Part shown: piece by piece, positions 1 through 46,199 of the stretch
How the letters are laid out: every line of letters begins with the position of its first letter
Numbering within the stretch: the stretch's first letter is position 1
Notes under the pieces: generated by a model
The model's database searches: none
Told to the model about the DNA's origin: nothing
What the model saw: only the letters and a program-made list of their open reading frames with translations
Made by a program: the position numbers and the translations under genes
From: a methanotrophic endosymbiont of Bathymodiolus puteoserpentis (Logatchev)
Lineage (GTDB): Bacteria; Pseudomonadota; Gammaproteobacteria; Methylococcales; Methylomonadaceae
Length of the DNA stretch: 46,199 nt
Assembly: GCF_900128525.1 (NCBI RefSeq)
Contig: NZ_FQTQ01000021.1
Span: 1 to 46,199, forward strand
Direction of reading: 5' to 3'

Positions 1-92
1 TTAAGAATATAGTGCATGGGTTTTATCTACGTCACAGACTTTCATCTAAGGATGGGTACAAACTCTGATCATGCACTTTGATATAATGCTAG
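1..92. other. Possible mobile-element end left of pglX fragment
   Basis: This stretch has no PglX-like coding sequence in any + frame. One short frame (from position 3) stays open for about 21 codons and stops at 66-68, just before CATGCAC at 70-76. That heptamer is the complement of the GTGCATG that begins the motif at 13583 and 46133. AGTGCAT (11-17) and ATGCACT (71-77) also form a 7-bp inverted pair. The layout would suit the tail of a transposase followed by its terminal repeat, or a small MITE, but only about 9 of 14 bases agree with the longer motif, so the reading is weak. Confidence 0.25.
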
Positions 93-107
93 CTAAGCAA
101 TATATCA
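79..107. repeat. Short hairpin next to the pglX break
   Basis: TGATATAATGC (79-89) and GCAATATATCA (97-107) are inverted copies with one mismatch around a 7-nt loop. With the larger palindrome that follows, it makes the whole 79-204 stretch highly structured. Function is unknown. Confidence 0.5.
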
Positions 108-124
108 TGGTTTGGAAAGATACA

Positions 125-204
125 AGGTTGGGTTAGCGATAGCGTAACCCGACACATCGAAGCCGAAAATGTCGGGTTACGCGATAAAGCCGCTAACCCA
201 ACCT
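125..204. repeat. Compound palindromic repeat (REP-like) at the pglX truncation
   Basis: Two nested perfect stems are visible. The outer one is AGGTTGGGTTAGCG (125-138) pairing with 191-204. The inner one is GCGTAACCCGACA (142-154) pairing with 170-182. The central loop is 15 nt (155-169). Each arm is itself a smaller GGGTTA...TAACCC palindrome. The element resembles the dispersed GGGTTAGC/GCTAACCC repeats common in gammaproteobacteria and cyanobacteria, and a degenerate relative is visible at 44035-44067. The + frame runs open through it (from 93) into the pglX piece, so it could be translated as a fused leader. Confidence 0.85.
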
Positions 205-209
205 ACCTG

Positions 210-1199
210 TTGTCAGAGATTTACGCGGCATGGCAAAGCCACAACCGCGAAACCATCGCCGAAATACTACGCCTAGAGCAAGAAAACAATCGCCTGTTTA
301 TTGATGCTTACGGTTTGCAAGACGAACTCAGCCCCGATGTACCGCTAGAACAAATCACTTTAACGGTGAATCCTAAATACCGTTATGGGGGTAATTTATC
401 TGATGAAGCCCTAGAAAACCGCTTTCAATCCGATACCCTCGCCGAACTTATCAGCTATGCCATCGGTTGCATGATGGGACGATACTCCCTAGACCAACAA
501 GGCTTAGTTTATGCCCATGCAGGCAATCAAGGCTTTAGCGAATTAGTGCAACAAGGCACATATAAAACCTTCCCAGCCGATAAAGATGGCATTATCCCAC
601 TTACCGATCAAGCATGGTTTGCAGACGATGCTACGCACCGCTTGCGTGAATTTGTGCGTGTGGTTTGGGGTGAAGAAAATCACCAACAGAATTTAGACTT
701 TATCGCCGCAAGCCTATGCCTGTATGCCATTAAAGCTAAAAACAGTGAATCTAACCTAGACACCATTCGCCGTTATCTCGCCACTAAATTCTATAAAGAC
801 CATCTAAAAACCTACAAAAAACGCCCAATTTATTGGTTGTTTAGCTCAGGTAAAAACAAAGCTTTTGAATGTTTGGTGTATCTACACCGCTACAACGAAA
901 GCACTTTAGCCCGAATGCGTACTGAGTATGTCACACCGTTATTAGGTAAATACGAGGCTTCCGCGATGGTATTACAAAAACAAATGCAAGATGCTGACAG
1001 CACCAGTGATGCCAACCGTTTTAAAAAATCCCTCACTGCCTTAGAGAAAAAACAAACCGAACTCAGCGAGTTTGACGATAAACTCAAACACTACGCCGAT
1101 AGGCGCATCAGCTTAGATTTAGATGATGGTGTTAAAGTGAATTACGGCAAGTTTGGTGATTTATTAGCAGAGGTTAAAGCAGTGACGGGGAAGAAGTAA
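210..1199 (+). pseudogene. pglX: BREX-1 methyltransferase PglX (BrxX), C-terminal fragment
   Basis: The 329-aa product matches the C-terminal third of the BREX type 1 adenine-specific DNA methyltransferase PglX, with family segments such as ENNRLFIDAYGLQDEL, YAIGCMMGRYSLD, KRPIYWLFSSGK, RMRTEYV and the ending DLDDGVKVNYGKFGDLLAEV. Full PglX is about 1,200 aa. The methyltransferase core with its SAM site and NPPY motif is absent, so this piece cannot methylate DNA alone. PglX normally marks self DNA in BREX. The only start in the PglX-like part is TTG 210; the frame is open upstream to 93 through the palindrome, giving no PglX sequence. It stands in the usual place upstream of pglZ and brxL. 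It may be a true truncation, a recombination cassette, or an artefact of a repeat at a contig end. Confidence 0.88.
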
Positions 1200-1246
1200 G
1201 TACTATAATGTATTAAAAATAGTTTATGTATTGTTTGGGAAGTGTG

Positions 1247-2401
1247 ATGCTTAATTCATTAGAAATAAAGAACTTTCGTTCTCTGGAAGATTTTCAGGTT
1301 AAAAAGTTAGGTCGTATTAATTTAATTGTCGGTAAGAACAATTCGGGTAAAAGCTCTGTGCTTGAGGCATTAAGGATTTATGCGGGTAATGCTAATAAAG
1401 GCTTATTAGAAAAAATTGCACAAGGACATGATGAGAAATGCTTTGTAGAGAGCAGTGATCAAGAGAGTTTTAATGGCGTATTACCTTTTGAGGATTTATT
1501 TACGGGAAGAAAGTTTCCTGTAGGCGAAGTGCCTATCGTTATTGGCGAGCTTGGCAATGAGGAGGAGGCGTTAAAAATTTATCATGTTTATCGTGTTGAA
1601 AGAGAGGTTTCAGTTAATGATGAAGATGGCAAGTTTATTGAAAAATCGGTTCGACAAGTTTCTGTAACAGAGTTAGCTAAGGTTAATAAGAGTCAGATCG
1701 TAGGAGAAGGACTGCTGATATTAAAAAAAGGTAATACAGTATTGATTGATTTTAAACATAGTCATCCTTCTTTTACACGATTTGTATTAGATGGCATTAC
1801 AGTGCCTAGCAGTTTTATTCCTACCCAGTTAATTGCTATGAATGATTTGGCAAAAGATTGGGATGCTATTGCGCTTACTGAGGCAGAAGAGATGGTTAAG
1901 GCGGCGATGCAAATTATTCTGCCTGAGTTTGAGAGTTTAATCTTTGTTAATGATTCTGTTTATGCTGATACAACAGGTAAAGAAACGCGGCGTGTTGCTA
2001 AAGTGAAAATTAAAGGTTTGTCGCGTCCCGTACCTTTGAATAGCTTAGGTGACGGCATGTTGCGCATATTGCAGATGGTGTTAAAGGTTTTTCCCGCGAA
2101 AGGCGAATTTTTGCTGATTGATGAGTTTGAAAATGGCTTACATTACAGTGTGCAGGAAAAAGTATGGACATTGTTATTTGAGTTGGCTGAAAAATTAGAT
2201 ATTCAGGTTTTTGCCACCACGCATAGCTGGGATTGTATCGAAAGTTTTTCTAAAGTGGCAATGGATAAAAAATCCATTGAGGGCGTTTTGTTTAGAGTTG
2301 GGCAAAGTGTGCGTAACAGTGATAAAGGTCGTGTTATTGCTACCGTATTTGATGAACAGCAGCTTTATAATATTACCCAAGCTGATGTTGAGGTGCGTTG
2401 A
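1247..2401 (+). CDS. OLD/PARIS-type ABC ATPase (AAA_15/AAA_21)
   Basis: This 384-aa SMC/ABC-like ATPase opens with the LEIKNFRSL strand typical of OLD and RecF-type proteins. It has Walker A GKNNSGKSS at about residues 29-37, a signature-like SLGDGMLRI, Walker B LLIDEFENG at about 289-297, and an H-loop-like FATTHSWD. I chose ATG 1247 over the in-frame ATG 1226 because GGGAAG lies just upstream and the conserved N-terminus begins there. Its stop overlaps the next start by one base (TGATG). The partner is a TOPRIM-like protein, as in OLD, Gabija and PARIS, where the ATPase senses infection or damage and the TOPRIM subunit is the effector. I infer an anti-phage role; the substrate is unknown. 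Confidence 0.8.
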   Translation: MLNSLEIKNFRSLEDFQVKKLGRINLIVGKNNSGKSSVLEALRIYAGNANKGLLEKIAQGHDEKCFVESSDQESFNGVLPFEDLFTGRKFPVGEVPIVIGELGNEEEALKIYHVYRVEREVSVNDEDGKFIEKSVRQVSVTELAKVNKSQIVGEGLLILKKGNTVLIDFKHSHPSFTRFVLDGITVPSSFIPTQLIAMNDLAKDWDAIALTEAEEMVKAAMQIILPEFESLIFVNDSVYADTTGKETRRVAKVKIKGLSRPVPLNSLGDGMLRILQMVLKVFPAKGEFLLIDEFENGLHYSVQEKVWTLLFELAEKLDIQVFATTHSWDCIESFSKVAMDKKSIEGVLFRVGQSVRNSDKGRVIATVFDEQQLYNITQADVEVR

Positions 2402-3060
2402 TGGAAGCGACTAAGCAGATATTACTGGTTGAAGGGGGGGCTGATAAGTCTTTTTTTGAGAAAATTTGTAACAGGTTATCACTTGATACCGTTGTTCAAG
2501 TCGCATCGCCAAAGGATTTAGGTGGCAGGCGAAACTCGAAAGAAGGCGTATTTCAACGCTTACAGGTGCTATTGCCGCAATTGAATGATGGTCAAATCAC
2601 TCATCTTGCACTGGTGGTTGATGCTGATTATCTTGAACGGCATGGCTTAGGATGCCAAAAAACAATAGCTCGTGTTTCTGAGATTGTCGAGCCGTTTGGG
2701 TTTGAGTTAAATCAAGATTCAGAAAATGGCTTATGTTTTAGGCATAATGATGGATTAGCTGATTTGGGGCTGTGGGTGATGCCTGATAACCAACAGGAAG
2801 GAATGTTGGAAGACTGGATTAAAGCTTGTGTTAAAGATGATGAACAAGCTCTGTTTAATCAGGCGATAGTTGCGGTGCAAGCAGTTGAAGGTCAAAAATT
2901 TAGTTCTCACTTAAAGTCTAAAGCGGATGTAGCCACTTGGTTGGCATGGCAAAAACAGCCTGGACATGGTTTATATGTGGCGATTAATGATGACCTTTTG
3001 GATGGCGATAGCCTGTTATTTAAAGCAATTGAACAGTGGTTGCTTGGGATATTTAAATAA
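2401..3060 (+). CDS. TOPRIM-like DUF3226-type protein, partner of the upstream ATPase
   Basis: The 219-aa protein begins with a TOPRIM-like strand ending in acidic E11 (ILLVEGGADK) and carries a DxD pair at D74 and D76 (LVVDADY). It then has the GLWVMPDN block at 123-130 with a nearby acidic cluster, as I recall for DUF3226. E plus DxD is the metal-binding signature of TOPRIM nucleases and primases, so a nuclease activity is plausible but inferred. Translational coupling to the ATPase (1-nt overlap) implies the two act as a complex. It resembles the ATPase plus TOPRIM pairing of PARIS (AriA/AriB), but it is shorter than AriB and lacks obvious DUF4435 sequence, so I would not call it PARIS. 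Confidence 0.7.
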   Translation: MEATKQILLVEGGADKSFFEKICNRLSLDTVVQVASPKDLGGRRNSKEGVFQRLQVLLPQLNDGQITHLALVVDADYLERHGLGCQKTIARVSEIVEPFGFELNQDSENGLCFRHNDGLADLGLWVMPDNQQEGMLEDWIKACVKDDEQALFNQAIVAVQAVEGQKFSSHLKSKADVATWLAWQKQPGHGLYVAINDDLLDGDSLLFKAIEQWLLGIFK

Positions 3061-3062
3061 CA

Positions 3063-4592
3063 ATGTCTTTACCAATCAACATTGAAGCTTTAATCACGCA
3101 AAATATCATCGAAAGCGAGCGTATCGAATTTAAGCAAGGCTGGAATCCGCAAGTGATTTTACATTCGGTCTGTGCTTTTGCGAATGACTTTAATAATTTG
3201 GGTGGTGGTTATTTGGTGGTCGGTATTGCTGAACAGGATGGGCAGGCGATCATACCGCCTATCGGGCTGGAAGTCAGCAAATTGGACGCGATACAAAAAG
3301 AGCTACTGCAAATCTGCCATTTTATTTCGCCGCATTATTTCCCTGTGGTTGAGGTGGCTGTTATACAGGGGCGGCATGTTTTGGTGATCTGGTGTCCACC
3401 TGGTGATACGCGACCGTATAAGTCGGCTAAAAGCATCAGCGGCAAAGAGGCGCAAACAAAGCTTTATTATATTCGCCGCTTGTCTTCGACCGTGATAGCG
3501 AGTGATGCTGACTTGCAGCGTTTGCTGGAATTAACCGCGAAAGTGCCATTTGATAACCGTATCAACCATCATGCAAGTATTGATGATTTTAATCTAACGC
3601 ATATTGCCAGTTTTTTACAGCAGGTTAAAAGTGCTTTGTATGAGGAATTGCCAAAATTAAGTTTAGCGGAATTAACTCGCAATATGGGCGTTGCCAGAGG
3701 TGCAGACGAGGATATTAAGCCGCTGAATGTTGGCTTATTGATGTTTAGTGATGAGCCTTATCAGCATTTTCGCGGCGCACGCATTGAGCTAATTGAGTAT
3801 CAGGATGAGATTGGCGATCAATTCAGGGAGACGTACTTTACTGGCCCGATTTGGAAGCAATTGATTGACGTTATGCAGTATATTAAGCATCAGGTCATCA
3901 AAGAGCAGGTTATCAAGGTACAAGGGCAGGCGGAAGCCTTACGTTTCTATAATTTCCCCTTTGAAGCCGTTGAAGAAGCGGTGGCGAATGCGGTGTTTCA
4001 TAAAGGCTACGACAAACAAAACCCGGTTGAGATTAATGTGCGCCATGATTGTATCGAGGTGCTGTCATTTCCTGGCCCTTTGCCGCCCGTTGATCAGCAG
4101 ATGTTACAACGAGAAAAGGTAATCGCGAGAGATTGCCGTAACAGTCGTTTAGGTGATTTCTTGAAAGAGTTACGCCTAACGGAAGGGCGAGGCACAGGTT
4201 TACCTAAGATTCGTCGCTTTATGGCAAGAAATGGTTCGCCAGCGCCTATTTTTGAAACCAATCCAGATAATGTGTATTTCCTGACGATATTGCCGATTCA
4301 TGGGCGTTTTACGCGGGAAGATAATAAATTACAGCTAGAGTCACGGCCAGAGTCACGGCCAGAGTCAGAGCTAGCAAGAAAAGTACTTTCCTTCTTAGTG
4401 GATGCTGAATTGAGTAAATCAGAGTTATCAGAAAAGTTAGGGCATAAAGCCATTTCAGGTGAGCTTAATAAGCAAATTAAACGCTTACTGAAGCAGGGAT
4501 TCATTGAAAGAACCATTCCAGATAAGCCGAGTAGTCGATTGCAGAAGTATCGATTGACAGCTTTAGCGACTGAATTAAACAAGACTATTTAA
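3063..4592 (+). CDS. AlbA_2 (Schlafen-like) / GHKL ATPase / winged-helix protein
   Basis: The 509-aa protein has three parts. An N-terminal AlbA_2/Schlafen-type domain carries E-RIEFKQGW (18-27) and NNLGGGYLVVGI (44-55). A C-terminal RecG-like HATPase_c_4 domain contains EEAVANAVFHKGY (about 303-315) and the LTEGRGTGLPKIRR glycine-rich lid. A final winged helix lies at about 435-505. Relatives are annotated as putative transcriptional regulators or RNA-binding proteins, and many occur in defence islands. ESRP tetrapeptide repeats link the last two parts. It starts 2 nt after the TOPRIM-like gene and ends 9 nt before pglZ, so it is in the BREX operon. AlbA_2 can bind or cut nucleic acid; which applies here is unknown. 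Confidence 0.75.
   Translation: MSLPINIEALITQNIIESERIEFKQGWNPQVILHSVCAFANDFNNLGGGYLVVGIAEQDGQAIIPPIGLEVSKLDAIQKELLQICHFISPHYFPVVEVAVIQGRHVLVIWCPPGDTRPYKSAKSISGKEAQTKLYYIRRLSSTVIASDADLQRLLELTAKVPFDNRINHHASIDDFNLTHIASFLQQVKSALYEELPKLSLAELTRNMGVARGADEDIKPLNVGLLMFSDEPYQHFRGARIELIEYQDEIGDQFRETYFTGPIWKQLIDVMQYIKHQVIKEQVIKVQGQAEALRFYNFPFEAVEEAVANAVFHKGYDKQNPVEINVRHDCIEVLSFPGPLPPVDQQMLQREKVIARDCRNSRLGDFLKELRLTEGRGTGLPKIRRFMARNGSPAPIFETNPDNVYFLTILPIHGRFTREDNKLQLESRPESRPESELARKVLSFLVDAELSKSELSEKLGHKAISGELNKQIKRLLKQGFIERTIPDKPSSRLQKYRLTALATELNKTI
4338..4367 (+). repeat. In-frame 12-bp tandem repeat
   Basis: GAGTCACGGCCA occurs twice in perfect tandem (4338-4349, 4350-4361), followed by a partial third copy GAGTCA. 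It encodes ESRP-ESRP-ES in the linker before the winged helix. The 12-nt unit preserves the frame, so slippage would change linker length without breaking the gene. Confidence 0.9.
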
Positions 4593-4601
4593 AAAACAGT
4601 T

Positions 4602-7196
4602 ATGCAAATAGAGCAATTACAGCAAGGCATTAGCGCTAAATTTGAACAAAGCCGCTTGGTGTTTTGGTATGACCCTGAGCAGAGCTTTAAAGAAGCGATT
4701 GAGACCTTAACTATTGATGGCGTTACTGTGTTGGATATGTCGGAGCAATCTTTATTTGCAACCAAAAAACGCTTGGAATTAGATGAACCTGAGCAGCTGT
4801 TTTTATTGTATTTTCCTTATGCAGAGCCTGAAGCTGATCTGGATTGGCTGTTAGATATTCGCTTATACAGTGAGCAGTTCTTTGCTGATGTGAGTTCGAT
4901 ATTATTAAATGAACTGGGTATTCCTAAAATGGCGTTGCGCGGCCATATACGTCAACGGCAGGCATTTTTTACGAACAAGCAGCGAATGACAGGTCTAAAA
5001 CGCTTTGTTACTGAGAATGAAGATGAGGCCTCTTTAGACCGTAAGATGATTGCGGTATTAACTAAAGCGGAATCAGCGTCGTTAACGGATATTTTATTCC
5101 AACTGGTCAAAGCTTATGCAGAGGGTTTAGCACCAGAGAATGATGCTATCAGCTTAATCGACCAGCTAGATAAATTTGAGCTAACAGGTTCATTATGGGC
5201 TGAGTTAGCCGCACACTTTAGTTATGCGAGTCGTCAGCCTTCTCTGGCGGATTTTATCTTAAAATTATTTTGTACGGAATTATGGAGCCAAATCGAAGCA
5301 ACAGATCGGGATTGGTTGTTGAATAATGTGCTAAAAACAGGAGCAGGAAAGGCGACTGCATTAGCTTTTATGACCGGCTGGCGTGATAGCCGCAGTTTTG
5401 CAAAGGCACATGATATGATTGCCAAGCAAATCAGTGGTCAATTAGAGGTGGAATCACGCTGTCGGGATTACCACCCATTTCAATTAATGGAATGTGAAAC
5501 TTTTGAAGTGATTGAACAAGCGATTATTCGCGGCCTGGTAAATAATTTATTAGATGTGAGTACGCGCTTAGATCGCGTGCAATTTGACCGTATCTTATCG
5601 CGGCGACTCGTGAGTCATTGGTGTGTGTCGCGCCAAGAATACGCGGCGATTTATGAGGCCTTACGCCAAGCTGAGCGCTTATTATATTTGCGTCAGCAAT
5701 ATGTGGATGGTTTTCATTATGATTCCGCTAAAGCGATGTATAGCGCTTATGTGAGTGAGCTTTATCTATTTGATCAAGCTTATCGTTTGTTTAATGAAAA
5801 TGTGGCTACGGTTTTAAGCAAAGGTTCCGATGTATTACGTCAGCTGGATGAGGCAATAGAGAATCTTTATACCCATTGGTATTTATATGAAATAGGCTTG
5901 GCCTGGGATAGGCAACTGGAGAGTGAAAATTGTTTAGCACAGTGGAAAATAGCGGGGATTCCACAGCAACATCAGTTTTATAAGCATCAAGTGGCGATGC
6001 ATCTTAAAGGTAAGCAGTTCAAGCGTGTATTCGTCATTATTTCTGATGCGTTACGCTATGAAGTCGCGCATGAATTAGTCTTTAGTATTAACCGTGAGAA
6101 GCGTTTCAAAGCCGAATTAAACACGCAGTTAGGTGTATTACCTAGTTATACGCAATTAGGCATGGCGGCATTATTACCCCATAAAACCTTGTCTTATGGT
6201 GAAGATCAAAGCGCCATCGTCTTTGCTGATGGCATGTCCACACAAGGCTTGGATAATCGAAACACGATTTTAGCCAAAGCTAAAGGGATGGCGGTGAGTG
6301 CAAAGGTCTTGACTGCTTGGAGTAATGAGGAAGGACGCGAGAAGATTCGTGATGCCGAAGTGGTGTATATCTATCACGATACCATTGATGCTATCGGTGA
6401 TAAGCTGCCTACGGAAGAGAAAACCTTTGCGGCTTGCCGTGATGCCATTAATGAATTAAAAGACTTAGTGGGTCGAGTGATTAATCGTTTGAATGGTAAT
6501 CGCGTCTTAGTAACAGCGGATCATGGTTTTCTATTTCAACAAAAAGCCTTGTCTGAAGCGGATAAAACAGTTTTAGACATCAAGCCTAGCGGTACCATTG
6601 AAGCTAAAAAACGTTATATTATTGGCGGTCATTTGAATGCTGACCCCGCTTGTTGGAAAGGGAGGATTGCTGATACCGCTAATGGGAGTGGTGACACAGA
6701 ATTTTTAATTCCTAAAGGCGTACAACGCTTTCATTTTGTCGGTGGCTCGCGTTTTGTGCATGGCGGGGCTATGTTGCAAGAGATTTGTGTGCCGGTGATT
6801 TCGATTGTCGCTTTACGCGGTGAGAAAATGGTGCAGAATGAGAAACAGCCTGTGGGTATTGTGGTAAAAAACCAGCCGATTAAGATGGCCAATCATATTG
6901 ATAAAATCAGTTTTATTCAGACTGATGCCGTTGACGAGTTGCATATTGCGCGGCAAGTGGAGGTTTTTATTGTTGATAGCGAAGGTAAAGAAGTTTCCAG
7001 CCGTGAAACCTTAAATTTCGACAGTCAAAGCGCGTCTATGAATGAGCGTACCCGAGATGCACGTTTAAAGCTGATCGGAGCGCAATTTGATCGTCATGCG
7101 GCGTATACATTGGTATTAGAAAATACCGCTACCCAAACTCGCTATAATCAGTATGCCGTCACCATTGATTTAGCCTTTCAGGATGATTTTTTCTAA
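4602..7196 (+). CDS. pglZ: BREX-1 system phosphatase-like protein PglZ
   Basis: The 864-aa length fits BREX type 1 PglZ. The alkaline-phosphatase-superfamily PglZ core is visible as VFVIISDALRYEVAHEL at about 476-492, whose first metal-binding Asp lies in SDALR, and VLVTADHGFLFQ at about 635-646 with the second D-H pair. N-terminal residues near 15-25 (RLVFWYDPEQSF) match the family opening. PglZ is essential in BREX, which blocks phage DNA replication while methylating host DNA; its biochemical target is not settled. The stop shares one base with the brxL start. No frameshift or missing core residue is seen, so PglZ looks functional although its PglX partner is broken. Confidence 0.95.
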   Translation: MQIEQLQQGISAKFEQSRLVFWYDPEQSFKEAIETLTIDGVTVLDMSEQSLFATKKRLELDEPEQLFLLYFPYAEPEADLDWLLDIRLYSEQFFADVSSILLNELGIPKMALRGHIRQRQAFFTNKQRMTGLKRFVTENEDEASLDRKMIAVLTKAESASLTDILFQLVKAYAEGLAPENDAISLIDQLDKFELTGSLWAELAAHFSYASRQPSLADFILKLFCTELWSQIEATDRDWLLNNVLKTGAGKATALAFMTGWRDSRSFAKAHDMIAKQISGQLEVESRCRDYHPFQLMECETFEVIEQAIIRGLVNNLLDVSTRLDRVQFDRILSRRLVSHWCVSRQEYAAIYEALRQAERLLYLRQQYVDGFHYDSAKAMYSAYVSELYLFDQAYRLFNENVATVLSKGSDVLRQLDEAIENLYTHWYLYEIGLAWDRQLESENCLAQWKIAGIPQQHQFYKHQVAMHLKGKQFKRVFVIISDALRYEVAHELVFSINREKRFKAELNTQLGVLPSYTQLGMAALLPHKTLSYGEDQSAIVFADGMSTQGLDNRNTILAKAKGMAVSAKVLTAWSNEEGREKIRDAEVVYIYHDTIDAIGDKLPTEEKTFAACRDAINELKDLVGRVINRLNGNRVLVTADHGFLFQQKALSEADKTVLDIKPSGTIEAKKRYIIGGHLNADPACWKGRIADTANGSGDTEFLIPKGVQRFHFVGGSRFVHGGAMLQEICVPVISIVALRGEKMVQNEKQPVGIVVKNQPIKMANHIDKISFIQTDAVDELHIARQVEVFIVDSEGKEVSSRETLNFDSQSASMNERTRDARLKLIGAQFDRHAAYTLVLENTATQTRYNQYAVTIDLAFQDDFF

Positions 7197-9256
7197 TGAG
7201 TGAATTAACAGTAAGTAAAAAAGCAGTGCAAGAAGATTTAGATACTTTATTAAATCGTCACTTTAAAGGGCGTGTGGTGAGAAAGGATCTGACCAAGCAG
7301 CTTAAAGAAGGGGTGAATGTTCCTGTTTATGTGCTGGAATATTTATTGGGGATGTACTGCGCTTCTGATGATGCTGAAGTGGTGGCTGAAGGCTTAGAGA
7401 ATGTTAAAAAAATATTGGCCGAAAACTATGTGCGCCCTGATGAGGCGGAAAAAGTAAAATCACTGATCCGTGAGCATGGCAGCTATAAAGTGATAGATAA
7501 AGTCAGTGTGAAGCTCAACCAAAATAAAGATATTTATGAGGCGAGTCTTTCTAATTTAGGTCTTAAAGATGCTTTTGTACCAGTGGGAATCGTTAAGGAA
7601 AATGAAAAGCTATTTATGGGTGGCATTTGGTGCATTATCACCGTGCAGTATTTTTTTGAAGAAGGACAGAAAGCCTCGCCCTTTTCTATTGTGACGCTAA
7701 AGCCGATCCAGATGCCCAATATGGATATGGAGGAGCTATTTACTGCAAGAGCACAATTTACTAGCACTGAATGGGGCGATGTGTTGTTACGCTCAATTGG
7801 TATGGAGCCTGTTAATTTAGAGGAGCGCGCTAAATTACATTTACTTGCCCGTATGATCCCCTTTGTAGAAAATAATTATAATGTTTGTGAATTAGGGCCG
7901 CGAGGGACGGGGAAGAGTCATGTCTATAAAGAATGTTCACCCAATAGCTTATTAGTCTCTGGCGGGCAAACGACGGTGGCGAACCTGTTTTATAACATGG
8001 CGAGTCGCAGAGTGGGTTTAGTCGGACTATGGGATGTCGTTGCGTTTGATGAAGTGGCGGGGATTAACTTTCATGATAACGATGGCATTCAAATCATGAA
8101 AGATTATATGGCATCGGGTTCCTTTTCCAGAGGACGTGATTCCATTGAAGCCAGTGCTTCGATGGTCTTTATCGGTAATATCAATCAAAGCGTGGAAACT
8201 TTAGTGAAAACCAGCCATCTATTAGCGCCGTTTCCACAACAGATGATTGATACCGCTTTCTTTGATCGTTTTCATGCGTATATTCCAGGATGGGAAATCC
8301 CTAAAATGCGTCCTGAATTTTTCACTAATAATTTTGGTCTTATTACCGATTACATGGCCGAATATATGCGTGAAATGCGTAAGCGTAATTTTGCCAATGC
8401 GATTGATCAGTATTTTAAATTAGGCAATAACCTAAATCAGCGTGATGTGATTGCTGTTCGGCGTACCGTATCGGGATTACTTAAGCTCTTACACCCAAAT
8501 AATCAATTTGATAAAGAGGATGTGCGTTATTGTTTGGTGTACGCTTTAGAAGTTCGTCGGCGCATTAAAGAACAACTCAAAAAGCTCGGAGGGATGGAAT
8601 TCTTTGATGTCCATTTCAGCTATCTTGATAATGAATCCTTAGAAGAATTTTTCGTTAATGTACCGGAGCAGGGCGGTAGTAAGCTAATTCCAGAAGGCAT
8701 GTCACATCCGGGGGTCGTGCATTTGGTTACTAAGGGGGATTCGACAGGCCAATTAGGGCTGTATCGCTTTGAAACGCAAATGATGGCAGGGCATGGAAAA
8801 CATACGGTTTCAGGTTTCGGTTCTCATGTCGCGGCTAAAGAAGCGATACGGGTCGGTTTTGATTATTTTAAAGGTAATCTGAGTCGTATCAGCCAGATCG
8901 CTAAATTTTCTGAATACGAGTTCCATTTACATATCGTCGAACTTTATAACTCCGGTGCCAGTACGCAAACCAGCCTTGCTGCCTTTATTGCTTTCTGTTC
9001 CATATTAATGAAAAAGCCGGTACAAGAGCAGATGGTGGTATTAGGCAATATGACGCTAGGTGGGGTAGTGAACCCAGTAGAAGATCTTGCCGATACTCTG
9101 CAAATGGCCATGGATAGTGGCGGCACTAAAGTTTTACTACCGATGGCTTCCGCTTCCGATATACCGACTGTTCCAGCGGAGCTGTTCTCCAAATTCCAGA
9201 TAAGCTTTTACTCCGATCCTGTGGATGCGGTATATAAAGCATTAGGGGTTCAGTAG
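7196..9256 (+). CDS. brxL: BREX system Lon-like AAA+ protein BrxL
   Basis: The 686-aa product has an N-terminal DNA-binding-like region, an AAA+ core with Walker A GPRGTGKSH (about 235-243) and Walker B-like VVAFDEVAG (about 280-288), and a C-terminal Lon-protease-like domain from about residue 510. The segments GASTQTSLAAFIAF and VVLGNMTLGGVVNPVEDL correspond to the Lon serine region and the GEV-PIGG-like strand. BrxL is the terminal gene of type 1 BREX; known homologues form ring assemblies that bind DNA. It overlaps pglZ by one base and closes the operon. Length and motifs look intact. Confidence 0.95.
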   Translation: MSELTVSKKAVQEDLDTLLNRHFKGRVVRKDLTKQLKEGVNVPVYVLEYLLGMYCASDDAEVVAEGLENVKKILAENYVRPDEAEKVKSLIREHGSYKVIDKVSVKLNQNKDIYEASLSNLGLKDAFVPVGIVKENEKLFMGGIWCIITVQYFFEEGQKASPFSIVTLKPIQMPNMDMEELFTARAQFTSTEWGDVLLRSIGMEPVNLEERAKLHLLARMIPFVENNYNVCELGPRGTGKSHVYKECSPNSLLVSGGQTTVANLFYNMASRRVGLVGLWDVVAFDEVAGINFHDNDGIQIMKDYMASGSFSRGRDSIEASASMVFIGNINQSVETLVKTSHLLAPFPQQMIDTAFFDRFHAYIPGWEIPKMRPEFFTNNFGLITDYMAEYMREMRKRNFANAIDQYFKLGNNLNQRDVIAVRRTVSGLLKLLHPNNQFDKEDVRYCLVYALEVRRRIKEQLKKLGGMEFFDVHFSYLDNESLEEFFVNVPEQGGSKLIPEGMSHPGVVHLVTKGDSTGQLGLYRFETQMMAGHGKHTVSGFGSHVAAKEAIRVGFDYFKGNLSRISQIAKFSEYEFHLHIVELYNSGASTQTSLAAFIAFCSILMKKPVQEQMVVLGNMTLGGVVNPVEDLADTLQMAMDSGGTKVLLPMASASDIPTVPAELFSKFQISFYSDPVDAVYKALGVQ

Positions 9257-9370
9257 AGTAATATAGAATTAGCTGTAACTAGCTATTGATGCGAGCTAGA
9301 GTAGAATAGAGCGTGCATTGTATAAAAAAATAAAACAAACGGGGAAATCCTTTAACAAGGGACGTTAGCA

Positions 9371-10519
9371 ATGAAATTTATCCATACTTCAGATTGGCAT
9401 ATAGGCCGTTTATTCCAAAACATATCGTTACTGGAAGACCAGTTACATGTGCTACAGCAATTAAAAGCTTATGCTAGTGAATATAATGTTGATGCATTAA
9501 TTATTTCAGGTGACGTATTTGATCGTTCTGTACCACCTGCTGAAGCAGTCGATGCATTAGATCAGTTTTTAGATGAAATTATTGGTGAACTTGAAATTCC
9601 TGTGATTATGATTTCTGGGAATCATGATTCAGCCAAGCGCTTACGCTTTGGTGCAAAGCATATGCAGCAATCGGGTCTGCATATTTTAAGCCAGCTTTCT
9701 GATGTAACTGTCCCCGTTATTATTGAAACTGCAACAGGCCCTGTGCATTTTTATGGACTTCCTTATCATGACCCGGTTGAAGTACGGGAAGCTTTTGCTT
9801 GTGAAGTAAAAACCTATGATGAGGCGCATACTTATTTAGTTGATTTGGTTAAAGACGCACGTATTGCAAATACTCCAGCCGTGTTATTAAGTCATTGCTT
9901 TATTGATGGTGCTGAGGAATCAGATTCTGAACGACCTTTATCGATTGGTGGTGCTGATCGAGTGTCTTATCAAGCTTTAGAAGATTTTGATTATGTGGCT
10001 TTAGGGCATTTGCATGGCCCACAATACAAAGGTAAAGAGCATATCCGTTATTCTGGTTCTTTATTAAAATATTCTTTTTCTGAGTATAAACAAAACAAAG
10101 GCATTACTTTAGTTGAATTGAATGAGCAAGGTTTGGTATCAACAGAACATCTCCAATTAACACCAGAAAAGGATTTAAGGGTGATTGAAGGCTTATTAGA
10201 CGAGTTAATCGAACAGGGTAAAAAAGATCCACGTAACTATGATTATATATTGGCTAAATTAACGGATAAACAAGATATTCTTGATCCGATGGGGCAGTTA
10301 AGAAAGGTGTATCCAAATGTATTGCAATTAGAACGTACACAATTTTCTTTATCTAAAGGCAGCCGGTTGGTTGCAGATGTAAGCCTAAAAAGGACTGAAC
10401 AACAGGTGTTTAAAGATTTTTTCGAGCAAGTTATTGGCAATGCTTTAACTGAAGAGCAAAATACTTTATTACGGGACATTATTGCTGAAGCGAAAGATGT
10501 TATCGAGGCAGCGGAATGA
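9371..10519 (+). CDS. sbcD: Exonuclease SbcD, Mre11-like subunit of SbcCD
   Basis: The 382-aa calcineurin-like phosphoesterase has the metal-binding motifs in order: DWHIGR (8-13), ISGDVFDR (about 45-52), SGNHDSAKR (about 77-85), LSHCF, and ALGHLHGPQ. SbcD supplies the nuclease of the SbcCD complex, which cuts hairpins, cruciforms and protein-blocked DNA ends. An AAGGGA stretch lies about 10 nt before the ATG. The gene begins 114 nt after brxL on the same strand and overlaps sbcC by ATGA. Whether it is transcribed with BREX or from its own promoter in the gap is not clear. Confidence 0.95.
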   Translation: MKFIHTSDWHIGRLFQNISLLEDQLHVLQQLKAYASEYNVDALIISGDVFDRSVPPAEAVDALDQFLDEIIGELEIPVIMISGNHDSAKRLRFGAKHMQQSGLHILSQLSDVTVPVIIETATGPVHFYGLPYHDPVEVREAFACEVKTYDEAHTYLVDLVKDARIANTPAVLLSHCFIDGAEESDSERPLSIGGADRVSYQALEDFDYVALGHLHGPQYKGKEHIRYSGSLLKYSFSEYKQNKGITLVELNEQGLVSTEHLQLTPEKDLRVIEGLLDELIEQGKKDPRNYDYILAKLTDKQDILDPMGQLRKVYPNVLQLERTQFSLSKGSRLVADVSLKRTEQQVFKDFFEQVIGNALTEEQNTLLRDIIAEAKDVIEAAE

Positions 10520-13500
10520 AATTACAGTCTTTAGAAATTCAAGCTTTTGGTCCCTTTGCTAAAAAAGAAGTGATTAACTTTTCAGCCTTAGGTGAAAACC
10601 CTTTGTTTTTAATTGATGGGCCTACGGGAGCAGGGAAGTCATCAATTCTTCATGCCATTTGTTATGCGCTTTATGGTGAAACCACTGATTCAGACCGCAA
10701 AGAGCTGGGTCTCAGGTGTGATCATGCCGAAGCGGATTTACTGACTGAATTATCCTTAGCGTTTAGTATTAGAGGCGATCATTATCGTATTACACGTGTG
10801 CCAACACAAATGCGACCCTCTAAACGAGGTGGGGGAGAAACTGAACAAAAATCTACAGCACATTTAAGACGTATGCTTGAAAGTGGCAAAGAAGAAACCT
10901 TAGTAGCCAAAAAAACCACAGAAGCAAAAGCTAAGATTGAAGAAATTATTGGCTTAAGCTCAGAGCAGTTTTTGCAAGTGATGGTATTGCCACAGGGTAA
11001 ATTTCGCGCATTATTGCTGGCCAAATCAGATGACCGACAGGCTATCTTATCGACCTTATTTCAAACTGAAATATATAAGCGAATTGAGCAACTGCTTAAA
11101 GATAAAGCAGGGGCGATAGAAAAACAAAATCAGGCATTTGAAGATAGAAAGGCTGAGGCGCTTTCTGATGTGCATGTTGTGGATAGTGAAGCATTAGAAA
11201 TGGCTATTGGAGAAGTCGTTGGATTGCTAGAGGCTAAGCAAAAAGAAAAAGACTTGGCTGCTGAAAAAAAACAACAAGCCGCAACAGCAATTGAAACCGC
11301 TGTTGCTTTAGGTAAAACGTTTGATAGCCGAGATACTAAACAAAAGGAACTGCAAAGCTTTAAATTAAAGGAGGATGAAATAAGCGCTGACAAAAGCCGT
11401 ATTACACGGGCAGCAAAAGCAGCGTCTATAGCGCCGAAATGGTTGGCTTTGCAAGGTCTTCTACAGGACATTAAGGCAAAGAAAGCCGAGATTGTGACTG
11501 CAAACCAAGCTAAAGAAAAGGCTGATTTACGTGTAAAGACTGCCAAGGAGGGTGTGAATCAAGCAACCGAGAATTACCAGCAGCGAGACTCTCTTAAAGC
11601 AAAAGAGGGGATATTTAAAGGGTACCAGGAACAACTGACGAGTTATAAAGAATTAAACAATGCTTTATTAGCTGCTATTGCAAATCATAAATCTGCATTA
11701 GATCAAAAGTCTGAATTAGAAGAACAAGACAAAACGATTGGACAAGCCTTAATAACATTAGTTGCTGAGATTGAATCTTTAGAACAGGCGAGCGCTAATA
11801 AATCCGTTATTGTTGAGCAAAAGCTGTGGGCAAAAGGGGTTTTTGATAAACGTAAAGAGCTAGATGTTGCGCGTGTTGATTTACTTTCACTTAATCAAGT
11901 TTATCAAAAACAAAAAGATAAATTTGAGGCAGCTGAAAAAGTGTATAAAAAAATTGCAGAGGACGCTAATCGAACTGAAATGCGCTGGTTTTCTAATCAA
12001 GCCGCTGTGTTAGCTGAAAAGTTAGAACAAGATATGCCCTGTGCTGTGTGTGGCAGTCTTAAACACCCTAATCCCGCGGTATTCTCAGAGAATGAATTAG
12101 TCATTAATCAAGCTGTGGTTGATCAAGCGAGAGCATCGCAAGCAAAACAATTTAAGGTAATGAATGCTATTAAAGAAGCGATGCAAGCTTGTTTGCATTC
12201 GGTGACAGGTAAAGAACAGGATGTTAAGCAATTAGAATTAGAGTTAGCCGATCATGCGACTAAGTCTTTGTTAGAAGTAGAGCAGGTTTATAGAAGTTTG
12301 GAATCGGATTTAAAGCTAATAGAAAGCAACGAAAAGAAATTACTTAGAGCTAAGAAACAAAAATCTGATAAAGAACAAGAACGGGAACCTATTGCGAGTG
12401 ATATTAAAGCCATTGACGATAATATCCCCGAATTAACGGCGCTTAAAGCAACGGCTAAAAGTGAGCTGGACGCTGCAAATAAATCACTGCCCGAAGCCTA
12501 TAGGAACACTGTGGCAATTGAATCGGTATTGACCCAGGTACGTCAGGAAATTAAAAGCTTAGAAACTAGGTATGAAGTCGCCAATCAAGAACTGACTGAT
12601 TCCTCAAACAATCAATCTTCACTCGTATCTACCTTGATAGCACTTAATAAAAGTCTGGATGATTTACAAGTCCGTAATAAAGAGCAATCTCACCTATGGC
12701 AACAAGCCTTGGCAGACAGTGAATTTGCCACTCAAGAGGCGTTTGCTAGTGCGCAAATGAAAAAAGGGGCGCTTAATGTTCTGGTTGAGCATGTAAGAGC
12801 GCATGATGACGCAGTCAAAACATTGCAGGCAGAATTAGGGTTACTAGAACGGCAGTTAAAAGACAAGCAACCGCCAGATTTAGAAAAACTACAACAGAAC
12901 AGTAATAAATTAAATGATGAGTTTACCTTAGCAGAAAGTATATGGGCAACAGCCAACCAGAAACATAAAGAGTTGATTAATACACGAGGCAAAATCCAAA
13001 AAATTGAAAAGCAACAAGTGGATATTAAAAAACAGTATGAGGTGGTTGGTACTTTATCAAAAGCAGCATCAGGTCGAGGTAATGTGAGAGTTACTTTGGA
13101 ACGTTTTGTTTTAGGCAATATATTAGATTCTGTTTTGAGTATTGCTAGCCAGCGGTTACATTTGATGAGTAAAGGCCAGTATCGATTAATCCGTCAAAAT
13201 GAAGAAGAGCAGCTGAAAAATACGACCGCTGGATTAGATTTAGCTATTGATGATGCCTATACGGGAAAAACTAGACCTGTAGCGACTTTATCGGGTGGCG
13301 AATCCTTTATGGCATCACTTGCATTAGCGTTGGGGCTATCAGATGTAGTACAAGAACGTTCAGGTGGAATACAGCTTGATACTTTATTTATTGATGAGGG
13401 ATTTGGAAGTTTAGATCAAGATTCATTGCAACTGGCGATTAATACTTTAATTGATCTGCAATCGGCAGGCCGTGCTATAGGGATTATTTCTCATGTTTCA

Positions 13501-13578
13501 GAGCTAAAAGAACAAATGGCCCAACGGATTGAAGTGACAGGATCGAGAAGTGGTAGCACAATTAAAATGCTTGCTTAG
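10516..13578 (+). CDS. sbcC: Exonuclease SbcC, Rad50-like ATPase of SbcCD
   Basis: The 1,020-aa SMC-family protein has Walker A GPTGAGKSS at 35-43, two long charged coiled-coil arms, a zinc hook CAVCGS (C509 and C512) between them, the ABC signature LSGGESF at about 925, and Walker B TLFIDEGFGSLD at about 955-966. The final IEVTGSRSGSTIKML is a normal SbcC ending, so the gene is complete. It forms the ATP-driven clamp that presents DNA to SbcD. The 4-nt overlap with sbcD shows translational coupling. Its stop lies 4 nt before a motif that recurs beside the broken fliJ. Confidence 0.95.
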   Translation: MKLQSLEIQAFGPFAKKEVINFSALGENPLFLIDGPTGAGKSSILHAICYALYGETTDSDRKELGLRCDHAEADLLTELSLAFSIRGDHYRITRVPTQMRPSKRGGGETEQKSTAHLRRMLESGKEETLVAKKTTEAKAKIEEIIGLSSEQFLQVMVLPQGKFRALLLAKSDDRQAILSTLFQTEIYKRIEQLLKDKAGAIEKQNQAFEDRKAEALSDVHVVDSEALEMAIGEVVGLLEAKQKEKDLAAEKKQQAATAIETAVALGKTFDSRDTKQKELQSFKLKEDEISADKSRITRAAKAASIAPKWLALQGLLQDIKAKKAEIVTANQAKEKADLRVKTAKEGVNQATENYQQRDSLKAKEGIFKGYQEQLTSYKELNNALLAAIANHKSALDQKSELEEQDKTIGQALITLVAEIESLEQASANKSVIVEQKLWAKGVFDKRKELDVARVDLLSLNQVYQKQKDKFEAAEKVYKKIAEDANRTEMRWFSNQAAVLAEKLEQDMPCAVCGSLKHPNPAVFSENELVINQAVVDQARASQAKQFKVMNAIKEAMQACLHSVTGKEQDVKQLELELADHATKSLLEVEQVYRSLESDLKLIESNEKKLLRAKKQKSDKEQEREPIASDIKAIDDNIPELTALKATAKSELDAANKSLPEAYRNTVAIESVLTQVRQEIKSLETRYEVANQELTDSSNNQSSLVSTLIALNKSLDDLQVRNKEQSHLWQQALADSEFATQEAFASAQMKKGALNVLVEHVRAHDDAVKTLQAELGLLERQLKDKQPPDLEKLQQNSNKLNDEFTLAESIWATANQKHKELINTRGKIQKIEKQQVDIKKQYEVVGTLSKAASGRGNVRVTLERFVLGNILDSVLSIASQRLHLMSKGQYRLIRQNEEEQLKNTTAGLDLAIDDAYTGKTRPVATLSGGESFMASLALALGLSDVVQERSGGIQLDTLFIDEGFGSLDQDSLQLAINTLIDLQSAGRAIGIISHVSELKEQMAQRIEVTGSRSGSTIKMLA

Positions 13579-13582
13579 AAAC

Positions 13583-13596
13583 GTGCATGAAATAAC
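13583..13596. repeat. GTGCATGAAATAAC motif, possible IS terminus
   Basis: The same 14 bases occur at 46133-46146 in the same orientation, where they interrupt fliJ. Here they start 5 nt after the sbcC stop. The following 13597-13762 spacer has no ORF and shares only scattered similarity with the sequence after the second copy. It may be the end of a decayed insertion sequence. Confidence 0.4.
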
Positions 13597-13762
13597 ATCC
13601 TAAAATGATAGAGCAGGATTTTGCTTCAGATGGAATGATCTCATGAGGGCACACGCAAGTTCGACCTAAAAGCCGTCCGCTGAAATAAAATCAAGTTGCT
13701 CTCAATGTTTCAGTGATTATTTATTACCCTGGAACTTGACATACTTTCAGAGTAAACAAGAA

Positions 13763-14875
13763 TTAATACATTCTGCGTCGAAATAACCAACCTGCCATGC
13801 CTAAGTTAAGTATACCGATTAATAACATCGGCCAGTATTGGTCAAGTAATTGACTGACACTTAACCCTTCCAGAAAGACACCGCGTAAAATAATCAAAAA
13901 ATAACGCAAAGGATTAATCAAGGTTAAATCCTGCACCAAAGGCGGCATATTCGCTATTGGCGTTGCATAACCTGACAGTATTACGGCAGGCACAATAAAT
14001 AGGAAAGCCCCTAAAAGCCCTTGTTGTTGAGTTACTGCTAATGATGAAATCATCAGGCCAATGCCAATAACGGCAAAGACAAATAATATAATGCCGATAT
14101 ATAAAGGCACAAGACTACCGACTAAGGGCACTTTAAACCAGAGAACAGCCATTAAAATAATAAACGAGGATTCAATAACACCAATCACTAAGCCTGGAAT
14201 CGCTTTACCAATCAATATTTCTAATGGGCTTAAAGGCGTGACTAATAGCTGATCAAAAGTTCCTTGCTCACGCTCTCTGGCCACAGAAAGCGCAGTGACG
14301 ATCACGGTAACGACCAGCGTTAACAAGCCAACAATACCAGGGACAATAAACCAGCGGCTTTCTAAATTTGGATTAAACCAAGCCCGCACTTCCAGTTTTG
14401 CAGGCGGTAAAGATAGCTTATGTTGTTTTGCCCACTGTATATTAAAGTCGCTTAATACTGTCTGAGCATAGCCTAAGGCAATCTGGGCAGTATTAGAGTT
14501 GCGTCCATCCAGAAGAATTTGCACTTTAGCAGGATGCTGAGCTAATAATAAATCACGGCTAAAATGTTGCCCAATATGTACAACCATTAAGACATCTTTA
14601 TTATCCAGTGCGGGTGCAATCTGCTCATGATAGCTAATACGTAAGACTTCTTTAAAGGTAGGCGTACCATTAAATTTAGCAATCAGGTCACGTGAGGCAA
14701 TACTGGTGTCTTCATTATAAATAGCGATAGGCACTTGATTTAGATCATAGGTTGCTGCATAGCCAAATACAAATAACTGAAATATAGGGGGGCCAATCAG
14801 TACAAAACGACTTTTTTTATCTTTGAGTAGATTTAAAAATTCTTTAATCAGCAATGCATAAATACGGCTCCACAT
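13763..14875 (-). CDS. ABC-2 type transporter permease (YbhR-like)
   Basis: The 370-aa inner-membrane protein has one N-terminal membrane helix (about 21-40), a large periplasmic domain with FNPNLESRWFIVPGIVG, then a cluster of five hydrophobic helices from about residue 175 to the end. The cytoplasmic REREQGTFDQLLVTPLSP segment between helices is the ABC-2 coupling loop. This is the YhhJ/YbhR layout. It is the last gene of the operon, 5 nt after the other permease, and the two probably form the heteromeric channel driven by the double ATPase. In relatives the substrates are drugs, dyes or cations; the substrate here cannot be read from sequence. Confidence 0.88.
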   Translation of the reverse strand: MWSRIYALLIKEFLNLLKDKKSRFVLIGPPIFQLFVFGYAATYDLNQVPIAIYNEDTSIASRDLIAKFNGTPTFKEVLRISYHEQIAPALDNKDVLMVVHIGQHFSRDLLLAQHPAKVQILLDGRNSNTAQIALGYAQTVLSDFNIQWAKQHKLSLPPAKLEVRAWFNPNLESRWFIVPGIVGLLTLVVTVIVTALSVAREREQGTFDQLLVTPLSPLEILIGKAIPGLVIGVIESSFIILMAVLWFKVPLVGSLVPLYIGIILFVFAVIGIGLMISSLAVTQQQGLLGAFLFIVPAVILSGYATPIANMPPLVQDLTLINPLRYFLIILRGVFLEGLSVSQLLDQYWPMLLIGILNLGMAGWLFRRRMY

Positions 14876-14880
14876 AATAG

Positions 14881-16014
14881 TTACTCCAACCGTCTCGGCA
14901 TGCGACGCAAAGCTAAGGCAAAAAAGAATAGTGCCATGAAGAGTAGGGCTAGTGCATTAGGAATAATAATCCCCCAGACATTGCCTGCCAAAAACACAGT
15001 TTGCAGAATTGCAACAAAATAACGTGCGGCAATTAAATAGGTAATACTTTGTATGGCGGGTGGCATACTGTCGATATCAAAAATAAATCCTGACATAATA
15101 AAGGCGGGAAGAAAGGTGATGATAATGGCGATTTGCCCTGCGACAAACTGATTTTTTGCGGCAATTGAAATAACTAGCCCCATACCTAAAGCAACTAACA
15201 TAAAGAGCGTTCCCGTTATCAGTAAAACCCATAATGACCCGAGTAAAGGCACTTGAAATAAAAAAACCGCCATTGCAATAGAGAGCAGCATCCCTCCCAT
15301 GCCCAACAAATAATAAGGAATCAACTTACCGAGCAAAATCTCGGTGACACTGACGGGTGTTGCAATTAAGGCTTCTAGAGTTCCGCGTTCCCACTCTCTA
15401 GCCATCACTAAAGCGGTTAATAAGGCACCAATTAAAGTCATAATGACCGCAATTAAACCGGGTACTAGAAAATTTCGACTACGCACGGCGCTGTTATACC
15501 AGATGCGTTGTTCTAGCATAATCGGTTGCGTTAGGCTTATTCCGCGTTGTGCGGCAAACTGAATTAACCACTGATTCCATGTGCCTTGAATATAACCAGA
15601 AATTAAACGGGCAGTATTTGCATCTACGCCATCAACGATTACCTGAATGGGGGCAGATTCATGGCTGTATAATTGCCGATTAAAATTGCTACGTAGGCGG
15701 ATAATGGCACTAATTTTTCGTGCTTCTAGTGCTTGTTGTGCCAATTTCATATTGGCAAAATGAATACTAACAAAATATTCTGAATGCTCAAAGGCAGCAC
15801 TGAAACTACGGGCCTCTGGAGATATTTTTTCTAGCACGATGCCGACGGGAACATGTTTGGCATCGAGAGATACGCCATAGCCGAACAATAATAATAAAAA
15901 GACGGGCATGGCAAAAGCAATACCTAAACTACTAGGGTCGCGCCGTATTTGTAGAAATTCTTTAATAATTAGCCCTTGCAGGCGCATGTATTTTTCTTTG
16001 TTTGGGTGATTCAT
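14881..16014 (-). CDS. ABC-2 type transporter permease (YbhS-like)
   Basis: The 377-aa protein has the same plan as its neighbour: an N-terminal helix after LIIKEFLQIRRDP, a periplasmic domain ending in IWYNSAVRSRNFLVPG, and a C-terminal bundle of five helices. Its coupling loop reads AREWERGTLEALIATPVS. Its ATG overlaps the ATPase stop by 4 nt (16011-16014). An internal start at MRLQGLIIKEF (10 codons in) is also possible and would remove the polar MNHPNKEKY leader. With the YbhR-like permease it would make the transmembrane half of the exporter. Confidence 0.88.
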   Translation of the reverse strand: MNHPNKEKYMRLQGLIIKEFLQIRRDPSSLGIAFAMPVFLLLLFGYGVSLDAKHVPVGIVLEKISPEARSFSAAFEHSEYFVSIHFANMKLAQQALEARKISAIIRLRSNFNRQLYSHESAPIQVIVDGVDANTARLISGYIQGTWNQWLIQFAAQRGISLTQPIMLEQRIWYNSAVRSRNFLVPGLIAVIMTLIGALLTALVMAREWERGTLEALIATPVSVTEILLGKLIPYYLLGMGGMLLSIAMAVFLFQVPLLGSLWVLLITGTLFMLVALGMGLVISIAAKNQFVAGQIAIIITFLPAFIMSGFIFDIDSMPPAIQSITYLIAARYFVAILQTVFLAGNVWGIIIPNALALLFMALFFFALALRRMPRRLE

Positions 16015-17765
16015 GATATTTTAGCCTCGACTAATTGAATAAAAGCGTCTTCCATTGTCGGTTCAGGCAAGTCCACCGAACGTACTTGTTGTTTGATTTC
16101 AGCAGGTGTACCTGAAGTTAAAATATCACCTTCACGCATAATCAGTAGGCGGTCACAATATTCTGCTTCCTCCATAAAATGTGTGGTAACCAAAACAGTG
16201 ACCCCGCTTGCTGCTAGTTGGTTAGTTCGATTCCAGAATTCTCGCCTGGCAAGTGGGTCTACGCCTGAGGTTGGCTCGTCGAGAAACAAAATTTCTGGCT
16301 CGTGCATTAATGCGCAAGCCATCGCTAGACGTTGCTTATAGCCCAGCGGTAAATCACCACTATTGGTATTTTTCTCTGCTTCTAATTCAAATTGCTGTAA
16401 AGCCCACTGTATTCGATTTTTTCGCTGAGCATTACGTAAGCCGTAGGCGCTACTGAAAAAATTAAGATTCTGTAAAACGCTTAGGTGTTCATACAAAGAG
16501 AACTTTTGCGACATATAGCCAATGCGCGCGCGGGCTTTAGCGGCAGCCTTACTTAAATCGACCCCAGCCACACTGAGCTGGCCATTGCTCACGGGTAATA
16601 AGCCACAAAGCATCCGAAAGGTCGTGGTTTTACCCGCACCATTTGCGCCTAATAAACCAAATATTTCACCGCGGTTAACAGAAAAATTTAACTTTTTAAC
16701 GGCTTGAAAATTACCAAACCAACGATCAACCCCTTCGACTTTAATAACTGTTGCATCATTAATAACGGTTGTTGTTTTAACGTTAGGGGATATCGCTTGA
16801 GTGGCGGTAAGGGGGTGTTGCGCTCTTAACAGGGCAATAAAGGCATCTTCTAGCCGAGGCGCAGTCGCTTCTATACGAATGCCTTCAAACTCGGCATTAA
16901 AGAGTGGTAACGTAGCTAAGTCTTTGTTAGCGCTAATAACACGAACTTTATCGCCTTGAATAACCGCATCAATGACGTCTGACTGACCGCTAAGCTTATT
17001 TTGTAAGTTTCGATTAGACAGAGAGGGGCTGCTTAATCGGTAACTTTGCCCTTGCATTGACTGCTTAAAAGCAGCAGGGCTGTTATGCGCAAGAATGTGG
17101 CCTTCATCTAGTAAAATAACATCGCTGCAACGCTCAGCCTCATCCAGATATGCGGTACTTAATAAGACCGTCATATCGTTAGCTTTAACTTGATGTTCGA
17201 TAATACTCCATAATTCTCTGCGTGATACAGGGTCAACGCCAACACTGGGTTCATCTAATAATAACAGCGCGGGTTGACTGAGTAACGTGCATGCTAACCC
17301 CAGTTTCTGTTTCATTCCGCCTGATAATTGTCCTGCCAAACGCTCGGTAAAGGCGGCGAGTCCAGTCATGCTCATGAGCGCCTGAAAGCGCTGTTCGCGT
17401 ACTGAGTGACTGACACCATGCAAATCGGCATAAAGCTTAAGATTCTCCGCCACACTCAAATCTTCGTATAAACCAAAACGCTGTGGCATATAGCCAATGA
17501 GGCGATGAACATCTGCTAGTTGATCAGTACAATTATGCCCAAAGACGGTGATAGTGCCGGTATCAGGCAGTAATAACCCTGCCGTTAAACGCAGCAAGGT
17601 CGTTTTACCCGCACCATCTGGCCCAACTAAACCGACAACGGCACCTTTATCTATTGTTAATGAAACAGATCGCAATGCATTAACACTGCGTGAGCCACTA
17701 CTGAACTGCTTATTTACCGCTTGCAATTCAAGCGCGAAAATAGCCTCAGCAGATGAATGGCTCAC
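16011..17765 (-). CDS. Tandem-domain ABC transporter ATPase (YbhF-like)
   Basis: The 584-aa protein contains two complete nucleotide-binding domains. The first has Walker A GPDGAGKTT (48-56), signature LSGGMKQK and Walker B LLLLDEPSVGVDP. The second has Walker A GANGAGKTT (about 372-380), a weakened signature LPLGYKQR, and Walker B ILFLDEPTSGVDP. This duplicated layout is that of E. coli YbhF, which pairs with two permeases and an HlyD-like protein. It overlaps genes on both sides by 4 nt, so the four are translated together. LPLGY in place of LSGG suggests one of the two ATP sites is degenerate. Confidence 0.92.
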   Translation of the reverse strand: MSHSSAEAIFALELQAVNKQFSSGSRSVNALRSVSLTIDKGAVVGLVGPDGAGKTTLLRLTAGLLLPDTGTITVFGHNCTDQLADVHRLIGYMPQRFGLYEDLSVAENLKLYADLHGVSHSVREQRFQALMSMTGLAAFTERLAGQLSGGMKQKLGLACTLLSQPALLLLDEPSVGVDPVSRRELWSIIEHQVKANDMTVLLSTAYLDEAERCSDVILLDEGHILAHNSPAAFKQSMQGQSYRLSSPSLSNRNLQNKLSGQSDVIDAVIQGDKVRVISANKDLATLPLFNAEFEGIRIEATAPRLEDAFIALLRAQHPLTATQAISPNVKTTTVINDATVIKVEGVDRWFGNFQAVKKLNFSVNRGEIFGLLGANGAGKTTTFRMLCGLLPVSNGQLSVAGVDLSKAAAKARARIGYMSQKFSLYEHLSVLQNLNFFSSAYGLRNAQRKNRIQWALQQFELEAEKNTNSGDLPLGYKQRLAMACALMHEPEILFLDEPTSGVDPLARREFWNRTNQLAASGVTVLVTTHFMEEAEYCDRLLIMREGDILTSGTPAEIKQQVRSVDLPEPTMEDAFIQLVEAKIS

Positions 17766-18799
17766 AATGAACCTGTACAGCTAGTCGCTTTAGTTTTAAT
17801 ATCTTCAGTTGCAGTAAGGTCAATACTGACCGTAATTGGCATACCTAGGCGCAATTCATTTTGTGCATTACAAGCAAATACTCGTACTTGATAAACTAGG
17901 CTGGTTCTCAGTTCTACGGTTTCTACTGCTTTAGGGGTGAATTCAGCGGTGGGTGAAATATAACCGACCCAGCCAGAATAGCTTTTATCTGGATAGCTAT
18001 CAGAATAAATTTGCGCACGCATCCCTTGATGGATTTTACCCAGATCCTGTTCTGACACATAAACTCTGGCCCAAACAGGATTCACCAGTGCTAGCGTATA
18101 AATGGGTGACTGACTATTTGCCATATCACCAGGCTCTAAAATTCTATCCTGAATAATTCCATCAGAAGGAGCATAAAGATGACCGTCTTGCCAAACTTTT
18201 TTTGCCAATTTTAGTGAGCTTTCATTCGCTTTTAGTATTGCTTGTGCTGCGGCAATATCTTCTTTACGTGGGCCTATCACGGCTAAATCTAATTGTTCTT
18301 GTAAGGCGTGCATTTTTTCACGAGCTGCGATATATTCAGAGCGAGCACGATCCACCGACTCTTTAGAGGTTAGCTTTTTTTTCACCAGACTTTGCAAGCG
18401 TTGTAGTTCTTTTTTAGTGTACGCCACCTCCGCTTGCGCTGATTTAACATCTGCTTTTGCCCTACGAATATCTTCTGGGCGTGTACCATTCAGCAAGCGA
18501 TTAACGACCTGTTGTTGCGCATCCATTTTAGCTTGTGCACTGTCCAGCGTATACTGAAAACGAGCTAAATCCTGTATAGCGAGTAATTGACCTTTGGTCA
18601 CTTGGTCACCTTCTTTCACATACATTTGTGCGATGTGTTCGGGGTCATGAAAAGTAAGCTGTACTTGGCGAATATCAATATTACCAAATAAGGTTAAGCG
18701 TGATTGATCCGTTTCCGAATAGGATTTGATATACCAAATAACTGAAATAGCAGCGATCAGTACGCATAGAGTCAGTATGACTTTAAAGGGTTTTCTCAT
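17762..18799 (-). CDS. HlyD/EmrA-type membrane fusion protein (YbhG-like)
   Basis: The 345-aa periplasmic adaptor has one N-terminal membrane anchor (about 7-24), a lipoyl-like half motif VKEGDQVTKGQLLAIQD (about 61-77), a helical hairpin rich in Q, A, K and E (about 80-185), the second lipoyl half APSDGIIQDRILEPGDMA, and a beta-barrel to the C-terminus. It would link the inner-membrane exporter to an outer-membrane channel such as TolC, which is not in the window. It is the first gene of the operon. AAGGA lies 8 nt before the ATG on the minus strand, which supports this start. Confidence 0.9.
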   Translation of the reverse strand: MRKPFKVILTLCVLIAAISVIWYIKSYSETDQSRLTLFGNIDIRQVQLTFHDPEHIAQMYVKEGDQVTKGQLLAIQDLARFQYTLDSAQAKMDAQQQVVNRLLNGTRPEDIRRAKADVKSAQAEVAYTKKELQRLQSLVKKKLTSKESVDRARSEYIAAREKMHALQEQLDLAVIGPRKEDIAAAQAILKANESSLKLAKKVWQDGHLYAPSDGIIQDRILEPGDMANSQSPIYTLALVNPVWARVYVSEQDLGKIHQGMRAQIYSDSYPDKSYSGWVGYISPTAEFTPKAVETVELRTSLVYQVRVFACNAQNELRLGMPITVSIDLTATEDIKTKATSCTGSL

Positions 18800-19362
18800 G
18801 ATTTTCTGTCCTTAAGTCTTTTTCAATTAACAAATAAGTCCAAATAGACCGTTTAGTTTATCCCTAATATTAGATTTTCTATATAGATTATACATAAATA
18901 AAATTTTGGCTCTTATTCATGTTTTTCATCATTATTTTTTTTAAAATCAGAGACCCTTTGTCGTATCCTGAATTCGTATAATAAGGTGCAATAACAAAAT
19001 AACGCTTACTGAAAAGCAGGGCAATGAAGTGGTAGCGAAGTTATGATTTTAGTCCACAGTAGGTGCTAGGAAGGCTAGTGGTTATCTCGACAGCTGCAAG
19101 CCATTTGAGGTACTTTACTGTGGCAGTTTTGTGTTGTGAAGCGGGAGCAGGGCGTACTGGAGCTTGTCCAGTTCGCCCTGTATGTGAATGAATCTTTGAC
19201 GACAGGAGTCCCAAGCATTTCATAAGGTAGGATAATGCGCCCGAGCTCTGAAAAGAAATATGGCACTACATTTTAATTGCAAATAGAAATTCTTGTAATC
19301 CTTACGTTTTCATTTTTTGATGCTACTAAAATTGGCAATTTAGTGACTTGGGGACTAAAAAT
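18800..19362. other. 563-bp intergenic region with exporter promoter and cryptic hairpin
   Basis: The first 150 bp are AT-rich and must carry the promoter of the ybhG-like operon (minus strand). TAGACCG at 18854-18860 matches a half site of many TetR-family operators, but a convincing second half is missing. The GC-richer block 19040-19265 differs in composition from its surroundings. It contains a hairpin at 19149-19179: 13-bp arms, one mismatch, 5-nt loop. Short frames in the block look non-coding. It could be a remnant of a mobile element or gene; I recognise no family. Confidence 0.5.
19149..19179. repeat. Strong hairpin in cryptic spacer
   Basis: AGGGCGTACTGGA (19149-19161) and TCCAGTTCGCCCT (19167-19179) pair over 12 of 13 positions around loop GCTTG. 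There is no T-run after it, so it is not a typical terminator. Confidence 0.75.
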
Positions 19363-19902
19363 TTAATGCCAACCACCGTATTGTTTGGTTGGATCACCAC
19401 GAAAGCCTGTTGAAGTTTTATTCGCATCAGGCACACCCACAGTACTATCGGCTGCCATCACCATGTTAGCATAAGTATAGCCGCCTAAAGCTTTAGCTCG
19501 ATTGGCAATCTTAGTTGTCAATGGACTAATATCATAACTAGAAACTGCAGGAGAAATAACGACTGCAACCAACTTTTCTTGCGAACCTTTAGGGCTAACC
19601 GTCAAAACAACAGGCAAAGTTGTTCCTTGAGGAATTTCAACTGAATAATGCTTACTATTTTCTAATTTCGTACGAGCAACAATCTTGCCTGAGCTATCCG
19701 CTACTTTAATTTCAGCATTAAGTACAGAGCCATTTTCATCAGTCACAATTCCTTTTAGTACTTTCAGTTCTTTATATGTTTGTACAGGCACTGTTAAACC
19801 ATTTTTGTTTGATTTTTTATCATCACAAGCTACCAAAATGGTACTGGCTATCGATAAGGCAAATAAGCGTGCGATCATTTTATTTTTATTATAAGTATGC
19901 AT
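19363..19902 (-). CDS. Small lipoprotein with carboxypeptidase-regulatory-like fold
   Basis: The 179-aa protein starts with a lipoprotein signal peptide; the lipobox is ILVAC with Cys26. Asp at +2 and +3 (CDDKKS) would favour retention in the inner membrane by E. coli Lol rules. Residues about 45-115 (LKGIVTDENGSVLNAEIKV, then SKHYSVEIPQGTTLPVVLTV) look like a CarboxypepD_reg or Ig-like beta sandwich of the kind found in surface and TonB-linked proteins. The end, GFRGDPTKQYGGWH, is unusual and not recognised. It appears to be a single gene on the minus strand. Function unknown. Confidence 0.7.
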   Translation of the reverse strand: MHTYNKNKMIARLFALSIASTILVACDDKKSNKNGLTVPVQTYKELKVLKGIVTDENGSVLNAEIKVADSSGKIVARTKLENSKHYSVEIPQGTTLPVVLTVSPKGSQEKLVAVVISPAVSSYDISPLTTKIANRAKALGGYTYANMVMAADSTVGVPDANKTSTGFRGDPTKQYGGWH

Positions 19903-20089
19903 TTTGACCTTCCTAAAAATATCTACAAAGCTGCATCATAACACATAGATATACTGATACTATAAGGAGCCTTCTCCCACAGGGAAAACGCATTAAAATT
20001 ATTAGTCTAACAATAACTTATGACTCTAAAATAATCATTCCTTTAACTTTATTCGTCTTTTTATCTTTTTATCTTTTTATTTTGTAACT

Positions 20090-20962
20090 TCAGTTTTCTG
20101 GCTGCTCTAAAGAATTACCACAATATTTGCAAAAACTAGCATCTTGGTCGTGGCCAATCTGACCGCAGCTAGGGCAGGCATGATTAGTCAATTTGTCGGG
20201 TTGATACTGTTTGATGAGTTCTGCACTATAAATTCCTGTCGGTACAGCTAGAATGCCATAACCCATAATCATAATACTAGAGGCAATAATTTGACCTAGA
20301 GGAGTTTGTGGCGCAATATCGCCATAACCAACGGTGGTTAAAGTAACGATAGCCCAATAAACAGATTTAGGAATACTCGTAAAACCTGCAGCACTGCCTT
20401 CGACGACATAAAGTAATGAGCCAAAAATAACGGCTAAGGTTAAAACGGTATACAGAAAGACTAGAATTTTATGCCAGCTACTTTTAAGTGCTGTGATTAA
20501 AACTTCTGCTTCTTCCATATATTCTGCCAATTTAAAAATACGGAAAATGCGCAATAAACGTAAGATACGAATAATCAGCAAATATTTGGCACTGGGTAGT
20601 AATAAGCCGAGATAGCTAGGTAAAATAGATAGTAAGTCGATAACACCAAAAAAGCTACGCGCATAAAGCTTGGGCTGACGTACGGCAATCAGGCGGAAAA
20701 TGTATTCTATAGTAAACAGTAAGGTAAACCCCCACTCAAGATAAAAAAATAATGGGCTATATTGTTGGTAAAATGCTTCTACGCTGCTTAGCATAACGAC
20801 CAATATACTGATAAAAATACTGATAATTAAAATAATATCAAACAGCTTACCTGTATTTGTTTCTGCACCAAAAATAATTGTATTAAGAGTTTCCCGCCAA
20901 GGAGATAAATGCTTTCCAGAATTATAATATAGCCTATCTCGTGTGTTTTTTTGAGGTTGCAT
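20090..20962 (-). CDS. Voltage-gated-type potassium channel with zinc-ribbon tail
   Basis: The 290-aa protein has six membrane helices of the Ion_trans family. S4 carries arginines at roughly every third position (IRILRLLRIFRIFKL, about 130-145), marking a voltage sensor. The pore loop has the K+ selectivity filter TTVGYGD at about 208-214, followed by S6. The cytoplasmic C-terminus ends in two CxxC pairs, CPSCG and CKYCG (about 263-283), a zinc ribbon. KvAP-like bacterial channels share the core; the zinc ribbon is an add-on that could bind a partner or sense metal or redox. It is divergent from glnS across a 158-bp spacer. Confidence 0.9.
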   Translation of the reverse strand: MQPQKNTRDRLYYNSGKHLSPWRETLNTIIFGAETNTGKLFDIILIISIFISILVVMLSSVEAFYQQYSPLFFYLEWGFTLLFTIEYIFRLIAVRQPKLYARSFFGVIDLLSILPSYLGLLLPSAKYLLIIRILRLLRIFRIFKLAEYMEEAEVLITALKSSWHKILVFLYTVLTLAVIFGSLLYVVEGSAAGFTSIPKSVYWAIVTLTTVGYGDIAPQTPLGQIIASSIMIMGYGILAVPTGIYSAELIKQYQPDKLTNHACPSCGQIGHDQDASFCKYCGNSLEQPEN

Positions 20963-21120
20963 AGGTAAAATTGAGTTTGTTTGTAGGACTGATTTTGCTA
21001 GTTACTATCGCATTATATTATGCTATTGTAACGCTCCTGATCTATAGGTGATTTTACCACCTCTCGTGCACATCTCAATTTTGTATGTGCTTTGTTTAAT
21101 ACTTGTTTCTAAATAGCTAA

Positions 21121-22776
21121 ATGTCAACCATAGAAAATTTACCTGCCACAAATTTTATTCGCCAAATAGTTGCTAAAGATTTAGCTGAAAACAAACATAA
21201 TAAAGTCATTACTCGCTTTCCCCCTGAGCCTAATGGTTTTTTACATATTGGACATGCAAAATCAATTTGCTTAAATTTCGGTATTGCTTCGGAGTTTAGT
21301 GGACTGTGTAATTTGCGTTTTGACGATACTAACCCTGAGAAAGAAAGTATTGAATATGTCCATGCGATAGAAAAAGATGTGCATTGGCTGGGTTTTAAAT
21401 GGGCTGAATTAAGACACTCTTCTGATTATTTTGAACAGCTTTATGATTTTGCTGTCGAATTGATAGAGAAGGGCTTAGCTTATGTGGATAGCCTTAATGC
21501 GGAGCAGATGCGTGAATACCGTGGTTCATTAACAAAGCCAGGTAAAGAAAGCCCAGACCGTCATCGTAGTATTGCCGAAAATCTAGATTTATTTACGCGT
21601 ATGCGTGCGGGTGAATTCTCCGATGGACAATATTTGCTGCGTGCCAAAATTGATATGGCTGCATCTAATATAAATATGCGTGACCCTGCTTTATACCGTA
21701 TTCGTCGAGTGCATCATCAACGTACTGGCGATGCTTGGTGTATTTACCCTATGTATGATTATACACACTGTATTTCTGATGCATTAGAAGGTATTACACA
21801 CTCACTTTGCACGCTTGAATTTGCCGACCACCGCCCTTTGTACGATTGGATCTTAGATAATATTAGTATCGATTGTCATCCACTGCAAATTGAATTTTCG
21901 CGCTTAGAATTGGAATATACCATTGTTAGTAAACGTAAATTAAATCAACTCGTGGTTGAAGGACATGTGAGTGGTTGGGATGATCCACGCATGCCAACGA
22001 TTGCCGGCTTGCGTCGTGCGGGTTTTACGCCAGCTGCAATTCGTGATTTTTGTGAGCGCATTGGTGTGACAAAAAAAGATGCATGGATTGAAATGTCTGT
22101 ATTAGAAAGTTGCATTCGAGAAGATTTGAATAATACGGCTTTCCGTGCCATGGCTGTTTTAGAGCCTCTTAAAGTTGTACTGGAAAATTATCCAGAAGCT
22201 CAAGTTGAGCAGTTAGAAATGAGCAACCACCCCCAAGATGAAACTCAAGGCAAACGAATAGTTCCCTTTGCTAAAGTCGTGTATATAGAGCAAGATGATT
22301 TTGCCGATATTCCGCCACCTAAATATAAGCGGCTCATTGAGGGCGGTGAAGTTCGTTTGCGCGGTGCTTATGTGATTAAATGCAACGAAATTATTAAAGA
22401 TGCTGAGGGTAAAGTCATTGAATTGCGCTGTACTTACGATGAGAACACTCTGGGAAAAAAACCTGAAGGACGTAAGGTAAAAGGGGTAATTCATTGGGTT
22501 GCAGCTGAGCATGCTTTAGATGCAGAAGTCCGCTTGTATGATCGTTTATTTAATGTTGCTAATCCCAGTGCCGAAGAAAATTTTTGTGATGCATTAAACC
22601 CTAACTCTTTAGAAGTTGTAACGGATGCTAAAGTTGAATCTAGTCTTGCAAAGGCTGAACTAGGTAGCCGCTTTCAATTTGAGCGTGTGGGTTATTTTTG
22701 TTTAGATACTAAAGACAGTTCGGCTAGTAAATTAGTTTTTAACCGTACTGTTACCTTGCGAGATACTTGGGTGTAA
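21121..22776 (+). CDS. glnS: Glutamine--tRNA ligase
   Basis: The 551-aa class I synthetase attaches glutamine to tRNA-Gln. [16 protein letters not shown] holds the HIGH signature at residues 42-45, and VSKRKL at about 269-274 is the KMSKS counterpart used by GlnRS. The acceptor-binding and C-terminal beta-barrel anticodon domains are present ([21 protein letters not shown]). The ending [11 protein letters not shown]-like block ([12 protein letters not shown]) is normal for the family. It begins directly at ATG 21121 with no strong Shine-Dalgarno. The globin gene follows after 33 nt and may be cotranscribed. Confidence 0.97.
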
Positions 22777-22809
22777 CAAGAACACAAAATTAATGATGAA
22801 GGAATCTTT

Positions 22810-23334
22810 ATGATGTATGGTATTTTATTTGTTGTTATAGGACTCGCCTGTTTGCTTTTAGTGCAAAATATAAAAAAGCAGCGACAAAATCAGCTGCAAT
22901 ATATACAAGAGGCTCCTTCACCGCTTAGTGCTGACCAAATACGCCTAATTCAAGAGTCATGGCAGCGTATTTTACCTATCAAAGAACAGGCAGCAGAATT
23001 ATTTTATGCGCGCCTATTTGAATTAGATCCTAGTGTTAAAAAACTTTTTAAGGGGAAATTAGATTATCAAGGTGATAAATTAATGACTACTTTAGATGTT
23101 GTTGTTAATTCATTAGATAATTTAGGTGAAGTAGAGGCTATGTTACAGGCAATGGGTAAGCGGCATATAATTTATGGTGTTGAAGTAGCCCATTTTGAAA
23201 CCGTTGGTGCTGCTTTATTATCGGCCTTAGAGCAAGGTTTAGGCGAGTATTTTACTGAAGAAGTAAAAGAAGCTTGGGCTATTGCTTACGGTTTAATTGC
23301 TGACACCATGAAACAAGCTGCTTATAGTTCTTAG
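22810..23334 (+). CDS. Membrane-anchored globin-family protein
   Basis: The 174-aa protein has an N-terminal hydrophobic helix (about 3-20), a short polar linker and a three-over-three globin domain (about 39-170). His119 in GKRHIIYGV is the proximal F8 heme ligand, by comparison with Vitreoscilla-type globins (KH..GV..AHY). Gln87 is a plausible distal E7 residue. FAD and NAD domains of flavohaemoglobins are absent. It may bind O2 or NO at the membrane or donate to a respiratory partner; the partner is unknown. AAGGAA lies 6 nt before the start, and glnS ends 33 nt upstream. Confidence 0.88.
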   Translation: MMYGILFVVIGLACLLLVQNIKKQRQNQLQYIQEAPSPLSADQIRLIQESWQRILPIKEQAAELFYARLFELDPSVKKLFKGKLDYQGDKLMTTLDVVVNSLDNLGEVEAMLQAMGKRHIIYGVEVAHFETVGAALLSALEQGLGEYFTEEVKEAWAIAYGLIADTMKQAAYSS

Positions 23335-23443
23335 TTGTGAAAACTGAAAGATAATGCAACGTGTGCTGCTAGCGCACTACTTCGGGTTGGCAACAGCCCT
23401 ATCGCCGCTTATTTTTTTGTTAGGCTATTTTGTTTGTTGAAAT

Positions 23444-23869
23444 TTAATAATTTACATACCATACAGAATAATCATCAAGAGCCTGATAGTTCTTAGACGT
23501 TACTTCAATTGCTTTAAGGCAATCTAGTTCAATAATAAATTTCTTTTTATCTGATTGCCTTTTTACTTTAACTAATATTTGTTCATCTACATCATTTTCA
23601 AATGCAACAAGCTCAAATATATCTTTATAAGATGGATTGTCTTTTTTTAGTTTTTCATACTCTTTTTTACTTCCATACCCAAATACATAACTTTCCTCCC
23701 ATGGAAAATATTCTATTCCTGTCATAATACAAGGAGAGTCTAAATTATTTTTCAGGTATTTAAAATATTTATTAAGAGTTTTTGAGGTTTTCCATAGATT
23801 GTCTTCATTAATTACTCCATCAGAAAGAATTTGTGCGATTCTTTTTTCTTGTTCATCTAGTTTTGACAT
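23444..23869 (-). CDS. Hypothetical protein, 141 aa
   Basis: I do not recognise a family with certainty. The protein is soluble, rich in Lys, Glu and Tyr, and has no signal peptide or membrane segment. A central SPCIMTGIEYFPWEESYVFG segment followed by a basic/acidic helix and YKDIFELV suggests a compact alpha/beta domain. The AT-rich codon use differs from glnS next door, which hints at acquisition. Single-gene placement and composition resemble orphan immunity-type proteins, but no toxin is adjacent, so that is speculation. Confidence 0.6.
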   Translation of the reverse strand: MSKLDEQEKRIAQILSDGVINEDNLWKTSKTLNKYFKYLKNNLDSPCIMTGIEYFPWEESYVFGYGSKKEYEKLKKDNPSYKDIFELVAFENDVDEQILVKVKRQSDKKKFIIELDCLKAIEVTSKNYQALDDYSVWYVNY

Positions 23870-23988
23870 AATTCACAATATTTCTTTATTTTCCAAATTA
23901 AAATTACTGATAGCCTAACAGCCTGCCTAGGGCTGATAGGGATTGCTAGGTAGATTTATATAAAGGCTGAAAACGATTATAAGCTTGC

Positions 23989-26244
23989 TTACAGCTCTAT
24001 TTCAAACCCGCCATAAGCAGATATGGGCATGCCGGGGCGTGGGCCTTCAGGTTGTCTGGAGACTAGATATTTATTATTAAACATATTTTGCACGCCAGCA
24101 AATAGTTTAACATTATCCATGACACGATAAAAAGCAGACATATCCATAACAAAATAGGCATCGGTTGTACCAAATCGTGCATCAGGCTTGCCTTCGCCAT
24201 TTAGCTGGTATTCGGTATTATTAGCGCTGGTGAAGGTTTTGCCAATATAACTACCGCTGATATTAATGCCCCAGTTATCTGCTTCAAGTCCTGTTCCTAC
24301 GCTAAAGACCCACTCAGGAATATAGGGGACTTTATTACCTGCTTGCCCATAACTAAAGATAGACTCTGCATCGGTGGAGCTTGAGCTATTTTGTTGAATA
24401 GCACTAGTATAAGTCGTCGTAAAATACCAAGGGTTACGATATTTCCACGCATTGGCAACGCCTGGGTCATATTGAGCTGAAAACTCTAACCCTGCGCTGT
24501 CAACACGGCCAAAATTTTCCGTTTCACCCGTGCCGGTGCCTCCAATATTGTCAATGACAATGAGATCGTGAAATTGGGTATAAAATCCGACGGCTTCAAT
24601 GGATAATGCTTGCTGTGGGTTAGTGTACCGTGCGCCCACTTCATAGGCGTAACTGCTTTCTTCTGTGATGCCGGATAGGGCGCTTTTGGGGCTAGGGGGC
24701 GAGATGCCACGGTTAAAACTAGCAAAACCCAGCCAAGAATCATTAAATTGATAGGTAACGCCTAAGCTACCCGCAATCATATTGAGGATATTTTTACCGG
24801 ATTGACTGGGTTTATTGTAATCCTCATAGGTTTGTTCCAGTCTTTCGTAGCGAATACCGGGGGAAAATGTCCAGTTGCCCACGCTGATAGTATCTTGCAA
24901 AAATAAAGCTAATGCGCCTGTACTTTGCAAACGATTGCCTGCGCCTCCGGGGGTACCAGGAGTCATGCCGTCAATGGTGCCATTAGCCAGTTGGCTGTAA
25001 TCATCGTCCCACTGGAAACGGCGGACTTTATCTTTATTAAAACGAATTCCTGCACTGATATCGTGTTGCATACTACCGAAACCGATATTGTAATAACTAA
25101 CAAAATCAACGCCTTTGGAGTTGTAATCACGATTATTGGCACGTACCCGCAAAGTACAGGATAAATCACCTTTTAGACAGGCCAGCCCTTCTCCATCTTG
25201 CACACCCGCTAAAGCAGAGGAGAGTTTTAGGGTATTGCCGTTTACATTGCGTATATCTTTAAGCTTATACCAGTTTCGTGAGAAATCATTGTTATATAAG
25301 GTAATAATGAAATCTAAGTTATCGGTTGGTGCAACTGCGTAACGCAGATAGGTACGTTTTTGTAAGCTTTGAATATTATCAAATCGAGTGGATGCATAAC
25401 GGCGGAAAGGGTCGCTTGCAAAGTCTGCTTCACTGAGTCCTAAATAGGTTTCATCGGCATCTAAATCTGAGGCACCATATTTAAATTCAAAGCGTTGATA
25501 AATATTGGTGTTGGGTTCCCAAGATAACTTAACCATAGGGTCTATTTTGGTAAAACCTGTATTATTGCCATCTCTGAAATCGGGGGTAGTATCAATCGTT
25601 TTATATCCTTGGTTTTGTCGAAAATAGGTTTCGACCAAAATACCTAATTGACCTATATCGGTATCAAAGGTATTGCCGGCATAAGCATGGGTACGAACAT
25701 CTCCAAAACTGCCATAAGAAAACTTTAGATAGGCATTAGCTTCTAATGGAATGGGTGTGGATAAGTAATTAATTACGCCACCTGTCGTCTGTGGGCCATA
25801 TTTTACTTGGCTGGAGCCTTTTAAGACTTCAATGCCACTCATGCGCCCAACGGTCGGAGAGTAGTAGGCGGCCGGTGCAGAATACGGTGCCGGTGCCGTG
25901 AGTATGCCATCTTCCATCATGGTAATTTTGGCACTGCGTGAGGTATCGACACCTCGTAGGCTGATATTGGGGAATAAGCCGAAACCATCCTCTTGGCGTA
26001 CATAAACGCCTGGTATTTTGCGTAATGCTTGGCTTATATCGTCATAATTTTGTGTGCGAATATCGGCTTGTGTGACTAAGTGGGCAGAGCCGGGCGTGGT
26101 TTCAATATTGGCTTGATTGCCAATGACCATCATCTTATCTAGTACATTTGCACTTGTTTGCGTTTCATCCTTTGCCGCACTGAGGCTCGGCAGGGAGAGG
26201 CCCAGGCACAGAGGTACTGCGAAGAAATTGATTTGTTTTTTCAT
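23989..26244 (-). CDS. TonB-dependent outer-membrane receptor (FecA-like)
   Basis: The product is about 751 aa from MKKQINFF; an ATG 4 codons upstream (26256) is the alternative start and would give 755 aa. It has a signal peptide ending near SLSAA, a plug domain (about 45-165) with DISQALRKIPGVYV, ISLRGVDTSRSAKI and GIEVLKGSSQVKYGPQTTGGV, and a 22-strand barrel ending in aromatic-rich beta strands (AYGGFEIEL). The plug resembles FecA, but the N-terminal signalling domain of FecA is absent. The ligand is probably a ferric chelate. A Fur-like site lies about 100 bp upstream. No TonB/ExbBD or ABC importer is in the window. Confidence 0.93.
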   Translation of the reverse strand: MKKQINFFAVPLCLGLSLPSLSAAKDETQTSANVLDKMMVIGNQANIETTPGSAHLVTQADIRTQNYDDISQALRKIPGVYVRQEDGFGLFPNISLRGVDTSRSAKITMMEDGILTAPAPYSAPAAYYSPTVGRMSGIEVLKGSSQVKYGPQTTGGVINYLSTPIPLEANAYLKFSYGSFGDVRTHAYAGNTFDTDIGQLGILVETYFRQNQGYKTIDTTPDFRDGNNTGFTKIDPMVKLSWEPNTNIYQRFEFKYGASDLDADETYLGLSEADFASDPFRRYASTRFDNIQSLQKRTYLRYAVAPTDNLDFIITLYNNDFSRNWYKLKDIRNVNGNTLKLSSALAGVQDGEGLACLKGDLSCTLRVRANNRDYNSKGVDFVSYYNIGFGSMQHDISAGIRFNKDKVRRFQWDDDYSQLANGTIDGMTPGTPGGAGNRLQSTGALALFLQDTISVGNWTFSPGIRYERLEQTYEDYNKPSQSGKNILNMIAGSLGVTYQFNDSWLGFASFNRGISPPSPKSALSGITEESSYAYEVGARYTNPQQALSIEAVGFYTQFHDLIVIDNIGGTGTGETENFGRVDSAGLEFSAQYDPGVANAWKYRNPWYFTTTYTSAIQQNSSSSTDAESIFSYGQAGNKVPYIPEWVFSVGTGLEADNWGINISGSYIGKTFTSANNTEYQLNGEGKPDARFGTTDAYFVMDMSAFYRVMDNVKLFAGVQNMFNNKYLVSRQPEGPRPGMPISAYGGFEIEL

Positions 26245-26344
26245 TTTCAGAACCATTTTTGTCTATTTTCAACCGGCAATATAAACTCAGCTTCGGTTGT
26301 ATTTTGAATGAAGCAAAAGTATAAAGTATTTAAAATATGATGTA

Positions 26345-26363
26345 AATGATAATGGTTGTTATT
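26345..26363. promoter_or_regulatory. Possible Fur box upstream of the TonB receptor
   Basis: AATGATAATGGTTGTTATT contains the TGATAAT core of the Fur consensus and is a partial palindrome (6 of 9 arm positions). It lies about 100 bp upstream of the receptor start on the minus strand, where iron repression would be expected. The second half is poor. Confidence 0.4.
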
Positions 26364-26429
26364 TGTATTAATATGCTTGAATTACACTAAAACTTGTATC
26401 ATAAAAATAGGCTCGTTTGAAAAATGAGC

Positions 26430-26460
26430 GGGTAACTTATTGACTATAAATAAGTTACCC
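26430..26460. repeat. Perfect 12-bp inverted repeat
   Basis: GGGTAACTTATT (26430-26441) pairs perfectly with AATAAGTTACCC (26449-26460) around a 7-nt loop. A weaker hairpin (GCTCGTTT/AAATGAGC, 26411-26429) touches it. No T-run follows, so a dispersed palindrome is likelier than a terminator. Confidence 0.8.
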
Positions 26461-26714
26461 AAACAGGTATTAAATGCCATGTTAATGCTTTGTGAGTAAG
26501 TCTGATTGTTATAGTAGGCACTTGATGGTTCCACTTTTTTGCAATCAAAGATTTTTGGCTTCCAGTTGGAAGTCGTAAGGTTTTATGATAATGTCCGCAA
26601 TTGTAAGTAAAAATTCACACCCTAAAAAGGCAGGTTTAGTTGCACCCTAGAAAGGTGTCATGACCAGCCCTCTTAGATGGCTAGCCTATTTGACCTAACA
26701 TTACTTTACGTCTT

Positions 26715-26732
26715 AGGACTCTAAGTCCTTTT
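26715..26732 (+). terminator. Weak hairpin plus T-run
   Basis: AGGACT (26715-26720) pairs with AGTCCT (26724-26729) around a 3-nt loop and is followed by TTT. The stem is short, and no + strand gene ends nearby, so its role is doubtful. Confidence 0.25.
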
Positions 26733-26850
26733 CTATTTTCTCTTGAAACTTTACATATTTGCGTATCATTTTTGCATCTTATTGGGAAACTTCAGCTCAT
26801 TTATAAAGAGTCCATATTCATAAATCATTGATACTGAAAATATATTTTTA

Positions 26851-28929
26851 ATGCGATTGTCCAGCTTAAGGAAAGTTAAAGCCTTACATTATCTAATACT
26901 TTATACCTGCCTATTACTCATCGCACTCGGTTACTGCTCCGTTGTTTCTGCTTTGGATTCCGTCACCTTTAGTGTTGATAAAATAAAAGCGAATGATTGG
27001 TCATTACACAATGCAAAGCTAAAAATAATTCAGCTTGACCAAGCTACGCCGAAAATATCACTTATTTCTGCTCGCTTAAAACTCCCAGCTCCCTTTAATA
27101 ATTTTAGTAAGCTTAATATTCGTTGCCAAAAATTTATTTGGCGTAAGAATTATATGGATTGCCAACAAGGGCATGGGCGCTTCAATTCCAGTGATTTTAA
27201 AGCACACGCTTTTGACTTCTCACTTCAAGTTAAAGGCAAAAAAAGTAAATTAGTCATTGATAATTTGACGGGGTTTAGTGGCAAAATTTCTCTTAATGCA
27301 CAAGATCAATCTGGAAAATGGCAACTACGCTTTAAAGCACAAAGATTAAATTTAGTGCAGTTTAAGGAATTTTTAGCTTTAGACCTTTTCGATATTAGCC
27401 AAGGACTAGCTGATATTGATATAGAACTGATAGGAGAGCAGGGGGCTGTGCAGACAATATTAGCAACTGCTCTACTAGATCAGCTATCAATGCAAGATCA
27501 ACAGGGGCGTATTGCTAGTGATGCGCTCACATTAAAAACTGAACTTAGCATGAAAAAAGGAGCAAAAGCATGGCAATGGCAAAACCTGATTGATATTTCC
27601 TCTGGTGATTTATATGTAGAGCCAATTTATTTGTCTATTAATAGTGCTCATGCTGTAACGTTGATAAATAATGGTTCGTGGTGGCCTGATCAGAAACAGG
27701 TTGAGTTGAAGAGCATTGAATTTAAACATACTCAACTTCTCAGCCTTCAAGCAAGTGCAGCTATAAATTATCAATCGGATTTACTGATTGAATCGGCAGA
27801 GCTAGAGCTGTATGTTCCTCAGCTAAAGCCAGTGACGCCAGTCTATCTAGCCCCTTTTTTAGCGACAGAGGGTATTGAATTACAAGGAGAGTTAGAGGTT
27901 AAGCTGAAATTACAGCAAAATATTTTGTCAGAAATTAATCTCGATATGCAGCAATTTACTTTGCGTGATAATGAGCAGCGGTTTTATTTAGGTCAAGCGA
28001 ATGCTGAGGTTAATTGGACTAAACAAAATAAGGATCAAGCCTCTTTTATAAATTGGCAAACACTCAATCTTAGAGCCATTCCATTTGCACCTGGGCAGCT
28101 AGACTTTACTTTATTTGATAGGCAATTTAGATTATTGCAAGCAGCTAAATTAGGCGTATTAGAGGGTGAATTATTTATTCAGAAATTTAGCTTTTCTACA
28201 ACTGAAAATAATGATGATCCAATCGTGCATTTTAAAGGATGGGTGGATAATTTATCCTTGGAGCAATTATCAAGAGCATTAAACTGGGAGCCACTGACGG
28301 GCTCAATAAGTGGCTATATTCCCTCAGTACGCTATCAAAATAAAACTTTGTCACTCGATGGTGAACTAAAGATGCGCGTATTTGGTGGGCAAGTAAGGAT
28401 TAATAACTTGGCTTCATCCGGTATGTTTACAAATTTTGCTCAGTTTTATATGGATCTGGAATTTGATGATTTGGATTTATCTATGATTACACGTAAGTTT
28501 CATATAGGAAATATTGAAGGTAAATTATCGGGGGTAGTGCAAAATTTGTATTTAGAAAATTGGCAGCCAGTTTCATTTTATGCTTGGATGGGGACACCTG
28601 AAGGCGATGATTCTACCCATAAAATTAGTCAGAAAGCGGTAGAAAATATTGCTAGTATTGGTGGCAACAGTGCGGCTGATGTTTTATCTAAAGGCTTTCT
28701 CAGCTTGTTTAGTAGCTTTAGATATGACAAGCTGGGGTTTGGTTGCTATTTGCATCAAGGTGTTTGTCAGTTAATGGGGGTTGAAGCGGTAGGTAATGGC
28801 TTTTACCTTGTTAAAGGTGGAGGATTACCGAGAATTAATATTATTGGTTATAACCCACGATTAAATTGGAGCGTTTTGCTAGAACGATTGCGCAGAATTA
28901 CAAAGTCAGATGAGTTTATTATTGAGTAA
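26851..28929 (+). CDS. YdbH-like AsmA/TamB-type lipid-transport protein
   Basis: The 692-aa protein has one N-terminal membrane anchor (about 13-33) and then a long run of beta strands without cysteines of note, the pattern of bridge-like AsmA-family proteins. The C-terminal block GFGCYLHQGVCQLMGVEAVG followed by YLVKGGGLPRINI matches YdbH. In E. coli, YdbH, TamB and YhdP span the periplasm and carry phospholipids to the outer membrane. E. coli YdbH is about 880 aa, so this one is shorter by about 190. The following ydbL-like gene starts 15 nt later, as in enterobacteria where ydbH, ynbE and ydbL are neighbours. Confidence 0.85.
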   Translation: MRLSSLRKVKALHYLILYTCLLLIALGYCSVVSALDSVTFSVDKIKANDWSLHNAKLKIIQLDQATPKISLISARLKLPAPFNNFSKLNIRCQKFIWRKNYMDCQQGHGRFNSSDFKAHAFDFSLQVKGKKSKLVIDNLTGFSGKISLNAQDQSGKWQLRFKAQRLNLVQFKEFLALDLFDISQGLADIDIELIGEQGAVQTILATALLDQLSMQDQQGRIASDALTLKTELSMKKGAKAWQWQNLIDISSGDLYVEPIYLSINSAHAVTLINNGSWWPDQKQVELKSIEFKHTQLLSLQASAAINYQSDLLIESAELELYVPQLKPVTPVYLAPFLATEGIELQGELEVKLKLQQNILSEINLDMQQFTLRDNEQRFYLGQANAEVNWTKQNKDQASFINWQTLNLRAIPFAPGQLDFTLFDRQFRLLQAAKLGVLEGELFIQKFSFSTTENNDDPIVHFKGWVDNLSLEQLSRALNWEPLTGSISGYIPSVRYQNKTLSLDGELKMRVFGGQVRINNLASSGMFTNFAQFYMDLEFDDLDLSMITRKFHIGNIEGKLSGVVQNLYLENWQPVSFYAWMGTPEGDDSTHKISQKAVENIASIGGNSAADVLSKGFLSLFSSFRYDKLGFGCYLHQGVCQLMGVEAVGNGFYLVKGGGLPRINIIGYNPRLNWSVLLERLRRITKSDEFIIE

Positions 28930-28944
28930 AGGAAAAACTGTATT

Positions 28945-29538
28945 ATGAGCATTAAAAATCTATCTATGTTTGGTGCATTGCTGTTAACAGCTTGCGTAAC
29001 GATTAATATTTACTTCCCTGCTGCTGCGGCAGAAAAAGCAGCCGATGAAATTATTCAAGACATACAAACGCTTGAACCAAGCCAGCCGCAATCTGAAATG
29101 AGCCCACAAAGTGCTTTGCCTAAATGGCAGGTAAGTGTTTACCAGCTAGTTGATCAGACGATTTCAGTCTTTATTTCATCTGCACATGCGGAAGCGAATT
29201 TATCCGTTAATAGCCCTGAAATTAGACGTATAACGGCAGATATGCGCGCTCGATTTGGGGCGTTAATTCCTTTTTATGAGCAGGGTGTTTTAGCTATTCG
29301 AGCGGATGGTTTATTAACAACTAAAGGCAGTGTGCCACTCAAAGATCGTAATAAATTAAGTAAATTAATTGCTGCGGAAAATGCAGATCGATATAAATTA
29401 TATCAAGCTATTGCTAATGCAAATGGGCACCCTGAATGGGCTGCACAGATTAAATCTACTTTTGCTCAGCGTTGGATAAGTCATGCTCAGTCTGGCTGGT
29501 GGTATCAAACCGCTAATGGTAGTTGGAAGCAGAAATAA
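28945..29538 (+). CDS. YdbL-family (DUF1318) lipoprotein with YnbE-like N-terminus
   Basis: The 197-aa protein begins with a lipoprotein signal; the lipobox is LLTAC with Cys17. The mature N-terminus CVTINIYFPAAAAEKAADEI resembles the short lipoprotein YnbE (ITINMNVKI then KADKDVEELL). Residues about 90-195 form a DUF1318/YdbL domain: RITADMRARFGALIPFYEQG, then LLTTKG and NRLRKLIAAENADRY-type sequence (NKLSKLIAAENADRY). In E. coli, YnbE and YdbL are separate: YnbE caps YdbH at the outer membrane and YdbL acts as its chaperone. Here both seem joined by a proline-rich linker. AAAGGA precedes the start. Fusion is my inference. Confidence 0.85.
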   Translation: MSIKNLSMFGALLLTACVTINIYFPAAAAEKAADEIIQDIQTLEPSQPQSEMSPQSALPKWQVSVYQLVDQTISVFISSAHAEANLSVNSPEIRRITADMRARFGALIPFYEQGVLAIRADGLLTTKGSVPLKDRNKLSKLIAAENADRYKLYQAIANANGHPEWAAQIKSTFAQRWISHAQSGWWYQTANGSWKQK

Positions 29539-29691
29539 GTAGGCTATATGATTTGATAGGGCAAATTAAAATTGATCATAATATCCGCGTCTTGGTCGTA
29601 TGCCAGGTTTCACCACGTTGTACCATGATTTTACATGCCGCGCTGCTATCGCTATGCTCTGTGTAAAACCATCAAGTTATTTCAATCGATA

Positions 29692-29724
29692 GGGGTAAAT
29701 AATGACCATGACTTATTTATCCCC
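29692..29724. terminator. Hairpin between convergent genes
   Basis: GGGGTAAATAA (29692-29702) pairs with TTATTTATCCCC (29713-29724) with one bulged base. It lies between the ydbL-like gene and the convergent HAD gene, so it could end transcripts from both sides, but no strong T-run follows. Confidence 0.35.
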
Positions 29725-29768
29725 GCTTTCGAATTTCAATTTGTTACGAGGAATATCTGGTTTGGGCA

Positions 29769-30428
29769 TTATTTATCACGTAAGCTAATAATTGGCCAGT
29801 TTGACTTTTCTGCATACTGTTTTAATTTTTCATCAGGATTAACGGCAACAGGGTGCTCTACTAGCTGTAATAAGGGTAAGTCATTATGCGAATCACTATA
29901 AAACCAACTATCATCTAAAGAGTAGCCTGTGACTTGTAGCCATTCATTTAATCGTGTGATTTTTCCTTCTTGGAAACAAGGCGTACCAGCTACATTCCCG
30001 GTATATCTTTCGCCTAGAAATTCAGGTGTCGTAGCCAGTAAATGATTTATGCCGTATAGCTCGACAATAGGTTCTGTGACAAATTTATTGGTTGCAGTAA
30101 TGACCAATAAAATATCACCTTGCTGCTGATGTTTATTAATAAGCTCTTGAGCTGGCTTTAAAAGAATTGGACGAATAACCTCTTCTATAAATTGACTGCG
30201 CCATTTAAGTAAATCTTGTAATGGATTGTCAGCCAGTGGCTTCAAAGAAAATTTCAGAAATTCATAAATGTCTAAATTACCTTCTTTGTATTCTTTATAA
30301 AAACGGTCATTTTCTTGTTCGTAATAGCTTGAATCAACAATACCTTGGTCAACTAAAAATTGTCCCCATAGATAGTCACTGTCATCAGCAAGTAAGGTAT
30401 TATCTAAATCGAAAATTGCTAAACTCAT
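29769..30428 (-). CDS. HAD-superfamily (subfamily IB) phosphatase
   Basis: The 219-aa enzyme has motif I DLDNTLL (7-13) with the nucleophile Asp and the acid/base Asp two residues later. Motif II is LLVITATNK (about 117-125), a conserved Lys region follows, and motif III/IV is WFYSDSHNDLPLL (about 180-192). This SerB-like subfamily includes phosphoserine phosphatases and histidinol-phosphatases; the substrate cannot be assigned. It is divergent from rppH, a pairing I believe occurs in other gammaproteobacteria. The 189-bp spacer between them has an 8-bp inverted repeat. Confidence 0.88.
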   Translation of the reverse strand: MSLAIFDLDNTLLADDSDYLWGQFLVDQGIVDSSYYEQENDRFYKEYKEGNLDIYEFLKFSLKPLADNPLQDLLKWRSQFIEEVIRPILLKPAQELINKHQQQGDILLVITATNKFVTEPIVELYGINHLLATTPEFLGERYTGNVAGTPCFQEGKITRLNEWLQVTGYSLDDSWFYSDSHNDLPLLQLVEHPVAVNPDEKLKQYAEKSNWPIISLRDK

Positions 30429-30517
30429 TATTAGTTCACTTTAGGTTAAGAATTTAAAAAATGGGGATGGTATCACTTAGCTATTTATGGAACAATGGTG
30501 TGATAAGTAATGCAAAG

Positions 30518-30548
30518 GAACGCGAGTCACACATTAATGGTCGCGTTC
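30518..30548. repeat. Inverted repeat between HAD gene and rppH
   Basis: GAACGCGA (30518-30525) pairs perfectly with TCGCGTTC (30541-30548) around a 15-nt loop, followed by TTTA. It lies about 70 bp upstream of rppH. It may be an operator or a terminator-like structure in the rppH leader. Confidence 0.45.
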
Positions 30549-30617
30549 TTTATGTTCAATACAAGGATTCTATCATTTAGGACCTTATTGCGAACAGTAA
30601 AAATATAGGTTTTAAAG

Positions 30618-31151
30618 ATGATTGACTCTAAAGGATACCGAGCAAATGTCGGCATCATCCTTTGTAACGCCCGAGGTCAAGTATTTTGGGCTAAACGAGC
30701 GCGCATGAATTCTTGGCAATTCCCTCAAGGTGGCATAGAAAATAATGAAAACCCTGAACAAGCTATGTATCGCGAACTATGCGAAGAAACAGGACTTAAG
30801 CCTGAGCATGTACAAATTTTAGGGCGTACTCGCTATTGGCTAAAATATAAATTACCGGAAAAATATATTAGACGTAATTCACACCCTTTATGTATAGGTC
30901 AGAAACAAGTTTGGTATTTATTGAAATTAGTGGGTCAAGAAGCTGATGTTATTTTAGATCAACACAAGAAACCGGAATTTGATGATTGGCAGTGGGTTGA
31001 GTACTGGGAGCCATTAAAATCTGTCGTTTATTTTAAGCGTAAAGTTTACCGTAAAGCGATGATGGAGTTAGGCGCTTTTTTAATGCTACCTTCGGTTGAT
31101 GTTGATGCAGAGAGTTACCTATCCAATGACAATATGAGCGAACATCAGTGA
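30618..31151 (+). CDS. rppH: RNA pyrophosphohydrolase
   Basis: The 177-aa Nudix hydrolase removes pyrophosphate from the 5' end of mRNA and so starts RNase E-dependent decay. The opening [14 protein letters not shown] and [17 protein letters not shown] are diagnostic for RppH. The Nudix box runs from G38 to L60 with the REL-EE-G core ([10 protein letters not shown]). The C-terminal [12 protein letters not shown] helix is also typical. Its stop overlaps the next start (GTGA), so tusC-like translation is coupled. Confidence 0.96.
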
Positions 31152-31507
31152 ACAAATCATTTTTATTTGTGATGCAGACGCCTGCTTATAGTGGCACTAA
31201 AGTACAGGAAGTATTAGATGTCGTGTTAATAACAGCTGCCTTTGATCAAAAAGTAAGTTTATTATTATTAGATGATGCGGTTTTTCACTTAAAAAATAAG
31301 CAACAAAATATGGCGCTGATAAGTAAAGATATAGGCGCTATATACCGATCATTGGAGCTTTATGATATAGAAAGCATCTATGTCGAACAAGAATCGCTAA
31401 ATTACACAGGTTTGTCGGTAAGTGACCTACTTATCCCTATAAAACTTATAGCACGCCGAAAATTACCCGCACTTTTGCACAGTTTTGACTTTGTTTTAGA
31501 AGGCTAA
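31148..31507 (+). CDS. tusC: Sulfur-relay protein of the TusC/DsrF family
   Basis: The 119-aa length equals E. coli TusC. The fold signature [18 protein letters not shown] (about 30-47) and [13 protein letters not shown] (about 79-91) align with TusC/DsrF, subunits of the heterohexamer that moves sulfur to MnmA for tRNA thiouridine or, in DsrEFH, to sulfur oxidation. The partners TusD/DsrE and TusB/DsrH are not adjacent, which is unusual. The GTG start overlaps the rppH stop. No cysteine is present, as expected for this non-catalytic subunit. Confidence 0.8.
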
Positions 31508-31627
31508 GCGCCAATACTAACGCTAGAGCAGCATGCTTCTGATAAAATACGCTTATTAGGTATACAACCAGTAGTAAACGCTTGTAGCTTCATTTTTTCA
31601 CCCTTTTATTTTTGTAATTAAGACACG

Positions 31628-33430
31628 ATGGATTTAAAAAATATACGAAATTTCTCGATTATTGCGCATATCGATCACGGGAAATCTACTTTAGCTGACC
31701 GCTTTATCCAGCTATGTGAAGGCTTATCTGATCGTGAAATGTCTGCTCAAGTTCTCGACTCAATGGATATTGAGCGTGAAAGAGGCATTACTATTAAGGC
31801 GCAGAGTGTAACACTTAATTACACCGCTAAAGATGGTGAAGTTTACCAATTAAATTTTATTGATACCCCCGGACATGTCGATTTTTCTTATGAGGTATCT
31901 CGCTCACTAGCTGCTTGTGAAGGGGCATTATTAGTGGTTGATGCCGCTCAAGGCGTTGAAGCACAAAGCGTGGCTAATTGTTATACGGCTATTGAACTTG
32001 GCCTCGAAGTAATGCCCGTATTAAATAAAATAGATTTACCTTCTGCTGACCCTGAAAAAGTTATTGCTGAAATTGAGGATATTATCGGCATTCCAGCTGA
32101 AAATGCCCTACATGTCAGTGCTAAAACAGGACTCGGGGTCGCAGATGTCTTAGAAGAACTCGTGCACACCATTCCACCACCTAGCGGTGATGAAAATGCA
32201 CCTTTACAAGCTTTAATTATTGACTCATGGTTTGATAATTATTTAGGCGTTGTATCTTTGGTAAAGATTGTTAGTGGCTCTTTACGTAAAAAACAAAAAA
32301 TTACTATTATGTCGACGGGAAAAAGTTTTATCGCGGAGCGTATTGGTATTTTTACACCTAAACGTGTTGATACACTCGAATTAAAAACGGGACAAGTTGG
32401 CTTTGTTGTCGGCGCTATTAAAGATATTTATGGCGCTCCAGTAGGTGATACGATTACCAGTACTGCCACCCCTTGTACCCATGCATTAGCTGGCTTTAAA
32501 AAAGTTCAGCCACGTGTTTTTGCCGGCTTGTACCCGGTGAGTTCAGATGACTATGAAGATTTACGCGAATCATTAAATAAATTACGCTTAAATGATGCCG
32601 CGCTACAGTTTGAACCTGAATCCTCACAGGCTTTAGGCTTTGGGTTTCGCTGTGGCTTTTTGGGTATGCTACATATGGAAATCATACAAGAACGCTTAGA
32701 GCGAGAATATGATGTTAATTTAATTACTACTGCGCCAACCGTTGTTTACGAGGTTGAAACTCATAAGGGCGACTTATTATATGTTGATAACCCAGCTAAT
32801 TTACCTGATATTGGTTCTATAAAAATGATTAGAGAGCCTATTATTCAAGCGAATATCTTAGTTCCGCAAGACTATCTAGGTAATGTGATTAGCCTATGTA
32901 TTGAAAAACGCGGTGTGCAAATGAATATGCAGTATATGGGCAGTCAAGTGTCTTTGCATTATGAGCTTCCTTTAAGTGAAGTTGTATTGGACTTCTTTGA
33001 TCGTCTTAAATCCGTGAGTCGTGGTTATGCATCTTTTGAGTATGAGTTTAAGCGCTTTCAAGAGGCGGCACTGGTTAAATTAGATATTTTGATTAATGGC
33101 GATAGAGTTGATGCACTATCAATTATTGTACATAGAGATTTAAGCCAGTCACGAGGTCGTGATTTAGTTGAAAAAATGAAAGAGTTAATTCCACGGCAAA
33201 TGTTTGAGGTTGCTATTCAAGCGGCTATTGGTGGCAAGATTATTGCACGCTCTACCGTTAAATCTATGGGTAAAAATGTGACTGCAAAATGTTATGGTGG
33301 TGATATTTCTCGTAAAAAGAAACTACTTGAGAAACAGAAAGCAGGTAAGAAGCGCATGAAACAGGTAGGGAATATTGAAATTCCACAGGAAGCATTTTTG
33401 GCCGTTTTACAAGTTAATAAAGACGCTTAA
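31628..33430 (+). CDS. lepA: Elongation factor 4 (back-translocase)
   Basis: The 600-aa translational GTPase has G1 AHIDHGKST (13-21), G3 DTPGHVDF and G4 NKIDL. It lacks EF-G domain IV and ends in the LepA-specific C-terminal domain ([20 protein letters not shown]). It acts on stalled or initiating ribosomes. It starts the lepA-lepB-DUF4845-rnc-era-recO-pdxJ run with 14-nt spacing to lepB. There is a 120-nt gap from tusC; no clear promoter was picked out. Confidence 0.98.
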
Positions 33431-33444
33431 GGAGTACTACAGTA

Positions 33445-34221
33445 ATGGATTTTGATTTTTCATTTTTTCTATTTTCAGCATCACTTGTGACCGGTATTAT
33501 CTGGGGTGGCTATTATTATCATCTCAAACGTACCAATACTCCGTATATTGAAGAAAATGAACCGTTAATCGTTGAGTATGCGCGATCATTTTTCCCTGTT
33601 GTTTTTGTGGTATTCTTACTGCGTTCATTTATTGCCGAGCCATTTAGAATTCCATCGGGGTCAATGATGCCAACGTTACTAATAGGTGATTTTATTTTAG
33701 TGAATAAATTTACCTATGGTATTCGTATACCAGTGATTAATAAAAAAATTATTGATATTTCAGAGCCACAGCGAGGCGATGCAGTCGTATTTAGATACCC
33801 AAAGAATCCATCAGTTGACTATATAAAGCGACTTATTGGCTTACCAGGTGATCATATTCGTTATATTGATAAGCAACTGTATGTTAACGATCAACCCATT
33901 AAGTATGTATCATTGGGGCGCTACGAGGGAATGGGTCAAGGAAAGAGTATGACGGGTGCAGAGCTTCTACAAGAAGATTTATTAGGGGTAAAGCATAAGA
34001 TTTTAATCAACCATCGCGCACCCAATATTAAAGGCACTTTTATCGTGCCTCAAGGGCATTATTTTATGATGGGTGATAATCGCGATAACAGTAATGATAG
34101 TCGCTACTGGGGTACTGTTCCTGAAGAAAACTTAGTAGGTAAGGCATTTTTTATCTGGATGAATTGGGACTGGGAAAATACTGGCATTGGTTTTAACCGT
34201 ATTGGAACTGTTATTAAATAG
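33445..34221 (+). CDS. lepB: Signal peptidase I
   Basis: The 258-aa membrane serine protease removes signal peptides from exported proteins. It has two N-terminal membrane helices (about 5-22 and 48-64). The catalytic Ser73 lies in IPSGSMMPTL and the general base Lys128 in DYIKRLIGLPGD; their 55-residue spacing equals that of E. coli Ser90/Lys145. The MGDNRDNSNDSRYWG box is at about 211-225. An AAGGAG is found 13-18 nt before the ATG. Confidence 0.97.
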   Translation: MDFDFSFFLFSASLVTGIIWGGYYYHLKRTNTPYIEENEPLIVEYARSFFPVVFVVFLLRSFIAEPFRIPSGSMMPTLLIGDFILVNKFTYGIRIPVINKKIIDISEPQRGDAVVFRYPKNPSVDYIKRLIGLPGDHIRYIDKQLYVNDQPIKYVSLGRYEGMGQGKSMTGAELLQEDLLGVKHKILINHRAPNIKGTFIVPQGHYFMMGDNRDNSNDSRYWGTVPEENLVGKAFFIWMNWDWENTGIGFNRIGTVIK

Positions 34222-34235
34222 TTAGGAGAAGGGAG

Positions 34236-34613
34236 ATGCAAAAGCTGCATAAAAAGCAACAAGGCTTAACTTTAATTTCTTTGATTTTTGTTTTAGGTTT
34301 GATTGGTTTTTTTACTTTATTAGCCTTAAAGGTGGGTCCGATTTATATGGATCATAGTAAAGTGGTTCAGGCATTAGAAAGTATAAAAAATCGCCCTGGC
34401 ATTGAGCATGAGAGTAAAAACGGTGTCTGGAGTGCATTAAGCAAGCAGTTTGGGATGAACTATGTTTATGACATTAAAAGGAAAAATGTCAAAATTACTT
34501 CACGCCCAGGGTATTTAAAAGTAAAAATTGTTTATCATACTAAACAACTTCTTTTTGCTAATCTAAGTGTTTGGGTTGATTTTGATAATGAGATAGAAGT
34601 AGGCAAGCAGTGA
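34236..34613 (+). CDS. DUF4845 single-pass membrane protein
   Basis: The 125-aa protein has one N-terminal membrane helix (about 11-29) preceded by HKKQQGLTLISL, which looks like a type IV pilin-type leader (Gly then hydrophobic segment). The rest is a small periplasmic domain. It is a regular member between lepB and rnc in gammaproteobacteria; its function is unknown. A GGAGAAGGGAG Shine-Dalgarno region precedes the ATG. The stop overlaps the rnc GTG start. Confidence 0.9.
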   Translation: MQKLHKKQQGLTLISLIFVLGLIGFFTLLALKVGPIYMDHSKVVQALESIKNRPGIEHESKNGVWSALSKQFGMNYVYDIKRKNVKITSRPGYLKVKIVYHTKQLLFANLSVWVDFDNEIEVGKQ

Positions 34614-35293
34614 TAAAATCTCCTAAAATTCTTTGTAAAAAGTTAGGCTTAAGTTTTTCTCAACTTGAGTTATTTACTTTAGCACTAACACATCGCAGTA
34701 TAGGTTCAAAAAATAATGAACGCTTAGAATTTCTAGGGGATTCTATTTTAGGTTTTGTTATTGCTGAAGCACTTTACAATAAATTTCCGCATGCAGATGA
34801 GGGGATTTTAAGTCGCTTAAGAGCCAGCTTAGTCAATCAAACCTCTTTAGCTGAACTCGCCCGAAAACATAAGATTGGTGATTATTTAATTTTAGGCTCA
34901 GGCGAACTAAAAAGTGGAGGGTATAGGCGTGACTCTATTTTATCGGATGCCTTAGAAGCTATTATGGGTGCCATTATTAAAGATCAAGGTATTGAGGCAT
35001 GCAAAGCTTGGATTTTAACGTTGTTTGCGGAACGTTTGGATGGACTTAGTTTAGATAATTGGCAAAAAGACCCTAAAACTCGCTTACAAGAGCATATGCA
35101 GGCTAGACAAATCGATATACCTAAATATAAACTAATCAGTGAATCAGGATTAGCTCATGAAAAAACGTTTCAAGTTGAATGCTCAGTTGATTTACTTAAA
35201 ATTAAATTTATTGGTGTAGGCGCTTCAAGAAAAAAAGCTGAACAACATGCTGCCGAATTAATGTTACAAGAAATAGCTAAGGAACCTAAATGA
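34610..35293 (+). CDS. rnc: Ribonuclease III
   Basis: The 227-aa enzyme cleaves double-stranded RNA in rRNA maturation and mRNA control. The nuclease signature NERLEFLGDS spans about 37-45, with the catalytic Glu/Asp pair and the later DALEAIMGA helix. A double-stranded-RNA-binding domain follows (about 155-225, ending GVGASRKKAEQHAAELML). The GTG start at 34610 overlaps the upstream stop, and era overlaps its end by ATGA. In E. coli rnc-era are also coupled. Confidence 0.98.
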   Translation: MIKSPKILCKKLGLSFSQLELFTLALTHRSIGSKNNERLEFLGDSILGFVIAEALYNKFPHADEGILSRLRASLVNQTSLAELARKHKIGDYLILGSGELKSGGYRRDSILSDALEAIMGAIIKDQGIEACKAWILTLFAERLDGLSLDNWQKDPKTRLQEHMQARQIDIPKYKLISESGLAHEKTFQVECSVDLLKIKFIGVGASRKKAEQHAAELMLQEIAKEPK

Positions 35294-36171
35294 ATTGTGG
35301 ATATGTCGCCTTTATTGGCCAGCCAAATGTGGGTAAATCAACCTTAATGAACCACCTGTTAGGGCAGAAAGTCAGCATTACTTCCCGCAAACCACAGACC
35401 ACTCGACATCAAATTTTAGGTATTAATACCAATGAAAAAGGGCAAGCAATTTACATGGATACCCCAGGTATGCATGAAAGCAATAAAAAAGCCTTTAATC
35501 GCTATTTGAATAAAACGGCTGATACAACTTTATTAGGGGTTGATTTAGTGGTTTGGCTAATTGATGGTTTAGCTTGGCAAGCGTATGATGAAGTTATTTT
35601 TGAAAAGTTAAAAAAAGCTAATTTGCCAGTTATTTTAGCCGTTAATAAAATCGACCGCGTTAAAGATAAAGAAAAGATTTTTGCTTTTTTTGCTGATGCA
35701 CAAAAAAAATTTCCCTTTAAAGAAATCGTGCCAATTTCTGCATTAAAGCAAACTAACTTAGATCTACTTGATAACTTGATTATGGACTTATTGCCTGAAG
35801 GCAATACCATTTATCCGGAAGACCAAATTACTGATCGTCCCGTGCGATTTTTAGTCGCAGAAATTATTAGAGAAAAATTAACACGTAGACTTGGCGATGA
35901 ACTGCCTTATGCCTTAACCGTAGAAATCGAAAAATATGAAGAGTTACCTCATATCACTAAAATTTATGCATTGATTTGGGTAGAGCGTGAAACCCAAAAA
36001 AATATTGTTATTGGTAAAAACGGTGAGTTGTTGAAAAGCATTGGTATGGAAGCTAGAAAAGATATTGAAACTTTAATCGGGCATAAAGTTTATTTGCAAT
36101 TATGGGTTAAAGTAAAGTCTGGCTGGTCAGATAATGAACGCGCATTACAAAGCTTAGGGTTCAAAAGTTAA
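35290..36171 (+). CDS. era: GTPase Era
   Basis: The 293-aa GTPase binds 16S rRNA and helps 30S assembly. G1 is GQPNVGKST (10-18), G3 is DTPGMH and G4 is NKIDR. A KH domain (about 200-290) has the GKNGELLKSIG loop. It overlaps rnc by 4 nt and is followed after 5 nt by recO. All parts are intact. Confidence 0.98.
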   Translation: MNCGYVAFIGQPNVGKSTLMNHLLGQKVSITSRKPQTTRHQILGINTNEKGQAIYMDTPGMHESNKKAFNRYLNKTADTTLLGVDLVVWLIDGLAWQAYDEVIFEKLKKANLPVILAVNKIDRVKDKEKIFAFFADAQKKFPFKEIVPISALKQTNLDLLDNLIMDLLPEGNTIYPEDQITDRPVRFLVAEIIREKLTRRLGDELPYALTVEIEKYEELPHITKIYALIWVERETQKNIVIGKNGELLKSIGMEARKDIETLIGHKVYLQLWVKVKSGWSDNERALQSLGFKS

Positions 36172-36176
36172 CGCGT

Positions 36177-36890
36177 ATGTCTTCAGGCTTACAGGCTTGT
36201 TTTTTATTACATCATAAACCTTATCAAGAAAGCAGTGTTTTAATTGATGTATTAACTCAAAACTCTGGGAAAATATCGCTGATAGCCAAAGGTGTTAGGC
36301 AACAAAAGGCAAAATATTTAGGCTTATTACGGCCTTTTTTACCTTTAAATATTAGCTACTCAGGGGCAGGTGAGCTTAAATTATTAAATCATGCCGAAGC
36401 AGGTAATGCAGAGATGATTTTACCGGGAATTAATACCTACTGCGGCTTTTATCTAAATGAATTAATACGCTACTTTCTTCAGCCGGGTGAGCCTTATCCA
36501 GATATATTTCTAGCTTATTTTACTTGTTTACAGCAGCTTAAAACTAAACAGCCTATTGAAGCGGCGCTACGTAATTTTGAAGTACAATTAATGCAAGCGC
36601 TTGGCTATGAACTACAATTGCAATATGATTGCCTCAGCCATAAGCCAATTAAGCCTGATTTAAATTATCATTTTGACCTTGAGCAGGGACCTAGATTTTT
36701 TCAGCAGGGGAAAATAAGCGGAGCAACTTTAATTGCCATGCACCAAGGTCATTACACTAATCAGCGCCAATTAAATGAAGCAAAATGGTTAATGCGGCAA
36801 GTCATTGATTTTCATTTACAAGGCAAAATTTTGCAAAGTCGCCGCTTAATTTCAAAACTACAACAAAGACCAGTATGCAAGAGCAATTAA
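36177..36890 (+). CDS. recO: DNA repair protein RecO
   Basis: The 237-aa protein loads RecA on SSB-coated DNA together with RecR. The N-terminal OB fold shows [18 protein letters not shown] and [18 protein letters not shown]. The helical part has [14 protein letters not shown] and [11 protein letters not shown]. The zinc-finger cysteines of some RecO proteins are not present, as in many gammaproteobacteria. The 3' end overlaps pdxJ by 16 nt. Confidence 0.95.
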
Positions 36891-37612
36891 TTTTATTGGG
36901 AGTTAATATTGACCATATAGCGACCTTAAGACAAGCACGAGGTACGCTCTATCCTGAGCCAGTTCAGGCAGCATTATTAGCTGAACAAGCAGGTGCTGAT
37001 GGTATTACTGCGCATTTACGCGAAGACCGTCGGCATATGCAAGACCGTGATATGTTTTTACTAAAAGAAATGATTCACACCCGCCTTAATTTTGAAATGG
37101 CAGTAACGGATGAAATGCTGACCATTGCCACTGAAGTTAGGCCTTATGCCTGCTGCTTAGTTCCAGAAAAAAGAGAGGAACTAACAACAGAAGGTGGCTT
37201 AGATGTTTTCTCTAGTCTAGATAAAATACGCTATGCTTGTCAGCACTTAGCTGAAGCTGATATAGAAGTTTCCCTTTTTATTGACCCTGATGAACAACAA
37301 ATTGATGCTAGCGTAAGTGCCGGTGCTTCTGTTATTGAACTGCATACAGGGCGCTATGCGGATGCTAAAAATCGACAACAACAAGTAACCGAACTTGAGC
37401 GCATTCAAAAAGCGGCTCGTTATGCCCACAGTGCCGGTTTACAAGTCAATGCTGGACATGGCTTGAATTTATATAATGTGGAAGCAATTTGCCAAATACC
37501 TGAAATAGTTGAATTGAATATTGGTCATGCACTGATTGCACAGGCGGTTTTTTGCGGTTTAGCAAAGGCTGTCAGCGATATGAAAAATTCCATGAGAAAT
37601 GCACGCCGGTAA
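36875..37612 (+). CDS. pdxJ: Pyridoxine 5'-phosphate synthase
   Basis: The 245-aa TIM barrel condenses 1-deoxyxylulose 5-phosphate with amino-acetone phosphate in vitamin B6 synthesis. It opens with [17 protein letters not shown] and has [17 protein letters not shown] (about 42-58), the catalytic Glu region [10 protein letters not shown], and HTGRYAD with the phosphate-binding NAGHGLN and IGHALI loops. The start lies inside recO. Its TAA shares one base with the next ATG. pdxJ after recO is the conserved proteobacterial order. Confidence 0.97.
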
Positions 37613-38349
37613 TGCCTAAAATCAACTTTCACCAACTCACATCAGCAGGAGATCGAGCCTATAATCAAGATTATATGCTGAATAAGATAGCCTCTAATTA
37701 TTCTGTATTCGTCCTGGCTGATGGTTTAGGTGGTCATCAGGCTGGTGAAAAAGCTGCACGTTTTTTTTGTCATAGTTTTATTCAGTATGCGACTAAATAC
37801 GGTATTTTAATAAATAATGCACCCATACAAACTGTAAAAAAATGGTTTAATGATGCCGTTGCTATGATGGCTGATGCTTTTCAAGGTGACCCTGTTGCTT
37901 ATGATGCCTATACAACGTGTGTGATTTTAATTATTACCGATGCATACGTTATTAGTGCTCACTGTGGTGATTCACGTATTTATCGTATCAACCCACAAGG
38001 CATTGTCTGGCGTACTAAAGACCACTCTATCCCGCAAAAGCTTCTTGATGTAGGTGAGTTAGATGAACATAAAATGGGCACACACCCCGAACAAAACCAG
38101 CTAACAAAAAGCATTAATATTACTAATCAATTTCTACCAGATATTCATGTGTACCCACCGGCACAGCAAGGTGAAACTTTTATTCTTTGCAGTGATGGTT
38201 TTTGGGAGTTCACTAAAGAGCGCGAGTTTATCGCTTTAGCCACGGTAGAAATGGATAAGGTAAATTTACTTAAACAGGCAAAACTAGCAATGTTTCGTGC
38301 TAGCGGTAAGAGTGACAACCTTACTGTACAGTGGTTAAGAATTGAGTGA
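37612..38349 (+). CDS. PP2C-type Ser/Thr protein phosphatase
   Basis: The 245-aa protein has the PP2C/Stp motifs: GDRAYNQD (13-20), FVLADGLGGHQAGE (33-46), AHCGDSRIYRI, KDHS, LCSDGFWEF and GKSDNLTVQW, with the metal-binding aspartates in place. I start it at ATG 37612, which overlaps the pdxJ stop; a TTG 20 codons upstream is open but lies inside pdxJ. No partner kinase or FHA protein is nearby. The last 29 bp overlap the convergent GDT1 gene. Its target is unknown. Confidence 0.92.
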   Translation: MPKINFHQLTSAGDRAYNQDYMLNKIASNYSVFVLADGLGGHQAGEKAARFFCHSFIQYATKYGILINNAPIQTVKKWFNDAVAMMADAFQGDPVAYDAYTTCVILIITDAYVISAHCGDSRIYRINPQGIVWRTKDHSIPQKLLDVGELDEHKMGTHPEQNQLTKSINITNQFLPDIHVYPPAQQGETFILCSDGFWEFTKEREFIALATVEMDKVNLLKQAKLAMFRASGKSDNLTVQWLRIE

Positions 38350-38983
38350 AAGAATCAAACGATGCATAAAAGCTATGATACGCCTCCACAGCTGCAAACC
38401 CTGCCAAAATTACAAAAATTACGCCGCTCAGTCTATGTAATAAGCTGAGTGGTATTTTTTGCAATAAAGTTCGGCCTGCCAGCACGCCTAGAATTGACGT
38501 TGTTATTAAGGCCAAGGTAGAACCGATCCAGATGGCAGCCGGCAATGCCGTACTACTTAAAGCAACGACTGCTAACTGGGTTTTATCACCAAATTCAGCA
38601 ACAGTAATCAGAATAAAGGTAGTAAAGAAGAGGCTATGAGTACTTTTCTCTGGTAAGGCTTCATCTTCGTCTTCATCTTCGGTAAAAAACAAGGCTAGTA
38701 TGCCAAATACTGCAAATAGTACACTGACTATTGCTGCAACTAAGTAAGCCGGCACCCAATTAGCAAGTGCAACACCAAAGATAACTGCCAAGGTATTAAG
38801 TAAAGCAAAAGCAACAATAGCACCAAAAATAACAGGTGTAGCTCGATATCTTGCAGCTAAAGTCATGCAAACTAATTGGCTTTTATCACCAATTTCAGCC
38901 GCAATAATTAATATATAGCTAGTCGTAATTGGGGTGGACCAAGCAAAAAAAGAGGTGGGTAAGGCAAAAGAATTAAAGTCCAT
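38321..38983 (-). CDS. GDT1/TMEM165 (UPF0016) cation transporter
   Basis: The 220-aa membrane protein has two homologous halves of three helices. Each carries the family signature: EIGDKSQ (30-36) and EFGDKTQ (about 130-136). An acidic loop (EDEDEDEALPEK) joins the halves. Family members move Mn2+ or Ca2+; bacterial MneA exports Mn2+, so Mn export is the likely role. The 3' end overlaps the PP2C gene tail to tail by 29 bp. Confidence 0.92.
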   Translation of the reverse strand: MDFNSFALPTSFFAWSTPITTSYILIIAAEIGDKSQLVCMTLAARYRATPVIFGAIVAFALLNTLAVIFGVALANWVPAYLVAAIVSVLFAVFGILALFFTEDEDEDEALPEKSTHSLFFTTFILITVAEFGDKTQLAVVALSSTALPAAIWIGSTLALITTSILGVLAGRTLLQKIPLSLLHRLSGVIFVILAGFAAVEAYHSFYASFDSFTQFLTTVQ

Positions 38984-39096
38984 TAAAATAAGCTATAAAA
39001 ATAAATTTTAAATAAAGGTGGTATTTTTACCATAGAAAACCTGATAATGTTTTGTTCGATATACTTAGCTCTATATAGAAAAATTAAGTTATGAAA

Positions 39097-39474
39097 TCAA
39101 TCATGACCAATAATTTCTATAGCATTGGCATCTAAGTCACGCACAAATAGAGCTTTACGTCCTGATTTACTCATTGAATACACTATATTATTTTTATCTA
39201 AAGTCTCACGCACCCGATCAAAATCATCAACGGTTAAAGCAACATGTCGATCTCGGCCACCATGCTCGGGCCGCCCAGTAGTAGGATCCATATTAGGTAG
39301 CTTAATAATATGTAGCTGTTGGTTTTTACCCAGCTGAAACCAGGCACCAGGAAAACCTAAATCAGGGCGCTCCATTTGTTGTAAGCCAAGAATTTGAGTA
39401 TAAAAATATAGTGAGGCTTCAACATCAGAAACCATAAGGCTGGAATGGTGCAATAAAAAATTAAGTTTTGCCAT
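39097..39474 (-). CDS. VOC-family (glyoxalase/bleomycin-resistance-like) protein
   Basis: The 125-aa protein has two beta-alpha-beta-beta-beta modules. The first runs from FLLHHSSLMVSDVEASLYFY and the second from RHVALTVDDFDRVRETL, ending in LFVRDLDANAIEIIG. Metal ligands are probably His10, His62 or His77 and the final Glu. Substrate is unknown; the arrangement is closer to glyoxalase-like dioxygenase-fold proteins than to glyoxalase I itself. It stands alone on the minus strand. Confidence 0.85.
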   Translation of the reverse strand: MAKLNFLLHHSSLMVSDVEASLYFYTQILGLQQMERPDLGFPGAWFQLGKNQQLHIIKLPNMDPTTGRPEHGGRDRHVALTVDDFDRVRETLDKNNIVYSMSKSGRKALFVRDLDANAIEIIGHD

Positions 39475-39741
39475 TAAAGTAATTTAAGGAAGTTAAAGAG
39501 AAAAATTGTACAGTAGCTTATCTACTTATAGCAATTAGTAATGGTCTTGCCAATAGTGTGGCGATGATACTTAAGGAAAGGGTAAGGAGCTTCTTTCATC
39601 CTAAATTTAACATAATATACATTATGCGAACTGTTATAGTTTATGGTTTTCAGCTTTTAGACGTTAAAATTATGCTAAACAACATGATAAATATCTACAG
39701 CATTTTTTATAATTTCATAAAATGAAATCCTTTAATCTTGC

Positions 39742-40470
39742 TTAAATAACCACAATTTTATTCATATCAAAGTTATCAACTACTCTTCGTCCTACATAAC
39801 CTCGCGTATTGGACAAAATACGTGCACCGGCTATCCGGTAATCACCGATACTGTGTGTATGGCCATGAAACCAAATGGTAATATCATGTTCATGAAATAG
39901 TGATTTCAAATCATTACAATACGCTAGTTTTTTAATGGTATTGGGAGAATCATACCAACTCCATTGAGTTGGTGCGTGATGTGTTACGACCACGGTTTGA
40001 CCATCAAAAGGCTTAGTCAATTCTTTTTCAAGCCATATTTTTGAGTAATTATATAAGGCGGTAAATTGCTTTGGGTTATACATGCCGTCAGCATAACGTA
40101 TTTTTCTAAAATCATTTAAACTCAAGCATAAAGCATCAGCAGTTGCCTCGCCTTCAATAAATAAATCCGCCCACAATGAACACCCAATAAACCGTACACC
40201 TTTGAACTTAACAGTATTATTTTCTAAAAAAGTGATATTAGTATTGGCACATTTATCCCGTAACATACGCAGTGTGTTATGATATTCACGCGTATAAAAT
40301 TCATGATTTCCCGCTATATAAATCACGGGTTTATTTGTGGCCAGTAGCCATTCTATCCCTTGATCATAAATGCCTATATCGCCCGCTGCAACAATAATAT
40401 CTGCATCGTTACTAGGTAACTCGGCGGGGCCAAATTCTAAATGTATATCTGAGAAATAATTGATTCTCAT
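39742..40470 (-). CDS. Calcineurin-like metallophosphoesterase
   Basis: The 242-aa protein has the five family motifs: SDIHLEFGP (7-15), VAAGDIG (about 28-34), IAGNHEFYTREY (about 51-62), VTHHAPTQWSWYDS (about 161-174) and WFHGHTHSIGDYRI (about 201-214). No signal peptide is seen, so it is cytoplasmic. The ending LSNTRGYVGRR is common in this subgroup. Substrate is unknown. It is divergent from ispG across an 88-bp spacer that must hold both promoters. Confidence 0.9.
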   Translation of the reverse strand: MRINYFSDIHLEFGPAELPSNDADIIVAAGDIGIYDQGIEWLLATNKPVIYIAGNHEFYTREYHNTLRMLRDKCANTNITFLENNTVKFKGVRFIGCSLWADLFIEGEATADALCLSLNDFRKIRYADGMYNPKQFTALYNYSKIWLEKELTKPFDGQTVVVTHHAPTQWSWYDSPNTIKKLAYCNDLKSLFHEHDITIWFHGHTHSIGDYRIAGARILSNTRGYVGRRVVDNFDMNKIVVI

Positions 40471-40558
40471 ATTAAGCTAACCTACAGCAATCTGTTTTTT
40501 TTATCGATGTTCATATATACTTTAGTGTAATTGTAATTAAGATAAAAAACCACTCACT

Positions 40559-41776
40559 ATGTCAATTAGCCCTAGAAAAATCACAGAAGCAGTTCTTATT
40601 GGAAGCGTTAAAGTCGGCGGTGGCGCTCCCATTGTAGTTCAATCCATGACTAATACTGACACAGCTAATATTGAAGCTACAGTAAAACAGGTGATGGAAC
40701 TTGCTAATGCAGGTTCTGAATTAGTACGAATTACCGTGAATAATGAAGAAGCAGCTAAAGCTGTCCCAGAAATTCGCAGACAACTAGATGCTAATGGTTT
40801 CACTGTGCCCTTAGTGGGAGATTTTCACTTTAATGGTCATAAATTATTGGAAATGTACCCTGAGTGTGCTGAAGCTTTAGGTAAATTCAGAATTAACCCT
40901 GGTAACGTTGGTAAGGGTTCTAAAAGAGATGCCCAGTTCCAGCAAATGATAGAATGTGCGGTTAAATACGATAAACCAGTCCGTATCGGTGTTAACGGTG
41001 GAAGTTTAGATCAAGCCGTATTAACACGCTTATTAGATGAAAACAGAGCAAAAGCTGAACCGCAAGAATTAGCCGCTATTACTCGTGAAGCAATCATTAT
41101 TTCTGCCTTAGAAAGTGCAGCCGCTGCAGAATCGTATGGTTTAGCAAGAAATAAAATCATTCTGTCTTGTAAAATTAGTAACGTACAAGAACTCATTAGT
41201 ATATATCAAGACCTATCAAATCGCTGTAATTACACGCTACATTTAGGCTTAACTGAAGCCGGTATCGGCTCTAAAGGTATTGTCGCTTCCTCAGCTGCAC
41301 TTTCTGTTTTAATGCAACAAGGTATCGGTGATACGATTCGTATTTCTTTAACGCCTGAGCCTGGCACAGCAAGAACTAAAGAAGTCGTCGTTGCACAAGA
41401 AATATTACAAACTATGGGGTTTCGTGCTTTTACACCCATGGTTATTGCCTGCCCTGGTTGTGGCCGTACAACCAGTGATTATTTCCAAAAATTAGCCATG
41501 GATATTCAAGGCTACTTACGTGAGCAAATGCCAGCTTGGCGCAAGCAATATAAGGGCGTAGAAGAAATGGAAGTCGCTGTAATGGGCTGTGTTGTTAATG
41601 GTCCAGGAGAAAGTAAAAATGCGAATATTGGTATTAGTTTACCCGGCACAGGCGAAATACCTGTTGCCCCAGTTTACGAAGATGGTGAAAAAACAGTAAC
41701 ACTTAAAGGTGATAGAATTGCTGAAGAATTCCAAGTCATCGTAGAGAACTATATTAAGCGCACATACAGTGCATAA
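40559..41776 (+). CDS. ispG: 4-hydroxy-3-methylbut-2-en-1-yl diphosphate synthase
   Basis: The 405-aa enzyme of the MEP isoprenoid pathway reduces MEcPP to HMBPP. The 4Fe-4S ligands are Cys298 and Cys301 (CPGCGRT) and Cys344 ([10 protein letters not shown]), with the nearby Glu of GPGE completing the set. The N-terminal TIM barrel has [19 protein letters not shown] and GDFHFNGH. Length agrees with the proteobacterial form. It appears monocistronic. Confidence 0.97.
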
Positions 41777-41900
41777 TTAAGTATTAATTAGTATGAATTT
41801 AAAAATATCCTATAATCTAAATGCAGCTAGACATGGATAGTACATGTTCGCGCACTATTTACTTGCTGCCATAACCTAGGATCAATTACTAACTAATACC

Positions 41901-41924
41901 CTCCCCCCCCTTTTTTTGAGGGGC
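41901..41924. repeat. Homopolymer tract (C then T) before the dynamin-like gene
   Basis: A run of 8 C (after CT) is followed directly by 7 T, then GAGGGG. The CCCTC and GAGGG ends could pair. The tract is 40-60 nt upstream of the likely start at 41964, in promoter or leader position. Such runs are prone to slippage and sequencing error. Confidence 0.7.
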
Positions 41925-41963
41925 ACATTTTATTCAATTATTGAACATAACGGTTTAAAGCTA

Positions 41964-43343
41964 ATGAGTATGTCTGAAAAATCTGTAAGCTCCTCACTAC
42001 AACAATTAGAACAACAACTTGCTGATAAAAATCCCGCTTTGCTACAAGCCTTCAGGCTGTACCATGAATTGGATCAAGTGGCCTATGACTTAGGACTTAT
42101 TGGCATGGATGATTCCTTAGCTAATAAAAATTCATGGTCGCCAGTCATCACTGTTATTGGTGATGACTCGTCTGGGAAAAATGAATTTATTAATCATTAT
42201 TTAAACACAACAACACCTGCCATTGATCCACACGGAATTCATGCCCAATTTACAGTATTGGTATATCGTGATGATGCGTCTTCAATGACTTTACCAGGAA
42301 CAGCAGTTGATGGTGATCCGCGTTTTCCTTTTTTCCATATTAGTGAGCGCTTAGAGCAGCTAGAGAAAGGAGCAAGCCGCAATATAAACAGCTACTTAGA
42401 ATTAAAAACTAATAATAGTAAGCAGCTCAAAGATAAAACAATTATTCTTGCTCCCGGCTTTACTGCTAACCAAAAACAAGCTGAAATTGAATTATTACGT
42501 GAACATGCAAGTGCTCTTTCGGATTTAGTTCTTGTTTTCTTTGATGCGCGACATTCTACACTAGAAGATTTTCGTAGCTCACTAAGCCCCTTCCTTAAGC
42601 AGGCAGCAAGAAGTAATAACCCAAGCAAATTTATCTACATAATTAATGAATCACTTAATACAGAGCCGGTTGACCTTAATGACTGGAAACAACAATTAAT
42701 TCACCTAGGCTTAGAAGCGGGACAATTTTTTGTCTTATCACAAAGTTCAGAATCTACAACACAACAAGCAATTGAGCAAAAATTAACGAATATTGATGTA
42801 GAAAGTGCTTATCGCATTCTTAGTAATCTACAACAGCATATTACTGAATTTGATACAGTTGTTATACATGAAGTTAAAAAAGGAATTGACCTCTGGAAAG
42901 ACCGCTCACACTTTACCTTAACTATCGTACTTAGCTTTATTGCCCTAACGCTTGTTGCTGGTGAGATACAAATGGGCTTAGTAGCCGTCTTACTCGATCC
43001 TTTTATTGCCTCAGTTGCTTTATTTTTACTGATTGTTTTCCTGATTCCCGTACATATATACAGTAGTAAGGTGCATGCCAAATTTATCGCCAAAAAGTTG
43101 GCAGAACGCCAAGTTGAACTCGGTCTAATAGAAAACCTCCCTGCTCTATTTAATAAAGGCATCACCTTATGGCGCATACTTCTTCCTATCAGACAACCTG
43201 TAGGCTGGACTAAAGAAGTTCAGGAAACATTAGACATGCTGATGACGCGTGCAAAAGGCTTAGTACAATCACTGAATAATACTTTTAATACTAATAGCTC
43301 GACTCCATCAGCCTCTAAAGAAGAAACGTTTTTAAATTTATAA
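41964..43343 (+). CDS. Dynamin/EHD-like membrane protein with degenerate GTPase motifs
   Basis: The 459-aa protein has an N-terminal P-loop-like domain: ITVIGDDSSGKNEFINHYL (about 58-76) resembles the EHD/dynamin G1 (GDxSTGKTTFI), but the key Ser/Thr is Asn. ILAPGFTANQKQ stands where DTPG would be, and YIINESL where NKxD would be. Two C-terminal membrane helices (about 328-345 and 350-380) are followed by a basic helix. I prefer ATG 41964 to the TTG 41916 in the homopolymer region because the earlier leader is non-conserved in style. It may remodel or tether membrane without hydrolysing GTP. Family assignment is by motif pattern only. Confidence 0.65.
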   Translation: MSMSEKSVSSSLQQLEQQLADKNPALLQAFRLYHELDQVAYDLGLIGMDDSLANKNSWSPVITVIGDDSSGKNEFINHYLNTTTPAIDPHGIHAQFTVLVYRDDASSMTLPGTAVDGDPRFPFFHISERLEQLEKGASRNINSYLELKTNNSKQLKDKTIILAPGFTANQKQAEIELLREHASALSDLVLVFFDARHSTLEDFRSSLSPFLKQAARSNNPSKFIYIINESLNTEPVDLNDWKQQLIHLGLEAGQFFVLSQSSESTTQQAIEQKLTNIDVESAYRILSNLQQHITEFDTVVIHEVKKGIDLWKDRSHFTLTIVLSFIALTLVAGEIQMGLVAVLLDPFIASVALFLLIVFLIPVHIYSSKVHAKFIAKKLAERQVELGLIENLPALFNKGITLWRILLPIRQPVGWTKEVQETLDMLMTRAKGLVQSLNNTFNTNSSTPSASKEETFLNL

Positions 43344-43629
43344 ATATTCAGCCTTTGAAAGTAGAAATTAAACCTGATATTTGTTCGTAACAAATTGAAA
43401 AGTTAGGCAGATTGCCATTCTAGTGTGTTGTTAGTAGTAGAATCCTATTGTAAAGCACAGGTAGATTTTAGGAATAACGTGATATAGGTCTTCCCTACTG
43501 ACTATTAACCAAAGAAAATCTCTAGCTTTAAATTTTATAAATCATCCGCACGAATTAGCATATAAAAATACTCTTCTTAAGCTAAGAGAGTACAATAATT
43601 CTTCAATATGGATTAAATGAAGAAATAAA

Positions 43630-44013
43630 ATGAAAATAATAAATGTAGCGGCAATTTTATCAAGTATCTTAATATTCAGTAGTAATGCATATACTGAACC
43701 ACTGACGAATCAAAATATTCAAGGAACTTGGGCGCTGGAATACACTAAAAAATCCGAGAAATCGGAGGAGCTCATACCGCGGGAAGATACTTGGGTATTT
43801 ACTGATCGTACTGTGACTATTAAAAATATTCCACGTGAAGGAAGTTATTATGATCAATTACCCGTAAATTATGAAGTTGAAAATGATAAATTAAAGGTTG
43901 CTATTTTAGGCAGATCAGGAAAATTTGATAATTTCTCTGTGCTTAATAAAGATGAAAAAAATATGACGTTGAAAGCTAGATTTGGCGATATTTATCAATT
44001 TATAAAGAAATAA
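43630..44013 (+). CDS. Small exported lipocalin-like protein
   Basis: The 127-aa protein has a signal peptide with cleavage likely after SSNAYT (about residue 22). The mature part is beta-rich: NIQGTWALEYT opens like lipocalin-type or YodA-like barrels (G-W motif), followed by TWVFTDRTVTIKNIP and NMTLKARFGDIYQFIKK. No cysteine or lipobox. I do not recognise a specific family. It is a lone gene in an AT-rich spacer region; the 286 bp before it hold no gene. Confidence 0.7.
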   Translation: MKIINVAAILSSILIFSSNAYTEPLTNQNIQGTWALEYTKKSEKSEELIPREDTWVFTDRTVTIKNIPREGSYYDQLPVNYEVENDKLKVAILGRSGKFDNFSVLNKDEKNMTLKARFGDIYQFIKK

Positions 44014-44034
44014 ATAGTCTTATAAATTCAAGGG

Positions 44035-44067
44035 GGGTGGGTTTCGCTTTAGGCTTTACCCATTCTG
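44035..44067. repeat. Degenerate copy of the GGGTTA palindrome family
   Basis: GGTGGGTTTCGCTTTAGGC followed by TTTACCCATT is an imperfect palindrome that lines up with one arm of the element at 125-204. It lies downstream of the small exported gene and fliK (convergent), a usual location for REP-like repeats. Confidence 0.5.
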
Positions 44068-44149
44068 ACAATTTTGCAGTGACTAAAAGATGCACAAGGC
44101 CGATTTCACTTTTTATACTTCAGATTTAAAAACCAATAAAATCAAAGTA

Positions 44150-45841
44150 TTAAGCATAAATACTTAATAAGCCTTTACTGGAAAGTGCGCGTCCTTGATT
44201 AATTTCTTCTGCTATATCATTCACTTCAGGTTCTATTTCTGTAGAGTCCATAGAGTTTCCTGTATTATTTCTATTATTTTCTGCCATTGCATCTTGCATT
44301 GCTTGTCTTGCACTTCCTTGACCTTGCTGTTGCTGCTGAGAAACATTTACCTCTGCTAAGTTAATTTGCTGCATATTTAACATTTCGCGTAATTTTGGAA
44401 TGGATGCTTCAATCGCTTCACGTACACCTGCATTTTGAGCATTAAATACGATATTCGCTTGCTGATCTTTATCGATGTTAATTTGAATAGAAATAGGGCC
44501 TAAGCTTTGCGGGTTTAAGCGTAATTGTGCAGAAGGAATTGATTTTTTATGCATCCAAATAATGCGTTCATTAAACTCTTGCTTCCACTCTGGCTGGTTA
44601 AATGACTTTGTCATCGGTGGTAATTCTTGTTTAGTGACGCTACTTTCTACTTGACGATTTAATGCGATTAGATCAGTTGTAGAGAATTTATTTGCTTGTT
44701 CACTAACAGGTTGGCTAGTAGATAATAAAGCTGAATCAACTATTTTCTCTGCTCCTTTAGCACTGACAAGTGGTGCGAAATCAGTGTCATTATTAATTAT
44801 TTTTTCACGTGTTAATAACTGGTTGAGGTTAATTTCAGGCTGCTTACTTTTAGTACTTTGTTCTCCTGAGAGCTGAGTTTGTGCGTAGCTTTTTTCTTGT
44901 TTTAATAGTTGTGTCGTTACTTGAACGTTTTGCGCTATCGTCTGATCATCCGTTTCGCTCATAAGCTGCGCTTGTTGCATTATGATATTAATTGTCTCGG
45001 GTTGCACATCTACAATGTCTCCCTGAACCACTTGTTCATGAGCTTCTTCAATACCAGAAGAAGAACGAGGCTCATAGTTTTTCAATACGGTCGGCTCATT
45101 AGTTTGAGTTAATGAACTGGAGAGATTAAAAGCTAAATCAAGTGTATTATCATCAATCAAATCCCCTTGATTATTATTAACGACTACCTTAGTTTCACTT
45201 AAAGGTGCTGATACACTCGGATCGTTAGTTTGAGTTAATGGGCTAGAGAGCTTAGAAACTAAATCAAGTGTATTATCGTCAATCAAATCCCCTTGATTAT
45301 TATTAACGACTACCTTAGTTTCACTTAAAGGTGCTGATACACTCGGATCGTTAGTTTGAGTTAATGGGCTAGAGAGTTTAGAAGCTAAATCACCAGAATT
45401 TTTTATACCTTGTGCTACGACTTTAGTATCAGTGATAGTACTAGGCTCTAATTTTGCCGCTAAATCTTGCAGCGTATCTGTAGGCAATGTGTTATCAGTA
45501 CTTAAAGAATCTAACTGCGCCAACACCTCTTTTAACGCAGTCATTGTTTCATCTAAGTTAATATCTTGGGCTTGTATTTGCTGTTTAATTTGCGGTAATG
45601 AATCACCCAGTAAAGCGGAAAAATCTTGCCCTCCCTGCCCTTTAATTGAATCTGCTATTTTTTCTAATACACTGCTAGGTTGTGCAGCTTCAGAAGCTTG
45701 AGCTTGCAGACCTTTTATTTGCTGCAAAAAAGAAGCAGAAAATTCTTCTCCAGCCGCTATTTTAGGAGCACTATTTACCCCACCTAACGCGTCACTCACT
45801 GTTGCTACCGGTGATAATGTATTTAATACACTTGCAGTCAT
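44150..45841 (-). CDS. fliK: Flagellar hook-length control protein FliK
   Basis: The 563-aa protein is the exported ruler that sets hook length and switches export specificity. The N-terminal 400 residues are polar, Ser/Thr/Gln-rich and disordered, with a 42-residue unit present in two near-identical copies plus a partial third (about 155-255). The C-terminal Flg_hook domain (about 420-510) has AQLRLNPQSLGPISIQI, IVFNAQNAGVREAIEASIP and LREMLNMQQINLAEVNV, followed by a Gln run. It follows fliJ in the usual order with a 59-nt gap. No fliL or fliM follows downstream. Confidence 0.92.
   Translation of the reverse strand: MTASVLNTLSPVATVSDALGGVNSAPKIAAGEEFSASFLQQIKGLQAQASEAAQPSSVLEKIADSIKGQGGQDFSALLGDSLPQIKQQIQAQDINLDETMTALKEVLAQLDSLSTDNTLPTDTLQDLAAKLEPSTITDTKVVAQGIKNSGDLASKLSSPLTQTNDPSVSAPLSETKVVVNNNQGDLIDDNTLDLVSKLSSPLTQTNDPSVSAPLSETKVVVNNNQGDLIDDNTLDLAFNLSSSLTQTNEPTVLKNYEPRSSSGIEEAHEQVVQGDIVDVQPETINIIMQQAQLMSETDDQTIAQNVQVTTQLLKQEKSYAQTQLSGEQSTKSKQPEINLNQLLTREKIINNDTDFAPLVSAKGAEKIVDSALLSTSQPVSEQANKFSTTDLIALNRQVESSVTKQELPPMTKSFNQPEWKQEFNERIIWMHKKSIPSAQLRLNPQSLGPISIQINIDKDQQANIVFNAQNAGVREAIEASIPKLREMLNMQQINLAEVNVSQQQQQGQGSARQAMQDAMAENNRNNTGNSMDSTEIEPEVNDIAEEINQGRALSSKGLLSIYA
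45135..45386. repeat. 126-bp near-perfect tandem duplication inside fliK
   Basis: The unit at 45135-45260 recurs at 45261-45386 with only a few base changes (for example CATCAATC versus CGTCAATC). A diverged partial third copy precedes it (about 45090-45134). 126 nt is 42 codons, so the frame is kept. Confidence 0.9.
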
Positions 45842-45900
45842 GCCCCTCTCCTTTGTTTTTCTGGCTATTCACATATTGAATAGCACTATTTATGCCATAT

Positions 45901-46116
45901 CTAGCGTTTTTTCCGGGAAGCTCTATCATCCATTTCTAATTGTTCTTTTTTTTCTTCTTGCTTTTGCTCACTTACCCGCGCTTTACCTTGTATTTTCTGC
46001 ATGCCTTGCGTGTACATATGCGCTTCTTCCCAATTATTTCTCAAGCTTTCCAACTCGCTATCCAGCATTTTTAGTGCTAGCTCTTCCCCTTCTATGGCTT
46101 TATTCATTTTTTCCAT
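45901..46116 (-). pseudogene. fliJ: Flagellar export chaperone FliJ, C-terminal fragment
   Basis: The 71-aa piece from ATG 46116 is highly charged and helical. It matches the C-terminal half of FliJ (FMEKMNKAIEG, then SLRNNWEEAHMYTQGMQKI, ending in the basic MDDRASRKKR). Full FliJ is about 147 aa and forms the coiled-coil stalk of the flagellar export ATPase. Reading back, the frame stays open to 46146 and then meets a stop at 46147-46149; FLRAF just before Met is still FliJ-like. The loss of homology coincides with the GTGCATGAAATAAC motif. The protein is probably non-functional unless the N-terminus lies elsewhere. Confidence 0.75.
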
Positions 46117-46132
46117 AAAAGCTCTAAGGAAT

Positions 46133-46199
46133 GTGCATGAAATAACTTAGGCAACTTATAAAGTTGTTGCGTCAGGAATGGCAGTATAATTCCATTGCC
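46133..46199. mobile_element. Possible insertion-element end truncating fliJ
   Basis: GTGCATGAAATAAC (46133-46146) repeats the motif at 13583-13596. The following bases to the window end do not encode FliJ. They include TATAAT at 46180-46185, which could be a promoter of a transposase further right. The element runs out of the window, so its family cannot be named. Confidence 0.4.

Follow-up and report, generated by a model that had tools for sequence, protein, structure and literature searches.

An ATPase-DUF3226 gene pair between pglX and pglZ of a methanotrophic symbiont matches the candidate defence system PDC-M38 and can be a passenger of other operons

The ATPase and DUF3226 genes between pglX and pglZ in the DNA analysed here, a stretch of 46,199 nucleotides from a methanotrophic endosymbiont of Bathymodiolus puteoserpentis (the window), are an obligate pair, and we put it at roughly two chances in three (about 0.66) that they form one two-component unit, PDC-M38, which would work like PARIS, need no BREX protein and behave as a portable operon passenger. 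Judging from profile matches, the pair already figures among the candidate defence systems and is not undescribed. What is new is the observation that it can be an operon passenger; the Schlafen/AlbA_2 gene that follows it is, in our judgement, an independent passenger and not part of the pair.

Results

The window opens with a contig-end repeat (1..119), of which an identical second copy lies at G000:C206:27338-27456, followed by a 3' remnant of pglX (120..1199, + strand) corresponding to residues 873-1247 of M. psychrophilus PglX (matched over 120-1196). On the same strand follow the gene of an OLD/ABC-type ATPase (PDC-M38A; 1247..2401, 384 aa, with a possible alternative ATG start upstream at 1226) and that of a DUF3226 protein of putative TOPRIM-like fold (PDC-M38B; 2401..3060, 219 aa), the two reading frames sharing one base (TGATG). 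After 2 nt comes the gene of a protein with Schlafen/AlbA_2, HATPase_c_4 and winged-helix domains (3063..4592), then, 9 nt on, pglZ of BREX type 1 (PglZ type A; 4602..7196), and finally brxL (7196..9256), both also on the + strand. ORF coordinates and Pfam domains thereby bear out the positions, the overlap and the spacing given for the three genes by an earlier, sequence-only reading. That reading had also placed them inside a BREX operon: they do lie between pglX and pglZ, but the operon is incomplete in the assembly, in which searches found only residues 873-1247 of PglX and not residues 1-872, while a brxC query gave zero matches in the window's genome. For this reason, the BREX system of the window is probably broken. 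A promoter-like match at 1182-1209 was dropped, the region holding 7 promoter-like sites against 8.6 expected in shuffles.

Both proteins are recognised by family models. Namely, the ATPase contains AAA_15 (Pfam, 1.1e-29) and matches the PADLOC model PDC-M38A over its full length (2.2e-149), and its neighbour contains DUF3226 (8.3e-44) and matches PDC-M38B, likewise over its full length (1.9e-80). Together, the adjacent genes point to PDC-M38 (PDC presumably standing for phage defence candidate), an uncharacterised candidate in PADLOC, an assignment made from model matches and adjacency and not from PADLOC's own system rule and thresholds. We know of no tested function for PDC-M38, and our literature search found no mention of either DUF3226 or PDC-M38. 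What is more, the available text of PMC12839542 and PMC11341690 counts both OLD-ATPase/TOPRIM pairs and proteins of the Schlafen-kinase-wHTH type among the accessories of BREX, and describes PARIS from the pglX-pglZ position. The proposal that the pair is an undescribed system hence falls, the general class being catalogued in BREX and the pair itself matching a named system, albeit solely the unvalidated candidate PDC-M38.

In the ATPase, with motif names assigned from position, the motif residues are G29, N31, G34 and K35 (Walker A), G268/G270 (signature), and D292 and E293 (Walker B), and the C-terminal tail is EVR; the motif residues are invariant in 53 sequences (the window's and the 52 usable of 66). 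Across loci, Arg is the last residue in 73/76 and the end reads E[VI]R in 68/76, and in all 17 loci with non-overlapping frames the ATPase still ends in Arg. In the DUF3226 protein, E11, D15, D74, E137 and K174 are invariant and D76 is kept in at least 90% of 61 sequences (the window's and the 60 usable of 73); E11, D74 and D76, the catalytic residues proposed by the sequence-only reading, are thus where it put them and conserved. Taken in the order E11, D15, D74, E137, K174 and D76, these residues fit E400, E404, D455, E508, K562 and D457 of Bp OLD as given in the available part of PMC6755086, a mapping that relies on residue order and in part on spacing rather than on superposition. On this mapping, the protein carries the OLD-type two-metal TOPRIM active-site set (E, E/D, DxD, E, K). 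Its predicted structure (pLDDT 95) has OLD C-terminal TOPRIM regions as top PDB matches (E 0.018) and AriB at rank 20 (E 0.29), with zero hits at E <= 0.001, a weak structural match that suggests a TOPRIM-like fold. A single-sequence search of the PDB gave chance-like hits only and a profile was needed: built from the 61 sequences, it picks up AriB at the sequence level (E 0.001), E11 aligning with E26 of AriB.

The ATPase gene lies directly upstream of the DUF3226 gene, in the same order and on the same strand, in 76 of the 76 testable among 80 named loci (the remaining 4 are cut by contig ends), these being the best 80 of 520 confirmed and biased towards the window's relatives. Rare co-occurrence, which the sequence-only reading said would speak against a common system, is therefore not what was found. 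The mirror-tree correlation is 0.82 over 70 pairs and 0.78 in the close clade (39 pairs), where the maximum across 1000 permutations is 0.38; the permutations keep shared descent in, and shared descent alone could yield part of r. With dN/dS of 0.06-0.39 in five computed pairs of relatives, the adjacency indicates that the pairing exceeds chance. Gene calls are rough in G+C-rich loci, and the whole-genome sample and the named loci overlap.

Where does the pair reside? Nine of the 80 named loci have detected BREX genes, and at the other 71 there was no blastp hit (1e-4) for the PglX piece, PglZ or BrxL of the window, counts affected by contig breaks and short contigs and from which other BREX types could escape. 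In the family sample, the pair stands beside pglZ in 4 of the 17 genomes carrying a window-type pair, the window's genome counted. A function in BREX only was rejected, as copies without detected BREX genes predominate. In particular, near-seamless copies lie at hisG-hisD, trpG-trpD, mnmA-purB and fhcA-fhcD, and looser insertions at hisZ-purA and pncC-recA; some copies adjoin recA, his, trp, pur, lepA or rpsA genes, and relatives have empty sites at the insertion points. Flanks were named where they were recognised or close, so that the count of 22/80 comes from a chosen subset and is not a rate; at 42/80 named loci neither profiles nor searches identified a flank. The few junctions that were read showed no element ends. 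The BREX slot of some relatives also holds a PARIS-type pair, HEC-01, PDC-M25 or Fic.

The labels cluster on the tree: the BREX label requires 3 changes where shuffles average 10.1 (0/500 as low), and the his label 3 against 4.8 (7/500 as low). The home has thus been inherited more often than it has changed, with no fewer than three switches between BREX and other homes. PF11536 occurs in 9/369 sampled genomes of the class and 36/151 of the family (own genome included). Ten plasmid records have a match, and of the three examined, two are mobilizable plasmids on which toxin-antitoxin pairs lie nearby and one is a phage-tail region. By tblastn, no relative was found among 50,697 phage records, and megablast gave no match to E. 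coli genomes.

The sequence-only reading had further offered the Schlafen/AlbA_2 protein as a third component of the system, a role that went unsupported and that we consider very improbable. The 2-nt spacing in the window speaks for it, and at locus L030 a different Schlafen-type protein comes after the pair, matching the window's at 23% identity; this, however, is the sole blastp match (1e-4) in the 80 named loci, the other 79 having none (at L011 the contig stops before pglZ, and the BREX slot there is seen incompletely). In addition, the GC3 of the gene, 0.44, fits that of pglZ, brxL and the pglX piece (0.39-0.43) and not that of the pair (0.31, 0.35). Its product carries SLFN_AlbA_2 (2.1e-15), HATPase_c_4 (2.9e-10) and Fic-like_C (1.7e-12) by Pfam, and its E17/E22 appear to be spaced like E205/E210 of the three-carboxylate site of Schlafen RNases, with D59 37 residues on, as against 38 for D248. 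The domain order is that of the Schlafen-minimal kinase-wHTH proteins known from BREX, for which the available text of PMC12839542 gives at least 1017 taxa, and nothing distinctive was seen.

Discussion

Comparison with known systems supports the split ATPase plus TOPRIM logic, as well as the view that the pair is distinct at family level, by Pfam and PADLOC profiles, from Gabija, OLD and PARIS. With OLD class 1, Gabija (GajA) and the Retron-Eco8 OLD it shares ABC ATPase and TOPRIM chemistry and active-site residues. That said, OLD class 1 is a single fused protein, and Gabija a fused GajA with a UvrD-like GajB, while here the genes are split and have pglX, Schlafen, pglZ and brxL as neighbours; neither a helicase nor a reverse transcriptase gene lies beside the pair in the window. 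AbiLi matches the ATPase over its full length (2.5e-55), but the AbiL partner is missing, the DUF3226 protein having no AbiLii match at E <= 1. PARIS, too, has the ABC ATPase and TOPRIM as separate genes of one operon; it shares the BREX slot and has in AriB a relative by profile. In PARIS, the nuclease is sequestered by an ATPase hexamer, the trigger is of Ocr type, and tRNA is cleaved. AriB, on the other hand, is of the DUF4435 family, which has no Pfam match at E <= 1 in the DUF3226 protein, and the solved AriA/AriB measure 464/308-316 aa against 384/219 aa here. PADLOC AriB (0.0066) and AriAB (0.0003) match the DUF3226 protein only in part, AriA matches the ATPase in two pieces at 1.7e-29, far below PDC-M38A, and at locus L016 a PARIS-type and an M38 pair stand side by side. 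Membership of PARIS was rejected, and the pair most likely combines a sensor and a nuclease in the manner of PARIS, to which it is related but from which it is distinct.

How might such a unit work? We infer that the two proteins form a complex in which the ATPase would act as sensor and keeper and the TOPRIM protein as a two-metal nuclease held inactive by it, probably docking through the conserved C-terminal E-V/I-R tail. Detection of a phage product by the ATPase would then release or activate the nuclease against tRNA or DNA, giving abortive or backup defence. The pair would do so independently of BREX proteins, probably without a promoter of its own in tight operons, and the pglX-pglZ slot would be one among several homes between co-directional operon genes. 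The other defence candidates in the BREX slot of some relatives and the toxin-antitoxin pairs near plasmid copies speak for this explanation. Counting against it, neither an activity nor a complex or phage phenotype came to light for any DUF3226 protein. Moreover, many copies lie in housekeeping operons and not beside defence genes, which would also fit a non-defence role. The weak structural match to OLD TOPRIM regions, the lack of matches among the phage records, the clustering of homes on the tree and the existence of OLD-family ATPases that can be non-defensive weigh on the same side.

The sequence-only reading had also offered a trigger that acts once phage proteins have disabled BREX; the pair would then be a fail-safe, set off specifically when BREX is put out of action by DNA mimics of phages, Ocr among them. 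Its place between pglX and pglZ and the nine named loci with BREX genes would fit this, as would the relative PARIS, which responds to Ocr and is embedded in a Salmonella BREX island (available text of PMC11341690 and PMC12839542). According to the same part of PMC11341690, however, the embedded Salmonella PARIS was unresponsive to Ocr in tests, and the window's own BREX seems broken; with BREX genes at so few of the named copies and of the family-sample genomes, a BREX-specific trigger is doubtful, and we hold this explanation to be unlikely. Quite improbable, in our view, is a role outside defence, as an ATPase/nickase of DNA repair or growth control on the lines of archaeal Cran1, an OLD-family ATPase which, in the available text of PMC12796447, sets a non-defensive precedent. 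The copies beside recA, his, trp, pur, lepA and rpsA genes are consistent with it, but the patchy occurrence of PF11536, the empty sites of relatives, the copies on plasmids and in a phage-tail region, and the BREX slot shared in some relatives with other defence candidates argue against it.

The unit resembling PARIS in its working, which we prefer, may also belong to a wider pattern. With somewhat less than even confidence, we suggest that split OLD pairs, meaning PDC-M38 together with some if not all PARIS-type pairs, are two-gene guard modules stowed away, near-seamlessly, at junctions of BREX, biosynthetic, translation and recombination operons. At tight sites they would lack a promoter of their own and use the expression of the host operon, sometimes with start/stop overlaps, and their loss would be costly, because a careless deletion would damage a core gene. 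Our literature search for defence genes inside housekeeping operons returned nothing on point, a weak test of the published record.

With a candidate family and a likely chemistry named, and the pair separated from the Schlafen gene, the question of an undescribed system in the BREX region of the window is largely answered. Defence-type ATPase-nuclease pairs within housekeeping operons form a testable pattern outside the reach of searches guided by defence islands, and the clean empty sites in relatives open the insertion process to study. The pattern is not specific to M38: a check with DUF4435 found it in PARIS-type pairs of the family as well, two of which lie between hisC and tyrA.

Nature of the two-gene unit

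The ATPase (1247-2401) and the DUF3226 protein (2401-3060), both on the forward strand, are covered by the PADLOC profiles PDC-M38A (2.2e-149) and PDC-M38B (1.9e-80), respectively. The pair, put forward in the sequence-only reading as the best candidate for an undescribed system, is thus already covered by a PADLOC candidate system, PDC-M38 (M38), and is not a new kind of system, although no mention of DUF3226 or PDC-M38 was found in the literature searched. After PDC-M38A, AbiLi is the profile that next covers the whole ATPase (2.5e-55), but the DUF3226 protein is without an AbiLii match. As for functional class, we consider the pair, with a probability of about two in three, a PARIS-like sensor ATPase with a predicted TOPRIM nuclease.

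The two genes form an obligate unit. Namely, scanning named genomes gave 520 confirmed loci, and in the best 80 of these the ATPase ORF lies next to the DUF3226 gene on its upstream side in 75, it abuts a broken DUF3226 gene in one more (L021), and in the other four (L022, L041, L053, L084) the contig ends before its position. The check on co-occurrence therefore found the pair adjacent, with the ATPase directly upstream, in 76 of 76 testable named loci. Evolutionary distances of the two proteins correlate with r 0.82 over 70 pairs, a value to which shared descent contributes; within the close clade, r is 0.78 over 39 pairs, against a maximum of 0.38 in 1000 permutations, which keep kinship in. 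For five pairs of relatives, the computed dN/dS ratio ranges from 0.06 to 0.39.

The AlphaFold2 model of the ATPase (pLDDT 92) resembles SMC/Rad50, PtuA, GajA and retron ATPases, and Walker A, signature and Walker B residues are kept in 53 ATPase sequences. The model of the DUF3226 protein (pLDDT 95) finds no PDB match at E <= 0.001; its best matches there, the C-terminal TOPRIM regions of OLD proteins, are weak (E 0.018), and AriB of PARIS stands at rank 20 (E 0.29). By sequence, a profile of 61 DUF3226 proteins picks up AriB (E 0.001), with E11 aligned on AriB E26, whose E26A mutant is described as inactive in PMC12409363. E11, D15, D74, E137 and K174 are invariant in these 61 sequences, while D76 is kept in at least 90% of them and varies in a wider alignment of nine more distant proteins. 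In the order E11/D15/D74/D76/E137/K174, these residues fit E400/E404/D455/D457/E508/K562, the OLD nuclease residues taken from PMC6755086 for comparison, the first four also by spacing or motif and the rest by order.

The last residue of the ATPase is Arg in 73 of 76 loci, and in 68 of the 76 the last three are E[VI]R. This tail is no by-product of gene overlap, because the terminal Arg is still present in 17/17 loci with non-overlapping frames; it may dock the nuclease.

State of BREX and the third gene

Re-reading of the sequence bore out the frames, positions, one-base overlap and 2-nt gap described before. By Pfam, the first gene encodes an AAA_15/OLD-type ABC ATPase and the second a DUF3226 protein; the third (3063-4592, forward strand) combines SLFN_AlbA_2, HATPase_c_4 and a winged helix. 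The proposed location inside a BREX operon holds on the downstream side, where pglZ (type A; 4602-7196) and brxL (7196-9256) follow on the same strand, but upstream pglX is a remnant and brxC was not found in the genome. In particular, 120-1196 corresponds to residues 873-1247 of Methylobacter psychrophilus PglX (76% identity), and that query finds no further pglX pieces in this genome. A brxC query, identified through NCBIfam BREX_BrxC, has no match in it, whereas it has matches in 5/5 other relatives, picked for having pglZ and searched alongside. A repeat occupies bases 1-119 and recurs once on a different contig. Given the remnant, the missing brxC match and the contig-end repeat, the strain probably has a truncated BREX, or else the assembly lacks the upstream part of the operon.

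SbcD/SbcC-like genes lie directly 3' of brxL (9371-13578); in M. psychrophilus such genes, with 56% and 37.5% identity, lie between brxC and pglX (L159 14355-15500, L158 498-3560). An SbcCD-type pair may belong to BREX as an accessory whose position varies.

The third gene had been considered a possible component of one system with the pair, which is not supported: a match to its product was found only in L030 among the best 80 named loci, and its GC3 fits the BREX genes, while that of the pair does not. Its E17/E22 have the spacing of the Schlafen13 catalytic pair E205/E210 (PMC5862951). We regard it as a BREX accessory in its own right, of a kind already described. Rakesh and Krishnan 2026 (PMC12839542) count at least 1,017 taxa in which BREX or BREX-related systems have Schlafen-kinase-wHTH proteins, and at least 1,242 in which they have OLD-ABC ATPases with nucleases, TOPRIM being the most prominent partner; both are read there as backup effectors.

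Went et al. 2024 (PMC11341690) describe PARIS embedded within a Salmonella BREX island, and report that of ~9,000 genomes in which pglZ and pglX are co-localised, ~7,000 have genes in between, ~5,000 of these genomes being without a known system there. M38 would work like PARIS in outline, yet it is its own family, since PARIS-type and M38 pairs coexist in the pglX-pglZ slot: in L016, a PARIS-type pair (AriAB 4e-23, AriB 2.5e-16) is followed by the M38 pair, side by side, in agreement with the earlier claim of distinctness. In L024 (5799-12718), four modules are stacked, i.e. a PDC-S02 (YhcG-type) nuclease, HEC-01AB, PDC-M38AB and PDC-M25AB, the last three each an ATPase plus small partner; L056 holds PDC-M25 and M38. 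After the pair come a Schlafen-type and a Fic gene in L030, and a Fic gene in L011.

BREX as one of several homes

The pair is at home in BREX as well as elsewhere: of the best 80 named loci, 9 show a match to PglZ, BrxL or the PglX piece of the window. By counts read by eye from match listings, 17 of 151 genomes of the family, the window's own included, have a strong M38-type DUF3226 match (E < 1e-25), beside PglZ on the same contig in 4, and 31 have a strong PglZ (E < 1e-20); for comparison, 5 of 9 PDC-M25B matches are beside PglZ. In a quick tree of 47 pairs with several long branches, the BREX label needs three changes, forced by starred branches and unset in direction, against a shuffled mean of 10.1 (0/500 shuffles as low). 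Home labels are so clustered that moves between homes are rare next to inheritance in place. Archaeal copies (L018, L028) nest among proteobacterial ones.

Relatives of the pair with 50-57% identity occur in ANME-2/Methanosarcinales archaea (L018, L021, L022, L028). On a Plesiomonas plasmid (L152 1-8609), phage tail genes are followed, a few genes on, by a related pair, as expected for prophage cargo.

Copies inside housekeeping operons

The pair stands between hisG and hisD in six distinct genomes (L019, L026, L027, L031, L038, L124), with gaps of 9 and 19 nt in L027, an extra gene in L026 and L031, and extra short ORFs in L038. It likewise separates trpG from trpD (L017; 25 and 26 nt), mnmA from purB (L155, 9 and 31 nt; L211, 9 and 42 nt; L156, with one extra 90-codon ORF), fhcA from fhcD (L209, PDC-M38 by profile match; 34 and 36 nt), hisZ from purA (L025; 94 and 79 nt), and pncC from recA (L015; 146 and 169 nt); in L052 it stands between genes for two carboxylase subunits. 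In 22 of the best 80 named loci, the pair has one or more core genes of this kind as a neighbour on its own strand, a count from chosen flanks and not a rate, in which a few neighbours are 100-215 nt away and L054 and L080 enter by similarity to L039 and L064. Non-core flanks are EPS genes (L044), an MFS exporter (L046), an AbiLi-like ATPase (L014), a VWA protein (L037) and a helicase-nuclease 454 nt away (L042); L033 has no named flank, and in 42 of the 80 a flank was identified for neither side.

The hisG-hisD junction is without the pair in 30/30 fetched relatives, drawn from 40 with a hisD match and including the window's genome; among 28 measured, it spans 3-13 nt in 21 and 55-153 nt in 6, and overlaps in 1. 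In L160, the trpG-trpD junction without the pair is 35 nt. No transposase or terminal repeat was seen at the few junctions read. The putative sensor ATPase and its predicted TOPRIM nuclease most likely travel as a portable two-gene passenger.

It is this passenger pattern that deserves to be followed, and the habit is common to M38 and PARIS-type pairs, as seen from DUF4435 (AriB-family) pairs at hisC-tyrA. Of 22 DUF4435 matches in the same genome family, 9 were opened: a PARIS-type pair lies between hisC and tyrA in L203 (4072-6026; 1-nt gap and 1-nt overlap) and L207 (5192-7104), tyrA follows in L202 and, by sequence look, a hisC-like gene precedes in L206, both with a contig end on the other side, and in L201 (2907-5106) a PARIS-type pair comes after ubiE, the next gene having no NCBIfam match. 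The remaining four are outside housekeeping operon junctions; L200 is surrounded by suf-like genes that run on the opposite strand (sequence look).

Several M38 copies are near recombination genes, i.e. recA in L015 (4574-6465), a recR-like gene in L084/L085 by sequence look, and in L042 (8823-10669) a UvrD/PD-(D/E)XK neighbour that may be recB; this nearness could be chance.
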